The position numbers were made by a program, and so were the translations under genes. From Gemmatimonadota bacterium (GTDB taxonomy: Bacteria > Latescibacterota > UBA2968 > UBA8231): DNA of 64,000 nt. Numbering within the stretch: the first letter of the stretch is position 1; each line of letters begins with the position of its first letter. The notes below the pieces were generated by a model, which saw only the letters and a program-made list of their open reading frames with translations, had not been told where the DNA came from and ran no database searches. Shown one piece after another: positions 1 through 64,000 of this stretch. The stretch is from positions 248,001-312,000 of the forward strand of contig JABJJN010000080.1 of assembly GCA_018660835.1 (NCBI GenBank), written 5' to 3'.

Positions 1-1
1 C

Positions 2-829
2 CTCTGGCGGCAGCTCTATGAGCCATCAGAATCAGGCTTCTTCAATCAGCTGTTGATGTTGCTGAACGATCTGGGCCCTATTGCGGGGACGATGGTCAAA
101 CTCCTCGGTGTCGGCTTGTGGTTGTCTCTGATCGGCCTCGTGTTTTCTATGGCCTATCAGTTGCGCGAATTGACGTGGCCTGTGCGCGCGACGATCACCG
201 CCTTTGGCAGTGGCCTGCTCATCGCCTCATGTATGCCTGTGTGGTCAGCTTGGATTGGCCCAGGAGAATTGGCGATCCTCGCCCGTGGTCTGGACGCGGA
301 TCAAGTCACCGGTTGGTCCGGTGTTGCCGGCTTTCTCGGAGGCCTCGTGGGCTCCTTTTCGATTGAGCCTCTGTCCTGGGTCGATGATCCCGATCTGGCC
401 ATGCTCTGCGTCGTGCTGCCCACCGTGTGGGCCACAGCTGGCCCTGGATGCATCATCTACCTCGCTGCACTCAAGACAGTGCCCGAGGAACTCATCGAAG
501 CAGCGACGATGGATGGCGCCGGCATCATGCAGCGCCTCGCCTACATCACTCTGCCACGCGTGAAATTTCTCATCCTGATTCAGCTCGTCGGCGCCATTGT
601 GGGCTCCTTCAAGGGCGGCACGAATTTCATCCTCGCCATGACCGGTGGTGGGCCAAATGGCGCCACCCGCGTGCTGGGTCTCGACATCTTCGAGCGCACG
701 TTCCTTGAACTTCACTACGGACTCGGTGCGGCCATGGCATGGGTCCTGGGAGCCATGGTGATCGTCCTCACTGCCTATCAGCTCAAGCGCATGTCCGAGG
801 CCGAATTCTCGACGGCGGATACGAAATGA
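2..829 (+). CDS. Sugar ABC transporter permease, MalF/UgpA type (5' truncated by window edge)
   Basis: Inner-membrane permease subunit of a carbohydrate ABC importer. The reading frame is open from base 2, so the true start lies upstream of the window; the first visible residues (LWRQLYEPSESGFFNQLL) match the loop after the first membrane segments of MalF/UgpA permeases. Several hydrophobic segments follow, and the EAA cytoplasmic loop that contacts the ATPase is visible as EELIEAATMDGAG. The gene ends 4 bases before the ATG of a second permease, so the two form a typical permease pair. The solute-binding protein is not in view and may lie upstream. Substrate is unknown; the downstream dioxygenase, SDR and enolase genes suggest a sugar or sugar-derived acid. 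Confidence 0.88.
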   Translation, partial: LWRQLYEPSESGFFNQLLMLLNDLGPIAGTMVKLLGVGLWLSLIGLVFSMAYQLRELTWPVRATITAFGSGLLIASCMPVWSAWIGPGELAILARGLDADQVTGWSGVAGFLGGLVGSFSIEPLSWVDDPDLAMLCVVLPTVWATAGPGCIIYLAALKTVPEELIEAATMDGAGIMQRLAYITLPRVKFLILIQLVGAIVGSFKGGTNFILAMTGGGPNGATRVLGLDIFERTFLELHYGLGAAMAWVLGAMVIVLTAYQLKRMSEAEFSTADTK

Positions 830-833
830 CACT

Positions 834-2708
834 ATGCCGGTTCTGACACGCGTCGAAGCAAAATCGACACGGGGCATCGTCCTGCAGACGGTGGTAACCA
901 TCGCCTTGACCCTCGGTGGCGTCACGATGATCTACCCCTTTCTGCTCATGCTTTCGGGCTCCGTACGCAGCGAAATGGATGTCGCACAGATGGACGTCGT
1001 CCCCCAATACCTGACCGATGACGACGTCTTGGTGCGCAAGTTTCTCGAGATGAAATACTGCCATGACGTGGGATCTATGAACCGCCTACGCGGCTATCAG
1101 GATCTCAGCTTCGAACTGGCGAGTCTTCCCGAAAGTGTCATTGCGGCACGTGTGCACGACCTGCATGACTTCGCCGAGCAAGAGGAGATTCCACGGCACT
1201 GGTGGATCCTGGGTGGCAGCAAGCTGCTGAAGCGGATCTCGTCCGCCAATCTGCGCCGACTACGAGCCTACGTATATGAGGCCCACGATGGCGACTTGGT
1301 TTCCTTTGGCCAGGAGCTTGGAGCGCCTCTGAAGACGTGGTCACAACTGACGCTGAATATCCCCGAATGGACGACGGCCCGTTACGACTATCCCCGCGGG
1401 ACCCTCTACGACCAGTATTTCAGACTTCTGAACGAGCGCCCCCTGGCTGAACGTGCTTTCAGTTCGGTAACGGGTGCCTTCCTGCTGAACATCGTCTCAC
1501 CCGCCTACGGCACAGATCGCGTCGACTCATACAATGAGGCGCACGTTCAACCGATCGAGCGCTTCGAGGATTTCGTCCTGCCTCGGCATCTTCCTGACAG
1601 GTCACAGCCAACGCTGCGTGAAGAGTGGCGACTCTTTGTACGGGAGATCCTCAATGTCAGCTTCATTCGCTCAGATGCCAGCGATGACGACTACCGCACC
1701 TATCTGGCCCGGCAATACGGCACGATTGATGCGCTCAATGAACGCTGGCTATCTAGCTTCTCCGACTTTGCCCAGGTCGACCTGCCCGCCGAGCGCGAGT
1801 GGGTCTCGGGCACTGCCCGACAGGACTACGCCGCTTTCCTCGAGCAATTGCCCGATGAGAGTCTTTACCTCGTTTCACCCGAATATGCCTGGCAGGATTG
1901 GTTGCTGGCGTCCTACGGCGATCTGGCGTCCCTCAATGCGCGTTACGAGAGCGGTTATGCATCCTGGGACGATATCCCCGTACCGACGGCACAAGCGGAA
2001 GTCGCCTATGTGTTGGCGAACCAGCGTGAACTACGCTGGGATTTCGTCTCCGTCAATTTCGCCAATGTTTTCTACGAGCTGTTCATCCAGGGCCGCGCCT
2101 TCCTCAACACGGTCATTTTTGTCGTGCTCGCGCTGGTGCTTTCCCTGACGCTGCAACCTCTGGCCGCCTACGCCTTGTCGCGCTTTCAACCACCGGGTAT
2201 GTGGAAGTTGATTCTGCTGTTTATGGCAACCATGGCATTCCCGCCGATGGTAGGCATGATCCCGCAGTTTCTCATCCTCCGCCAACTCGATCTGCTCAAC
2301 ACCTTCATCGCTCTCGTGTTGCCCGTCGTCGTGAATGGCTATCTGATCTTTCTGCTGAAGGGATTCTTCGATTCCCTGCCGCGCCATCTCTATGAGGCGG
2401 CACTGATCGATGGCGCCTCTGAGCTGCGCATGTTCTGGGATGTCACCATGTCGCTGAGTAAGCCGATTCTTGCGGTCGTGGCCTTGCAGACCTTCAACAT
2501 CGCCTGGCTCATGTTCCTGTATCCCCTGCTCGTGTGTCCTGATCCGAGCATGCACGTGTTGGCCGTGTGGTTGAGCGAATTCCAGCAGGAGGCACCCTCT
2601 GCCGCCGTCTTCGCGTCGATCCTCATCGTCAGCGTACCAACCATGACCATCTTCCTCGTCACGCAACGCACAATCATGCGCGGCATCGCCGTGCCTGCGG
2701 AGAAATAG
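834..2708 (+). CDS. Sugar ABC transporter permease, MalG type, with a ~340-residue extracytoplasmic insert
   Basis: Second permease of the importer. Residues 1-45 hold the first membrane segment and the usual short exit motif (LSGSVRSEMD). Residues about 400-624 hold the remaining MalG-like core, including the EAA loop (YEAALIDGASELRMF). Normal MalG proteins are about 280 residues; this one has 624 because about 340 residues sit between segments 1 and 2, in the loop predicted to face the periplasm. The insert has two copies of a motif: Y287-P318 (YGTIDALNERW, ending VDLP) and W353-P384 (YGDLASLNARY, ending DDIPVP). These resemble the YGT-x-x-x-LN-x-x-W segments of GH42-type beta-galactosidases. 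The insert may contact substrate or the binding protein, which is inference. The frame is intact throughout, so it is not an assembly artefact at codon level. Confidence 0.9.
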   Translation: MPVLTRVEAKSTRGIVLQTVVTIALTLGGVTMIYPFLLMLSGSVRSEMDVAQMDVVPQYLTDDDVLVRKFLEMKYCHDVGSMNRLRGYQDLSFELASLPESVIAARVHDLHDFAEQEEIPRHWWILGGSKLLKRISSANLRRLRAYVYEAHDGDLVSFGQELGAPLKTWSQLTLNIPEWTTARYDYPRGTLYDQYFRLLNERPLAERAFSSVTGAFLLNIVSPAYGTDRVDSYNEAHVQPIERFEDFVLPRHLPDRSQPTLREEWRLFVREILNVSFIRSDASDDDYRTYLARQYGTIDALNERWLSSFSDFAQVDLPAEREWVSGTARQDYAAFLEQLPDESLYLVSPEYAWQDWLLASYGDLASLNARYESGYASWDDIPVPTAQAEVAYVLANQRELRWDFVSVNFANVFYELFIQGRAFLNTVIFVVLALVLSLTLQPLAAYALSRFQPPGMWKLILLFMATMAFPPMVGMIPQFLILRQLDLLNTFIALVLPVVVNGYLIFLLKGFFDSLPRHLYEAALIDGASELRMFWDVTMSLSKPILAVVALQTFNIAWLMFLYPLLVCPDPSMHVLAVWLSEFQQEAPSAAVFASILIVSVPTMTIFLVTQRTIMRGIAVPAEK

Positions 2709-2713
2709 AGAGC

Positions 2714-3565
2714 ATGCTGAGCAAGGAACAGATCGATACGTACCAACGTGATGGCTATGTCAAAGTGGACAGTCTCTTTTCCCCCGACGAAGTCGCTGCC
2801 CTTGGTGGTGACATGGTTCGGATCATTGAGGAATGGGGCGAGGAGACGATCGGCTGGAAAGGCCCATGGCGCGATCGCTACCTGGCCGACGAAGAGCGCC
2901 AGAATACAAAGGCCGTCTTCCTGCACAATCCGCAGCACTATTCCGGTGTTTGGGGTCGAGTCATCTTTCATGAGAAGATGCTCTCCTGCGTGACGGACCT
3001 GATCGGCGACAGCGTTCAGTGGCATCACACGGTGCTGCACGCCAAACCACCCGAGATGGGCACACCTTTTCCGATGCACCAGGACTACCCCTTCTACCCA
3101 CACAATGGCACCGCATACGTCGACTGCCTTCTGCATCTCGACGACGCCCCCATCGACTCAGGCGCACTGCAAGTGGTAAAAGGCAGTCACGAAAAGGGTC
3201 CCCTCGAACACGTCCTGGGCGCGGACACGGCACCCCATCTGCCCCCTGATATCTACCACCCGGACAAGGTGGAGACCGTGACGATTCCTGCCAAAGCAGG
3301 CGACGTCATCTTCTTCAACTATCTCACCATTCACTGGTCTGATTGCAATCGCACCGACGAGTGGCGCAAGGCCGTGCGTTTCGGTTATCACCACACCGAC
3401 CTGCGCCCCATCGGTCGTGCCGAAGATGATCCGCACCGGATCGACCAGGACAATGTGCTGGAGCGCAACAGCAACACCATCGTCGCCGGCTTCCGACCGA
3501 ATCGGCTGGAGACCCGTCAACTGGCGACAGGATCGGTGCAAGCCAACGAACCAAAGGCGTCCTGA
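2714..3565 (+). CDS. Phytanoyl-CoA dioxygenase (PhyH) family protein
   Basis: Predicted cytoplasmic Fe(II)/2-oxoglutarate-dependent dioxygenase of 283 residues. The HxD iron motif is at H122-Q-D124 and the distal iron His is probably H207 (TIHWSD), followed by an Arg-rich stretch (RKAVRFGY) expected to bind 2-oxoglutarate. The ATG at 2714 follows the permease stop by 5 bases; a longer frame reaching back into the permease exists, but the family homology starts here (MLSKEQIDTYQRDGYV). It sits in a run with the permeases and the SDR, spaced 5 and 2 bases, so probably one operon. The real substrate cannot be read from sequence: PhyH proteins hydroxylate many small molecules. Confidence 0.92.
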   Translation: MLSKEQIDTYQRDGYVKVDSLFSPDEVAALGGDMVRIIEEWGEETIGWKGPWRDRYLADEERQNTKAVFLHNPQHYSGVWGRVIFHEKMLSCVTDLIGDSVQWHHTVLHAKPPEMGTPFPMHQDYPFYPHNGTAYVDCLLHLDDAPIDSGALQVVKGSHEKGPLEHVLGADTAPHLPPDIYHPDKVETVTIPAKAGDVIFFNYLTIHWSDCNRTDEWRKAVRFGYHHTDLRPIGRAEDDPHRIDQDNVLERNSNTIVAGFRPNRLETRQLATGSVQANEPKAS

Positions 3566-3567
3566 CC

Positions 3568-4347
3568 ATGACAGCTCTTTTCGATCTGACAGGCAAGGTG
3601 GCCCTCGTCGCCGGTGGCGGCCGCGGCATTGGTGAAGCCATCGCTCTGGGACTCGCTGACGCAGGGGCAGACATTGCGATTGCCGCACGCACTCCCGGTG
3701 ACATAGACAGCGTCGCCGCTGCTGTCACCGAGCGCGGTCGTCGATCTGCCGCGATCCAACTCGATGTGAGCAAGGTGGACGAACTCGAACCGGCGGTAGA
3801 TCGAGTCGTCGACGAACTCGGCGAGATCGACATCCTCTTCAATGTGGCAGGGATCAACATCCGCAAGCCTGCCACTGAACTGGCAGAAGAAGAATTTGAT
3901 CAGGTGATGGACGTCAACTTCAAAGGGGCCTATTTCCTGTCTCAGCAGGTCGGCAAGCGCATGATCGCTCGTGGCAAAGGGGGCAAGATCGTCAACATTG
4001 CGTCTCTGACCACCGGTATGGGGCTGCCGAAGATCACCGTCTACACTGGCAGCAAAGGTGCCCTCGGCCAGCTGACCAAGGGACTTGCCGTCGAATGGGC
4101 CGAGCACGATATCCAGGTGAATGCCCTGGCACCAGGTTTTGTCGCCACCGCCTTGAACAGCCACCTGTGGGAGAACGAGGAATTCAACACGTGGATTCTC
4201 GACCGCACCCCTGCCCACCGTGTCGGCACGCCAGAGGACATGGTGGGCACGGCACTTTTCCTCGCTGCCCCAGCGTCTGACTTCGTCACCGGTCAGGTGA
4301 TCTACGTCGATGGCGGGATTATGGCCGGTAGCGTCTGGCCCCTATAG
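3568..4347 (+). CDS. SDR-family NAD(P)-dependent oxidoreductase (gluconate 5-dehydrogenase / KduD-like)
   Basis: Classical short-chain dehydrogenase of 259 residues. The Rossmann motif GGGRGIG is at 16-22, NVAG follows beta-4, and the catalytic set is S146, Y159 and K163 (YTGSK). The C-terminal YVDGG motif is present. The MTALFDLTGKVALV start is typical of gluconate 5-dehydrogenases and 2-deoxy-gluconate dehydrogenases, so oxidation of a sugar acid or polyol is likely, but this subfamily call is inference. It starts 2 bases after the PhyH stop and is the last gene of the permease operon. No convincing terminator is seen in the 19 bases before the convergent gene. Confidence 0.93.
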   Translation: MTALFDLTGKVALVAGGGRGIGEAIALGLADAGADIAIAARTPGDIDSVAAAVTERGRRSAAIQLDVSKVDELEPAVDRVVDELGEIDILFNVAGINIRKPATELAEEEFDQVMDVNFKGAYFLSQQVGKRMIARGKGGKIVNIASLTTGMGLPKITVYTGSKGALGQLTKGLAVEWAEHDIQVNALAPGFVATALNSHLWENEEFNTWILDRTPAHRVGTPEDMVGTALFLAAPASDFVTGQVIYVDGGIMAGSVWPL

Positions 4348-4366
4348 GCTGATGTTGTAGTGGTGA

Positions 4367-4867
4367 TCAGAAGCGAAAGAGCGGCACATTCACGCCGCCC
4401 ACAAGGCGAAAGACCGTGTCGCGCGTTAGTTCGGTCCAACGTCCCTCGACGTAGGCACGCATACCCCCGCGTCCAATGGGTAGCCGCAATCCGAGGATCT
4501 GATTGATCGCACGCTCACGCTCGTCGCGGCCCTCTTCCACCCAGCCATAACCGAGGCCTGCATAGAAGCCCCCTCGGGGACCCGACGACATGAGCAGATC
4601 GACATTCGCCTGCCAGTCCGCACCTTCGTCAGCGTCATAGATATCGGCACTGGGCACCAACATGAATCCACGCAATCGTGGAATGGGAATCCGCATCTGT
4701 CCCCCCGCACTGGGCGCGTCGCCATCATAGTCGTGACCTACCCTGACACCGACCTCCAGTGGCAAACCACGTGAACGCGGAGCGTCGTCATAGGGCCATT
4801 CGGCATCAACTGAGCTGTTCCCGGCAAGCAGTAGCGCCATGCACAACAGAATTTTGATGTAACTCAA
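4367..4867 (-). CDS. Secreted, probably outer-membrane beta-barrel protein of unknown function
   Basis: About 166 residues if started at the TTG at 4867, which has GGAAAGAG five bases upstream and gives a clean Sec signal peptide (SYIKILLCMALLLAG then a cut near VDA). A GTG at 4912 is an alternative that would add 15 residues ahead of it. The mature part alternates hydrophobic and polar residues, is glycine-rich (GGFYAGLGYGWVEEG) and ends in phenylalanine (PLFRF), as outer-membrane barrels do. I do not recognise a family. It is convergent with the SDR gene and stands alone on this strand. Confidence 0.68.
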   Translation of the reverse strand: MSYIKILLCMALLLAGNSSVDAEWPYDDAPRSRGLPLEVGVRVGHDYDGDAPSAGGQMRIPIPRLRGFMLVPSADIYDADEGADWQANVDLLMSSGPRGGFYAGLGYGWVEEGRDERERAINQILGLRLPIGRGGMRAYVEGRWTELTRDTVFRLVGGVNVPLFRF

Positions 4868-5115
4868 ATTCGTCTCTTTCCAATGCACTCTATCAAGGGC
4901 GTTGGCCAACACCGTGCGCCAATGACGACCGCGCGATCCCCGCGAGAAACTACCACGGCCATTGGACGCTTGGATCCGACCGTCTGTTTGACGATACGCA
5001 CGATGCGCAGGGTTCGCTCGTCAGCCCGGCCACATTCTCACATTGGGGCGCTGAACCTGGATCTACTATCGTTGTTGCTGCCACTGCCTTCATCCGCTGA
5101 CAGGGAGCCCTGATC

Positions 5116-6378
5116 ATGAAGATCACCTCGATAGAGAGTCTGCACCTGCGTGTTCCCTACGAAGACCGTATCCGCATACGTTATCATCACTTTGCCATGA
5201 CCGAAGAACACACGGTCTATCGATTTCATACCGACAGCGGTCTGGTCGGACTCGGCGAAAGTGTGGGACGGCCATTCGATGACAAATTGCTGGCGCCCTA
5301 CATCGGCACCGATCCCGTCGACCACCTGATGGGCAGTGGGCGCTTCAATCTCGACATGGCCTGCTATGATCTGGTGGGCAAGCAGTTGGGACAGCCCGCG
5401 TGGAAGCTGATGGGGCCACAGGTGCGTCAGTGGGTCTCCATGGGCTGGTGGATGCCCTGCATGTCACCAGAGGATTCCGCCGCGGAGGTGGAGGAAGCAG
5501 CATCGCGCGGCTATCGAGGCCTCAAGTGCAAGGCCCGCGCCTTCTACGATGTTGTCGAATCGGCGCGCGCCATGCAGCAAGTAGCCCCACCCGACTTTCG
5601 TGTGGAATTCGACTTCAACGGCTCTCTGATCTGCGTGGAGAAGGCACTACCGATCCTGCGGCAACTGGAAGAAATTCCCATCGTCAAAGGTGTGGAGGAG
5701 CCCATCTTTGCCTACGATGTCGATGGCTGGCGCCGACTTCATGCACAGATTCGCATCCCCTTTTACCTGCACGGAACGCGGGTTGTCAGTCCACCCTCGT
5801 CACGCCAACCGTCAGGACCGTGGATCGGATTGCGCGCGGGAGATTTCGAAGGCGCCCTGTGTTCGCACGAAACTGTGGGGGATGCCCTGGCCTCTGGGTG
5901 GGCCTTCGCTGCGGCCAACACACCGATCCTGCTGCAATACGTCGGCTCGGGCATCACCACCGCCTTTGCCTGCCAACTGGGCGCTGTCATGCCGACAGCG
6001 ACGATCCCCGCCGTCACAGCCCATCATTCTTATGTAGACGATCTGATCACCGAACCACACACGATGCAGCGGGGTTTCATGCGTGTGCCTGAGGGACCTG
6101 GTCTGGGCGTCGTCCTCGATGAAGCCGCTATCGCGCGTTATGCCATCTCCGTCCAACCTGCGCCTGACTTCGCGCGCCATCTGTCCATCGTCACCCTGCC
6201 GGGTGGCTTGAAGCACTATTATCGCAATCTGCAACAGGCAGAGCGTCTGATGAAGCAGGGCGTGGACGAGACCTTCGCCGTCGGTGTGCGTCTTGACGAA
6301 TGGGAGGACGATGGGTCGGCGAAATTTGACGGTCTGTGGACACGGCTACAAGAAAGTGACTGGCCCATCTGGGAGTAG
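5116..6378 (+). CDS. Divergent enolase-superfamily (mandelate racemase/muconate lactonizing-like) protein
   Basis: 420 residues with the fold pattern of the mandelate racemase group: an N-terminal capping domain (MKITSIESLHLRVP) and a barrel containing the KxK motif (LKCKAR), a D-x-N metal ligand (FDFNG) and a glutamate ligand (VEEP). The position where a third acidic metal ligand is expected reads FYLHG, and the usual C-terminal-barrel Lys or His base is not obvious, so the chemistry may differ from the family. The family ending (PEGPGLGVVLDE) is present, followed by an extra ~70-residue tail. The gene stands alone; the 248 bases upstream hold no gene and should contain its promoter. Confidence 0.85.
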   Translation: MKITSIESLHLRVPYEDRIRIRYHHFAMTEEHTVYRFHTDSGLVGLGESVGRPFDDKLLAPYIGTDPVDHLMGSGRFNLDMACYDLVGKQLGQPAWKLMGPQVRQWVSMGWWMPCMSPEDSAAEVEEAASRGYRGLKCKARAFYDVVESARAMQQVAPPDFRVEFDFNGSLICVEKALPILRQLEEIPIVKGVEEPIFAYDVDGWRRLHAQIRIPFYLHGTRVVSPPSSRQPSGPWIGLRAGDFEGALCSHETVGDALASGWAFAAANTPILLQYVGSGITTAFACQLGAVMPTATIPAVTAHHSYVDDLITEPHTMQRGFMRVPEGPGLGVVLDEAAIARYAISVQPAPDFARHLSIVTLPGGLKHYYRNLQQAERLMKQGVDETFAVGVRLDEWEDDGSAKFDGLWTRLQESDWPIWE

Positions 6379-6379
6379 C

Positions 6380-6412
6380 AATCACAGACTACCGTCGCAC
6401 GGGGCCGTGATT
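6380..6412. terminator. Possible hairpin between convergent genes
   Basis: AATCAC (6380-6385) pairs with GTGATT (6407-6412), with an inner CACGG/CCGTG stem, in the short gap between the converging enolase-like and PhyH genes. There is no T-run on either side, so a terminator role is only suggested. Confidence 0.25.
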
Positions 6413-7234
6413 CTAAGGCGAGTTGTCCGTATCGACGGGTGGTTCGTCACCAGCGACGAAGCGCTCGAAGGTATTGTGCGTCACCGGTGACGAGCGGAAA
6501 TCGGCAATCCAGGGTTCGCGAAAGTAGGCCTGCTTTTCGCGCGGTAGTCCTGCCATCACCTCCGGTGTCACCTTCAATCGGTGCCAATGCGTCGCCAGAT
6601 GCGAATACGCATTCAGGATCGCCACGCGCGGCGTTTCGCGCTGCCACGGCGGTCCAGCGTGACAAAGATTCTCCGTAAAGAAAACGGCACTGCCCGCCGG
6701 GCAGTCGTAGGACGTGAGAAACTCGGAGCGCGCCCCCTCTTCCAGGGACATGTGATCGGGGTGCATGGGGAAATTGGCCTTGTGACTGCCAGGAATGAAG
6801 TGAGTCGCCCCATCGTGCCGGCTGATATTGGTCAACTCGAACACGACGCGGACCATACCAGCATGAATACGACCCTGGGCGCTGCGATAGCCGAAGATGG
6901 GATCGATCTGCCCAGGCCCGCCGCCGTGCAGATCCCCATGCTGCTCTCCCTTCTTGCGCCAGATGCAGGTCGTATTCTCCAGACGTACGTCCGGTCCAAT
7001 GATCTCGTGCAGCACCTCCATCACCTTCGGATGATCGATGATCAATTGCGCCGCGCCCCCTGGCATGCCGCGCTCTTCAGGAGGCAGTGACTCCTTATCG
7101 TGAAAGATGCGATCGATCTGATCGACGATGGCCGCCACTTCATCGGGTGTTAGAATGGCGGGGCGTACGAGGAATCCCGTCAGATCAAATCGAAATTTCT
7201 CTTCCTCTGTCATACCTGTTGTGTTCTCAGACAT
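6413..7234 (-). CDS. Phytanoyl-CoA dioxygenase (PhyH) family protein
   Basis: 273-residue predicted Fe(II)/2-oxoglutarate dioxygenase. The N-terminus has the family signature (KFRFDLTGFLVRPAILTPDEV). The iron-site region is HGDLHGGG, and the facial triad His is probably in ENLCHAGPPWQRETPRV, where the Arg would bind 2-oxoglutarate. It differs strongly from the PhyH protein at 2714, so this is not a recent duplication. It is the last gene of a minus-strand run (aldo/keto reductase, EVE protein, enolase-like, PhyH) with an 89-base gap before it. Substrate unknown. Confidence 0.9.
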   Translation of the reverse strand: MSENTTGMTEEEKFRFDLTGFLVRPAILTPDEVAAIVDQIDRIFHDKESLPPEERGMPGGAAQLIIDHPKVMEVLHEIIGPDVRLENTTCIWRKKGEQHGDLHGGGPGQIDPIFGYRSAQGRIHAGMVRVVFELTNISRHDGATHFIPGSHKANFPMHPDHMSLEEGARSEFLTSYDCPAGSAVFFTENLCHAGPPWQRETPRVAILNAYSHLATHWHRLKVTPEVMAGLPREKQAYFREPWIADFRSSPVTHNTFERFVAGDEPPVDTDNSP

Positions 7235-7323
7235 CCTATGCTCCTGGTGTTTTTCTGAGGGCGACGTCCTAACGGTGAGATGGCCATGGAGATTCCGTCT
7301 TCGTGATTCGGATCTCTACCAGC

Positions 7324-8454
7324 CTAGCCGTCGCGCCAACGATCGAGTTGGTCCTCATCGATTTCGACACCCAGTCCGGGGCCCTCCGGCACCTTCGCCG
7401 TCTCTGGCCCGAGGCGCAGGGGTTCGGTGATCATATTCGCTTCGTGGTAGAGCGGGCCAAGATAGTCTCCCGGATAGGTCTCGTTGTCGATGGCCTCCGC
7501 CGTCGCACCCAAGTGCAACATCGCCGCCGTGCCGATGCCCAGCTCGAGATTGCTACCCATGCTGCACACGATACCGGCCGCCCGCGCCAGATTGGCAATT
7601 TCCAGGGCACCCAGTAGACCACCATGTTTGCCCGGATAGATCGCCAGCACGTCGACGGCCCGATCCGATACCAGTCGCCACGCGTCGGCGAGGGAGAACA
7701 CAGATTCATCCGCCATCAGGGGAATCGACGTCGCCGCGCGCAATCGCCCCCAATCGGCCACATCATTTGCGCGGATCGGTTGCTCGGCGAGACGCACATC
7801 AAAGGCCTCCAGCAACGGCAGCGTGCGGCACGCGACAGGAACACTCCAGCCACAGTTGCCATCCACGCTGATCCCTACATCGGGTCCTGCCAACTCCCGT
7901 ACGGCGGCGACACGTGCCACGTCCTGGGCCGGATCGAGGCCCACCTTCACCTTTAGATGGCGCGAGCCCCCGTCGAGGAACCGCTGCGCCAGGGCCACGG
8001 CCTTTTCCACGGGAAAGGCACCGACAACCATCTTCATCGGCAATTCGTCGCGCAGACGTCCGCCGAGCATGCGACAGACGGGCCGCTCAGCCGCCTTGCC
8101 CGCCACATCCCAAATCGCCATCTCCACTGCCGCTTTGGTGAAGGGATTCAGGCGCAGAGCACCCTCAATCTTCTGCCGGCATACATTCACATCCAGCGCA
8201 TTCGCCCCGCGCAGGACCGGATCGAGCAGGTCGCGAATCACAGTGACACACCCGGGACTGGTCTCGCCACTCCACCTTGGAGCAAGGGTCGCCTCACCGA
8301 CGCCCGTGATTCCCTCGTCCGTGTGCACACGAACCACGACGTAGGGTGAATCGATGTGTTCCCCATGCGCCGTTTTCGTCGTTAACCCCGTTGTGAGGGG
8401 GACGAGGATGGGGATCGCTTCTACCTGCGTGATCGTTACCATGCCGCCTCGCAT
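7324..8454 (-). CDS. Mandelate racemase/muconate lactonizing enzyme family protein (MLE subgroup)
   Basis: 376 residues with a complete enolase-superfamily active site: KxK (LKVKVG), metal ligands in VDGN, AEQP and ADES, and the C-terminal catalytic Lys region (PGKHGG). These are the MLE-subgroup marks; members include muconate cycloisomerase, o-succinylbenzoate synthase and dipeptide epimerases. The ending (VPEGPGLGVEIDEDQ) is standard. The start could be the codon at 8454 or the ATG four codons further in (VTITQVEAIPI). It follows the EVE gene with a 1-base gap, so it is co-transcribed. Its substrate cannot be fixed from sequence. Confidence 0.93.
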   Translation of the reverse strand: MRGGMVTITQVEAIPILVPLTTGLTTKTAHGEHIDSPYVVVRVHTDEGITGVGEATLAPRWSGETSPGCVTVIRDLLDPVLRGANALDVNVCRQKIEGALRLNPFTKAAVEMAIWDVAGKAAERPVCRMLGGRLRDELPMKMVVGAFPVEKAVALAQRFLDGGSRHLKVKVGLDPAQDVARVAAVRELAGPDVGISVDGNCGWSVPVACRTLPLLEAFDVRLAEQPIRANDVADWGRLRAATSIPLMADESVFSLADAWRLVSDRAVDVLAIYPGKHGGLLGALEIANLARAAGIVCSMGSNLELGIGTAAMLHLGATAEAIDNETYPGDYLGPLYHEANMITEPLRLGPETAKVPEGPGLGVEIDEDQLDRWRDG

Positions 8455-8455
8455 A

Positions 8456-8932
8456 TCATTCGGTGATCCCGCCCATCTTGCAGACTTGCTTCCATTCAGC
8501 CGCGCTGACAGGCTGGATCGAAAGACGCTGCCCTTTCTGCACCACTTTCATCTCCTCAAGCTTCGTATTCGCCTTCAGATCTGTGAGAGAAACGAAACTC
8601 TTCAGTTTCTTCTTCCATTTCACATCGAAGGAGTACCAGCGTGGATCTTCCGCCCTGGACTTCTCGTCGTAGTAGCGATCACTCTTGTCGAACTGACTCG
8701 GATCAGGATATCCGGCCGCGACGATCTCAGCGATTCCAGCGACACCGGGTTCATCGCAGTTTGAGTGATAGAAGAAGGCGAGATCCCCTTTTGCCATCTG
8801 ATCGCGAATCAGATTCCGCGCTTGATAGTTGCGCACGCCGCGCCAGTAGCCGGTGCGTTTCTCGCGGGTCTTGAGTTCGTCGAAGGAGCACTCGTGGGGC
8901 TCACACTTCACGAGCCAGTACTGAGCTGTCAT
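8456..8932 (-). CDS. EVE domain-containing protein
   Basis: 158-residue single-domain protein matching the EVE (PUA-like) fold: it opens with the hallmark QYWLVKCEPHECSFDEL, then WRGVRNYQARNLIRDQMAKGDLAFFYHSN, and ends with the conserved IQPVSAAEWKQVC segment. EVE proteins bind modified bases in nucleic acids and are related to YTH domains; the human relative is THYN1. It overlaps the upstream aldo/keto reductase by 4 bases, so translation is probably coupled, although no functional link with the sugar genes is evident. Confidence 0.95.
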   Translation of the reverse strand: MTAQYWLVKCEPHECSFDELKTREKRTGYWRGVRNYQARNLIRDQMAKGDLAFFYHSNCDEPGVAGIAEIVAAGYPDPSQFDKSDRYYDEKSRAEDPRWYSFDVKWKKKLKSFVSLTDLKANTKLEEMKVVQKGQRLSIQPVSAAEWKQVCKMGGITE

Positions 8933-9897
8933 TGATCCTCCGTGCGATCCGTCGCCGGGGGTGGTGTCGGCGACAGTGCCCTGATCGCCTCGTAGCGGTC
9001 TGCGCTCACTTCCACATCGATGGCAGCCAACGAAGGTTCTAACTGCTCAACGGAGCGGGCACCGATGATAGGTGTTGTGATGGCTGGATGAGCCATCACC
9101 CAGGCCACGGCGAGGGACACGGGGTGTTCGCCGATTTCGCGCGCATGGTCGACGAAACGTTCAGCGATCTCATAGTAGGCGTCGTCCCCATAGCGCTTCT
9201 GATACGTCGGCGTATCGACCAGTCTACCGTGGTCGGGCCGCTCGCGAATCCCATACTTCCCACTCAGCAGCCCACCACCCACGGGGCTATAGGAGATCAC
9301 ACCCAGTCCCTCGTGTTGCGCCATCGGCAGGATTTCCACCTCCGCCTGGCGCTTGGCGACATTGTACATCGGCTGTAGACAGGCAAAGCTCGTCAGACTT
9401 TCGCGCGCGCTGACACCGAGGGCCCGCGAGATCTGCCAGGCCGCCCAATTGCTGACACCCACATAGAGGATCTTCCCCGCATGAACCAGATCATCGAGGG
9501 CACGTAGCGTTTCCTCCATGGGTGTTTCGGCATCGAGATTGTGGATGAAGTAGATGTCGAGACGATCCGTCTGCAGTCGGCGCAGACTCACGTCGATCTG
9601 TGCATGAATGTGTCGCCGGGACAAACCGCGATCATTGGCGCCAGGACCCACGCGTCCACAGACCTTCGACGTGAGCACAAGTTCGTCACGCTCGTGTTTG
9701 CTCAGCTTGCCGAGGATCTCTTCCGAACGACCACCGGCATAGACATTGGCGCAGTCGAAGAAGTTGATGCCCGCGTCGCGACAGCGCTTGTAGAGTGCCG
9801 CCGAGGTGGATTCGTCCGCATCGCCGCCGAAGGCCATCGTTCCGTAACAGAGATGTGAAACCTGCACACCTGTGCGGCCGAGAGATATCGTATTCAT
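8929..9897 (-). CDS. Aldo/keto reductase
   Basis: 322-residue cytoplasmic NADPH-type aldo/keto reductase. The catalytic tetrad is visible as D48, Y53, K78 and the His of YFIHN (about 119). The second family signature (YVGVSNWAAWQI) and the cofactor-binding tail (TTPIIGARSVEQLE) are present. It is the first gene of the minus-strand operon running to 6413 and probably interconverts a sugar carbonyl and alcohol. The 207 bases to the divergent secreted dehydrogenase should hold the promoters for both directions; I see no obvious operator there. Confidence 0.94.
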   Translation of the reverse strand: MNTISLGRTGVQVSHLCYGTMAFGGDADESTSAALYKRCRDAGINFFDCANVYAGGRSEEILGKLSKHERDELVLTSKVCGRVGPGANDRGLSRRHIHAQIDVSLRRLQTDRLDIYFIHNLDAETPMEETLRALDDLVHAGKILYVGVSNWAAWQISRALGVSARESLTSFACLQPMYNVAKRQAEVEILPMAQHEGLGVISYSPVGGGLLSGKYGIRERPDHGRLVDTPTYQKRYGDDAYYEIAERFVDHAREIGEHPVSLAVAWVMAHPAITTPIIGARSVEQLEPSLAAIDVEVSADRYEAIRALSPTPPPATDRTEDQ

Positions 9898-10104
9898 CGT
9901 GGTCGTTTCAGTCCTTCGTGGCTACCGGTCCAAAACAGCGCTCCGTGCACCGAGACATCAGATGCAAGCGTGGCACATCGGCGTGCAGGCGTCAACCGCT
10001 TGCACATTGTCGCTCGCCTCCGATACTTGATGGAGAGATGGGGGCACTACTTCGATCTGCAGGGTACAGCAAAGGTGAGGTCACCGTTGGTGAGAGTGGA
10101 ATCT

Positions 10105-11610
10105 ATGGGTATCAGAGCAGCTTCGGCCTCCGGATCATGGAAGAGGCCCGTGCGCTGCCTCCTTTTGCTGTTCATTGCGTCTACCGCCACCGCTCAGCCA
10201 CTGGCACCGCGCGAACTCGAACGCGTCTTCGATTTTGCCAGGTTCGACGATCCCCTGTTGCTCACCCATGCGGGGGATGGTTCGGGCCACATCTTCGTCG
10301 TCGAGCGACCTGGGCGCGTCAGGTTGATCGATCCTGATGGCCAGACAGAGAAGATCTTCCTCGATCATCGAGCCAGCGTAAACAGCAATCCCGGCGAAGG
10401 AGGGCTACTTGGACTGGCCTTCCATCCAGATTTCGCCGTCAATGGCCGCGTCTTTGTCTCCTATACGCATGGTGATCTGTTTTCTCGCGTGTCCGAGATG
10501 AGGGTTTCGGACGATGCAGATGTACTTGACGCCGCCACAGAGCGGGTGATGCTCGAAGTTTCACAGCCTGCGGGCAATCACAATGGCGGTATGATTGCCT
10601 TCGGCCCCGATGGCATGCTCTACGTCGGGCTAGGCGATGGGGGCGCCTCCAACGACCGATTCATGAATGGCCAGGATCCCACGACATTGCTAGGGACGAT
10701 TCTGCGTCTGGATGTCGATCGCGTCGATGCCGGGCTCTCCTACGCCATCCCCCCGGACAACCCCTTCGTGGGCAACACAGATGACTGGCGTGAGGAGATC
10801 TGGGCCTGGGGTTTGCGTAATCCCTGGCGCTTCAGCTTTGACCGCGTCACGGGAGACCTGTGGGCCGGTGACGTGGGACAGGGCGCCTTCGAAGAGATCG
10901 ATCTTGTGGTACGGGGCGGTAACTACGGCTGGAATATCCAGGAGGGCTTCAACTGTTTCCAAGGATCCGATTGCCAGCGCGCAGATCTGCTGCTGCCAGT
11001 GCTGCAATACGGGCGCTCCCACGGCGTCTCAGTCACGGGCGGCTACGTGTATCGCGGCCAACGCCTCGGAGATCTGCATGGTGCCTATGTCTACGGTGAC
11101 TTTGGCTCCGCCAATATCTGGGCGATTCGTCACGATGGCACAGCGATCACCGATTCGGTTCGACTTGTGAGGTCCCCCTCCAACATCTCTTCCTTCGGCG
11201 AAGATGAGGAAGGTGAGCTCTATGTCGTTGGCTATGATGGCTGGATCTACCGTTTTCTGCCTCTACCGGGCGAGCAACCTGTCGTAACGGCCGTGCTGGA
11301 CGAGGCGTCTGCGGAGATCCTTCAGGGCCCCAGCAGGTTCGAACTGCAGCAGGGTTATCCGAACCCCTTTAACCCAACGACAACGATCCGCTACACTCTG
11401 GCCCAGGAGTCAGCCGCGCAGATCACCGTGTTCGACATCCTTGGGCAACGGGTTCGAACCCTCGCCGCGGGTCGGCACGCAGCAGGCCAGCATCAAGTGC
11501 AGTGGCAGGGCGATGATGACAGTGGCCATCTCGTCGCACCCGGTGTCTATCTCTATCACCTCGAGACAGAAGATGGAGGGACAACACGCCGGATGGTGCT
11601 GCTGAAGTAG
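10105..11610 (+). CDS. Secreted PQQ-type glucose/sorbosone dehydrogenase with C-terminal sorting/FlgD-like domain
   Basis: About 501 residues from the ATG at 10105, chosen because it yields a good signal peptide (RPVRCLLLLFIASTATA). The body is a six-bladed soluble glucose dehydrogenase/sorbosone dehydrogenase propeller: GGLLGLAFHPDF, GNHNGGMIAFGPDG and NPWRFSFDRVTGD are family hallmarks. After about residue 410 comes an 80-residue C-terminal domain with YPNPFNPTTT, then FDILGQRVRTL, and ending RRMVLLK, as in type IX secretion-type sorting or FlgD-like Ig domains of FCB bacteria. It therefore probably oxidises sugars outside the cell or at its surface. A longer frame back to 9970 lacks a signal sequence. 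Confidence 0.92.
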   Translation: MGIRAASASGSWKRPVRCLLLLFIASTATAQPLAPRELERVFDFARFDDPLLLTHAGDGSGHIFVVERPGRVRLIDPDGQTEKIFLDHRASVNSNPGEGGLLGLAFHPDFAVNGRVFVSYTHGDLFSRVSEMRVSDDADVLDAATERVMLEVSQPAGNHNGGMIAFGPDGMLYVGLGDGGASNDRFMNGQDPTTLLGTILRLDVDRVDAGLSYAIPPDNPFVGNTDDWREEIWAWGLRNPWRFSFDRVTGDLWAGDVGQGAFEEIDLVVRGGNYGWNIQEGFNCFQGSDCQRADLLLPVLQYGRSHGVSVTGGYVYRGQRLGDLHGAYVYGDFGSANIWAIRHDGTAITDSVRLVRSPSNISSFGEDEEGELYVVGYDGWIYRFLPLPGEQPVVTAVLDEASAEILQGPSRFELQQGYPNPFNPTTTIRYTLAQESAAQITVFDILGQRVRTLAAGRHAAGQHQVQWQGDDDSGHLVAPGVYLYHLETEDGGTTRRMVLLK

Positions 11611-11667
11611 ACTCTCAGCACTCGCCGACGACGACAAGCACCAACGTTTCGTGACTGCGTCGGTGGA

Positions 11668-12474
11668 TCAGTATCCCAGACCTCGGATGTATTGTCGCAT
11701 GGAGGCACTGTCTCGTGCCGACTGCGACGCTTCCGTACCACCCTCGGGTGGCGCCTGCGGACAGGCCGTCACCCAACGGTTGAATCCCTTATCTACAAGC
11801 GTGTCCAGCACGCCTTTGAAATCCAGACACTCGGCAGCACCCACATCGACCCACACAGGATTATAGTTACCCGGTTCTCGCACAGTGCAGGATGAGTAGT
11901 CCTGCAGGTGTACGTAGTTGAGCTGGCTGTAGAAGTCGACGATCGACTGTACTGGATCGTAGTCCCACAACTCGGCGTGAGAGACATCGATACACAGCTT
12001 TGCCTTCTGCAGGCAACTCATATACAGTCGCCACTCGTCGATCGAATCCACGAGCAAATTGGTATGAATGTGGTAGGTCAGCTCCAAATCGAACTGGCCC
12101 GCGTAGTCTGCCCACTCGTCGGCGCCGTCCGCCGCTGCGCGGATATCGTCTTCTGTCGCTGCGGCCCCATCCGGCTTGCGCCCATTCATGAACAGAAAGC
12201 AGTCGGCGCCAAGTTCGGCAGCATATTCCATGCGCCGCTTATTGAGCTCTACGTGCTCCCAGTCACGTGTGTCCGGTGACCCTTGAGCCCCCACCACGGC
12301 GACGGGCATCCCCGCGTCGTCGCAGAGTCTGCGCATACGGCTGACCGGTCCCATCCACTCGATTGGTAGTCGACACTCCCAGCCATCCCAGCCCGCTTCG
12401 GCCAGCGCTGGCAACGCCCGCTCGAGATCCGGTTGGCGCCAGTGCAGAGCACAGAAACCCAGTTTGAATGACAT
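11668..12474 (-). CDS. Sugar phosphate isomerase/epimerase (xylose isomerase-like TIM barrel)
   Basis: 268 residues of the AP endonuclease family 2 / xylose isomerase-like barrel. Typical features are the start (KLGFCALHWRQPDLERALPALAEAGWDGWE), LTYHIHTN, and metal-site segments (LCIDVSHAEL, YVHLQDY). The proteins act on small sugars or inositol derivatives. It lies 11 bases downstream of a Gfo/Idh/MocA oxidoreductase on the same strand, a pairing common in inositol-like and keto-sugar catabolism. The substrate is not deducible. Confidence 0.9.
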   Translation of the reverse strand: MSFKLGFCALHWRQPDLERALPALAEAGWDGWECRLPIEWMGPVSRMRRLCDDAGMPVAVVGAQGSPDTRDWEHVELNKRRMEYAAELGADCFLFMNGRKPDGAAATEDDIRAAADGADEWADYAGQFDLELTYHIHTNLLVDSIDEWRLYMSCLQKAKLCIDVSHAELWDYDPVQSIVDFYSQLNYVHLQDYSSCTVREPGNYNPVWVDVGAAECLDFKGVLDTLVDKGFNRWVTACPQAPPEGGTEASQSARDSASMRQYIRGLGY

Positions 12475-12485
12475 GACGAATCCTC

Positions 12486-13529
12486 CTAGTCCCGGAACAG
12501 GTGGTCTTCAATGGGCAGGCTGACCTCGACGCCCGAAATCGCCGAGCGCAGTCCCCCTTCCATGATCTCTTGCGCAGCTCGCGATAGCTGTGCACTCGTC
12601 TGAAATTGTGGCTCCGCACCGGTGCGGACAGAATGCAGGAAGTGATCCGTCGCATTCAGCCCATTCGTCGGCAACTCGTCGAGATCGACGACGGCTCCCG
12701 CCTTGTCGGTCCTCGTGTAGAGCGTCACCTGGCGGCCAGCGATAAGCGTCCCCTCCGTGCCATAGATCACCGGATCATGGGCCGGCACATTCGACACGGC
12801 CTCGCTCCAGGTCATCTCGATGCGGCACATCCCCTGCGGATAGCGCATGAGAATCGCGCCATTGTCGTCCACGGGCACGTGGTGTTTCGTCAGTCTTCCC
12901 GCCATGCCAACCACACTCGTCGGTGAGCCACCCATAAAGAGCAGACACAGGCAGGAGCCATAGCCACCATAGTCGTTGAAGGCACCGGCGCCATTCAGAT
13001 CTTTGTCGAAGAGGAACTGGCAGAACTCCTCTGAGCAACCAAGTTCATCGGGACCACTGTGCCCGCCGCGCCAGGTTACCTGCCAGACACGACCGATGGC
13101 ACCCTCTTGCACAAGTCGATAAGCGGTACGAATCGAGCGACTCCACGCCGTGGGCCAGTTGATCATGAGACGAATATCATGTCGCCGCGACGCCACGAGC
13201 ATGCGATCTGCCTGTTCGAGAGTGGCTGCCATCGGTTTCTCCACCATCACATGGATCCCCCGCTCGGCACACATCTCTACAAGCTCGGCGTGCCCAGCGG
13301 TAGCGCCGAAACCGTATACCGCGTCTGGTGTCTGGGCGTCGAGTAGTTCCTCCCAGTGTTCGTAGGTATCAGGGCAGCCCGTCTGTTCACTGAACTTTGC
13401 CCGTAGACGAGGACTCATGTCGGCGGCACCGACAACCGTTGCATCCTCACGCTTGAGTAGATCATCCAGATTCGTCCACAGATGATCATGGGCCATGCCA
13501 AGGACACCTACACGCAGTTGGTCCGCCAT
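12486..13529 (-). CDS. Gfo/Idh/MocA family oxidoreductase
   Basis: 347-residue NAD(P)-dependent sugar-type dehydrogenase. The N-terminal Rossmann fold starts LRVGVLGMAHDH, with an unusual GMAHD in place of the common GxGxxG; the family Lys is present in HVMVEKPMA, and the C-terminal alpha/beta domain follows. It is the first gene of a two-gene operon with the epimerase. Start ATG at 13529 is preceded by an AGGGAGATGAGGG-like purine-rich stretch. Confidence 0.92.
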   Translation of the reverse strand: MADQLRVGVLGMAHDHLWTNLDDLLKREDATVVGAADMSPRLRAKFSEQTGCPDTYEHWEELLDAQTPDAVYGFGATAGHAELVEMCAERGIHVMVEKPMAATLEQADRMLVASRRHDIRLMINWPTAWSRSIRTAYRLVQEGAIGRVWQVTWRGGHSGPDELGCSEEFCQFLFDKDLNGAGAFNDYGGYGSCLCLLFMGGSPTSVVGMAGRLTKHHVPVDDNGAILMRYPQGMCRIEMTWSEAVSNVPAHDPVIYGTEGTLIAGRQVTLYTRTDKAGAVVDLDELPTNGLNATDHFLHSVRTGAEPQFQTSAQLSRAAQEIMEGGLRSAISGVEVSLPIEDHLFRD

Positions 13530-13699
13530 CCCTCATCTCCCTCTTCAATGCCTGACAGCTATCGTCGGCGAGTTGATCGATTGCTCATGGTCACAAGAAC
13601 GATTCATAGTGACCTGATGCCAATGGCTGGCCTGAACCGCACAGCAAGCCTTCCTTTCAGGCACGGATGTTATGCGATCCATCGATGGGAGTCTTGAAG

Positions 13700-15022
13700 A
13701 TGACACCGAAGAGTTGCGATACCATGGTCGCCCTGCCGCCAGCCACGACGCAGCGGCAGACCCTGTTCGCCAAGAATAGCGATCGCCCATGGGATGAGTG
13801 TCAGCCTCTGGAGCTGCACGAACGGCGGCACCATGAGTCAGGCACTCTCACGCAGTGTCAGTTCGTAACTCTTCCCGAGGTGGAGGTCACCTGGCGCCAC
13901 GTGGGCTCCAGGCCCTGGTGGTGCTGGGGTTACGAGCATGGTTTCAACGAGCACCAGGTCGTGATCGGCAACGAGGGCCTCGCATCCAAGTTCGATGCCG
14001 CGCCCGAGGCACGGCTCATCGGCATGGAAATCCTGCGCCTCGGCCTCGAACGTGGCCGCACCGCACGTGAAGCGGTGGACTGGATGACCCGCCTCATCAG
14101 CGAATATGGACAGGGGAAATTCGACAACGATGCCGGCGTACGGACCTATGACAATGGCTACATCGTCGCCGATCCAGGTGAAGCCTTCGTCATCGAAACA
14201 GCCGGTCATGAATGGGCTGTACAGCACGTCGACACGGCCCTCGGCATCAGCAATGTGTACAGTGTGGAGACCAACTACGAGTCCGTGTCGACCACAGCCG
14301 AATCCACAGCCCGCGATCGGGGCTGGTGGAATGATGCGGATGGGAAGTTCAGTTTCGCCGACGCCTATAGTAGAAATCCACGTGATGAAGGCAGCGGCGC
14401 CATGCGCAGACGCCGGTCCTGCGCCATGTTGGGCGCCCGCGATGGTGGCATCGACACAGCGACGATGATGGCCCTCCTACGCGATCATTCAGATGCAAGC
14501 GAACCGAATGAGCCCTTCCGGACGGATCTGACGGGCAAAGGAATCTGCATCCACTTCGACGACGGGCCGAAGGGCGGCAACACAGCAGCCAGTCTCGTCG
14601 CCGATCTGTGTGGCGACATGACACGCCTGCCCATCTACTGGTGCAGCTTCTATTCACCTTGTCAGGCACCGTTCTTTCCCGTCTTTCTCGAGGGTACCTT
14701 GCCCGATGTGTTAGCGAAGGGCGGGCAACACGCAACACCTGACAGCCCCTGGTGGCGCTTCCTGCAGCTCGCTCACGTGGTACGCGAGGACGCGCCGGGC
14801 CGCATCGAAGTGGTACGCACTCGATGGCGGGAGTTAGAGGCCGAGTTTATGCGAAGTGCCTATCCCCTCGCGGTGGAGGCACGCCAGATGTTCGACACCG
14901 GCGACCGCAGCGGTGCCGAAGAGCGCCTCTCTGAATACATGGCGGACAATGTCGACAGGATGATGTCCGTCGCAGAAGATCTCATCACCCAGTTCAGTGC
15001 CACGAGTGTCGCCGCCGGCTAG
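13700..15022 (+). CDS. Secernin-like peptidase C69 family hydrolase
   Basis: About 440 residues from the ATG at 13700, which has GGAG eight bases upstream and places the family's N-terminal motif (SCDTMVALPPATT, then FAKNSDRP) directly at the start. In secernins and C69 dipeptidases the Cys of this motif (C6 here) is the Ntn-type nucleophile. A longer frame from 13667 would add 11 residues. The body has the conserved GxNEHQVVIGNEG segment. It probably cleaves a peptide or amide bond. The stop overlaps a GTG that could begin the next gene, so the two are close neighbours. Confidence 0.88.
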   Translation: MTPKSCDTMVALPPATTQRQTLFAKNSDRPWDECQPLELHERRHHESGTLTQCQFVTLPEVEVTWRHVGSRPWWCWGYEHGFNEHQVVIGNEGLASKFDAAPEARLIGMEILRLGLERGRTAREAVDWMTRLISEYGQGKFDNDAGVRTYDNGYIVADPGEAFVIETAGHEWAVQHVDTALGISNVYSVETNYESVSTTAESTARDRGWWNDADGKFSFADAYSRNPRDEGSGAMRRRRSCAMLGARDGGIDTATMMALLRDHSDASEPNEPFRTDLTGKGICIHFDDGPKGGNTAASLVADLCGDMTRLPIYWCSFYSPCQAPFFPVFLEGTLPDVLAKGGQHATPDSPWWRFLQLAHVVREDAPGRIEVVRTRWRELEAEFMRSAYPLAVEARQMFDTGDRSGAEERLSEYMADNVDRMMSVAEDLITQFSATSVAAG

Positions 15023-15060
15023 TGCCTAAGAATCAAACCGACGAAAAGGATCACACCCAG

Positions 15061-15822
15061 ATGAAGCTCGCTGATCGTGTCGCCATCATTACCGCCGCAG
15101 GCAAGAAAAATGCCATGGGACGTGGTATCGCTCGCACACTGGCTGCCGAGGGAGCTCGCCTCGTCCTCAACAGCTCGACGCCGGCGAATGTCGAAGATGC
15201 CTGTGAAGAGGTGCGCGCCGCAGGGGGCACCGCCGTCGGTGTTGCCGGGGATGCGGGAAGTCGCGATGTCTGCCGACAGATGGTCGAGACTGCAATGGCC
15301 GAGTATGGCCGCCTCGACATACTCGTCTGCAATGCCGGTATCAACGCCTTCAAGAATTTCGAGGAGACCAGCGAAGAGCGCGCCCGCGAGGTGGTGGACG
15401 TCAACTTCTTTGGCACCTTCAACCTCTGCCAGGAAGCACTCGAGCCACTGAAGGTGAATGGCGGCAGCATCGTCGTGATCACCTCCGTGCACGCCGAGAG
15501 CGCCTATCCCGGTAGTTCCGTCTACAACTTCACCAAAGCCGGGTTGAACCAGTTTGCCGCCACCCTCGGGCTCGAACTGGCACCGCATAAGATTCGCGTC
15601 AATGCACTGGAACCTGGATGGATGCAGACACCAGGAAGCACCGGTGGCATGACGCCCGAAGACATCGCCAATGCCGAGAAGAACACGATTCCCTGGGGTC
15701 GCATGGGCACCGCGGAAGATATCGGCAAAGCCGTCGCTTTCCTCGCCTCCGACGATGCCGACTACATGACAGCGAGCATGATGCGTGTCGATGGCGGCAT
15801 GATTGCCGCCACGGCGCACTGA
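15061..15822 (+). CDS. SDR-family oxidoreductase
   Basis: 253 residues from the ATG at 15061 (MKLADRVAIIT), with AAAGGATC upstream; a GTG at 15022 overlapping the previous stop would add 13 polar residues. The cofactor loop is slightly long (AAGKKNAMGRGIA instead of TGxxxGxG). CNAGIN, the catalytic Ser (ITSVHAES) and Y-x-x-x-K (YNFTK) are all present, as is the RVDGG ending. Probably an NAD(P)-dependent sugar or polyol dehydrogenase. Confidence 0.92.
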   Translation: MKLADRVAIITAAGKKNAMGRGIARTLAAEGARLVLNSSTPANVEDACEEVRAAGGTAVGVAGDAGSRDVCRQMVETAMAEYGRLDILVCNAGINAFKNFEETSEERAREVVDVNFFGTFNLCQEALEPLKVNGGSIVVITSVHAESAYPGSSVYNFTKAGLNQFAATLGLELAPHKIRVNALEPGWMQTPGSTGGMTPEDIANAEKNTIPWGRMGTAEDIGKAVAFLASDDADYMTASMMRVDGGMIAATAH

Positions 15823-15948
15823 TTCTTTGGCCGGCGGCTATCGGCAGGCAAAATGCACCTACACCGCTTGCCAACCTACACCAGACACATCATAATGGCT
15901 GCCCGAGGCACGGACAGCAGGTTGTATTAAATCGGATCGGAGCCAGAG

Positions 15949-16800
15949 ATGCAGACGCGGGAATTCGGCAACACGTCAGAACAACTGTCCATCATCGGCT
16001 TTGGTGGCATCATGGTGAGCAAGGTGGACTCGTCGGAGGCGAGTGCACTGGTGGCCCATGCCATTGACCGGGGCGTCAACTATTTCGACGTGGCACCCAC
16101 CTACGGCAATGCGCAGGAAATGTTGGGCCCGGCCCTGGCCCCCTACCGTGACGATGTGTTTCTCTCCTGCAAGACAACGGAACGGACAGCCCATGGCGCC
16201 CGGGCAGAGCTGGAGGCATCGCTGCAGTGGATGCAAACGGATCATTTCGATCTGTATCAGATGCATTCGGTCAACACAGACGAGGACTTTGACACGGCGA
16301 CCGGTCCTGGTGGAGCCTTAGAGGTCTTTCTCGAAGCAAAAGAGAAAGGCCAGGCACGCTACCTGGGCTTTTCCTCTCACTCGGCGGAAACAGCCCTCAG
16401 GTTGATCGAATCGGTGGGCTTCGATTCGGTTCTGTTCCCGATCAACTGGTCCACATGGCTGGGAGCGGGATTCGGGCCCCAGGTGGTGGCAGCTGCCGAA
16501 GCCAAAGGCATGGCTCGACTGGCACTCAAGGGCATGGCTTACGGCAAACTGGAAGAAGGGACCGAGCGCAAGTGGTCCAAGTGCTGGTACCAGCCCATCG
16601 AGGATCCGGCGCTGGCGGAACTGGCCCTGCGATTCACCCTGTCACAGCCCGTGACGGCGGCATTGCCCCCGGGCGAGCCATCCTTCTATCCCATGGCACT
16701 GGATATTGCGGATCGCTACACGGCCGTTTCTGCAGACGAAGTTGCAGAGCTACAGCGGCTGACCGCGAAAAGCACGCCGATCTTTGAACTGGCTGCCTGA
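15949..16800 (+). CDS. Aldo/keto reductase
   Basis: 283 residues, somewhat shorter than typical members. The tetrad is D47, Y52, K75 and the His of QMHSVN (about 105). Residues after 160 diverge from the common family ending: the usual second signature reads LGFSSHSAE, and the C-terminus is trimmed to ALPPGEP. This resembles the aldo/keto-reductase-like group often found next to Gfo/Idh genes. It stands 126 bases after the SDR and 105 bases before the ThuA-like gene. Confidence 0.9.
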   Translation: MQTREFGNTSEQLSIIGFGGIMVSKVDSSEASALVAHAIDRGVNYFDVAPTYGNAQEMLGPALAPYRDDVFLSCKTTERTAHGARAELEASLQWMQTDHFDLYQMHSVNTDEDFDTATGPGGALEVFLEAKEKGQARYLGFSSHSAETALRLIESVGFDSVLFPINWSTWLGAGFGPQVVAAAEAKGMARLALKGMAYGKLEEGTERKWSKCWYQPIEDPALAELALRFTLSQPVTAALPPGEPSFYPMALDIADRYTAVSADEVAELQRLTAKSTPIFELAA

Positions 16801-16905
16801 AACCGGCTACTCCATAACAGAGCGCTCGGCCGCGGGGGGGGTCGAGATGGCGAAGGGTTGGCGTTCGGACCAATGCTGTATCCTTTGGCGCAAGGAGACC
16901 AAATC

Positions 16906-17667
16906 ATGACAGTCCAACCCAGAGCCTTCGCCCTTGTTGGCGACCGCTACCACAACGCGGACTATATCCGCACCGCCCTCGGCAAGAGTCTGGTCCGGGA
17001 CCTGGGGTTGCACATCGACTTCAGCGACGAAGTCACCCGGCTCAGCGCGGATACCATGGCCAGCTATGAACTGCTCATCATCTTCCGCGACGGCATGTTA
17101 TGGCCCGATGGGTACGGTCTCAAGGCCCATTACCCCGGCTGCGATGCCGAAACCGAACCCGTCAGCGTCCCACCCGTACCAGCCATGACGCCCCGCACGG
17201 TGCCGTGGATCACCCCGGAGCAGGGACGAGCCGTACGCGCCTTCGTCGACGAGGGAGGCGCCGCCCTCTTCTATCACAATACGACGTACATTTCGCCCGA
17301 CAACGAGGACTTTCGCCATGTCCAGGGCTCAGTGACTCAAGGCCACCCCGCCGTGCGCCCCTACCGCGTCGAAATCACCAACAAAGACCATCCCATCACC
17401 CGTGATGTCAGTGACTTCGTCGTCACCGATGAGCAACACTTCATGGTCTACGACAAAGATCCAGGCCATGTCCTGGCGGAAAGTGTCAACGATGATGGTC
17501 ACACCTTCAAGGATCTTGGCACTCGCTGTCAGGCAGCCTGGGCATACGACTATGGCAAGGGTCGCGTAGCCTACCTGGCACCAGGTCATACGGTGCCAGC
17601 GCTGTGGAACCCGGAATACGAGAAGCTGCAACGGAATGCCGTTCGCTGGTTGCTGCGCCAGACCTAA
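16906..17667 (+). CDS. ThuA-like domain protein (glutamine amidotransferase-like fold)
   Basis: 253 residues from ATG 16906 (GGAG eight bases upstream). Family marks: an opening like FALVGDRYHNADYIRTAL, the segment ITPEQGRAVRAFVDEGGAALFYHN, and the end WAYDYGKGRVAYLAPGHTVPALWNPEYEKLQRNAVRWL. ThuA proteins are implicated in trehalose or related disaccharide metabolism, usually as part of keto-sugar pathways with Gfo/Idh enzymes. The catalytic role is unproven for the family. Convergent with the FGGY kinase gene. Confidence 0.9.
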   Translation: MTVQPRAFALVGDRYHNADYIRTALGKSLVRDLGLHIDFSDEVTRLSADTMASYELLIIFRDGMLWPDGYGLKAHYPGCDAETEPVSVPPVPAMTPRTVPWITPEQGRAVRAFVDEGGAALFYHNTTYISPDNEDFRHVQGSVTQGHPAVRPYRVEITNKDHPITRDVSDFVVTDEQHFMVYDKDPGHVLAESVNDDGHTFKDLGTRCQAAWAYDYGKGRVAYLAPGHTVPALWNPEYEKLQRNAVRWLLRQT

Positions 17668-17732
17668 CACGTGACCGAGGCGCCAGTCGCCAGGCGGTGT
17701 GATCGACTTCGGTGGGTTGCCCTCGATTCAAC

Positions 17733-19211
17733 TCAGTACACCTCGCGTAGCAGGACCTCGACCGTCTTGTGGTAGTGAGCGAGGCGTTCGTGGTGAAGCT
17801 CGGCACGTTGTGGGTCGGGTTCGTGCACTCTGCTTGTGCCAGAGAGCCGACCGCTCACCTGCTCGAGGTTGTCGAACACTCCGATCGCCAGGCCAGCGAG
17901 AATCGCCGCCCCGAGTGTTCCTGATTCCTGCTGCTCAGCGACCTCAATCCTCGTGTTGGTTAAGTCTGCCTTCAGTTGGGTCCACCAGGCAGAGCGCGAA
18001 CCTCCCCCAGTCGCCCGAATGCGACTCACGTCCACCCCTTCCTCAGCCAGCAGCGACAAGGTGGTAACATGGTCGTAGGCGATACTCTCCATCAGAGCTT
18101 GGACAATATCGGTAGGCGTCGTCGCCAGGGTCAGGCCGATCAGAGCCCCCTTCGCCTTCCGGCCGTCCTCCCAAAAAACCATGGAACCCGACAGATACGG
18201 AACTGCCTCCACAGGACTGGGTTCAAGACGTGCCGCACGCAGCTGGTCCTCAACACCGCCGATGCTCACACCGACGAGACTCCTCGCCCAGTTCAAGACC
18301 GCATTGCCTGTTGGACACACGGCAAGGGCAGACAGCCCTGCCTCTCCCGGGTGCGGCATCACTGACAGCCCCTTCCGAAGCATGCCAGCCGCCGGCGGAT
18401 CACCAGTCACAGCCAGGAGATTCTCGTAGGAACCGCTGACCAGACACGCCGAACCGAGTTCCACGACGCCGGCACCGATCGCGGCGCAGTTCACGTCCAG
18501 CCCCCCAAGAGCCAGCTGCACCCGGGGAGGCAAGCCCCACTCCGTCGCCGCTTGCGGGTCGATCTCCCCAATCACAGCTGGCCAGGAAAGCAACTCTGGG
18601 AGAAAGCTCGGATCGATGCCGTAGGCGGAAATTCGATCCGGTGCCCAGTCGCTACTGCCAAGGTCATAGACTAGATACCTGGAAGCGGTGCTCCTGTCTG
18701 TTGCGACTCGGGCACACAAACGCAGAGTCAGGAAGTCGTGCCAACCCAGGAAGAACTTGGCCTGCTCGACGATCTCGGGGTGATGCGTACGCCACCACAG
18801 AAGCCGGAACACCGGATCCATTCGCTGGCGGTCGTGACCGCACGATTGGCACCACGGCTCGGGCACGGGAGCACCATCGGGAGGCGTCTCGAACTCGGCG
18901 CCACGAGTATCAGCTCCCATGACTGCGCGAGTAAGTGGATTTCCATTCTCGTCGGCCAGGAAGTTCTCGCGACCGGAGGCGCTGATAGCGATCGCTCTCG
19001 GTGGATCGGTTCGCAACCCATCACTCGCCATCAGCTCGCGCATCCCGAGCGAGGCCGCTTGCCAGACTTCCTCTGCGTCCTGCTCCCACGATCCGGGCGC
19101 CGGATGCAGGCCTGTCAGATTGTTGGCCACGACCATCAGGAGTTCGCCCAGCTCCGAATAAGCAGCAACCTTGACCGCACTCGAGCCGACATCGATTCCG
19201 ACCAGACTCAT
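17733..19211 (-). CDS. FGGY-family carbohydrate kinase (xylulokinase-like)
   Basis: 492-residue sugar kinase. The first actin-like domain begins GIDVGSSAVKVAAY (phosphate-1 loop); the second holds the catalytic Asp region (LALGGLDVNCAAIGAG) and the FGGY signature region (RIRATGGGSRSAWWTQLKADLTN), ending with QESGTLGAAILAG. Xylulokinases and glycerol kinases share this layout; substrate cannot be fixed here. It is monocistronic on this strand. The 156 bases to the divergent LysA-like gene contain the promoters of both. Confidence 0.93.
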   Translation of the reverse strand: MSLVGIDVGSSAVKVAAYSELGELLMVVANNLTGLHPAPGSWEQDAEEVWQAASLGMRELMASDGLRTDPPRAIAISASGRENFLADENGNPLTRAVMGADTRGAEFETPPDGAPVPEPWCQSCGHDRQRMDPVFRLLWWRTHHPEIVEQAKFFLGWHDFLTLRLCARVATDRSTASRYLVYDLGSSDWAPDRISAYGIDPSFLPELLSWPAVIGEIDPQAATEWGLPPRVQLALGGLDVNCAAIGAGVVELGSACLVSGSYENLLAVTGDPPAAGMLRKGLSVMPHPGEAGLSALAVCPTGNAVLNWARSLVGVSIGGVEDQLRAARLEPSPVEAVPYLSGSMVFWEDGRKAKGALIGLTLATTPTDIVQALMESIAYDHVTTLSLLAEEGVDVSRIRATGGGSRSAWWTQLKADLTNTRIEVAEQQESGTLGAAILAGLAIGVFDNLEQVSGRLSGTSRVHEPDPQRAELHHERLAHYHKTVEVLLREVY

Positions 19212-19367
19212 GGAGACCTCGCTGTCATTGCTCGTCGCCTCACAGGAATGGGATTCGTAGATTGATCTGCAGTCAATGTACAGATGGTTCGCTGAATCTT
19301 GCCGTAAGAACCCTTATCTTCATTCCCTGCTTGTCACCAAACACCCTTACCCACCGAGTCACGACCC

Positions 19368-20621
19368 ATGAGCCGTAAGCACGTCCCCTTCTCCGAGGAC
19401 CGGATTCGCGAAATCGCGGCGCAATACCCCACGCCATTTCATCTGTACGACGAAGGCGCGATCCGCACCAACGCGCGTCGGCTAAATGCCGCCTTCGCCT
19501 GGAACGGAGGATTCCGTGAGCATTTTGCCGTCAAGGCTAATCCGAACCCGCATCTGATAAAGATCCTCGCCGAGGAAGGCTTCGGTGCCGATTGCTCAAG
19601 CATGGCAGAACTGGTCCTGTGTGAACGAGTGGGTATCAAAGGGGAACACATCTTCTTCAGCTCCAATGACACGCCAGCAGTGGAGTTTGAAAAGGCCACG
19701 CAACTTGGGGCGGTGATCAATCTCGATGACATCAGCCACATCGACTATCTCGAACGACATGCGGGCATTCCGGAACTGATCTGCCTGCGCTACAATCCGG
19801 GCCCCCTGCGCGAAGGAAACGCCATCATCGGCGATCCGCAGCAGGCCAAATACGGTTTGACCCGCGAGCAATTGTTCGACGCCTATCGTGTCCTGCGAGA
19901 CAAGGGGGCCACACGCTTCGGTCTGCACACGATGGTCGTATCCAACGAACTGAATGCTGAGTCTCTCATAGAGACAGCGCGTATGCTCTTCGAGCTCGCC
20001 GTTGAATTCGACAAGGAGCTGGGAATCCGCCTGGAGTTCGTCAATCTCGGCGGTGGCATCGGCATCCCCTATCGGCCCGAAGAAGAGCCCGTCGATCTTG
20101 AGTCGCTGGGCGCCCGTGTGCAGGATGTCTACGAGGAACTGATCCCGCCTGCAGGCCTGCATCCACTGGCCGTGATGATGGAGAATGGACGCATGGTGAC
20201 GGGCCCTTTCGGCTATCTCATCACGACGGCAATCCATCAGAAGCACACGTACAAGGAGTACGTCGGTACGGATGCATGCATGGCCAATCTGATGCGCCCC
20301 GGCATGTATGGTGCCTACCATCACATCACCGTCCTCGGCAAAGAAGAGGCGGCAGCGACGCACATGGTCGATGTCGTGGGATCTCTGTGTGAAAACAATG
20401 ACAAGTTCGCCATCGATCGGAAACTGCCACCTGTTGCCATCGGTGACCTTCTGGCGATCCATGATGCTGGCGCCCATGGTCATTCGATGGGATTCCAATA
20501 CAATGGCAAGCTGCGCAGCGCCGAGCTTCTCTTGCGGGAGAATGGCGATATCGAGCAGATCCGACGAGCCGAGACACTGGACGATTATTTCGCCACGCTG
20601 GATTTCTCGAGTTTGTCGTAA
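19368..20621 (+). CDS. lysA: Diaminopimelate decarboxylase-like PLP enzyme
   Basis: 417 residues of the fold III (alanine racemase/ornithine decarboxylase) group. The PLP lysine is K56 in FAVKANPNP, the glycine loop is NLGGGIGIPY, and the substrate-domain motif is GSLCENNDKF, corresponding to the CESxD motif of DapDC. The last step of lysine biosynthesis is the obvious role. The C-terminal part diverges from standard LysA, so a related amino-acid decarboxylase is possible. No other lysine genes are in the window. Confidence 0.82.
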   Translation: MSRKHVPFSEDRIREIAAQYPTPFHLYDEGAIRTNARRLNAAFAWNGGFREHFAVKANPNPHLIKILAEEGFGADCSSMAELVLCERVGIKGEHIFFSSNDTPAVEFEKATQLGAVINLDDISHIDYLERHAGIPELICLRYNPGPLREGNAIIGDPQQAKYGLTREQLFDAYRVLRDKGATRFGLHTMVVSNELNAESLIETARMLFELAVEFDKELGIRLEFVNLGGGIGIPYRPEEEPVDLESLGARVQDVYEELIPPAGLHPLAVMMENGRMVTGPFGYLITTAIHQKHTYKEYVGTDACMANLMRPGMYGAYHHITVLGKEEAAATHMVDVVGSLCENNDKFAIDRKLPPVAIGDLLAIHDAGAHGHSMGFQYNGKLRSAELLLRENGDIEQIRRAETLDDYFATLDFSSLS

Positions 20622-20652
20622 GGGTGTGAATCCAGCATTCCGGACACGCCCT
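20621..20652 (+). terminator. Possible hairpin after lysA-like gene
   Basis: AGGGTGTG (20621-20628) can pair with CACGCCCT (20645-20652) with one G-T pair and a 16-base loop, immediately after the stop. No T-run follows, so function is uncertain. Confidence 0.25.
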
Positions 20653-20720
20653 AACTTCATGCGCATCAATGATTTGAAGCGGTAGTGTTGGTGGTCTCTG
20701 TTTTGCGTATTCTTGCCCTC

Positions 20721-21576
20721 ATGAGACCATTGTGTTTGCTGATACTACTACTGCTGGGGTGTGGCCACGATACCAAACGTGAGAACCCCCTCGATCCGGC
20801 GCTGACGCCAGCAGTTGAGCTTCAGATCGCCCTCGACGACACGTCGGGCACGGCGACTCTGACCTGGACGCCCTACGCCGGAGCCGCAGCCTTCACCGAG
20901 TACCGCGTGCTGCGCAACGTGCTGGCTCAGCAAGTCGTCGACACGCTGTTCGTCACCTCCGATGCGAGCCAGACGACACTGATAGACACGTCACTGGCAC
21001 CCAACACGGCGTACACCTACCGCATTTCAGTGGCCAGTGCCGGTGGCTTCGTCGCCGTCTCGCAACAGCAGACGACGCCGGGGTTCGAGGCTCAGCCCGT
21101 GCCCTTGCACGAAGTCGCCATCGATGCGGTCCAGGAGCGGGCCGTGCTCTCGTGGACACCCTATGCAGGCGGGCAGTTCGAAGCATACCGCATCGAACGA
21201 CGTCGCGCCGGGGGACAGGACTTCACCTCCATCGGTCGGGTTGTCGCCGTAGGTGACGTCCTTCACGGATTCGGATCTGACGTCGAATGTCACCTACCTC
21301 TATCGGATTGTCGTGGAGGCTGCCGGTCTGGAGTGGCTGGGTGATCCGGGAGACGAGACAGGTTTCGAACGCGCCGGTGTAGTAGAGCTGACCACCGAGG
21401 CAGACGATGCGTCTGGAGAAATCCACCTCACCTGGACGCGTTTCGCCGGCACCGGCTTCGAAGGCTACGAAGTGCGACGTCAGACGCCAGGTGCCGATGA
21501 GGTCGTCATCCTGTCCAGTCTCGTCGGCCAGAGCGACACCGTCTTCGTCGATCAGACGGTCCTCACCGATGTCGCC
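20721..21576 (+). pseudogene. Fibronectin type III repeat lipoprotein, frameshifted and cut short by a rearrangement
   Basis: The ATG at 20721 starts a lipoprotein signal (LLILLLLGCGHDTKRENPLDP; lipobox LLGC), followed by FN3-like repeats (ATLTWTPYAGAAAFTEYRVLR; AVLSWTPYAGGQFEAYRIERR; IHLTWTRFAGTGFEGYEVRR). At about 21252 the frame changes: removing one G of the GG at 21252-21253 restores the natural reading RVVAVVTSFTDSDL. The third repeat then stops at about 21576 (FVDQTVLTDVA), where the sequence becomes the complement of a dioxygenase gene. The 5' part alone would encode a 207-residue surface lipoprotein with a nonsense tail. The frameshift could be a sequencing error; the 3' junction is harder to explain that way. 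Confidence 0.75.
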
Positions 21577-22026
21577 CGTGTGGAAGGGAAACTCCAGGCA
21601 GGACGCAGCCGAGATCTCACCCATCAGGTCGAAGATCTGCGTCTCCTCTTCCGTGAGCGGTTGCTCCAGTCGCTGGCGGGCCTTGCCGATCCAGCCAAAG
21701 TTGTAGCGGCACGACACGACGCCGTCGCGCTGGCTGAAGACCGGTACAGGGTAACCGGAGGTGGGGCTCTCTGTCTTGCCATGCTCATCCTGGCGATCCC
21801 ACTCGAAGCCTTCATACAGCCGTGGCAGGGCCTCGGGACAACGATGCAGGAGTTCGTTGTACACATGCATGGCGCTCGCCAGGCGACTGGGTGGATCATC
21901 GGGGGCCTGACGTGCACATAAAAGTGCCGCGCAGTCCGTCAGGTCGATGTGTAGCCCCACCGGGCCAGGGCGCCCGACACCGCGGCTGCCCTGCTCGGGC
22001 CGGAGGCGACCATGGATGACGTAGTG
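21568..22026 (-). pseudogene. TauD/TfdA-like dioxygenase fragment, middle part, inverted
   Basis: Read on the minus strand, about 150 residues match TauD/TfdA or clavaminate-synthase-like Fe(II)/2-oxoglutarate dioxygenases: the HxD iron motif in GLHIDL, then LLCARQA, VYNELLHRCPEALPRLYEGF, PVPVFSQRDGVVSCRY, PLTEEETQIFDLM and FHTGDI. Homology ends exactly at FHTGDI (about 21568), where the family would continue to the distal iron His. That missing C-terminal part lies on the opposite strand at 22025-22252. The usual 100-plus residues before the HxD are also absent. A long minus frame runs through the piece but has no family N-terminus. Confidence 0.75.
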
Positions 22027-22252
22027 CACGCATGGACGGGCGGGACACGAAGAAGTGCCTGAGGAGGATCGAAAGCGCGTGCTGTTGCGGTTGTGGCTGG
22101 ATTTCCCCGAGTGTCGGCCCGTCATAGACGAGGGCCTGATACGCTACGGCCTGGTACGCCACGGCCAACTCGGGTGGACGGCGCAGGATCTGCTGGCCAA
22201 GCGGCATCTGCAGCCCCGAGCCCGGCGGCCCGACGGCGTGCCCATCCTTTAG
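22025..22252 (+). pseudogene. TauD/TfdA-like dioxygenase fragment, C-terminal part
   Basis: On the plus strand, from just after an in-frame TAG at 22022, the reading THGRAGHEEVPEEDRKR, then VLLRLWLDFPECRPV, matches the C-terminus of TauD-like dioxygenases (distal iron His and Arg in THGR, followed by the RHLLRLWL-type segment). A GTG at 22055 could start a 65-residue peptide, but it would be only a fragment. Together with the inverted piece at 21568-22026 it makes up one disrupted gene, so the iron site is now split between strands. Confidence 0.75.
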
Positions 22253-22281
22253 AAAGCGGCTGCATCACTGGTCAGTGACCG

Positions 22282-22317
22282 CATCTGCTTGCGACACGCG
22301 AGTGCCGCAAGCAGATG
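22282..22317. terminator. Strong hairpin between convergent dioxygenase fragment and katG
   Basis: A perfect 12-bp inverted repeat, CATCTGCTTGCG at 22282-22293 and CGCAAGCAGATG at 22306-22317, with a 12-base loop. It lies 18 bases past the 3' end of katG and 30 bases past the plus-strand fragment, a position fitting a bidirectional terminator, though no T-run follows on either side. Confidence 0.5.
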
Positions 22318-22334
22318 TAGCGAGCGATTGACGC

Positions 22335-24644
<2,310 letters not shown>

Positions 24645-24696
24645 TCATTCCGTGCAGAAATCCTGAAATCTATCAGCAACCGCAAGGAGACCAGTC

Positions 24697-25059
24697 ATGC
24701 AGACCGACACGGTGAATCGTTCACCCGACATGAGGTCAGAGGAGTCGAAGAATGTCGGATGGTTCATGCTGCCGCGTCGCCAGTCGAGTGACTGCAACAT
24801 GACCATCGTTGTGCAGCGCTTCGACAAGGACGGCGACTTTGAAGAACATGCCCACGATCTCGAACAGTTCTTCTATGTGACCGCAGGCGCTCTGGAGATG
24901 ACGATCGGTGACGATACTCGCACATATGTTGAGGGCGACTTCGTCAGTGTCGGCCGCAATGTCGTGCACGCTGGGCGCAATATACACGACGGCGAGAGTG
25001 AGTTGGTCGTCGTCGACTACTGGCCAGCCGACAGCGACGACCGCATCGGTCTCGACTGA
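24697..25059 (+). CDS. Cupin-domain protein
   Basis: 120-residue single-domain cupin. Motif 1 is EEHAHDLEQFFYVTAG and motif 2 is around VEGDFVSVGRNVVHAGRN, giving a His/Glu metal site. It could bind a small ligand or act as a dioxygenase-like or isomerase-like enzyme; function is unknown. GCAAGGAGA lies a few bases upstream of the ATG as a ribosome-binding site. Its stop overlaps the ATG of the NHL gene (ATGA-type, positions 25057-25061), so the two are probably translated together. Confidence 0.85.
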   Translation: MQTDTVNRSPDMRSEESKNVGWFMLPRRQSSDCNMTIVVQRFDKDGDFEEHAHDLEQFFYVTAGALEMTIGDDTRTYVEGDFVSVGRNVVHAGRNIHDGESELVVVDYWPADSDDRIGLD

Positions 25060-26090
25060 TGGATGTCGCACGAGGAAGGCTCTATTTCACCGATGTAAGC
25101 AATCGCCGTGTGCGCGTCGTCGATCTGACGACCGGTATCATCCACAACATCGCCGGAGGCGGCACGATCACCGGGGACGGCGCCTCCAACATAGGTGACG
25201 GCGGACCGGCGACTGCTGCCGTCTTTTCCACCCATCCCATGCGTGTCATGGTTGACGCCCATGACACGCTCTTCGTTACGGATGCACACCACAACAGGAT
25301 TCGTCGCATCGACCCGGCAACACAAATGATCAGTACCTACGTCGGCAATGGTGCCGAGGCCTACGCCGGTGACGACGGCGCCGCCGTACGTGCGAGCTTA
25401 TCCGTTCCACACGGTGCCCGCTTTGATCGTGCCGGCAACCTCTTCATCGCCGACACACGCAATCACCGCGTCCGCCGCGTCGACGGGGACACCGGGATGA
25501 TCACCACTGTGGCGGGTACGGGTCGCGAGGGCTACTCGGGTGACGATGTACCTGCAGCGACGGCCGACCTTGCCGCACCACTGGCCGTCGACCTCGACGG
25601 CGATGGCAATCTGTACATCGTCGACACAGACAACGATCGCATCCGTCGTGTCGATGCGTCGTCAGGTCTGATCACCACAGTGGCTGGAGTGGGAAAGATT
25701 GGCGCCCTGGCCGATGGCACGCCGGCGCGGGAGGCGTGCTTTGGACGCTTGCGCGACGTGATTGTCGTCGACGACACGCTCCTGGTAGCCGACGGTAACA
25801 ATGCCATCATCTTTCGCCTCGATCTGTCGACGGGCATCATCCAACATATCGTCGGCACGGGGACGGCTGGCTTCTCAGGAGATGGGGGGCCCGCGATCCA
25901 TGCCCAACTGCGGCATCCTTACAGTCTCGCTCGCGATGAAGCGGGCAACATCTTCATCAAGGATTGCTACAACTACCGCCTGCGAAGAGTCGACGCGGTG
26001 ACGGGCACGATCTCAACGATCGCCGGCAACGGCGTCGAGGGCTTCGCCGGCGATGACGGCCCCGCCCTCGAAGCGAATCTGTCTTGTTGA
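25059..26090 (+). CDS. NHL-repeat beta-propeller protein with short ends
   Basis: 343 residues made of about six NHL-type repeats, for example NLFIADTRNHRVRRVDGDTGMITTVAGTG and NLYIVDTDNDRIRRVDASSGLITTVAGVG. It begins inside the first blade (RLYFTDVSNRRVRVV) with no signal peptide, and ends inside the last linker (GPALEANLSC) just where a further strand would be expected. The start overlaps the cupin stop and the stop overlaps a possible ATG of the next gene. It may close its propeller with short ends, or be a remnant left by deletion. Function unknown; such proteins often serve as extracellular binding scaffolds, but nothing here exports it. Confidence 0.75.
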   Translation: MDVARGRLYFTDVSNRRVRVVDLTTGIIHNIAGGGTITGDGASNIGDGGPATAAVFSTHPMRVMVDAHDTLFVTDAHHNRIRRIDPATQMISTYVGNGAEAYAGDDGAAVRASLSVPHGARFDRAGNLFIADTRNHRVRRVDGDTGMITTVAGTGREGYSGDDVPAATADLAAPLAVDLDGDGNLYIVDTDNDRIRRVDASSGLITTVAGVGKIGALADGTPAREACFGRLRDVIVVDDTLLVADGNNAIIFRLDLSTGIIQHIVGTGTAGFSGDGGPAIHAQLRHPYSLARDEAGNIFIKDCYNYRLRRVDAVTGTISTIAGNGVEGFAGDDGPALEANLSC

Positions 26091-28936
26091 TGTGGGGTTC
26101 AGTTCCTGCTGGAGATTTCGATCCTCCGGGGAAACCAACTCTCAGGACGGAAGTGACGGGCCAATCACGTTGCGACCTTCTCGCGAAAGGCGCGCCCAAC
26201 GGCGGCGTCATCGTATGCCGTCGAAGCGACGATGACTTCGGCGGCGGTGGTACGAGGGTGTATGCGCCCTTTGGTATCCACACCGACCTCAGCCACCCCC
26301 TCAGCGTCCGCTGCCCCGTGGGCGGCGAAGTCTATCCGAACGAAGAGTACCCCGACGACGGTTCAGGATGGCTCGACGAGCGCCCCGGCAGCGACACCCA
26401 GGGGCAGAGATTCTACTTCGTCGGCTGGTTCAATCACTGGTTCCTGCGTTGGCTGCCTGAGAAGATCGAGACCATGGCCCGCTTGTGGTTCATCGTCGAT
26501 GACGAGCGTTATGCCCACACGGCGACCGTCCTGCTCGAACGGCTCATGGAAGTCTATCCTGAGATGGACGGCGACGATCTGACCTACGATGGCAGTGATT
26601 GGGGCATCTACGTGAAGATGCTACCGACCATGTGGGAAGGCGAGGAACTGGTAAACCTCGTCGACGGTGTGGAGCTGATGTTGCCCCTGCTCGATGACGA
26701 CTTTCTGCAGCGATTTCACGCCTCTGTGTTCCGACCCGCCTTCGAGGCGTACCGCGAACAACCAGCACCCTCCAACTGGGGCAGTGTCTGGAATCCACCC
26801 TTTGCTCGTTTTGCGATGATTACCGGTGACCGGGAAATTCTCGACTACATGCTGCATGAGCATCCCGCAGCGATTGTACCAACCCTCGACAACCAGTTCT
26901 TTCGTGACGGCTTCCCCTACGAAGCTGCCTTCTCCTATGGGTCTCACTATCTGTATGCAGCCCAGGAAGTCGCCGCTGCCTTTGGCGAGCGTGGCGAGTG
27001 GATCTGGGCACATCCGCGCATGCAGCGCGCCTTCGAGACCTACGCCGACCTGATCATCCTCGATAAGTTCACCCACTTCTACGGCGATACGGGTGGCATC
27101 TACAACCGGGGGCTCACACTCGGCCCCGCCTTGCTTGAGGATGCGTCCAAACGCTACGCGTCGCCGAAGATCGCCCGCTACCTGCGCCAGGCCTATGACG
27201 TTCACGGCAGAAGTCGCCGATCCTCCATCGAGAGCGAATTCAGCACGTACGAACATGCCGGCAAACAACCGGACGAGGGGCTTGCAGCAGGAGACGAACT
27301 CGCGAGCACCTTAGCGCCCGTCAAGGGCGTGGCGATCATGCGAACGGGTACAGATGAAAACCGTGCCGCCCTGTATTTCGACTACGGTTACGCGCACGCG
27401 GCGCACAGTCACGCCGACAGGCTGAACATCAATCTCTTCGCCTACGATCGCGAGTTCCTGCCAGAAATGGGGTATCCCGAATACATGGACTCCGTTCAAC
27501 CCACACCGGGTGGTTGGACGACGCACACAGCGTCACACGTTACCGTCGAGGTGAACGAAAAACGTCAGCTGGAGGGAGTCTTCGGCGACCTGCATGGGTT
27601 CGTCCACGGCGAATGGATTAAATACGTAGATGCCTCGTGCGAGGATGCCTATGTCCATGCCGACGTGGATCTGTACCGACGATCACTCGCGCTCATCGAC
27701 ATTCCAGGTGGCGCCTATGTGGTCGACATGTTCCGCGTTCGCGGTGGTGAGCAGCACGACTACCTCTTTCACGGTCCACCCGTTGATGTGACGCTACGCA
27801 ACATCGACATGACGGAACCGCGACAAGGAACGCTGGCTGGCCATGATGTCGAATTCGGCGCAAAACCTGACAGTATTCTGCCCTATCACGTGGACAACAA
27901 GGGGTACCAGTATCTGTTCGACGTCCGCCAGGGGACGGTCGACGGCCCCTATCACGCGTCGTGGAAAATGGCCGATGGCGTTACGTTCTCGGCCACCTTC
28001 CTGCCTGCCGAAGGTGAGCAGTTCTATCAGACGAGCGGCCTTCCCCGGCCATCCAGCAAGAAACCGCCTGCCATGCCTTTTCTGGTGCGGCGCACGCAGC
28101 CTGCGACGGGCGAAGGCCTGTCGCTCTTCGCCTCCGTCCTGAGCTACACGAAAAACACGCCACCAGTGATCAGCGCCAGAAGGCTGCCCCTGACGCCTGA
28201 CAGCGACGACAATGCCGTCGCCATTCTGGTCGAACATCTGTATGGTGAGGATGTGATCATGTCGTGCCTCTCCCCGTCAGGGTTCGCCAGCAGTGCGGAT
28301 GGACGTTACGAGTTGCACGGCCAGTTCGGCGCCGTCTCGATCCGCGAAGACATCCCCCCACGCATGATGCTTGTCGGTGGAACATCCTTCGCCGCCGATG
28401 GCCGCTCGATCACCCTCGAGGATGGGTCGACATCAGCCACCGTCCAGGAGGTTTTCGACGATCGACTCGTCCTCGACAGACCTCTTCCAGCGTGGACAGT
28501 GGGCGAAATCCTGCTCGCCATGCGTGGCTCTGTCCAGAGTTCCTATCGCGTGGAAAGAGTCGTAGCAGACACCGTTTATATCTCGCCCGGGACCTGGATC
28601 GGCAAGGGGCGCGCCGACCGCTACGATCGCGACACGGCGACAATCTTCGACAACCGGGACGTGTTTCCCCTTGGCGAAAAGCGCAACCGCCTCGCCGACA
28701 TCTCTGGGATGGTGTATCCGGAGGGCAACCGCAACTACTATGCCGACTCATGGCTTGTGGCCCAGGATGGCACCAGTCACTATCGCCTGACATCGGGTGG
28801 ATTCCCGGGATTCGTCCTCGACCGAGAGCAGGATCTGAGCGGAATCGAGGCGAGGTTCTCCGGGGGCGAGCCTTTTCTGCTCTATGACCTCGGCCCTGGG
28901 GATACGGTGCAGGTCCTGCGATGGAAAGAGGGGTAG
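26090..28936 (+). CDS. Heparinase II/III-like (alginate-lyase-type) polysaccharide lyase family protein
   Basis: About 948 residues from the ATG at 26090, which overlaps the NHL stop (TGATG). The N-terminal alpha/alpha toroid region includes RCPVGGEVYPNEEYPDDG and YFVGWFNHWFLRWLPEKIETMARLW; the heparinase II/III-like beta-sandwich follows with FDYGYAHAAHSHADRLNINLFAYDREFLPEMGYPEY, where H-A-H-A is the usual His cluster. The remainder is a long beta-rich C-terminus. These enzymes depolymerise acidic polysaccharides. The family's usual N-terminal segment (signal peptide and first helices) is missing, so the protein may be N-truncated or cytoplasmic. Confidence 0.82.
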   Translation: MWGSVPAGDFDPPGKPTLRTEVTGQSRCDLLAKGAPNGGVIVCRRSDDDFGGGGTRVYAPFGIHTDLSHPLSVRCPVGGEVYPNEEYPDDGSGWLDERPGSDTQGQRFYFVGWFNHWFLRWLPEKIETMARLWFIVDDERYAHTATVLLERLMEVYPEMDGDDLTYDGSDWGIYVKMLPTMWEGEELVNLVDGVELMLPLLDDDFLQRFHASVFRPAFEAYREQPAPSNWGSVWNPPFARFAMITGDREILDYMLHEHPAAIVPTLDNQFFRDGFPYEAAFSYGSHYLYAAQEVAAAFGERGEWIWAHPRMQRAFETYADLIILDKFTHFYGDTGGIYNRGLTLGPALLEDASKRYASPKIARYLRQAYDVHGRSRRSSIESEFSTYEHAGKQPDEGLAAGDELASTLAPVKGVAIMRTGTDENRAALYFDYGYAHAAHSHADRLNINLFAYDREFLPEMGYPEYMDSVQPTPGGWTTHTASHVTVEVNEKRQLEGVFGDLHGFVHGEWIKYVDASCEDAYVHADVDLYRRSLALIDIPGGAYVVDMFRVRGGEQHDYLFHGPPVDVTLRNIDMTEPRQGTLAGHDVEFGAKPDSILPYHVDNKGYQYLFDVRQGTVDGPYHASWKMADGVTFSATFLPAEGEQFYQTSGLPRPSSKKPPAMPFLVRRTQPATGEGLSLFASVLSYTKNTPPVISARRLPLTPDSDDNAVAILVEHLYGEDVIMSCLSPSGFASSADGRYELHGQFGAVSIREDIPPRMMLVGGTSFAADGRSITLEDGSTSATVQEVFDDRLVLDRPLPAWTVGEILLAMRGSVQSSYRVERVVADTVYISPGTWIGKGRADRYDRDTATIFDNRDVFPLGEKRNRLADISGMVYPEGNRNYYADSWLVAQDGTSHYRLTSGGFPGFVLDREQDLSGIEARFSGGEPFLLYDLGPGDTVQVLRWKEG

Positions 28937-28943
28937 GCCGTCT

Positions 28944-30002
28944 CTATGGTCGCTGCGCCGACGTCTTCAGCTCTATCGCCCGTCCATCACGACCGGCAGC
29001 CATTCCGGCAAGCATGATCTCCGTCACATGACGGGCGGCCCAGACGTGTGAATGGGTCGGTTGCTCGCCACGTTGAACACAGTCGAAGAAGTGTTCGTGC
29101 ACATTCCCCATGCCGGCGCCCGAATCGATAGCCTGTGTCGCGACGGGTGCCCGCTCGTCTGTGTAGGAAGTGGGTGTCCACCGACTTAAGGCGGCCCCAT
29201 CGGTGCCGGGCATGGTGAATTTCCCCGCCGTACCGTGAAGACTCAGCTCGCGTGAACGCGCCGGATCACACCAGCTGGTTTCGGCTGTCACCAATGCACC
29301 CTCCGCCATTTCCATGACCAGTACGGCATTGTCCTCCAACTGTGTCGGCTTGTCGAAGGTCGTCGTCAGTCCTGTTACACGACGAGCACTACCGAGAATG
29401 GCTACAAGTGACGCGACGGCATACACCCCCATATCAAACAGTGCCCCCACACTCGCCTGAGACGCGTCGAAAAACCACAGACCTTCATCCTCCTCATCGA
29501 AGACACTGCGCACACCGGCATAGTAGACCTCAGGCCCCCCATGACTTGTGCGACAGCGCGCCCCGGACACACGTCCGATTTCACCGGCTGCACAACGAGC
29601 CTGCAAGTCGTAGACGTGCGGTGGAAAATGCGGCATACACAGCACGGTTCGATCGCTGCCCTCCACGGCACTCACAAAAGCGTCTGCCTCACGCAGATCT
29701 CCACAAAGGGGCTTCTGCATCAACACGTGTTTGCCCGCTTCGATCGCCTTGATGCCCCATGAGACGTGCAGCGGGTGAGGCGTGGCGATGATCACAGCAT
29801 CGACTTCCGGATCAGACAGCACATCCTCGTAGTTCTGCGTCCAGCGAGGCACATCGAACTCGTCGCAGATCGTCTGCAACCGCTCTGCTTTGCGCCCACT
29901 GACCAATACGACCTGCATCTGCTCACTTGCGGCGATCTCTGGCAGATGCAGGATCGCACTGATACCGCCGGCACCGATGATGCCAAAACGAAGAGGTGTC
30001 AT
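28944..30002 (-). CDS. Gfo/Idh/MocA family oxidoreductase
   Basis: 352 residues from ATG 30002, whose ATGA overlaps the stop of the upstream alcohol dehydrogenase by 4 bases, a typical coupled start; a further start 12 bases upstream is possible. Rossmann motif FGIIGAGGISAILHLP. The conserved EKP reads QKP here (VLMQKPLCGD); the Lys is kept, the Glu is not. The C-terminal domain (SVGALFDMGVYAVASL) is normal. With the neighbouring alcohol dehydrogenase and divergent glycoside hydrolase it probably oxidises a sugar released by hydrolysis. Confidence 0.92.
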   Translation of the reverse strand: MTPLRFGIIGAGGISAILHLPEIAASEQMQVVLVSGRKAERLQTICDEFDVPRWTQNYEDVLSDPEVDAVIIATPHPLHVSWGIKAIEAGKHVLMQKPLCGDLREADAFVSAVEGSDRTVLCMPHFPPHVYDLQARCAAGEIGRVSGARCRTSHGGPEVYYAGVRSVFDEEDEGLWFFDASQASVGALFDMGVYAVASLVAILGSARRVTGLTTTFDKPTQLEDNAVLVMEMAEGALVTAETSWCDPARSRELSLHGTAGKFTMPGTDGAALSRWTPTSYTDERAPVATQAIDSGAGMGNVHEHFFDCVQRGEQPTHSHVWAARHVTEIMLAGMAAGRDGRAIELKTSAQRP

Positions 30003-31021
30003 GAGATCTCCCATGGATGCAGCAGCACCTTGGCACAGTCACCCGTCGACTGCAGCTCAAATGCCTGCTGTACATCTGTCATTGCATACGTGTGCGAAAT
30101 GAGTTGGTCCATCACGGTCGGTTGCTCCTCTATGATTCGAAGGATCGTATCCGCGTCACGACGGTTGTAATGCCACGAACCAACGAGAGTCAGCCCCTTA
30201 CGAATCATATCGGGACTGATGCGGATATGGGTGTCGTCACTGCACTCTCCCACGAAGGCGACCTGGCCACGACGCCGCGTGGCATCGATACAGAGACGAT
30301 GCGCAGCGACACTGCCGGAGCAGTCCAGCGCCTTGTCCACACCCTGTCCGTCGGTGAGGTCACGAATCATCTCCAACGTATCAGCAGCGGGCGCCAGCGC
30401 CACCTCGGCACCAAGATCCAGGGCCCGCTGTGCCCGCCAGGGCTGAGAATCAACGGCGATGACTCTTGCACCACGATACACGCCATTGATCACGCCGCCG
30501 AGTCCGACGGGTCCCAGGCCGGTGATCAGCAGCGTATCAAAGGCATCCACGTCCATGCGATTCAGCGCGCCAAAGGAAGGCCCCAGTCCGCAACAGGCGA
30601 GTGATCCGTGATCGAAAGAGATCGACTCTGCGACCTTGGGCAGCAGCCAATCCGGTTTCAATAGATACTGCGCCATCGTTGCCTGTCCTTCGCCACCGTT
30701 GGTGAAGGCACCGACGTTGGCCATCTGCTCGCAATGGATATACTCACCGCTGAGACAGACTCGACACGTGCCACATGGGTAGCCGGGCATGACGACGACG
30801 CGATCGCCAACGGCGACGTTGCCTGGTTGTGCGACGTCGACGACCTCCCCAGCCGCCTCATGACCCAGCGTCGTCGATGGGTGCCCACCAAGAAATCCCT
30901 TGTACTCCGTGCACATGGGGGCGGCGTGAACCTTCACGACGACCCAATCTCGTTTTGCCAGCGGATCGGCGACGTCGATGACGCCGGCCTTCCCCTCGCC
31001 TTCGATGACGACTTTCTTCAT
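29999..31021 (-). CDS. Zinc-dependent alcohol dehydrogenase (sorbitol/threonine dehydrogenase-like)
   Basis: 340-residue medium-chain dehydrogenase. The catalytic zinc ligands are C37 and H54-E55 (LGHEAAGEVV); the structural zinc Cys set is in CGTCRVCLSGEYIHC. The nucleotide fold is LLITGLGPVGLGGVINGVYRGARVIAVD. It is the first gene of a two-gene operon with a Gfo/Idh oxidoreductase (4-base overlap) and is divergent from the GH36-like hydrolase 53 bases away, so the three are likely one catabolic unit. Confidence 0.93.
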   Translation of the reverse strand: MKKVVIEGEGKAGVIDVADPLAKRDWVVVKVHAAPMCTEYKGFLGGHPSTTLGHEAAGEVVDVAQPGNVAVGDRVVVMPGYPCGTCRVCLSGEYIHCEQMANVGAFTNGGEGQATMAQYLLKPDWLLPKVAESISFDHGSLACCGLGPSFGALNRMDVDAFDTLLITGLGPVGLGGVINGVYRGARVIAVDSQPWRAQRALDLGAEVALAPAADTLEMIRDLTDGQGVDKALDCSGSVAAHRLCIDATRRRGQVAFVGECSDDTHIRISPDMIRKGLTLVGSWHYNRRDADTILRIIEEQPTVMDQLISHTYAMTDVQQAFELQSTGDCAKVLLHPWEIS

Positions 31022-31074
31022 TCGTTCCTCGCCCTCCTCTTTCGCCTCACAACGTAGGTATTGGAGCCCATCGC

Positions 31075-33213
31075 GTGAAAGACGTTGACGCCTTCCTCAG
31101 CGGCTTACCCGCTGAAGACACCACGCCTCTCGTCGGTGACTGGTTGGTCGAACCGGTGACTCGCAAAACATCCCTTGGTCGCAGTGTCGATGGCGCCTCT
31201 ACGGTCAGCCTGAACAATGGCCTGATCCGACGGGCCTTCAGCCTGGCGCCAAATGGCGCCACCGTCGCCTTCGACAATCTCCTGACGGATCAGGCGATCC
31301 TGCGTGGCGTCTCCCCTGAGGCCCGTGTGTCCGTCAATGGTACAGAACTCGACGTGGGTGGTCTCGAGGGGCAGACCCAATACGGCTATCTGCGACGCGA
31401 GTGGGTGGAGCAGATGACCTCAGCGCCAGGCGCACTGCAGTTGGTCGGCATCGATTCAGGCGAAACCCAGGCACCTTTCCCGTGGCGTCGCTGTCGACAC
31501 CATGCAGATCTGCCTTGGCCAGCTCCAGGAGTGCGGCTGTCCATGCGTTACACAGCGTCCACGTCACCCGTGGCAGTCACCGTTCACTACGAGATGTATG
31601 ACGCCGTCCCCGTGTTGGTGAAGTGGCTGGAGATCACCAACGTCTCTGATGGCCCCGTTCAGATCAACCGGTTCTGCGTCGAAGTGCTCGCTGTCGTCGA
31701 CTACGAAAGTTGCGTCGAAGGGCAGAAGGGCTGGCCCTATCCAACACTGCACGTGGAAAGTGACTATGCCTTTCATGGCATGACGGCGGCCAGTGCCGAT
31801 GTCACGACAAACTGGCTACCTGATCCGCGCTACACGTCGCAGGTCAACTACCAACTGCAATCGCCCCTGCTGCTGGAGACCAGCCCGCCGCTGGGCCCTG
31901 ATGTCGAACTTCCTGCAGCAGAAACATTAACCAGTTTTCGCACCTTCCTCGTATGCCCGGACAGCACCGAGCGGGAACGCCGTGGTCTGGCCTTGCGACG
32001 TTTCTATCGCGTTGTAGCCCCGTGGACGACGGAGAATCCGATCCTCATGCACGTGCGCCACGCCGATCCGGAGTCGGTGAAGGCCGCCATCGACCAGTGT
32101 GCGGACGTGGGATTCGAGATGGTCATCCTCACCTTCGGCTCCGGTTTCGATGCGGAAAACACAGACCCGAAGTATCTGGATCAGCTGCGCGATCTGGCCG
32201 ACTACGCTCATGCAAAAGGGATCGAGCTGGGTGGATACTCCCTGCTGGCGAGTCGCGCCGTCAGTGTTACGGATGACATCATCGATGCCGCCAGTGGCGA
32301 ACGCGGACATGGAGCTTTCGGCAATTCACCGTGCCTGGGTAGCGACTGGGGTCGTGAGTATTTCGACAAGTTGCGCAGCCTGTATGAGCACACAGGATTG
32401 AATATCCTCGAGCACGACGGCTCTTATCCCGGCGATCTCTGCGCCTCGCAGGCCCACCCCGGCCACCGCGGATTGTCGGACTCGCAGTGGACCCAATGGC
32501 GCACGATCACCGACTTCTACCAGTGGTGCCGTGAACGCGGCATCTATCTGAATGTGCCTGACTGGTATTTCCTGACGGGCTCTAACAAGAATGGCATGGG
32601 CTATCGCGAGGTGAACTGGTCATTGCCCCGGGCACAACAACTCATGCTCGGTCGCCAGAACATCTACGATGGCACTTGGGAGAAGACGCCGAGCATGGGG
32701 TGGATGTTCGTCCCCCTCGTTGAATACCACGGTGGCGGCGAGGAGGCCACACTCGAGCCGCTCTGTGAACACCTTGACGCCTACGAGGCCCACCTGGCGC
32801 AGAACTTTGGCGCTGGTGTTCAAGCCTGCTATCGCGGGCCTCGTCTATACGACAGTGAAGAAACGCGCGTCGTCGTCAAACGCTGGGTCGACTTCTACCG
32901 CCGGTATCGACAGATCCTCGAAGCTGATCTGATTCACATACGTCGTCCCGACGCGCGTGATCTCGACGGCTACCTGCACGTAGACGCCTGCGGTGCGATT
33001 CGCGGCCTCGCCATGGTATTCAATCCTCTCGATGTCGAGGTTGAGCGCTCCTGGCGACTCCCGCTGTACTACACGGGCCTTCGTGGCACGGCGCGGATCC
33101 GCGAAGCAGAGGGTGAGAGCCACACCTTTGCTCTCGATCGGGATGACAGCGTGACCTTACAGATCTGCGTTCCAGCCCGAGGCTTGACCTGGTTCGTCCT
33201 AGAGCCCGCTTGA
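31075..33213 (+). CDS. Alpha-galactosidase-like glycoside hydrolase (GH36/GH27-type)
   Basis: 712 residues, GTG start with GGAG about 10 bases upstream. An N-terminal beta-sandwich (to about residue 290) is followed by a TIM barrel: ENPILMHVRHADPESVKAAIDQCADVGFEMVILTFG, then NILEHDGSYPGDLC, where the Asp of EHDGS is placed like the nucleophile of clan GH-D enzymes, and a C-terminal sandwich. It most resembles the melibiase-like group in GH36, but the exact family is inferred from fold order. No signal peptide, so it probably acts in the cytoplasm on imported oligosaccharides. Divergent from the dehydrogenase pair. Confidence 0.78.
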   Translation: MKDVDAFLSGLPAEDTTPLVGDWLVEPVTRKTSLGRSVDGASTVSLNNGLIRRAFSLAPNGATVAFDNLLTDQAILRGVSPEARVSVNGTELDVGGLEGQTQYGYLRREWVEQMTSAPGALQLVGIDSGETQAPFPWRRCRHHADLPWPAPGVRLSMRYTASTSPVAVTVHYEMYDAVPVLVKWLEITNVSDGPVQINRFCVEVLAVVDYESCVEGQKGWPYPTLHVESDYAFHGMTAASADVTTNWLPDPRYTSQVNYQLQSPLLLETSPPLGPDVELPAAETLTSFRTFLVCPDSTERERRGLALRRFYRVVAPWTTENPILMHVRHADPESVKAAIDQCADVGFEMVILTFGSGFDAENTDPKYLDQLRDLADYAHAKGIELGGYSLLASRAVSVTDDIIDAASGERGHGAFGNSPCLGSDWGREYFDKLRSLYEHTGLNILEHDGSYPGDLCASQAHPGHRGLSDSQWTQWRTITDFYQWCRERGIYLNVPDWYFLTGSNKNGMGYREVNWSLPRAQQLMLGRQNIYDGTWEKTPSMGWMFVPLVEYHGGGEEATLEPLCEHLDAYEAHLAQNFGAGVQACYRGPRLYDSEETRVVVKRWVDFYRRYRQILEADLIHIRRPDARDLDGYLHVDACGAIRGLAMVFNPLDVEVERSWRLPLYYTGLRGTARIREAEGESHTFALDRDDSVTLQICVPARGLTWFVLEPA

Positions 33214-33252
33214 TCGCGATCCACGTCCCTGTCGAAGTCAGCGCTTGCTGGT

Positions 33253-33266
33253 GTGGCGATCGCCAC
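33253..33266. repeat. 14-bp perfect palindrome
   Basis: GTGGCGATCGCCAC, in the 155-base gap between the GH36-like gene and the SulP gene. It contains GCGATCGC. It could be an operator or a hairpin end for the upstream gene; nothing nearby decides between these. Confidence 0.4.
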
Positions 33267-33368
33267 GCTTCTTAGAGTGGAGGGTAAGCGCCCCGAGAGT
33301 GGAAGCCGATACGAACGATGCCTCCACGCTCCCATGACACGCCTTTCTCGTAGTGGCCGACACACATC

Positions 33369-35099
33369 TTGATCCAACGACTGTTCCCATTCCTCACCTG
33401 GCTTCCCCGCCTCGGCCGCGACGAGATCCGCCGAGACCTGATTGCGGGCGTGACCGTTGCGACCGTCCTCGTGCCCCAGGCGATGGCGTACGCGCGGCTG
33501 GCGGGATTGCCCGCTGTCTATGGTCTGTACGCCGCCTTCCTGCCGCCCGTTGTCGCCGCACTGTGGGGTTCGTCGCGGCAGTTGGCAACAGGCCCCGTGG
33601 CGATGGCTTCCTTGATCAGTGCCGCCACCGTGGGTGCACTATCCCTGCAAACACCCGAAGCATTCGTGCATGCCTCGATCCTGCTCGCCCTGCTCGTAGG
33701 TATCCTGCGGGTCGGCCTTGGGCTGCTGCGCCTCGGGATTCTTGTTAATCTGCTCTCGACCCCCGTTGTCGTGGGCTTCAGCAATGCTGCGGCTCTGATC
33801 ATCGCCGGCTCGCAATTGCACTCGATTCTCGGTGTCGAGCGGGGCCACGAGTCACTCTTCCTCGCGTCTCTGGCCATTGAGATGCAGCGTGCCCTGGGAG
33901 GTGTGGAGTGGCAGACACTTGGGATGGCGACTCTGGCACTGGCGATCATGCTCGCTTTGCGGCAGCGACACGAACGCGTCATGATCGCCGTCGCCATCAC
34001 GACGGTTCTCGCCTGGCTCATCGGCTACGAGGGTGCCATCGTCGGCGACATCCCAAGAGGTCTACCCTCCCTGTCGATTCCCAATATCGATACAGTAATC
34101 ATGTGGCAGTTGCTGCCAGGTGCCTTCGTGTTGACGCTGATCGGACTCATGGAAGCGATGTCCATCGCCCGCACGATCGCCACGCGCACCAAGCAGCACA
34201 TCGATATCAACCAGGAACTCATCGGCCAGGGCATGGCCAACCTCGTCGGTGGGGTCTTCAATAGTTATGCCGTCTCGGGATCGTTCTCTCGATCCGCGAT
34301 CAACTTTGGCGCCGGCGCCGCCAGTGGACTGTCGTCTGTTGTGACGAGTGCCATCGTCATGCTGACCCTGTTATATCTGACGCCCCTATTCTACTACCTG
34401 CCACAGGCAACGCTGGCCATCGTCATCATGTTGGCTGTATTGAGCCTTGTGCGCATCACCGCCGTTCGTCGTGCATGGCAGGTCTCGCGGGCAGATGGAG
34501 GGATCGCTCTTGTGACATTTCTGGTCACCCTTGCCTTGGCGCCGCAGTTGCACTGGGGAATTGTGACGGGTGTCCTGCTATCATTGGGGCACTTTCTGCG
34601 ACGGACGATGCGACCGCATGTGGCCTACCTTGCCCGCCATGAGGACGGCGCCCTTGTCGACGCGGAGGCCCACGGCCTGCAACTCGATCCACACATCGCC
34701 GTGATCCGCTTCGACGCACGGCTCTATTACGGTGCGGCTGCCTTCTTCGAAGATCGTGTCCTGGAAGCTCTGGTCCGACTACCCGAACTACGTCACATCG
34801 TTCTCGACGCGGGCGGGATCAATCGCATCGATGCAACCGGCGTAGAGACCCTGCGCCGACTCGTCGAAGATCTGCGCGCCGGTGGGGTCGACATCTATGT
34901 GACACGCGTGAAGAATGATGTGTGGAAGGTCATGGAAAGAGATGGATTGGCCGGGATGATCGGCGACGATCACTTCTTCGATTGGAACCAGCATGCCCTC
35001 GAGCATCTCTGGTCAGGGATGCAACCTGACGAGCGCAGCAAGAGCCCTCTCTATGGTCCCAATCCACGCGAAGCGAACGCGGCCGTCGATCCTGATTGA
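33369..35099 (+). CDS. SulP-family anion transporter with STAS domain
   Basis: 576-residue inner-membrane transporter. The SulP signature (VTVATVLVPQAMAYARLAGLPAVYGLYAAFLPPVVAALWGSS, then TGPVAMASL) is followed by about 12 membrane segments and, from about residue 440, a C-terminal STAS domain (IAVIRFDARLYYGAA, RIDATGVETLRRL). The position that is Ser or Thr in anti-sigma antagonists is T here. Substrate may be sulfate, bicarbonate or another anion. The start is a TTG at 33369, since an in-frame TAG at 33351 excludes anything earlier; no strong ribosome-binding site is visible. Confidence 0.95.
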   Translation: MIQRLFPFLTWLPRLGRDEIRRDLIAGVTVATVLVPQAMAYARLAGLPAVYGLYAAFLPPVVAALWGSSRQLATGPVAMASLISAATVGALSLQTPEAFVHASILLALLVGILRVGLGLLRLGILVNLLSTPVVVGFSNAAALIIAGSQLHSILGVERGHESLFLASLAIEMQRALGGVEWQTLGMATLALAIMLALRQRHERVMIAVAITTVLAWLIGYEGAIVGDIPRGLPSLSIPNIDTVIMWQLLPGAFVLTLIGLMEAMSIARTIATRTKQHIDINQELIGQGMANLVGGVFNSYAVSGSFSRSAINFGAGAASGLSSVVTSAIVMLTLLYLTPLFYYLPQATLAIVIMLAVLSLVRITAVRRAWQVSRADGGIALVTFLVTLALAPQLHWGIVTGVLLSLGHFLRRTMRPHVAYLARHEDGALVDAEAHGLQLDPHIAVIRFDARLYYGAAAFFEDRVLEALVRLPELRHIVLDAGGINRIDATGVETLRRLVEDLRAGGVDIYVTRVKNDVWKVMERDGLAGMIGDDHFFDWNQHALEHLWSGMQPDERSKSPLYGPNPREANAAVDPD

Positions 35100-35112
35100 T
35101 CAATAGATCTCG

Positions 35113-36288
35113 TCAGGAAGTCCCCTCGCGCCGCTCCCAGAGCGCTCGCATGATTCCGTGGTGTCCCATGCCCTGCGCCCGCAACTGGGCATAGGCGACT
35201 TCATCGATATCCTGCCTCAGGAGGAAAGCGCGAATGTCATACTGATCATCCTTGTCATGCGACGGCAGCTTGCCTTCGTCGATCATCAGCTGCAAGGGAT
35301 AACCGCTCTGGGTCAATGGCAGATGGACTACCTCATTGAGACGGGCAGATTCGAGTAACGCCATCATGATCTCCACCGTGACCCGTGCCGATTGCGCCGA
35401 ACAGCGGTGCGTTTCGGCTTTGCCATCTATCCAGGCGAGTAACTCTTTGGTCTGACGACCATTCGCCTGGCCACCGATGACATCAATCTGCTCTGCCGGC
35501 ATGCCAAGATCGTGGTCGATCCAACCTGAACTCGTCAGTGTCCGACAGTGGGTCTCACTGACCTCCATCATCCCGTCGGTACCACGAATCTGGAATTTTC
35601 CGACCGTCGCCCCATCCAGGTCGAGGTCACTTTCAACCATCATCTGTACGCCATTGTCGAAATGTACAAGGCCCAGGCAACCGTCTTCGATGGGCGTGTC
35701 CCTCTCGTAGCGCCCCGTCTTGCGTTCGACGGCGCCCATGACCCACGCCGGCTGCGGATCACCGAGGACAAAACGCACACCATCAATCGCGTGGGTCCCG
35801 CAGTTCAACAGTCCCTGTGCCAACTTCGTCACGGCGAATTCCGGTTCCCCAAGATGACCTGACGCGATCAGCTCCCGCCCCTTCTCCCAACCGAGAGTGA
35901 AACGTCGTTGGTGACTGATGGCCAGTTTCACCCCCGCCGCATCACAGGCGGCGATCATCCGGTCTGCTTCGCCGAGGCCCACGGCCATCGGTTTCTCGCA
36001 GAGGATCCCTTTCACTCCTGGCTGGGCGGCAGCGACCGTGAGTGGCGCGTGCAGCAGATGCCAGGCGCAAACACTTACCAGATGGGGTGTTGTTCCAGCG
36101 GCAAACATCTCTTCGAGGCTCACAAAACCTACGCCACCCCCGTATTCCTCGATGAACTGCTCCCGTGCTGCCGCCAGTGGATCGACGAAGGCAACGACCT
36201 CAACATCAGCCAATTGGTATCCACGAACGTGGTAGTGGGCGATATCGCCACAACCGACGATGGCAGCCGTTGGCTTCGGATTCTTCAT
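35113..36288 (-). CDS. Gfo/Idh/MocA family oxidoreductase
   Basis: 391 residues from the ATG at 36288; the frame continues 25 codons upstream without similarity. Rossmann motif AAIVGCGDIAHYHVRGYQ, catalytic Lys motif ILCEKPMAVG, and the domain with GTHAIDGVRFVLGD. The C-terminal 60 residues (DQYDIRAFLLRQDIDEVAYAQLRAQGMGHHGIMRALWE) are extra compared with short family members. It is monocistronic; its start region faces the pstS promoter, from which it diverges. Confidence 0.92.
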   Translation of the reverse strand: MKNPKPTAAIVGCGDIAHYHVRGYQLADVEVVAFVDPLAAAREQFIEEYGGGVGFVSLEEMFAAGTTPHLVSVCAWHLLHAPLTVAAAQPGVKGILCEKPMAVGLGEADRMIAACDAAGVKLAISHQRRFTLGWEKGRELIASGHLGEPEFAVTKLAQGLLNCGTHAIDGVRFVLGDPQPAWVMGAVERKTGRYERDTPIEDGCLGLVHFDNGVQMMVESDLDLDGATVGKFQIRGTDGMMEVSETHCRTLTSSGWIDHDLGMPAEQIDVIGGQANGRQTKELLAWIDGKAETHRCSAQSARVTVEIMMALLESARLNEVVHLPLTQSGYPLQLMIDEGKLPSHDKDDQYDIRAFLLRQDIDEVAYAQLRAQGMGHHGIMRALWERREGTS

Positions 36289-36394
36289 ACTTCTCACTCT
36301 CTCGCTTCGAGGGGGTTGCGACGGGGCGAAAATGGTCCTCCCGCCTCTGCTGCGCCAGTCCAAGGGTCAGCTTGTGGCCAGGCACAACCGCATT

Positions 36395-36412
36395 TGTCAC
36401 ACAATCGTGACA
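36395..36412. promoter_or_regulatory. Candidate PhoB box upstream of pstS
   Basis: TGTCACACAATCGTGACA: a perfect TGTCAC/GTGACA inverted repeat with a 6-base spacer, 97 bases before the pstS ATG. Read on the minus strand it gives TGTCA and TGTGA starting 11 bases apart, the spacing of the E. coli Pho box. The 14-mer ACGATTGTGTGACA is shared exactly with a site upstream of the porin at 44221. Confidence 0.55.
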
Positions 36413-36508
36413 TGGCTGCCACCGGGTCGTCGCCTGCACGTTGCAACTTCATGGAGACGAGAAAGCGATTCCTTCATGTCCAGCCACCACAATGAGAAAG
36501 AAGCATCG

Positions 36509-37384
36509 ATGAACCGTAGACGCCTGACCGCCCTTGCCGTCATCCTGAGTATGGGAGTCTTCGCCCTGGCCGCGTATGCTCGAACCGCCATCCAGAACAA
36601 GGGCTCCGATACGCTCGTCAACGTAGCCCAGGCCTGGGCCGAAGAATACGCCAAGGTCGCTCCGGATGTGGCCATCGCAGTGTCCGGCGGCGGTTCCGGC
36701 ACAGGGATCGCCGCGATGATCAATGGGACGGTGGATATAGCCAATGCGAGTCGCCGCATGAAGCAGAAAGAGATCGAGTTGGCTCGGGAGCGAGGCCAGG
36801 AGCCCATTGAGCACATCGTTGGATATGATGCGCTTGCCGTCTACATCCACCCGGACAACCCTGCCGATACATTGAGTCTTACCCAACTGTCGGCGATCTA
36901 TGCTCGTGGCAAGCAATTCAGCAATTGGTCTGATCTCGGAGTCGAGGTGCCGGGCTGCCAGGGCAATACCATCGTCGTCGTGAGTCGGCAGAACAACTCG
37001 GGGACCTATGCCTACTTCCAAAAAGCGGTGCTTGGAACTGGCGGCAAATACCGACAGGGAACATTGGACATGCATGGTTCGAAGGACGTCGTGGACCTCG
37101 TCGAGAAGACTCCATGCGCCATCGGTTACAGCGGCCTCGCGTACGCCACCGACCATGTCAGTCTGACCTGCATCTCCACCGCAGAGGGTGGTGACTGCGT
37201 CAGTCCCTCGGTGGCAACTGCCTCGGATCGAAGCTATCCTATTGCGCGACCACTGTTCATGTACACGAATGGTGAACCACAAGGCGATGTAAAAGCCTAC
37301 CTCGACTGGATTCTGAGTGACACGGGCCAGTGCATTATCCTCGGCAAGGGTTACGCTCCAGTCCGCAATGTTACGTGCGAATAA
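36509..37384 (+). CDS. pstS: Phosphate ABC transporter substrate-binding protein
   Basis: 291 residues with a Sec signal peptide (NRRRLTALAVILSMGVFALAAYA), exported to the periplasm. Phosphate-site segments are visible: NKGSDTLVNVAQAWAEEY, SGGGSGTGIAAMINGTVDIANASR and VVSRQNNSGTYAYFQKAVLG. The ATG at 36509 starts the signal peptide cleanly; ATG 36476 would add 11 residues, and the longer frame to 36260 is spurious. First gene of the pst cluster, with a candidate Pho box at 36395. Confidence 0.95.
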   Translation: MNRRRLTALAVILSMGVFALAAYARTAIQNKGSDTLVNVAQAWAEEYAKVAPDVAIAVSGGGSGTGIAAMINGTVDIANASRRMKQKEIELARERGQEPIEHIVGYDALAVYIHPDNPADTLSLTQLSAIYARGKQFSNWSDLGVEVPGCQGNTIVVVSRQNNSGTYAYFQKAVLGTGGKYRQGTLDMHGSKDVVDLVEKTPCAIGYSGLAYATDHVSLTCISTAEGGDCVSPSVATASDRSYPIARPLFMYTNGEPQGDVKAYLDWILSDTGQCIILGKGYAPVRNVTCE

Positions 37385-37447
37385 CCCTTCACTGCGATCA
37401 TGTCACCTGGTGCATATTGCGCCAGTTCTCCCACGGAAGAATGTCGT

Positions 37448-38524
37448 ATGAGCCAATACGAAGCTCGCCTTGAAAGAGATCTCAGCCACATACGCGGCCA
37501 ACTCGCGTCCCTGGCTGAGGCCGTGCAAACCGCCCTCGAGACGGCGTCCCTCGCCTTGTTCGCCAGTGATCATGAGTTGGCATATGGCGTGTGTCTGGCA
37601 GATCATCCGATCAACCGTGCGAGCCGCGAACTCGACAAAATCTGTCACGGTTTTATCGCCGTGCACCTGCCCAGTGCCGGGCACCTACGTTTCGTGTCCG
37701 CCGTGATGCGTCTGAACCTCGAGTTGGAACGCATCGGTGACTATGCGGTGACAATCAGTCGAGAGACCGCGCAACTACAGGCCCCTCCAGCGGATCCTGC
37801 AGGCGGCCAACTGCAACAAGTCGCACACGAGGCGCGGAGACTGCTGGCATTGGCCGTCTCAGCATTCGACGATGGCGACGCCGATGCAGCCCGGGCCGGA
37901 ATCAAGTCTGCGCTTGTTGCACGAAGGCACGTCGGCGCCTGCTTCGCAGCCGTCGTGAAAGATGAGAAGAGTGCTCCGGCCAGGGAGCTCCTTTTTCGAG
38001 TGGTGATCCTGAACTGCTACGATCGCGTCGTCGATCAGTCGAAGAACATCTGCGAGGAGACGATCTTCGCCGTCACGGGTGAGACGAAGGCACCAAAGTC
38101 CTATCGTGTCCTGTTCCTGGATAGGGACAACTCAATCCTGGGGCCGATGGCGCAGGCGATCGCCACCAAACACCACGCACAGAGCGGACAATACAGCAGC
38201 GCGGGCCAGCAGCCGGCCGACACCTTTCGACAGGGCCTGGGGGTATTCCTTGCTGAACGCGGTTTCGAGTTGGCAGCCACAACACGGCAACTTGATCCAA
38301 CCGCTGATTTGGGCGACTACCACGTCATCGTCAGTCTGCAGGGCTCCGTCCGCGACCACATCGGCAATGTACCGTACTCCACCATTGCCCTGGACTGGAA
38401 TCTGGACGCGGCGCTGAGTGCTGAGTCCAACGAATCCTCACAGCTCTTCGAGTCAGTGTATCGGTCTCTAGCTCCACAGATACGGGATTTGATGATGACC
38501 GTGCACGGTGAGGAGCAGTCCTGA
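37448..38524 (+). CDS. phoU: PhoU-like regulator fused to a degenerate low-molecular-weight phosphatase/ArsC-like domain
   Basis: 358 residues from ATG 37448 (GGAAGA upstream). Residues 1-210 are a PhoU domain of helical bundles; the metal-binding ExxRIGDYA motif (ELERIGDYAVTI) and its second copy region (NCYDRVVDQSKNICEE) are present. Residues 219-340 look like a low-molecular-weight protein-tyrosine-phosphatase/arsenate-reductase fold (YRVLFLDRDNSILGPMAQA, then YSSAG, GDYHVIVS and DWNL). The catalytic P-loop CxxNSxRS reads D225-R-D-N228-S229-I-L231-G232: the nucleophilic Cys, the Arg and the last Ser are lost, so it should not be an active phosphatase and may bind phosphate or a partner. 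It lies between pstS and pstC, an unusual place for phoU. Confidence 0.88.
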   Translation: MSQYEARLERDLSHIRGQLASLAEAVQTALETASLALFASDHELAYGVCLADHPINRASRELDKICHGFIAVHLPSAGHLRFVSAVMRLNLELERIGDYAVTISRETAQLQAPPADPAGGQLQQVAHEARRLLALAVSAFDDGDADAARAGIKSALVARRHVGACFAAVVKDEKSAPARELLFRVVILNCYDRVVDQSKNICEETIFAVTGETKAPKSYRVLFLDRDNSILGPMAQAIATKHHAQSGQYSSAGQQPADTFRQGLGVFLAERGFELAATTRQLDPTADLGDYHVIVSLQGSVRDHIGNVPYSTIALDWNLDAALSAESNESSQLFESVYRSLAPQIRDLMMTVHGEEQS

Positions 38525-38526
38525 AA

Positions 38527-39453
38527 GTGGGCACCCATCAGCAGACGGATCTGGCCATCGAGCACATCGACCAACGCAATCTCGATTGGTACATCGACAA
38601 GGCCGTGGAGATCCTCGTGTTCATCTGTGGTATCTCTGCCATCATCTTCATCATTGGGATCTTCACTTTCATTACCAAGGAAGGCTACCACTTCGTCCTA
38701 CAGATGGACTGGAGCGAATTCTTCCTGACCCAATATTGGTTTCCGAGCGACGAGGACGCACCCGAATTCGGCATTCTCGCTCTGATCGCGGGTACGGCGA
38801 GTGTGACGGGCCTGGCCATGCTGGTGGCGATCCCCTTCTCCCTGGGAGGAGCCATTTTTGTCGCCGAATTCGCATCAGGAAAGACGCGCGAATTCCTCAA
38901 GGTCCTTGTTGAACTGCTCGCCGCGATTCCTTCTGTCGTCTGGGGATTCATCGGTTTGAGCATCATCAATCCTTTGATTATCCAGACCTTCGATGTACCT
39001 GTGGGATTGAATGTGCTCAACGCCGGTGTGATCCTGGGGTTGATGGCGGCCCCGATCATGACCTCGATTGCGGAGGACGCCTTGAATGCGGTACCGGATC
39101 GGTATCGGGAGGCAGCAGAAGCGATGGGCGCCACCCGTTGGCAGGTCATTTTTCGCGTCGTATTGCCCGCCGCCAGGAATGGTCTGTTGGGCGCCGTACT
39201 TCTGGGTGTTGGCCGTGGCTTCGGCGAAACGATGGCGGTTCTGATGGCGACAGGTCACTCGGTGAATATCCCCGGGTCACTCTTCGATTCCGTCAGAGCT
39301 CTGACGGCGACCATCGCCGCCGAATTGGGCGAAACGGCTGTGGGGTCTGACCACTATCAGGCACTATTTGCCATCGGCATCTTCCTTTTCATCATCACCT
39401 TCATCATCAACCTCAGCGCCGACCTGATCGTGCGTGGCGTACGGGAAGGGTAA
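38527..39453 (+). CDS. pstC: Phosphate ABC transporter permease PstC
   Basis: 308-residue inner-membrane permease, GTG start with GAGGAG upstream. Six or so membrane segments; the EAA loop is visible as YREAAEAMGATRWQVIFRVVLPAARNG, and the PstC-type ending IGRGFGETMAVLMATG reads VGRGFGETMAVLMATG. It follows PhoU by 2 bases. Confidence 0.96.
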   Translation: MGTHQQTDLAIEHIDQRNLDWYIDKAVEILVFICGISAIIFIIGIFTFITKEGYHFVLQMDWSEFFLTQYWFPSDEDAPEFGILALIAGTASVTGLAMLVAIPFSLGGAIFVAEFASGKTREFLKVLVELLAAIPSVVWGFIGLSIINPLIIQTFDVPVGLNVLNAGVILGLMAAPIMTSIAEDALNAVPDRYREAAEAMGATRWQVIFRVVLPAARNGLLGAVLLGVGRGFGETMAVLMATGHSVNIPGSLFDSVRALTATIAAELGETAVGSDHYQALFAIGIFLFIITFIINLSADLIVRGVREG

Positions 39454-39463
39454 GACGGAACCC

Positions 39464-40333
39464 ATGTTTGAACCGACCGCCCTCAACAGACGCAACGCTC
39501 ACATTCAGTCACTCTTCAAGCTGCTCTTTGGCCTGATGACGGGGTTGCTCATTCTGCCCGTGATCGTCATCCTCGCCACCCTCATTCAAGAAGGGGGATC
39601 GATCATATCCATCGACTTCCTCTTCTCGCGTCCCACGGACGGAATGACGGCAGGTGGTATCTTCCCTGCTCTTCTTGGCACGATGTGGCTTGTCGCAGTG
39701 GCGCTGATTATCTCGGTGCCCTTGGGCGTTGCGGCCGCCATCTATCTCAGCGAATACGCACCCGAGAATTGGCTGACACGTGTCATCAATCTCGCCATCA
39801 TCAATCTGGCAGGCGTGCCTTCCATCGTCCACGCCCTGTTCGGTGTCGGTGCCTTCGTGCTGTTTTTCAACTTTGGCACCAGCATCCTCGCCGCCAGTCT
39901 GACACTGGCGATCATGACGTTGCCCGTCGTGATCGTTGCGACGCGCGAATCGTTGCAGGCAGTGCCCTTGGCCTTTCGCGAAGCCTGCTGGAATATGGGT
40001 GCTACCCGCTGGCAGACGATTCGCCGCGTCGTGTTGCCCAATGCAGTGAGTGGAATCCTGACGGGTGTCATTCTAGAGGTCTCCCGAACCACAGGGGAGA
40101 CGGCTCCCATCATGTTCACAGGCGCTGTGTTCTTCACCCCCTTCCTGCCACAGGGCGTCTTTGACCAGACGATGGCCATGTCGCTGCATCTGTTTGTCGT
40201 CTCGACCCAGGTTCCAGGTGTGCCCGATGAACTCCCGTATGGCGTCGCACTGGTCTTGATCACCATGGTTTTGGCGATGAACAGCCTCTCCATCGCCTTC
40301 CGCATGCATCTGCGAGGCAAGAAAAAGTGGTAA
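39464..40333 (+). CDS. pstA: Phosphate ABC transporter permease PstA
   Basis: About 289 residues from ATG 39464 (MFEPTALNRRN); a GTG at 39434 inside pstC would extend it. Membrane segments match PstA, with the EAA loop (FREACWNMGATRWQTIRRVVLPN) and the family GETAPIMFTGAVFF segment. It ends in GKKKW, and its last codons overlap the GTG of the next gene by 7 bases, so translation is probably coupled. Confidence 0.95.
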   Translation: MFEPTALNRRNAHIQSLFKLLFGLMTGLLILPVIVILATLIQEGGSIISIDFLFSRPTDGMTAGGIFPALLGTMWLVAVALIISVPLGVAAAIYLSEYAPENWLTRVINLAIINLAGVPSIVHALFGVGAFVLFFNFGTSILAASLTLAIMTLPVVIVATRESLQAVPLAFREACWNMGATRWQTIRRVVLPNAVSGILTGVILEVSRTTGETAPIMFTGAVFFTPFLPQGVFDQTMAMSLHLFVVSTQVPGVPDELPYGVALVLITMVLAMNSLSIAFRMHLRGKKKW

Positions 40334-41079
40334 AGCTCTCGGTCGGTGGGTTGTCCATTCGCTACGGCGACAATACGGTCTTGCGCGACGTGAACCTGGA
40401 GATCCAGGAGCACGAAATCTTCGGCATTATCGGGCCGGCGAATGCAGGAAAGACATCCTTCTTGAAAACGATCAACCGCATGGACGTCTTCGATCCGAAC
40501 ATGCACGTAGATGGCACGATTCACTTCGACGGTCGCGACGTGCGGCAGTGGCGCAACGTGTATGCATTGCGGAGTCGCATCGGCGTCGTATTCCCTCTGC
40601 CCGTGGGGCTACCGCTGAGTGTCTACGACAATGTCGCTCTCGCTCCCCGTCTGGCTGGGCGTCCTTCGCCAGCCGACTTGGATGTCATCGTCGAACGTTG
40701 CCTGACAAGGGCGGCCCTGTGGGATGAAGTCAAAGATCGGCTGGACTCACTCGGCAGCCTGCTTTCCGGTGGCCAACAGCAACGACTCACGATTGCCCGC
40801 GCCCTGTCGCAGGAGCCGGAGCTTTTGATGCTGGACGAGTTTTCCATCGCCGTGGATCCTGTCACGACCATGCGTATCGAGGATGTGCTGAAGGAACTGC
40901 GGCAAGAGCTCACCATCATCCTCGTGACAAACCTCGTTCAGCAGGCAAGGCGTCTGGCAGACCGAACAGCCTTCTTCTTGCAAGGCGAATGTGTCGAGAT
41001 CGGCGCGACGGAGGATCTGTTCACGGGCGGTCACCAGGATCCTCGGACACGGGCGTATGTGGAAGGGAAGTTCGGCTAA
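40327..41079 (+). CDS. pstB: PstB-like phosphate ABC ATPase with defective nucleotide-site residues
   Basis: 250 residues. Walker A is GPANAGKTS (36-44; the fourth position is N, usually G). The signature is intact (LSGGQ, 146-150) and Walker B ends D170-E171. However, the Q-loop glutamine is replaced by P90 (GVVFPLPVGLPLS), the residue after the Walker B Glu is F rather than P, and the switch histidine is N202 (VTNLVQQ). This subunit should bind ATP weakly or fail to hydrolyse it at its own Walker site, but can supply a good signature motif to its partner. Its partner is presumably the adjacent paralogue at 41083. Confidence 0.92.
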   Translation: MVKLSVGGLSIRYGDNTVLRDVNLEIQEHEIFGIIGPANAGKTSFLKTINRMDVFDPNMHVDGTIHFDGRDVRQWRNVYALRSRIGVVFPLPVGLPLSVYDNVALAPRLAGRPSPADLDVIVERCLTRAALWDEVKDRLDSLGSLLSGGQQQRLTIARALSQEPELLMLDEFSIAVDPVTTMRIEDVLKELRQELTIILVTNLVQQARRLADRTAFFLQGECVEIGATEDLFTGGHQDPRTRAYVEGKFG

Positions 41080-41082
41080 ACC

Positions 41083-41847
41083 ATGCTTGAGCACGCGATC
41101 CGCACTGAACAACTGAACCTCTGGTATGGTGACTTCCAGGCCCTCTTCGACGTCGATCTGGACATTAAGAAGGGCATCATCACCTCCCTGATCGGTCCGT
41201 CTGGCTGCGGCAAGTCAACGATCCTGCGAAGCGTCAACCGCATCAACGAGCGACTCGGCTATGTGCGGATCGAGGGAAGCATCAAGGTCATGGGAGAGGA
41301 CATCTATGAGGGCGGCGTCGAACTTGTGCAGGTGCGCAAACAGGTGGGAATGGTCTTTCAGCGCCCCAACCCTTTGCCGCTGTCGATTCGTGACAATGTT
41401 CTATTTGGCCATCGACTGCACACCACGGAGCGACTGACGAAATCCGCTGCAGAGGAGATTGTCGAGACAGCCCTGCAACAGGTCCTGCTTTGGGACAAGC
41501 TCAAGGATCAGCTGGATGATCGGGCGACAAGCCTGTCTCTGGAAGAACAGCAGAAGCTCTGCATCGCCCGCCTGCTGCCTGTCAAACCAACGGTACTGCT
41601 CATGGACGAGCCCTGTTCAGCGTTGGATCCCAAGGGCACGGAAGCTGTCGAGGAATTGATTTGGGAACTGCAAGGCCAGTACACAATCCTCATCGTCACG
41701 CACAATATGGCGCAGGCACGACGAGCCAGTGAGGAATGCATCTTTATGCTGCTTGGCAAGGTGATCGAGCACAGCCGCACGGGCGAGATGTTTGTGACAC
41801 CGAAGCACACCGAGACGGCAGACTACATCGAAGGTCGTTATGGGTGA
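41083..41847 (+). CDS. pstB: Second PstB-like phosphate ABC ATPase with degenerate signature motif
   Basis: 254 residues. Walker A is canonical (GPSGCGKST, 38-46), the Q-loop keeps Q93 (GMVFQRPNPLPLS), Walker B ends D175-E176-P, and the switch His is H207 (VTHNMAQ). The signature, which should be LSGGQ, reads LSLEEQ (151-156). This subunit therefore has a complete catalytic half-site but cannot complete its partner's site. It lies 3 bases after the first pstB. Convergent with phoR, 10 bases apart. Confidence 0.92.
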   Translation: MLEHAIRTEQLNLWYGDFQALFDVDLDIKKGIITSLIGPSGCGKSTILRSVNRINERLGYVRIEGSIKVMGEDIYEGGVELVQVRKQVGMVFQRPNPLPLSIRDNVLFGHRLHTTERLTKSAAEEIVETALQQVLLWDKLKDQLDDRATSLSLEEQQKLCIARLLPVKPTVLLMDEPCSALDPKGTEAVEELIWELQGQYTILIVTHNMAQARRASEECIFMLLGKVIEHSRTGEMFVTPKHTETADYIEGRYG

Positions 41848-41857
41848 GGATGGGAGG

Positions 41858-43288
41858 TTAGTCGACGGCTAGAGTGAAGCCGAAAGTCGACCCGCTTCCC
41901 GGGCTGCTGTCAACGAAGACGTGTTCGCCATGCAGAGATAAGGCGTGACGCACGATCGCCAGCCCAAGACCCGTCCCACCCATTTCTCGTGATCGCCCCT
42001 TGTCGACACGATAGAAACGCTCGAAAACGCGATCGAGTACATCTGGCGGGATACCGATGCCGGAGTCGGTGACCTCAATAAAGAGCGCGTCTGCTGAATT
42101 CTGCGCCGCATCGACGCCAAGAGCGAGATCATGCTTGAGCAATTCTCCCGCCACATGCTCGCGCTCTGCTCGGTATGTCCGAATCGCGATGCGGCCATCT
42201 TCCGGCGTGTATTTTATGGCATTGTCCATAAGATTGATCAGGGTCTGCTCGATCAATTGACGGTCACACCTTACCGACGTCGACGGATCTTCGAGCTGCA
42301 CTTGGATCTCGATTCGCTTGCCTTGCCGTGTTTCCTCAACCGCTTCTTGTGCCGCCTCGATAAGGCTCGCCAGAGCATGATTATGCACGTCGATCTGGAG
42401 TTCATCTGACTCAAGCCGAGACAGATCCAGCAGATCATCGAGAAGATTCGTCAGCCGCTTCGCGTGCGAGTTGATGACAGCGACGAAACGGCCCGCTGCG
42501 TCTCTATCTTCCAGCGCACCGTCAGCGAGCGTTTCCGCACTACCTCTGATGGCCGTGAGAGGAGTCCGCAACTCGTGCGAAACGTTGGCGACGAAATCGG
42601 CGCGTGTGCGCTCGAGCCGTCTCAGATTTGTGATATCGTATAGGACAGTGACGGAGCCGACGAGACGGTCTTCGTCCACAATGGGTGCGACCCGGACATC
42701 GAGGTGACGCGGTGTCACTCCTGGCAGTGGGACCTCAGATGCCACGCGAAGACGACTTACGAGAACCTCATCGACCGATTCGCAGATAGCTGCACTGCGA
42801 ATGACATCCTCGGGTCGCAATCCATAGTTGGTATCATCGATGCCAAACAGATCCGTGAGGGCCCGGTTCGTAAGCACGATCCTGCCTTGCTCATCGGTCA
42901 CCAGGATTGCCTCGGTCATGCTGTCGAAGATGCCCTGAAATCGAAATCGCTCCTCTGCAAGAGACTGAACGACCCTTTCGTTGCGCTCTTGGGAATCAGC
43001 CAGGGCTCGATTTAGATCGTGAAGTTCATGGGGGGCCCCTGGTGTCAGGGAGGGCCAGACACTGGCTCGTTCAGTGGCTCTCGTCGCTCGAATTAGATCG
43101 TCGATGGGACGCCGCAGAAAACGCGCTGCCCATCCGCCGATACTGGCTGCTGCGACAACAACGATGAGGAAGAACCCCGGTTGGGTCGGACGTGGATTGG
43201 CTTGCGGTCCAATGTATGCATCGACCAGGATCAGTAGCGTCGCTGCTCCTGCACCACAGACCAGAGCACAGATCCGAGCCAGCGTCAT
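41858..43288 (-). CDS. phoR: Phosphate-regulon sensor histidine kinase PhoR
   Basis: 476 residues: two N-terminal membrane segments (about 5-25 and 38-56), a HAMP-like linker, a PAS domain (about 115-225; FDSMTEAILVTDEQGRIVLTNRALTDLFG), a DHp domain with the phospho-acceptor His in VSHELRTPLTAIRGSAE, and a CATPase domain with NLMDNAIKYT, DSGIGIP and GGTGLGLAIVRH. The layout matches PhoR. It overlaps phoB by 4 bases. Confidence 0.94.
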   Translation of the reverse strand: MTLARICALVCGAGAATLLILVDAYIGPQANPRPTQPGFFLIVVVAAASIGGWAARFLRRPIDDLIRATRATERASVWPSLTPGAPHELHDLNRALADSQERNERVVQSLAEERFRFQGIFDSMTEAILVTDEQGRIVLTNRALTDLFGIDDTNYGLRPEDVIRSAAICESVDEVLVSRLRVASEVPLPGVTPRHLDVRVAPIVDEDRLVGSVTVLYDITNLRRLERTRADFVANVSHELRTPLTAIRGSAETLADGALEDRDAAGRFVAVINSHAKRLTNLLDDLLDLSRLESDELQIDVHNHALASLIEAAQEAVEETRQGKRIEIQVQLEDPSTSVRCDRQLIEQTLINLMDNAIKYTPEDGRIAIRTYRAEREHVAGELLKHDLALGVDAAQNSADALFIEVTDSGIGIPPDVLDRVFERFYRVDKGRSREMGGTGLGLAIVRHALSLHGEHVFVDSSPGSGSTFGFTLAVD

Positions 43289-44001
43289 TCAGGATCTTTC
43301 CGAAATCGATAGCCCACGCCGCGGACGGTCTCGACCCAGTCCTGCGCTTCGCCAAGTTTCTCACGCAACCGTCTTACATGGGTATCCACCGTCCGCTCGT
43401 AGCCACTGTGCTGGTATCCCCACACAACATTGAGCAATTCTTCACGGCTCTGGACGCGCCCTCGTCGCCGGGTAAGAGTCAGCAAGAGCTTGAACTCCGT
43501 TGCCGTAAGCTGCAGCGGTATGCCGGATACATACGCTTGATGACCCTCTGGATCGACGGACAGCGATCCAGCCTCAAAAAGCGTCGACGACGCTGCTGCG
43601 GACTTCTCTACCGTGGACTGGTGGCGCCGAAGAATAGACTTCACCCTCAGAACCAATTCTCGCGGCGAAAATGGCTTGGTCAAGTAGTCGTCGGCACCAA
43701 GTTCGAGACCGACGATTCGATCGACCTCCTCTGCCTTGGCTGTGAGCATGATGACGGGGATGTGACGAACGCTGTCTCTCTGCTTCAGCAGCCGGCAAAC
43801 CTCCAGACCATCCATCCCGGGCAGCATCAGGTCGAGAATGATGAGATCCGGTTGCAGATCCTCGGCCATCTGCAGGGCCGTTTCCCCGTCCTTTGCAGGC
43901 TCGGGCTCGAAACCCGACTGACGCAGATTGTAGGACACAATCTCGAGGATGTCTGGTTCGTCTTCCACGACGAGAATTCGTTGGCTCGTCATTGTCTCCA
44001 T
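43285..44001 (-). CDS. phoB: Phosphate-regulon response regulator PhoB
   Basis: 238 residues, OmpR/PhoB family. Receiver domain with the acidic pair EDE, phospho-acceptor Asp in LIILDLMLPGMDG and the Lys in YLTKPF; winged-helix DNA-binding domain in the C-terminal half (LTATEFKLLLTLTRRRGRVQSREELLN, then VDTHVRRLREKLG). The start may be at 44001 or at the ATG at 43992 (MTSQRILVVED). It is the first gene of the phoB-phoR operon and diverges from the porin gene. Its targets are probably pstS and the porin, see the shared motif. Confidence 0.95.
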   Translation of the reverse strand: METMTSQRILVVEDEPDILEIVSYNLRQSGFEPEPAKDGETALQMAEDLQPDLIILDLMLPGMDGLEVCRLLKQRDSVRHIPVIMLTAKAEEVDRIVGLELGADDYLTKPFSPRELVLRVKSILRRHQSTVEKSAAASSTLFEAGSLSVDPEGHQAYVSGIPLQLTATEFKLLLTLTRRRGRVQSREELLNVVWGYQHSGYERTVDTHVRRLREKLGEAQDWVETVRGVGYRFRKDPE

Positions 44002-44363
44002 TACCTGATCTTTTCAGGGCCCCAGCTTCGACCGTTTACTAAAGTAGACGATCTGAGCAAGGTGTTCAGACCGCGTTACGATCGGACTTGGCTAAGGGTT
44101 CGTTTTTGGTAGCGGAAACCTCGGCTCTGCTCGTAGGTTTGGATTTCCATAAAAAAAAATCTGATCCTTTCATCCCCTGAAATTGACAGAGTCAGTTCAC
44201 AGGCGGATGCCGGAATCGTTACGATTGTGTGACACTCGGGAATGCTGGCCTCTAGGCTGCCCGATCGTCACCCAATCGTCCTTGGTACGACACGAGAGTG
44301 TCACCGTACGATGCCATGTTTTTCTTGTCACCGCCACTTCATCCAAACAGTGAGAATGTGCGA
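44002..44363. promoter_or_regulatory. Divergent promoter region between phoB and porin with two Pho-like motifs
   Basis: This 362-base gap has no gene. Two copies of a 13-base element face each other: ACGATTGTGTGAC at 44221-44233 and GTCACCCAATCGT at 44267-44279 (reverse complement ACGATTGGGTGAC, 12 of 13 identical). The first copy is identical to the site upstream of pstS. A run of nine A lies near 44152-44160 and a TTGACA-like hexamer at 44183. A weaker GTTACGAT occurs near 44084. The whole is a good candidate for PhoB control of the porin and perhaps of phoB itself. Confidence 0.55.
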
Positions 44364-45338
44364 ATGCGCCTTCGATTCACCCTCTTTATCGTCATCGCTC
44401 TGACGCTCATCGGCAGACCCTCGACCGATGCTGACGTTGGCAAGATCGGTGGCGTGGGATATGCTGACTACTACTACGTCGCTTCCGCCGATGACACCGA
44501 TCCTGGTCAAATACCGGAGAAGCAGAACGCTTTCCGCATGCGGCGCCTGTATCTGACCTACAATCAGGATGTGTCAGAGCGTTTCGATGTGCGCTTTCGC
44601 CTGGAGGCGAATGACGCCGGATTCGGCAAGACCGCAAAAATGGTCCCCTTCGTCAAGCATGGCTATCTGAAATGGAAAGGCGCGCTGGGAGGTGACCTGT
44701 ATCTGGGCCTCTCAGGGACGCCGACGTGGGGTATCTCTGAATCCTACTGGGGCTATCGAGCGGTGGAGAAGACGATCCTTGACCTGAATGGAATCGGCTC
44801 GTCAGCTGATGTAGGAGTTGGCCTGACAGGTGCCACCGGCGCCCTCGACTATCACATCATGGTCGCCAATGGCCCCGGACAACGCCCGGAAACGGACAAT
44901 GGCAAGAAATTCTACGGATCTCTGTCGACGCGTCCCTCTGACGCCCTGGTCCTGGAGGTCTATGCTGATCTCGATCTACGCCCCGCCGATCAGAACAGAT
45001 TGACAGCCAAGGGTTTCGCCGGAATTGAGAGTGGTGGCCTGCGTTTGGGTGTCGAACCCTTTATTCGCATTAACAGTGAAGCGGGTACTGGCGGCGATGA
45101 TGAAACGATCACAGGCGCATCGATCTTCGCTTCATTGCCAGTGGGCAACAATCGCGTCTTCGGTCGATTCGATCTGGTGAGCAACGATGACGCCGATACG
45201 AGCGAGATGTTCATCCTCGCCGGGTATGACTGGACCGTTGAGAAGGGCCTGCACATCATTCCCAACATCCACATCCAATTGCCTGATGGACCCGATCCGA
45301 ACATTCAGGCTCGTGTGACGGCGTATTACAAGTTCTAG
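44364..45338 (+). CDS. Phosphate-selective porin-like outer membrane protein
   Basis: 324 residues from ATG 44364, chosen because it begins a Sec signal peptide (RLRFTLFIVIALTLIGRPSTDA); an upstream frame to 44298 adds nothing recognisable. The mature protein opens VGKIGGVGYADYYYVASADD, contains AFRMRRLYLTYNQDVSERFDVRFRLE as in O/P-type porins, and ends ITAYYKF-like (VTAYYKF) with a terminal Phe. It probably forms a channel for phosphate or other anions. Context: directly beside phoB-phoR and followed by a strong terminator, so it is part of the phosphate island. Confidence 0.82.
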   Translation: MRLRFTLFIVIALTLIGRPSTDADVGKIGGVGYADYYYVASADDTDPGQIPEKQNAFRMRRLYLTYNQDVSERFDVRFRLEANDAGFGKTAKMVPFVKHGYLKWKGALGGDLYLGLSGTPTWGISESYWGYRAVEKTILDLNGIGSSADVGVGLTGATGALDYHIMVANGPGQRPETDNGKKFYGSLSTRPSDALVLEVYADLDLRPADQNRLTAKGFAGIESGGLRLGVEPFIRINSEAGTGGDDETITGASIFASLPVGNNRVFGRFDLVSNDDADTSEMFILAGYDWTVEKGLHIIPNIHIQLPDGPDPNIQARVTAYYKF

Positions 45339-45363
45339 TCGAGATTTTTCCTGAAGTACCACG

Positions 45364-45400
45364 GCGGGCCGTCATCTTTTGATGACGGCCCGCTTTTTTT
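45364..45400 (+). terminator. Rho-independent terminator after the porin gene
   Basis: A 13-bp perfect stem (GCGGGCCGTCATC at 45364-45376 with GATGACGGCCCGC at 45381-45393), a TTTT loop, and seven T at 45394-45400. It starts 26 bases after the porin stop and ends 12 bases before the selB 3' end. Confidence 0.92.
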
Positions 45401-45411
45401 GTTGATCCAGT

Positions 45412-47304
45412 TCACGGCGCCAGCGATCTGTGTCCCCCATCGCCTTTGATGGTCCAGCCCTCGGCATCGAAGTAATTGAGAAAGGCCAGCGCGTAGCGCC
45501 GATTCGTCTCGAGAGCCTGGCGGAAATCGGATACACTGATCTGTTCTGCCGACGACAGCTGATCTTCAAGACATCGACGCGCTTGGGCCATCTGCGAAGT
45601 GCTGACGAACAACGTCGCGTCAAGAAAGACGATACGCTTGAGGCGGTCCATGGCACGTAGTAGATCGAGTATTTGACCCGCATCAGTCCCCATCGCTGCG
45701 GCAAGAGCCGCCGCATCGGGGGGCTCGGAAAGTCCACCGGTGGCCAGCTCGTGCTCGATCTGATCGGCAAGAATCTCGTCTTCGGGACGAAGACTGATCT
45801 GATGCGACGACAGTCGCAGAGCCGCCCCGTCTCGAGCTAGAGTGCCGTCCGCTTCCAATCGAGCCAACAGTGCCTCGAACAGAGGTCCACTCGCATCCAT
45901 GCTCAATTCTCGTATCAAGGCGGCGCGCGTCATACCCGCTTCCTGAGGGGCGGCCCGATGATACCGGGTCAGCGTATCGACGATCAGCGCCCCATCCGCC
46001 GCCCACAATTCGCTCGTCACCAGATGGCGGAGACCATGATCATCGAAGCAAGTCAGCGCTTCTCCGGCCGCCGCCAACAGAGGCTCAGCATCCATGCCAA
46101 AAGCAGCCGCCGCGTCCTGCAAACGAGGTACATGACGACGCCGGTGACGGACCCATGCAATCAGCGCCGCTGCGAGGGGAACGTCGCGCAGCCCTTCTAA
46201 GGCGACAGCTGCGTCAGACTCCCCTTCACGATGCTTTGCAGGAGCAGGATCCAGGACGACGCCACCACCGATGGTGACAGCCGGCGAATAACGCCGCACG
46301 ACAAAGCGATCACCGTGAGCAGCGGCGACGGGCCGCTCCAGACGGATCTGAGCCACCGTGCGCTCTCCCGCAGCCAGAGTTGGTTCACGTAGCAATACGA
46401 CGCGACCGAGAGCCTCGACGGTACCGATATGGACACGAACTCGGGTGCGTTGCTCGAGTGCCTTGGGCGCCGATGCCAACAGTCTCAGGTCGACATCGAG
46501 CATCGACGTCGCTTGCAGACTCCCTGGGACCGTCAGCACATCACCGCGTTCGATCTGGTCCGCGTCGACCCCGGCGAGATTGATCGCCACCCGCGCGCCA
46601 GCGGCGACTGTGTCAACATCCTCTCCGTGCGACTGCAATCCGCGCACACGCAACCTTCTTCCGGCTGGCAGTTGTTCGAGTTCGCTGCCACTGCTCAATT
46701 GACCGCTGATCGCCGTACCCGTGGCGACAATACCAAATCCGTGAATGGAGAATGCTCGATCGACGGGTAGCCGAAAGGGTCTCTCCTTGCGTGTTGCCTC
46801 ACCAGTTTCGGCAAGCAACGACCGCATGCGAGTCGACAGTTCGTCGATGCCCTGGTTCTGCAATGCCGAGACACGCATGATCGGAGCGGACTCAAGAAAG
46901 GTTCCTTGCAGCACGCTGCGAACATCCTCTTCTACCAGCTCGAGCCATTCCTCATCGACGAGATCCACCTTGTTAAGGGCCACGATGCCCCGCTCGATAC
47001 CGAGAATCTGCAGCACATCCAGATGTTCTCGCGTCTGCGGCATCACGCCGTCGTCTGCAGCGATCACCAGCAGGGCCAGGTCGATCGTACTGACACCGGC
47101 AACCATCGTCTTGACGAACCGTTCGTGCCCGGGCACATCGATAATCGTCGTGTCCTGGTCGAAGTGCGCAAAGCCGAGTTCGATGGTGATCCCCCGTTCG
47201 CGCTCCTGGCGGGTACGATCCGTGTCGACGCCGGTCAGGGCCCGCACCAGTTGCGTTTTCCCGTGGTCTATATGACCAGCCGTTCCGATGACGGTATGCG
47301 CCAT
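45412..47304 (-). CDS. selB: Selenocysteine-specific translation elongation factor
   Basis: 630 residues. GTPase domain with G1 AGHIDHGKTQLV, the T of the switch region (ERGITIELGFAHF), DVPGHERFV and NKVD, followed by EF-Tu-like beta-barrels and a C-terminal run of winged-helix domains ending SVSDFRQALETNRRYALAFLNYFDAEGWTIK, the SelB RNA-binding end. It delivers selenocysteyl-tRNA at UGA codons read with a SECIS hairpin. It implies the organism makes selenoproteins. selA, selD and selC are not visible nearby, and I found no clear selenoprotein gene in the window. Confidence 0.95.
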   Translation of the reverse strand: MAHTVIGTAGHIDHGKTQLVRALTGVDTDRTRQERERGITIELGFAHFDQDTTIIDVPGHERFVKTMVAGVSTIDLALLVIAADDGVMPQTREHLDVLQILGIERGIVALNKVDLVDEEWLELVEEDVRSVLQGTFLESAPIMRVSALQNQGIDELSTRMRSLLAETGEATRKERPFRLPVDRAFSIHGFGIVATGTAISGQLSSGSELEQLPAGRRLRVRGLQSHGEDVDTVAAGARVAINLAGVDADQIERGDVLTVPGSLQATSMLDVDLRLLASAPKALEQRTRVRVHIGTVEALGRVVLLREPTLAAGERTVAQIRLERPVAAAHGDRFVVRRYSPAVTIGGGVVLDPAPAKHREGESDAAVALEGLRDVPLAAALIAWVRHRRRHVPRLQDAAAAFGMDAEPLLAAAGEALTCFDDHGLRHLVTSELWAADGALIVDTLTRYHRAAPQEAGMTRAALIRELSMDASGPLFEALLARLEADGTLARDGAALRLSSHQISLRPEDEILADQIEHELATGGLSEPPDAAALAAAMGTDAGQILDLLRAMDRLKRIVFLDATLFVSTSQMAQARRCLEDQLSSAEQISVSDFRQALETNRRYALAFLNYFDAEGWTIKGDGGHRSLAP

Positions 47305-47406
47305 GCGAGATTTCCTTCGATTGGTTTCGGGCGAGCCTGGAACAGCCGTTGGGCCCGTCTGACTCGAACTCTATATTGAGCGAACAAAGACTTAAGGAGA
47401 AACCCA

Positions 47407-48135
47407 ATGCACCTGAAGCACATTCATCCAGATCAACTTCGCCATGCTGTGCAAGCTGGCTATCCCCTGCTAGTGCCAGCGGGCTGCATCGAAACCCACG
47501 GCCCCCACATGGCGATCGGCCATGACACGATCATCGTCGAAGAAATCTGCGACCGCATAGCTGCCGCGATGGATGTCGTGATTGCCCCATCCTTCGACTA
47601 TGGCCCGACAGGATATGCCCTGGGTGGACCCGAGGATGGTACGATCGATCCCAACTATGATGCCTTCGGCGGGTTAGCTAAGTCCATTCTGCACAATTTT
47701 CTAGAAATGGGTTTTCAGCGAATTGTCGTCATCATCATACATCAAGGGATGGGCGCACCCTTGGCGCAGGCCTTCTCGAAGGCCGCCGCCGAGCTCTCCT
47801 TCGAAGGTATGCTCGAAAGAGGCTACCCACGCGGATGGTGGGCAGACGCCAAACTCAAGGACGAAGCCGCATGGGGACGGATTCAGGTGGAACCGATGAT
47901 CCTGCCCGCCGCCTCGCCGCCCGCCGGGGGTGATCATGCCGGCTACAATGAAACATCCTTCCTGCTGGCGACACGACCGGAATTGGTCGATCAGTCGAAG
48001 CTCGATGAGAACGCGCCCTGGTATTGTCATGAGAATGAGGAGAAGAGCAGTTGGAGTGCGAATGTGGAACATGGGCAAGCGATGGTGGATGCCGTCGTGG
48101 CTGCGTGGGTCGATCGCCTCGGCGGAAAGGGATAG
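47407..48135 (+). CDS. Creatininase-family amidohydrolase (atypical metal site)
   Basis: 242 residues. Start AGGAGAAACCC-ATG gives a strong ribosome-binding site. The first metal cluster is VPAGCIETHGPHMAIGHDTI (E, H and D ligands as in creatininase), and HAGYNETSFLL matches the usual HAGxxETS. The central NGHGGN motif, which normally gives a metal-binding His, is replaced by IIIHQGMGAPL, so one ligand may be changed. Family members hydrolyse creatinine or act on formamide-like rings. Followed by the YciO-like gene with a 6-base gap. Confidence 0.85.
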   Translation: MHLKHIHPDQLRHAVQAGYPLLVPAGCIETHGPHMAIGHDTIIVEEICDRIAAAMDVVIAPSFDYGPTGYALGGPEDGTIDPNYDAFGGLAKSILHNFLEMGFQRIVVIIIHQGMGAPLAQAFSKAAAELSFEGMLERGYPRGWWADAKLKDEAAWGRIQVEPMILPAASPPAGGDHAGYNETSFLLATRPELVDQSKLDENAPWYCHENEEKSSWSANVEHGQAMVDAVVAAWVDRLGGKG

Positions 48136-48141
48136 TCTGTC

Positions 48142-48768
48142 ATGAGTACAATACTCAGCGTTGATCCTCAGCACCTGAGAGGTCGATTGATTCATCGGGC
48201 CACAGAAGCCCTCGAGGCGGGAGGCGTGATCGTCTATCCCACGGACACGGTCTACGGCATCGGTTGCGACATTACTAACAAGAATGCCATCGAGCGGATT
48301 CAGCGTATCAAAGGACGAGACGCAAAGAAGCCCATGTCCTTTGTCTGTGCCGATGTCGCCGACATCAGCACCTACGCGCAGGTCAGCAAGTTTGCCTTTC
48401 GGCTGTTGAAGCGACTGCTCCCGGGGCCATTCACATTTGTTCTGCCCGCGACGAAGGAGACGCCTCGCGTCTTGCGCAGCAAACAGAAGACGGTGGGTGT
48501 CAGAATACCAGACCACTCCGTGACGACTGCCCTGGTGCAGCAACTCGGGCGCCCCTTGCTGAGTACGAGTGCCAACCGCTCAACGGAAGATGTCCTCACC
48601 GATCCGGTAGATCTGGAGCGCGAACTTGGCCCCCAGGTCGACATGATCCTTGAATGTGGAATCCTACCGGTTCAGCCATCGACCGTCGTGTCGCTACTCG
48701 ATGACGAAATTCAGATCCTGCGTCAGGGCAAGGGGGACATTTCCGCCTTTGTCGAGGACGCTTCGTGA
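48142..48768 (+). CDS. YrdC/YciO-family L-threonylcarbamoyladenylate synthase-like protein
   Basis: 208 residues of the Sua5/YrdC/YciO family: VIVYPTDTVYGIGCD, the RIKGRDAKKPMSFVC basic pocket, LPGPFTFVLPATKETPRVL, VGVRIPDH and the S-T-S-A-N ending. The MSTILSVDPQHLRGR start and internal spacing are closer to YciO than to TsaC. If functional it makes threonylcarbamoyl-AMP for the t6A base of tRNA. It follows the creatininase closely and is convergent with a small zinc-ribbon gene. Confidence 0.9.
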   Translation: MSTILSVDPQHLRGRLIHRATEALEAGGVIVYPTDTVYGIGCDITNKNAIERIQRIKGRDAKKPMSFVCADVADISTYAQVSKFAFRLLKRLLPGPFTFVLPATKETPRVLRSKQKTVGVRIPDHSVTTALVQQLGRPLLSTSANRSTEDVLTDPVDLERELGPQVDMILECGILPVQPSTVVSLLDDEIQILRQGKGDISAFVEDAS

Positions 48769-48776
48769 GAGCTGGC

Positions 48777-49076
48777 TCAGGCAGCGTCTTCAGACGTTTC
48801 ATCGTCAGACGTTTCACCCTCTGGCGTCTCTTCCTCGTCGAAGTAGTCACCATACAATTCACTGAGAGCAGGTGTGTCACGAACATACTCGCGCCACGCT
48901 TTGCCCACAGCGTCCACATCGACGCATTTCGCACACAATACGAGCATGTTGTTCTGGTCCGTGCCCTGATAGCCTCGACTGTAGCAGATCTTGCACTTCT
49001 TATCGCTGCGCTGCGCTGCGGCCAGTTCCCGCGCCTTGGCCAGATGCTCATCCGGCAATCGTGGTGTCGTCTCCAA
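48777..49076 (-). CDS. Small zinc-ribbon-like protein with acidic tail
   Basis: 99 residues. Two Cys pairs, CKICYSRGYQGTDQNNMLVLCAKC, are spaced as in zinc ribbons; the last 20 residues are mostly D, E, S and T (EEETPEGETSDDETSEDAA). I do not recognise the family. Convergent with the YciO-like gene, 8 bases apart, and divergent from sppA with only 30 bases between them, so the two may share a promoter region. Confidence 0.7.
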   Translation of the reverse strand: METTPRLPDEHLAKARELAAAQRSDKKCKICYSRGYQGTDQNNMLVLCAKCVDVDAVGKAWREYVRDTPALSELYGDYFDEEETPEGETSDDETSEDAA

Positions 49077-49106
49077 CTCACTTCCTCTCTGGTCATGTGT
49101 CGTTAG

Positions 49107-51605
49107 ATGATATCAGTACTCAATAAGCTCGTTCGCTATGGACGGCCAGGCAATCGTGCCCTGCTCGTGATCGGTGTGCTCTGTATTCACGGTGGTGCCT
49201 GCGAGTCTGCTGCGCAGTTCACATCCTATGCGGCACGCACGGAATTTCTTCTCACGCCCCCAGGGGTCCACCCCGGAGGCCTGTCGGGGTTCGTCAACCC
49301 AGCAACCCTCGCCCTTCTGCAAGCGCCGGAGGCGAGTGCCACCTTCGCCTCCGCAGGAGATCGACGCGCCGTGCGTTCTGACTGGGGATGGTTTGCCGCT
49401 CTGCCCCATATCGGCGGCGGCGTCCTGCATCGACGCCGGCCCGGTCTTGCCAATCTGCGCGAGGCACGACTCGCCATCGGCCTGGGTGGCGACGATCTGG
49501 CCGTCGGCGTGGGACGCGGCTGGTCTTCAACTCGCGGCCAGAAGCCACCGGAACTCTGGATCGCAGGCGTTGTCTATCGACCGTCACCGCAGTGGTCCTT
49601 GGCCTCCACCTGGACGCGGGCGAGTGGCGGCAAGGGCCGAGAGGTGGCCGCCGATGTTGGCTACCGCCCATGGGCGAACGACAGACTCACCCTTTTCGGT
49701 GAAGGCGTACGATCGAATGATGCCGCTGGCGGTGAACGTTTCTGGAGTGTCGGTGCTGATCTGCTCGCCATGGAAGGCGTCCATGTGAGTGGCCGGTTTC
49801 TTGACGGTCACAGTGTCAGCTTGGGACTGCGCCTCGAATTGGGCACGATGGGTCTGCGCTCGCAAGCGCGGGAAGTCAGCCGAAACTCGGGTACTCGACG
49901 ACTCGTAGCCTTTCGGGTTGGGCCACATCGTGGCGATGCGCTCACCCCCGTGCGAAAACCCGTCTACGTGGATCTGCCGCTGACGGGACCCATTCGCCAC
50001 CGTTCGTATCGATTGCTCGATGAGGGCCTCAGTCATCTCGATCTGTTGGAAGACCTCGATCGAATTCGCGAGGATCCACGGATCATGGGCATCGCCCTTG
50101 ACCTGTCAGGGCTCCGCATCGATCCAGCCCTGTCGTGGGAACTTCGTCAGGCGCTTCTCAAGGTGCGTGCGTCCGGCCGCAAGATCATCGTCTACATCGA
50201 TCGTGCCGGTCTGCGCAAATATCACCTTGCATCTGTCGCTGATCGCATCGTCCTGGATCCCTATGGCCTCGTCGGTCTCGAAGGTCTCGTGGCGGGGCGG
50301 ATGTATCTTGCCAATGCCCTTGAACACCTCGGTATCGGCACCCAGCAGTGGCGCACGGGCGAGTTTAAATCGGCCTTCGAGGAATTTACTCGGCAAGACA
50401 TGTCCGTAGCAGATCGCCAGCAACTCACGGCACTGCTCCAGGACGCTTATGCTGACATCCGTCAGGATATCGCCAGGTCGCGCAATCTGTCGGAAGACAC
50501 CTTTGATTTTCTCGTGGATGGAGCCGGAGTGCTCACAGCCGAGGAAGCACTGACGGAGGGGCTCGTTGATACGCTGGCGCGTTGGCCTGCCGTGGACGCG
50601 ATGCTACGCGCCGAAGGAGCCGACCAGGCGATCGACCGCTGGCAGGTGGCGCGCCCCGTCGATTCGGTCTGGGGCCACACACCAACCATCGCCATCGCTT
50701 ATGCCCTCGGTGTCTGCGATCTCGATACGGGCATCCGCGCGCGCGCTCTCTCGCAACAGCTTACGAATCTGGCCACTGATGACGACGTCGAGGCCGTCGT
50801 ATTGCGGGTCGATTCGCCGGGTGGTGACGTGCTGGCGTCGGACTGGGTTTCGGAGGCAGTTGCAGAAGTGGCGAGACACAAGCCGGTCATCGTTTCTCAT
50901 GGCCGCCTCGCCGCGTCGGGTGGATACTGGATCTCCATGGAAGGCGACGTCATCGTCACATCGCCGCACACGATTACGGGGAGTATCGGTGTGATTGGTG
51001 GCTGGCTTTATGATGATGGCCTGAAGGAACGACTCGGCGTGCAGACAGATCATGTGCAGGTGGGAGCCCATGCCGATCTCGGTTTTGGTGCTCCCCTCCC
51101 CCTACTAGGCGTGACCTTGCCTGATCGCCCCCTTGATCAGGAGGAGGCGGCGCACGTAGAAGCGGCCATTCAGTCGACGTACGAACGCTTCATCGCCCGT
51201 GTCGCCGATTCACGCGAACTGTCGATTGCCCACGTCGACAGTGTCGCCCAGGGCCGCGTCTGGAGTGGCCCTGCAGCCGTCGAGCATGGACTGGCAGATA
51301 CGCTGGGCACACTGTCAACGGCGATCGGGATCGCCCGCGAACGAGCGGGTATGAATCCAGATCGGCCTCTTCGACTCATCGAGCTACCCGACCGTCGCTG
51401 GGTGGCACCACACCGGACGGTCCTCCCCTTCGGCCTTCTGAGTGGATGGCTCGCTCCGGAGTTGGCCGGCGATCGCCCTGGTTCGCTGCGATCGTGGATC
51501 GACTTCCGAACCCGGCACAATGGCGAAGCGATGCCGATGCTACCCGATACCTTCATCGACGACAGCCAGGGGCTTGTCCAAACAGGAGCAACTGACCATG
51601 AGTGA
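49107..51605 (+). CDS. sppA: SppA-type S49 protease fused to an N-terminal beta-barrel-like domain
   Basis: 832 residues. A signal-like segment (ALLVIGVLCIHGGACESA) is followed by about 230 residues resembling an outer-membrane barrel (ARLAIGLGGDDLAVGVGRGWSS, LWIAGVVYRPSPQWSLASTW). Residues about 285-800 hold two S49 domains as in 67K-type SppA: the general-base Lys is K421 (TGEFKSAFEEFTRQ), the nucleophile is S604 (RLAASGGYWIS), and the second domain also has GSIGVIGGWL. SppA degrades cleaved signal peptides at the membrane; the barrel suggests this one sits in or at the outer membrane. Its stop overlaps the next ATG by 8 bases. Confidence 0.88.
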   Translation: MISVLNKLVRYGRPGNRALLVIGVLCIHGGACESAAQFTSYAARTEFLLTPPGVHPGGLSGFVNPATLALLQAPEASATFASAGDRRAVRSDWGWFAALPHIGGGVLHRRRPGLANLREARLAIGLGGDDLAVGVGRGWSSTRGQKPPELWIAGVVYRPSPQWSLASTWTRASGGKGREVAADVGYRPWANDRLTLFGEGVRSNDAAGGERFWSVGADLLAMEGVHVSGRFLDGHSVSLGLRLELGTMGLRSQAREVSRNSGTRRLVAFRVGPHRGDALTPVRKPVYVDLPLTGPIRHRSYRLLDEGLSHLDLLEDLDRIREDPRIMGIALDLSGLRIDPALSWELRQALLKVRASGRKIIVYIDRAGLRKYHLASVADRIVLDPYGLVGLEGLVAGRMYLANALEHLGIGTQQWRTGEFKSAFEEFTRQDMSVADRQQLTALLQDAYADIRQDIARSRNLSEDTFDFLVDGAGVLTAEEALTEGLVDTLARWPAVDAMLRAEGADQAIDRWQVARPVDSVWGHTPTIAIAYALGVCDLDTGIRARALSQQLTNLATDDDVEAVVLRVDSPGGDVLASDWVSEAVAEVARHKPVIVSHGRLAASGGYWISMEGDVIVTSPHTITGSIGVIGGWLYDDGLKERLGVQTDHVQVGAHADLGFGAPLPLLGVTLPDRPLDQEEAAHVEAAIQSTYERFIARVADSRELSIAHVDSVAQGRVWSGPAAVEHGLADTLGTLSTAIGIARERAGMNPDRPLRLIELPDRRWVAPHRTVLPFGLLSGWLAPELAGDRPGSLRSWIDFRTRHNGEAMPMLPDTFIDDSQGLVQTGATDHE

Positions 51606-52710
51606 TGTCGCAAAAGCAGCGCAGGATCTCTATCAGGACATGGGTGCCGTACCGGTGATCAACGCCATTGGCAACATGACCATGCTCGGCGGTTCATCGC
51701 CGGCAGCCTCCGTACGCGAAGCGATGGATATTGCCCAACGGTATTTCGTCGACATGGATCAACTGTTGGCGGGGTCAGGTCGTGTCGTCGCCGACCTGTT
51801 GGGCTGCGAGTCGGCCCTGGTGACACCTGGTTGCTCCTCCGCCTTGTTGCTGGGCACCGCCGCGTGTGTCGCCGGCGATGATCCCGAGCGCATGGCGCGC
51901 CTCCCAGATACGACTGGAATGAAGGGCGAGGTCGTTCTACAGGCTTCGCAACGCTACAAATACGAGCGTGTTGTGCGTATGGCGGGTGTGGAACTCGTCA
52001 TCGCTGGCTCGCCTGAACGCGTAACCGCAGACGATGTGAGTGCTGCTATCGGCCCACAGACCGCCGCTGTCCTATGCCCGGTCCTCGGCACAGAGACAGA
52101 CGCCGTCGTGCCCCTGGCACAGGTCGTCGAGATCGCTCGTGGCGCGGGAGTACCTGTGATTGCCGATGCCGCCTATCAGGTGGATCCCGCTGATCACATG
52201 CGCGCCACAGCCTGCTCGGCCGATCTGGTTGGCTTCGGTGCCAAATACTTCAATGCACCGAACTCCTCCGGACTGCTATGTGGACGTGCCGATCTGATCG
52301 ATGCAGCACGGGCCCACACCTTCGCCGCCTTCGAGCGCCGCGAGCTTCCCGGTATCGGTCGCCCCCTGAAAATCGACCGTCAGGAAGTCGTCGCCGTGGT
52401 CATGGCGTTACGTGAGTGGCTGACAATGGACCGCAACGAACGCGACGAAGCACTCAGCCACCAGGGCAGAAGACTCCGCGACGCCGTGCAAGGACTGCCG
52501 GGCGTCGCATGTGACCCCGCCAGTGGTGATAGAGTCACAGGCTTGCGTGTGATTGTGGACGACGCACCGAAACTGGCCGAGAGACTACGCGAGGGATCCC
52601 CGTCCATCTGGTGCCATGTCGACGATGGGAGTCTGAGTTTCGGGCTGCACACAGTGGAAGAAGGCGACGAGCTGGTCATCGCCGACCGACTCAAGGAACT
52701 ACTGAGCTGA
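51598..52710 (+). CDS. SelA/DgaE-like PLP-dependent enzyme
   Basis: 370 residues from ATG 51598, overlapping the sppA stop. The protein matches the L-seryl-tRNA selenium transferase-like PLP family: GAVPVINAIGNMTMLGGSS, ALVTPGCSSALLLGTAACVAGDDPERM, IADAAYQVDP and the PLP lysine in GFGAKYFNAPNSSGLLCG. True SelA has SGDKLLGGPQ-type lysine context and a longer C-terminus, so this is more likely a member of the DgaE-like group, which acts on amino-sugar phosphates. Despite selB at 45-47 kb, I do not assign it a role in selenocysteine synthesis. Confidence 0.85.
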   Translation: MSDVAKAAQDLYQDMGAVPVINAIGNMTMLGGSSPAASVREAMDIAQRYFVDMDQLLAGSGRVVADLLGCESALVTPGCSSALLLGTAACVAGDDPERMARLPDTTGMKGEVVLQASQRYKYERVVRMAGVELVIAGSPERVTADDVSAAIGPQTAAVLCPVLGTETDAVVPLAQVVEIARGAGVPVIADAAYQVDPADHMRATACSADLVGFGAKYFNAPNSSGLLCGRADLIDAARAHTFAAFERRELPGIGRPLKIDRQEVVAVVMALREWLTMDRNERDEALSHQGRRLRDAVQGLPGVACDPASGDRVTGLRVIVDDAPKLAERLREGSPSIWCHVDDGSLSFGLHTVEEGDELVIADRLKELLS

Positions 52711-52736
52711 GCGCCATCGAAAGTGGCCTTGTGTCT

Positions 52737-53522
52737 TCAGCCCCACGAACCACGCGCCATAAGGCCGCCGTCTACACACACTGACTCGCCCGTCATGAAT
52801 GACGCATCATCGCTGGCCAGGAAGAGGACGACCTTTGCAATCTCGCGAGGTTGGCCGATTCGATTCATCGGGTGTGCCGCTGCCATGGAAACCCGAATGG
52901 CCTGTTCATCTCCACCGATCGCCTCGAGTGCTTCATCGACCAGAGGTGTATCGATAGTACCGGGGTTCACGGCAAGCACGCGAATCCCGTCCTCGGCGTA
53001 GTCGAGAGCCATCTGACGCGTCAACGACAGGATCGCGCCCTTGCTCGCTGCATAGGCAGGCACTCCCTTGGCGGACTGCAATCCCTGCACACTGGCCGTA
53101 TTGATGATCGCCCCACCCCCGGCACTCAGCATATGCGGAATACAGACGCGACTCACGAGAAAGAAGCTCTTCAGATTAACGTCGAGGATCCGATCCCAGG
53201 CATCGTCAGTCACCTCATGGAGTCGTTGATAGCTGTCCGTTGGCTGGATGCCGACGTTGTTGCACAATACGTCAACGCCACCGAAGGCCGCGACCGTCGC
53301 TGCCACGAGGTCGTCACACTCCTGCGCCTTGGAAACGTCGGCACGCAGAAAGTGAATCTCGCCTGCAGCCGTTGGCGCTGAGGCCAGGGCCTCGCCCGCC
53401 ACGACATCCACATCGGCGCACATGACCCGCGCACCCTCTTCGGCAAAGGCGGTACAGATCGCCGCCCCGATTCCCTTTGCACCACCTGTGACGATGACGC
53501 TGCGTCCCTCAAACCGACTCAT
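52737..53522 (-). CDS. SDR-family oxidoreductase
   Basis: 261 residues with the TGGAKGIG cofactor motif, CNNVGIQ, catalytic Ser region INTASVQGLQS, Y-x-x-x-K (YAASK) and ending CVDGGLMARGSWG. Standard classical SDR, close to 3-oxoacyl reductase and sugar-dehydrogenase members. Convergent with the PLP enzyme; start ATG at 53522 lies near a GAGTG sequence. Substrate unknown. Confidence 0.92.
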   Translation of the reverse strand: MSRFEGRSVIVTGGAKGIGAAICTAFAEEGARVMCADVDVVAGEALASAPTAAGEIHFLRADVSKAQECDDLVAATVAAFGGVDVLCNNVGIQPTDSYQRLHEVTDDAWDRILDVNLKSFFLVSRVCIPHMLSAGGGAIINTASVQGLQSAKGVPAYAASKGAILSLTRQMALDYAEDGIRVLAVNPGTIDTPLVDEALEAIGGDEQAIRVSMAAAHPMNRIGQPREIAKVVLFLASDDASFMTGESVCVDGGLMARGSWG

Positions 53523-53671
53523 ACTGACACTCCAGATGTTGGGTAGTTATGGCAGATTTTGAAAGAAATCCTGCACTATCAGATCCCCGTCTGAAGAAAG
53601 TGGCGTAGCCGCTTTCTTCCAAACGATTGATCGCAACGCAGTCTGTTGTGACCAATCGTCGTCGGCCAACG

Positions 53672-53962
53672 TCAACCGTCGTCGTCATCCTTCTTCGGCG
53701 GCGGCGGCGGCGGGTTGCCCTGCCCAGGGTTGGGCGACACACCCCGCTGAGTCCGTCGCTGATTGCGCTGATTTCCTTTTTGGTTGCCACTGGCCAGCGT
53801 TCCTTCGCTGAACAGAAACGTCTGAATCACCGGCGCCACATAGGGCAATTTCTTGATAAAGTCACGGCGCCCCCCATCCTCAGACGGCGTCCCTACCGGG
53901 GAGTTGGGCTCGACCGAATCGTCGTCCTTTTGAACTTTGCCTTCAGATTCTTCGTCTGTCAT
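53672..53962 (-). CDS. Small protein with RRDF-KK motif and Pro/Asp-rich tail
   Basis: About 96 residues if begun at the ATG at 53962 (MTDEESEGKVQKDD); alternative starts lie upstream as far as 54052. An acidic N-terminus is followed by RRDFIKKLPYVAPVIQTFLFSEGTLASG, which is like the short RR-x-F-[IL]-KK-x-x-[YF]-x-A-P-V-I segments of small, probably exported proteins with a twin-arginine-like motif. After it comes a Gln/Asn/Arg-rich part and a tail PPPPPPKKDDDDG. I do not recognise a named family. No modification or export gene is next to it. Confidence 0.55.
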   Translation of the reverse strand: MTDEESEGKVQKDDDSVEPNSPVGTPSEDGGRRDFIKKLPYVAPVIQTFLFSEGTLASGNQKGNQRNQRRTQRGVSPNPGQGNPPPPPPKKDDDDG

Positions 53963-54077
53963 ATGTTCCATCTCATGGGAATAGCAAGCGACGTTCTCTG
54001 CCCCAATATAACAGGCATCGAGTCCTCTCTCCACATACGATTTCAGCGACACGCATATGTGAGATTACGACGTAAAA

Positions 54078-54839
54078 CTACTCGTATAAATCGTCCACAT
54101 CGGCGGCGGCTAGTTCGACGAAAAAGTCGGCAATCTCCGCAGAAACATGGTCAAAGCACAGCTTCCCTTTCTCCTTTGTGGAGGGCGCTGGATCACCGAC
54201 TCCCGTATCAGCCGTTGCTTGCGTCCAGTCGCGCTGCGTCCATGCACGACCTTCCGCGAGAGCGGCAATGCGGAATTTCTTCTCCGCACCATCTCCAGCT
54301 TCATCCAGAGGCTTCACAAGATCCGGTGCCAGATACTGCATCAGGCTGGTTTCCATCTCCCCCGCATGATCACCGGCGGCCTCGAAAATCGAGTCATCGA
54401 TCCACTTGTACCAGTCGAGGGTGCAAAGAAAGACCTCTGTGCGTGTCCACAGTTCACGAACCATCTGGCGGAAGTCGTTGGCCCCATGGCCATTGAGGAT
54501 GACGAGCTTCTCGATCCCATGGTGCTGTAACCCATCCACAACATCTTCGAGCACAGCAAGCTGTGTCGACGGATTCATGTTGATATCGAGTTTGATATCG
54601 ATCTGCCCCGTGTTCACCCCAAAGGGGACGGTCGGCAAGACGATCACCCGTGCGCCGCGCGCCCATGCCAACCGCGCCGACTCGGCGGCGATATGGTCAC
54701 ACTGAACAACGTCTGTGTTGTATGGCAGGTGGTAGTTGTGTGCCTCCGTCGCTCCCCAGGGAAGTACGGCGACACTGTAGTCGGTGTCAGAGACCTCTCG
54801 CCAGGTGGTCTCTGCAAGGATGTAGGGTCGTGAAGTCAC
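54078..54839 (-). CDS. Creatininase-family amidohydrolase
   Basis: 253 residues from GTG 54839 (VTSRPYILAETTW), which has GGAG six bases upstream; the frame extends 31 codons further without support. The metal site is intact: VLPWGATEAHNYHLPYNTD (E, H, D), ILNGHGAND (H), and GDHAGEMETSLM. Creatininase-fold enzymes hydrolyse creatinine, formamidopyrimidines and similar cyclic amides. Compared with the protein at 47407 this copy has the standard NGHG motif. Divergent from the FIST gene 44 bases away. Confidence 0.9.
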   Translation of the reverse strand: MTSRPYILAETTWREVSDTDYSVAVLPWGATEAHNYHLPYNTDVVQCDHIAAESARLAWARGARVIVLPTVPFGVNTGQIDIKLDINMNPSTQLAVLEDVVDGLQHHGIEKLVILNGHGANDFRQMVRELWTRTEVFLCTLDWYKWIDDSIFEAAGDHAGEMETSLMQYLAPDLVKPLDEAGDGAEKKFRIAALAEGRAWTQRDWTQATADTGVGDPAPSTKEKGKLCFDHVSAEIADFFVELAAADVDDLYE

Positions 54840-54883
54840 TTGGGCTCCTTGTGGTGAGATGCGTTGCTTTCGAGTTTGTCGGT

Positions 54884-56080
54884 GTGAAATGGATCTCCAG
54901 CATATCTCACGAGAAGGATATCGGCCATGCACTGACCGAACTACGTCGTGATGTGCGCGTCCAGCTCGATGCGCCGGCCGATCTGATGATACTCTTTGTT
55001 ACCCCTCATTTTGAATCCGAGTATGGACGCATCCCGGACGCTGTCGCCGGCGCTCTGTCACCGGCACTTTTCCTCGGCTGCACAGGAACGGGCATCATTG
55101 GTGCCGCGCGGGAAGTCGAGAATCGATCTGCCATCAGCGTCATGGCCGCATCCCTTCCCGGCGTCGACATCACGCCCTTTTACCTGCGGGAAGAGGACCT
55201 GCCGACATCAGATGCGGGCCCCAATCATTGGCACGAGGCCCTTGGCGTCGCCCCCGATCCGACACCTCATTTTCTGCTACTCGTCGACCCGACGGGAGCT
55301 GTTCCCTTCGACCCACGCCCATTGCTGATGGGACTCGACTTTGCCTACCCACAGTCAGCAAAGATCGGAGGTTTGGCGTCGGTTCTGCGAGAAAACTGCC
55401 TGTTCATGGGTGATCGGCAGCTCTCCGGAGGCTGCGCTGGCGTCGCCCTGCAGGGAAACATCGACGTCGACACCGTCGTCGCCCAGGGCTGCCGCCCCGT
55501 CGGTCAGGTAATGACCATCACCGGATGCGATGGATATCAACTGACGGGTCTCGACGATCGTGGCGCCGTGGAGGTCCTTGTGGAACTCTATCATTCGCTG
55601 TTGGAAGAGGATCAGGAGCTCCTGCAGCGCTCACTACATCTGGGTATCGCTTCGACAGGCCTGAAAACCGACTACGGAGCGGGTGATTTCCTCATTCGCA
55701 ATGTCCTGCAACTCGACCATGAGAAGGGGACGATCTCTATTGGCGATCATCTCGAACGGGGACAGACCGTCCAATTCCATATTCGTGATCCGGAATCGGC
55801 CCATGACGAACTCGATCTGCTCCTGAATCTGTATCGGGATGAACCTTCTACTGACCCCGCAGGTGCATTGCTCTTCACCTGCACCGGCAGAGGCCGACAT
55901 CTATTTGGTGAGGATCACCATGACAGTAGTCTGTTCCAGTCCATTCTCGGTGATGTCCCTTTGGCAGGAATGTTCTGCGGTGGCGAAATCGGCCCTGTCG
56001 GCGACTCAACCTATCTCCATGGCTATACGAGTTCCTTCGCCATCTTTCGTCCCCGTGACAACGACGCCGCATCTCCCTGA
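54884..56080 (+). CDS. FIST N/C-domain signal transduction-like protein
   Basis: About 398 residues from the GTG at 54884, chosen as the nearest start to the FIST similarity; the frame is open for a further 78 codons upstream. It has a FIST N-terminal domain (ADLMILFVTPHFESEYGRI, LFLGCTGTGIIGAAREVENRSAISVMAASLPGV) and a FIST C-terminal domain (GDVPLAGMFCGGEIGPVGDSTYLHGYTSSFAIF). FIST domains are thought to sense small ligands such as amino acids, usually next to kinases or GGDEF proteins, none of which is adjacent here. Convergent with the epimerase. Confidence 0.87.
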   Translation: MKWISSISHEKDIGHALTELRRDVRVQLDAPADLMILFVTPHFESEYGRIPDAVAGALSPALFLGCTGTGIIGAAREVENRSAISVMAASLPGVDITPFYLREEDLPTSDAGPNHWHEALGVAPDPTPHFLLLVDPTGAVPFDPRPLLMGLDFAYPQSAKIGGLASVLRENCLFMGDRQLSGGCAGVALQGNIDVDTVVAQGCRPVGQVMTITGCDGYQLTGLDDRGAVEVLVELYHSLLEEDQELLQRSLHLGIASTGLKTDYGAGDFLIRNVLQLDHEKGTISIGDHLERGQTVQFHIRDPESAHDELDLLLNLYRDEPSTDPAGALLFTCTGRGRHLFGEDHHDSSLFQSILGDVPLAGMFCGGEIGPVGDSTYLHGYTSSFAIFRPRDNDAASP

Positions 56081-56111
56081 ATCGCCCCCGACGGGCGGGT
56101 CGTTGGCGACA

Positions 56112-56927
56112 TCAGGCCTGGCAGGCTCGAAGACAGGCGTTCAAGTATCCCCGACTCTCGGCGGCAATCGTCGTGACCTGACCCAGATCGTATTCGAGGG
56201 CGCCGATCACTTCGAGGTTGACGGCCACATCAATGCCTGATTCGTGCAGAACGCGGATATAACCGAACAGGTCGATCTCGCCACGACCGCAGGCTTGCTC
56301 CTCAGGTGGGCCAGGAGGTCCTGCCGTCGCGCGTAGATCGCCGCGACAGTCACGGATGTGAACATGGCGGACCCTCGAGATCACACCAGCCAAGGCCTCA
56401 ACGGGATTCTCGCCGCCACTGGCGCGGTAGATGTGACTCGGATCCATATCGATACCGAAGCCGGGCGATGAAATCTTCTCCATCGCCCGCAACGTCGTCG
56501 GTGTATCGTGAATACTCGCCCCCACGTGCGCCTTCACACACATCGTGACGCCGTGTTCGTGGGCCTTGTCTGCCTGCGCCGCCAGCAGGTCGGTCTGGCG
56601 CTCGAAGTCTTCCTCACTGCCCGTCTTGCCACCCGGTCCAACGTTGATGACGGGAATCCCAATCTCGGCGGCGGCTTCGAAGGCCTTGGCAAGCCAGTCC
56701 GCATCGAGCCGTGTTGCCTCCATGGCGAGCAATTCGAGACCATAGGTGTCTCGCAGGGCATGGATATCCCCGACCTGACGCCGCCAATTGTCGAGTTCCA
56801 GATGCTCACACATTCCTGGAATCGCAGACAACTCCACGCCGTCATAGCCAGCCCAGGCGATGTGCTTCATTGCAGTGGCCAGATCGAAGCCGCCGAAAAG
56901 GACGGTATTGGCACCCAGTTTGATCAT
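56112..56927 (-). CDS. Sugar phosphate isomerase/epimerase
   Basis: 271 residues from the ATG at 56927 (MIKLGANTVLFGG); a TTG nine bases further up is less likely. Xylose-isomerase-like TIM barrel with VELSAIPGMCEHLELD, VKAHVGASIHDTPTT, the metal-site Asp region GFGIDMDPSHIYRASG and HVHIRDCRGD, and VAVNLEVIGALEY. It resembles 2-keto-myo-inositol dehydratase and hydroxypyruvate isomerase-like enzymes in layout. It is monocistronic and divergent from uvrA. Confidence 0.88.
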   Translation of the reverse strand: MIKLGANTVLFGGFDLATAMKHIAWAGYDGVELSAIPGMCEHLELDNWRRQVGDIHALRDTYGLELLAMEATRLDADWLAKAFEAAAEIGIPVINVGPGGKTGSEEDFERQTDLLAAQADKAHEHGVTMCVKAHVGASIHDTPTTLRAMEKISSPGFGIDMDPSHIYRASGGENPVEALAGVISRVRHVHIRDCRGDLRATAGPPGPPEEQACGRGEIDLFGYIRVLHESGIDVAVNLEVIGALEYDLGQVTTIAAESRGYLNACLRACQA

Positions 56928-57120
56928 AAGAGGCAATTCTCTTGTTCAGTGTGATTTTTCCGAATAGGCGGCCGTAGGATAGCCGGGCGTGCGGTTGGCG
57001 TCAACGTTTTTGCCCTTTCGCTGGCCTATACCCGCTCTTTGCCTTGCCGGGGTCATATCACTCGAGTAGATTGGCGTGTTCGCTCCCCTTCCATCCAAAA
57101 CTTCCTGCATCGGCGAATTC

Positions 57121-62847
<5,727 letters not shown>

Positions 62848-62911
62848 CCGTGAACCGTCTTGGCCCTTACCCGTATACAGAGCGAACCACGTCGTACACA
62901 GGGCAGGACCG

Positions 62912-63586
62912 ATGACGGCCAAACACGTTGCCGCCTCCATCACCGTCGACCCGCGGGCCTTCTTCGGATGCAGCTTCCACTGTCACGAACGCCGCGAACC
63001 ACCGAAGATTGACGGCAATCTTCGTGACTGGGACGAGGCACAGATCGTGCCCGATCTGGTTGGGCTGACGGCTACCGAGCCCTATGGGGCGGTTTCAATG
63101 ACCTGGGGTGACGAGGGACTCTGGTTGGCCGTCGAGGTGAAGACGAAGACAACCTTCAAAGTCGATCCGAAGAACTTCTGGCAGGCTGACTGCTTCGAGG
63201 TGTGGATAGACACGAGAGATGTGAAAGACACGCACAGGGCCAATCGCTATTGTCATCACTTTTTCTTCTTACCCGGCGGCAGTGGACGCGACGGCAAGGG
63301 GCCCATCGGGCGCCAGACCACGATCGATCGTGCACGGGAACAATCCCCACCTTGCCCGGAGGACACCATCAAGGTGGGATTGCGGCGATTGAAACGCAGC
63401 TATTCGATGGAGATTTTTCTACCCGCAGAGGGCCTCAATGGCTATCGACCGCGAGAATTCGACCGCATTGGCTTCAACTACGTCTTGCACGATGTCGATC
63501 ACGGGGCCCAGTCGTGGTCGATTGGGCGGACACCCCCCTTCGACGCCGACCCGAGTCGCTGGGGAACGGCCCTGCTCGTTCCCTGA
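62912..63586 (+). CDS. CBM9-like carbohydrate-binding domain protein
   Basis: 224 residues from ATG 62912; the longer frame upstream overlaps uvrA and has no similarity. The pattern EPPKIDGNLRDWDEAQIVPDLVGL, then VSMTWGDEGLWLAVEVKTKTT, DCFEVWIDTRD and the ending DPSRWGTALLVP is that of CBM9/DOMON-like sugar-binding domains, which usually sit on secreted enzymes. Here it stands alone and no signal peptide is visible, so its location is uncertain. It follows uvrA by 64 bases. Confidence 0.75.
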   Translation: MTAKHVAASITVDPRAFFGCSFHCHERREPPKIDGNLRDWDEAQIVPDLVGLTATEPYGAVSMTWGDEGLWLAVEVKTKTTFKVDPKNFWQADCFEVWIDTRDVKDTHRANRYCHHFFFLPGGSGRDGKGPIGRQTTIDRAREQSPPCPEDTIKVGLRRLKRSYSMEIFLPAEGLNGYRPREFDRIGFNYVLHDVDHGAQSWSIGRTPPFDADPSRWGTALLVP

Positions 63587-63776
63587 AGAGTCGCTGTAGA
63601 CCTGCGTCCGGCGGTCACAATTTCCTGAAGCCTGGCCGCGGCGACACCGCGTTGGAGTGGCAGGGATCCTTTCCGCAAGCATCTCGCGTCCTTAGATTTA
63701 GAGGTCTTTCTCCCATCCGGTATTCAAGCACGGACTCGACCTCCGTAACCGGTCCTCGTCACGACAATTCGGACAC

Positions 63777-64000
63777 ATGCTCTCACCACTGAAACTCTAC
63801 AGGGCCGTCGGCGCCGGGGTCTTCCTCGTCACTCTTGGTCTCTATTCAAAAACGATGGCCCCTACCGTCTCTTTCTGGGACACGGGTGAATTCATCAGTT
63901 GTTCCTTTATCCTCGGTGTACCGCATCCACCAGGGTCGCCTCTGTATGTGCTGCTCGGTCGGATATTTACAATGGTCCCGATCGGTGATGTGGCGAGCCG
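63777..64000 (+). CDS. DUF2723-type membrane protein (3' truncated by window edge)
   Basis: Only the first 74 codons are in the window. The start is like MLSPLKLYRAVGAGVFLVTLGLYSKTM, and the hallmark SFWDTGEFISCSFILGVPHPPGSPLYVLLGRI follows, as in DUF2723 (TMEM260-like) proteins, multi-pass membrane proteins with glycosyltransferase-like topology common in FCB bacteria. The gap upstream (63587-63776) contains nothing I can identify. Confidence 0.88.
   Translation, partial: MLSPLKLYRAVGAGVFLVTLGLYSKTMAPTVSFWDTGEFISCSFILGVPHPPGSPLYVLLGRIFTMVPIGDVAS

Follow-up and report, generated by a model that had tools for sequence, protein, structure and literature searches.

Two PstB subunits with complementary motif losses

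The Pst importer is a textbook case whose ATPase is regarded as symmetric, and canonical PstB proteins are thought to be homodimers with two ATP sites. The locus studied here raises the question of how phosphate uptake could be powered by two neighbouring PstB genes whose products have each lost motifs that the other retains. The genes belong to a complete + strand phosphate operon (pstS, phoU, pstC, pstA, pstB-1 and pstB-2) in a 64,000-nucleotide stretch of a Gemmatimonadota bacterium genome, hereafter the window; PhoR- and PhoB-like genes lie downstream in convergent orientation (Table 1). Our answer, which we consider highly probable in the absence of any biochemical or structural data, is that a single phosphate importer uses PstB-1 and PstB-2 together as its ATP-binding subunits, paired on PstC-PstA in an obligate heterodimer that has one hydrolytic site.

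The reading-frame coordinates and motif residues given for both proteins in the preliminary description were all confirmed (P90, N202 and LSGGQ in PstB-1; Q93, D175-E176, H207 and LSLEE in PstB-2), and these residues are directly observed. The two proteins are 36% identical, and the PstB-1 P-loop fits the pattern GxxxxGK[ST] despite its modification. TIGR00972 is the best family for each of them, with scores of 269.5 bits for PstB-1 and 324.1 bits for PstB-2, under the curated cut-off of 343.2. With the canonical PstB of PstSCAB-PhoU systems (TIGR00972) they have in common the fold family, the gene neighbours and the partners PstS, PstC and PstA. Both thus qualify as PstB by neighbourhood, being encoded with PstS, PstC, PstA and PhoU, and neither qualifies by the full motif set expected of each subunit. 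As family models label both genes PstB, their one-sided asymmetry remains hidden.

Table 1. Genes of the phosphate locus and ATP-site motifs of its two PstB subunits (positions in the window)
Feature	Position	Strand	Remarks
pstS, phosphate-binding protein	36509..37384	+	TIGR02136 226.6 bits, above cut-off; likely start ATG 36509
phoU with C-terminal arsenate-reductase/LMW-PTP-fold domain	37448..38524	+	likely start 37448
PhoU ArsC-fold domain	38090..38521	+	boundaries approximate; phosphate loop replaced (LFLDRDNSILGPMA), nucleophile Cys to Asp
pstC, permease	38527..39453	+	TIGR02138 285.6 bits, above cut-off; sole above-cut-off match in genome
pstA, permease	39434..40333	+	TIGR00974 258.7 bits, above cut-off
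pstB-1	40327..41079	+	GTG start, 7 nt overlap with pstA; signature intact, without Q-loop Gln and switch His
PstB-1 Walker A	40432..40458	+	GPANAGKTS (aa 36-44), Lys kept
PstB-1 Q-loop position	40594..40596	+	Pro90 in place of Gln
PstB-1 signature	40762..40776	+	LSGGQ (aa 146-150), intact
PstB-1 Walker B	40834..40839	+	Asp170-Glu171 (LDE), kept
PstB-1 H-loop position	40930..40932	+	Asn202 in place of His
pstB-2	41083..41847	+	Walker A/B, Q-loop and H-loop intact; acid-substituted signature
PstB-2 Walker A	41194..41220	+	GPSGCGKST (aa 38-46)
PstB-2 Q-loop	41359..41361	+	Gln93
PstB-2 degenerate signature	41533..41547	+	LSLEE (aa 151-155), Glu154 at second-glycine position
PstB-2 Walker B	41605..41610	+	Asp175-Glu176 (MDE)
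PstB-2 switch His	41701..41703	+	His207
PnpS/PhoR-like sensor kinase	41858..43288	-	best model NF046044 PnpS 355.8 bits, under cut-off 400
PhoB-like response regulator	43285..44001	-	best model TIGR02154 254.3 bits, under cut-off 296.2

In an ABC dimer both ATP sites are shared between the subunits: one contributes Walker A/B, Q-loop and His, and its partner completes the site with the signature (PMC7756269). By sequence, one composite site of the window pair is intact, as had been proposed, with Walker A/B, Q-loop and His supplied by PstB-2 and LSGGQ by PstB-1. The opposite site had been described as dead in every visible element; this is true of its Gln, His and signature glycines, which are lost, but PstB-1 still supplies the Walker A Lys together with the Asp and catalytic Glu of Walker B.

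Conservation of the losses

Proteins from all loci were sorted into 128 distinct PstB-1-type, 121 PstB-2-type and 112 canonical sequences. Two that were called PstB-2 by rule and are not of the class, L352 (LSLGQ) and L148 (LSQGQ), were dropped, leaving 119 PstB-2-type sequences. Since the Gln, His and signature positions are what decides the class of a protein, counts at these positions hold partly by definition; as a guard against circularity, the 29 unclassified proteins were accounted for as truncated pieces, other ABC ATPases and third copies (L053/L140; L056/L144/L197).

LSGGQ is present, and Asn replaces His, in every distinct PstB-1-type sequence (128/128 for both), and the Q-loop Gln is lost in all 127 that are readable there (107 Pro, 20 Ala). 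The same proteins keep the Walker B Asp-Glu (128/128) and the Walker A Lys (126/126 readable). PstB-2-type sequences retain the Q-loop Gln in 119/119 and the switch His in 118/119, with Tyr in L204; position 4 of their signature, the lost glycine, is Glu or Asp in 118/119, and there is an acid at position 4 or 5 in 119/119. Instead of two subunits with complementary losses, canonical systems have PstBs that keep all motifs: in the same alignment Gln, His and both signature glycines are found in 112/112 distinct sequences, again partly because of how the class was defined.

The complementary defects noticed on the neighbouring genes are therefore real rather than a product of chance, as they recur at locus after locus. 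That both proteins fall under the PstB family cut-off is what one would also see if a duplicated gene were simply decaying or the sequence were wrong, yet the same residues are found in sets of 128 and 119 distinct sequences that span several phyla and many assemblies, and the complementary elements are strictly retained. We give this explanation practically no credence; recurrence across the surveyed genomes refutes decay or assembly error as the origin of the pair. An acid at the lost PstB-2 signature glycine in 118/119 sequences, as in the LNVEQ of yeast Pdr5, suggests that this conserved glycine-to-acid change reflects selection and not decay, as far as can be judged from sequences.

The pairs fall into two classes. 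In class I, which includes the window, PstB-1 has Pro at the Q-loop and the motif LDEFSIA(V/I)DP. In class II (L175-L178, L208, L215-L227, L251 and L252) the Q-loop residue of PstB-1 is Ala, Asn stands in for His, and DEPxSGLDP is of the ordinary form; the accompanying PstB-2 signatures are, for example, LSAEQ, LTGEQ, LPLDQ and LSLEQ. In a tree computed without the motif columns and with three rows omitted (L053_B3 and two flagged long branches, L067_canb and L056_B3), we observed one branch per subunit, holding 37/37 PstB-1 (SH-aLRT 100) and 37/37 PstB-2 (98). With the three extra rows in, as in the first tree, PstB-2 did not form one branch and two changes were needed. Class I PstB-1 sequences formed one branch (99) in that first tree, lying in an unresolved fork with the class II branches. 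These sequences would be most simply explained by a single duplication with complementary loss, the two genes then being inherited together over a long time in different phyla; how classes I and II branch relative to each other is not settled.

Distribution and pairing

A collection with one genome per species was searched with PstB-1. Among the matches listed, relatives of PstB-1 have 52-80% identity, followed by a gap to canonical PstBs at 49% or less. Their titles, likewise among the matches listed, name Accumulibacter, Planctomycetota, Chromatiaceae, Holophagales and other Acidobacteria, Nitrospirales, Rhodothermales, Poribacteria, a deltaproteobacterium, Verrucomicrobia, Bacteriovoracaceae and Magnetococcales; titles and tree-row origins together give about nine phyla, with the same limitation. 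Candidatus Accumulibacter, one of the lineages with PstB-1 relatives, is known for phosphate removal from waste water.

Whole-genome surveys were run at an E limit of 1e-70, with phylum labels taken from the titles of the loci that served as centres. PstB-1 matches were found in 4/64 genomes of the window's phylum. For the four other centres, 6 or 9 candidates were scored per genome and the counts are accordingly lower bounds: at least 26/294 genomes around the Planctomycetota centre, at least 38/297 for Acidobacteriota, at least 11/288 for Verrucomicrobiota and at least 26/398 for Pseudomonadota, two of the latter being canonical (L281 and L282). All matches other than these two are of the PstB-1 type by motif. 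Altogether at least 105 of the 1341 surveyed genomes carry the PstB-1 type, including two pair genomes, G132 and G105, that were reached only via PstB-2.

If the two subunits depend on each other, the altered residues should covary as an adjacent pair, and related genomes carrying only one of the genes would speak against the heterodimer. Both predictions of the preliminary description withstood the survey. A PstB-2-type gene or fragment lies directly downstream of 125 of the 128 PstB-1-type sequences; all motifs could be read in 118 of these partners, and 7 are cut by a contig end, 2 of which still show the broken signature. This covariation is directly observed. Where no partner is visible at L058, the contig ends at the gene, and at L203 it ends 226 bases further on and holds a PstB-2 fragment. 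Apart from these two contig-edge loci, the sole unpaired case is G1106 (L279/L307), with 2.1 kb downstream of PstB-1 lacking a partner; this genome has both genes, its PstB-2-type gene being on another contig (L338). In the pairing tally the row of L056 was overwritten by a third copy; its PstB-2 is present at the locus.

The pairing was also seen from the other side. When the 294 genomes around the Planctomycetota centre were searched again, this time with PstB-2, 28 genomes matched, 24 with pair members and 4 with canonical proteins, and all 22 class I genomes of the PstB-1 survey were recovered. Distances among PstB-1 and among PstB-2 sequences are correlated at r = 0.93 over 114 pairs, with a maximum of 0.22 in 999 permutations. 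This is an observation of co-inheritance, not of contact, and is expected of neighbouring genes even without physical interaction.

Spread on plasmids was considered and rejected: a tblastn search of 72,556 plasmids gave 83 records, all below 60% identity, and the 20 of the 83 that were listed were at or below 47.8%, the level of canonical PstB.

Other Pst components in the same genomes

A canonical PstB elsewhere that serves this transporter had been named as grounds for abandoning the heterodimer. In the window's genome (93% complete), TIGR00972 at 1e-55 matches only PstB-1 and PstB-2; after PstB-1, the next ABC match to PstB-2 is at 80 bits. At 1e-25 the PstC model has no matches there besides this operon's own PstC and PstA. 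In four further genomes (G383, G488, G536 and G564; completeness not given) the PstB matches are likewise the pair only, with one PstC and one PstA each. The objection thus fails for the window assembly and these four genomes, where no other PstB was found, but not everywhere: a further PstB above the cut-off and canonical by motif is present in 11 of the 27 other pair genomes and absent from 16. In the window's own family, G002, G023 and G024 carry the pair and a canonical PstB. A mixed dimer is therefore possible in those 11 genomes.

This co-existence is also compatible with PstB-1 being a regulatory by-product outside the transporter, with PstB-2 pairing with itself or with another ATPase, and pseudo-ATPases can in general turn into regulators. 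Against it, a PstB-2 homodimer has no complete site, as PstB-2 lacks the signature, and the LSGGQ kept by PstB-1 in 128/128 sequences is usable only by a partner; moreover, no other PstB was found in the window's genome (G000) or in G383, G488, G536 and G564. We regard a by-product of this kind as very improbable.

A proposed heterodimer with one hydrolytic site

Neither homodimer would contain a complete ATP site and the heterodimer would contain exactly one, from which both the obligate assembly of the heterodimer and hydrolysis at a single site are inferred. In the proposed mechanism the complete site, to which PstB-1 contributes LSGGQ and PstB-2 the Walker A/B, Q-loop and His elements, would hydrolyse ATP and drive transport. 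At the second site, formed by Walker A/B of PstB-1 and LSLEE of PstB-2, no turnover would be expected, as Gln, His and both signature glycines are missing. This degenerate site probably binds nucleotide, given that the Walker A Lys and Walker B Asp-Glu are kept. Its role, also inferred, may be that of a standing contact or latch that probably keeps the subunits joined during opening and closing of the good site. The inferred stoichiometry would be about one ATP per transport cycle as opposed to two.

The conserved Walker A Lys (126/126 readable) and Walker B Glu (128/128) of PstB-1 would equally suit a heterodimer in which both sites hydrolyse and the second is merely slowed, and ABCC1 tolerates some changes in its Q-loop and H-loop (PMC7756269). 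At the second site of the PstB pair, however, Gln, His and signature are all lost, and an acid takes the place of the second signature glycine in 118/119 sequences; we consider two hydrolysing sites unlikely. Structure prediction supplied no interface: mixed alignments of both subunits placed rows on one half, so AlphaFold was run on both subunits read through as one chain with only three read-through alignment rows, giving pTM 0.51 and mean pLDDT of 38 to 82 over five models.

Comparison with known transporters

Tandem pstB genes are already known in Firmicutes. Enterococcus faecalis has two adjacent pstB genes in one operon, both copies of which keep the motifs checked; according to the authors of that study, no earlier publication had addressed what tandem pstB genes do (PMC12096839). 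PstBA and PstBB of B. subtilis are tabulated as two NBDs of one modelled transporter (PMC11466899). The tandem pstB1/pstB2 genes of Firmicutes resemble the window genes in being adjacent, whereas the window pair is 36% identical and has lost motifs.

Yeast Pdr5 and heterodimeric exporters of the asymmetric kind have, like the PstB pair, one complete and one degenerate composite site. The pair shares with asymmetric ABC ATPases one site that is complete and one that is degenerate by sequence, and a signature altered in the subunit that faces the degenerate site (in the window and in 119/119, partly by definition). A third mark, loss of the Walker B Glu at the degenerate site, is common but not universal and is not met here (Glu in 128/128); degenerate exporter sites commonly alter this catalytic residue (PMC7756269). 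In LNVEQ, the broken Pdr5 signature, Glu stands where LSLEE of PstB-2 has its first Glu, while the silent site of Pdr5 has Walker A Lys, Walker B Glu and His all changed and PstB-1 keeps Lys and Glu. Pdr5 is also a single-chain exporter, and the PstB pair consists of separate subunits of an importer. ATP occupies the deviant site of Pdr5 in the nucleotide-bound structures, and activity was abolished when every motif of that site was converted to the canonical form (PMC8421411, PMC7756269).

It had been suggested that the pattern is that of asymmetric exporters and that no phosphate importer with it is known. The second part stands, inasmuch as no phosphate importer with one degenerate ATP site was found in the open-access literature, of which only part of the matches was available; the first is too narrow, since other importers with one degenerate site exist. 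RbsA and NupO are such importers, with two NBDs in one chain; their second Walker A lacks the Lys and they are classed as type II importers (PMC11466899), whereas the PstB pair is on two chains and keeps the Lys. IrtAB figures in the literature as an unusual heterodimeric importer. What appears to be new, in that none was found described, is a phosphate importer with a complementary-defect ATPase pair; tandem pstB genes in Firmicutes and single-chain importers with one degenerate site are known already. With its two ATP sites naturally divided between two genes, the system lends itself to clean tests of how many ATPs are spent per phosphate and of what purpose a silent site has in an importer. 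For Pdr5 the purpose of the silent site is termed unclear by the authors (PMC8421411).

A PhoU-ArsC fusion accompanies most class I pairs

PhoU of the window has about 140 extra residues. Its AlphaFold model (mean pLDDT 90.5, pTM 0.81) has the PhoU fold (4q25, TM 0.93 by target length; TIGR02135 106.0 bits, under the cut-off of 130.25), and its tail resembles arsenate reductases such as 3rh0 ArsC2 (TM 0.82-0.83 by target length). Outside the window the fusion occurs in 37/47 class I loci (20/27 from the species-level search matches listed and 17/20 chosen survey loci), as against 0/20 class II loci (PhoU found in 19) and 0/53 canonical loci (PhoU found in 38). Fisher tests on these frequencies were restricted to loci with PhoU and not corrected for relatedness. 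The profile used was built from class I sequences; independently of it, the canonical PhoUs examined end 0 to 71 residues past the PhoU domain. We found no description of a PhoU-ArsC fusion in the part of the open-access matches available. The fusion may hint at how PhoU reads the transporter.

This distribution, together with the PhoR/PhoB-like genes that adjoin the operon in the window, could mean that the complex is mainly a phosphate sensor acting through PhoU and the sensor kinase, with transport secondary and with the silent site and the PhoU pseudo-enzyme domain tuning signalling. Yet PstS, PstC and PstA are complete and above their cut-offs, no other Pst system was found in the five genomes, and class II pairs have the same ATPase asymmetry without an ArsC domain. 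A predominantly sensory complex is in our view quite unlikely, and we retain the importer with one hydrolytic site. A bolder extension of the latter, advanced only as a speculation that we rather doubt, would make these systems an old and widespread Pst branch that spends one ATP per phosphate. The acid at position 4 of PstB-2 would replace the gamma-phosphate opposite the Walker A Lys of PstB-1, creating a permanent nucleotide-tolerant latch, and the ArsC domain of class I PhoU, which likewise has an acid for a phosphate-binding residue, would act in docking or signalling as a reader of the asymmetric ATPase.

The PhoU tail is alike in fold to ArsC and LMW protein tyrosine phosphatases and differs from them in its fusion to PhoU and in the nucleophile Cys, which is mostly replaced by Asp. 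Of the 38 domains compared, the window included, 34 have Asp at this position; 2 have Gly there, 1 has Glu and 1 retains Cys. The catalytic Cys and Arg of the ArsC/LMW-PTP family are Asp and Leu in the window, and among the 38 domains both are present only in that of L054.

Variation in PstB complement and gene order

Additional PstB copies lie 3′ of the PstB-1/PstB-2 pair at some loci of relatives (L-numbers, see table). These third copies are more degenerate than the pair, with signatures LTTSM or LSIGQ, the Q-loop Gln absent, and the switch His replaced by Asn; at locus L053 the third copy sits between an extra permease-like gene and phoU. The single PstB-like proteins of L148 and L352 have intact Gln and His and are outside the pair class. 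Two separate pairs per genome were found in four of the genomes surveyed (G1027, G1043, G1078, and G1102), and the gap between pstB-1 and pstB-2 is ~700 bases in L055 (6748-7486).

Genes accompanying the pair

The PhoU-ArsC fusion was found at 37 of 47 loci of class I relatives (those with Pro at the PstB-1 Q-loop). The catalytic Cys position of the fused ArsC domain is occupied by Asp in 34 of 38 domains, and only the L054 fusion has a phosphate loop that retains both the Cys and the Arg (1/38), possibly representing the ancestral enzyme state.

The gene labelled porin-like on its sequence alone had no Pfam or NCBIfam match, and its product may possibly be a phosphate-related outer-membrane channel. 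Homologues of this gene, with 34–36% identity, adjoin pst in relatives.

Coordinates of features in the window and at loci of relatives
Feature	Locus	Position	Remark
Third PstB copy 3′ of pair	L056	7402-8286	Third copy also in L144, L197
Third PstB copy 3′ of pair	L053	8480-9277	Third copy also in L140
Single PstB-like protein	L148	1495-2286	LSQGQ signature
Single PstB-like protein	L352	475-1242	LSLGQ signature
Loci of double-pair genomes	L270, L274-L276, L283-L286
pstC, pstA, canonical pstB and class II pair operon	L301	3-8681	Canonical pstB followed at once by complete class II (Ala at PstB-1 Q-loop) pair operon
PhoU + ArsC/LMW-PTP-fold domain fusion	Window	37448-38524	Phosphate loop replaced
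PhoU-ArsC fusion	L054	313-1434	Phosphate loop CDKNDCRS
Porin-like gene	Window	44298-45338	Label from sequence alone
Porin-like homologue	L052	1115-2134
Porin-like homologue	L071	159-1145
Porin-like homologue	L308	1296-2603
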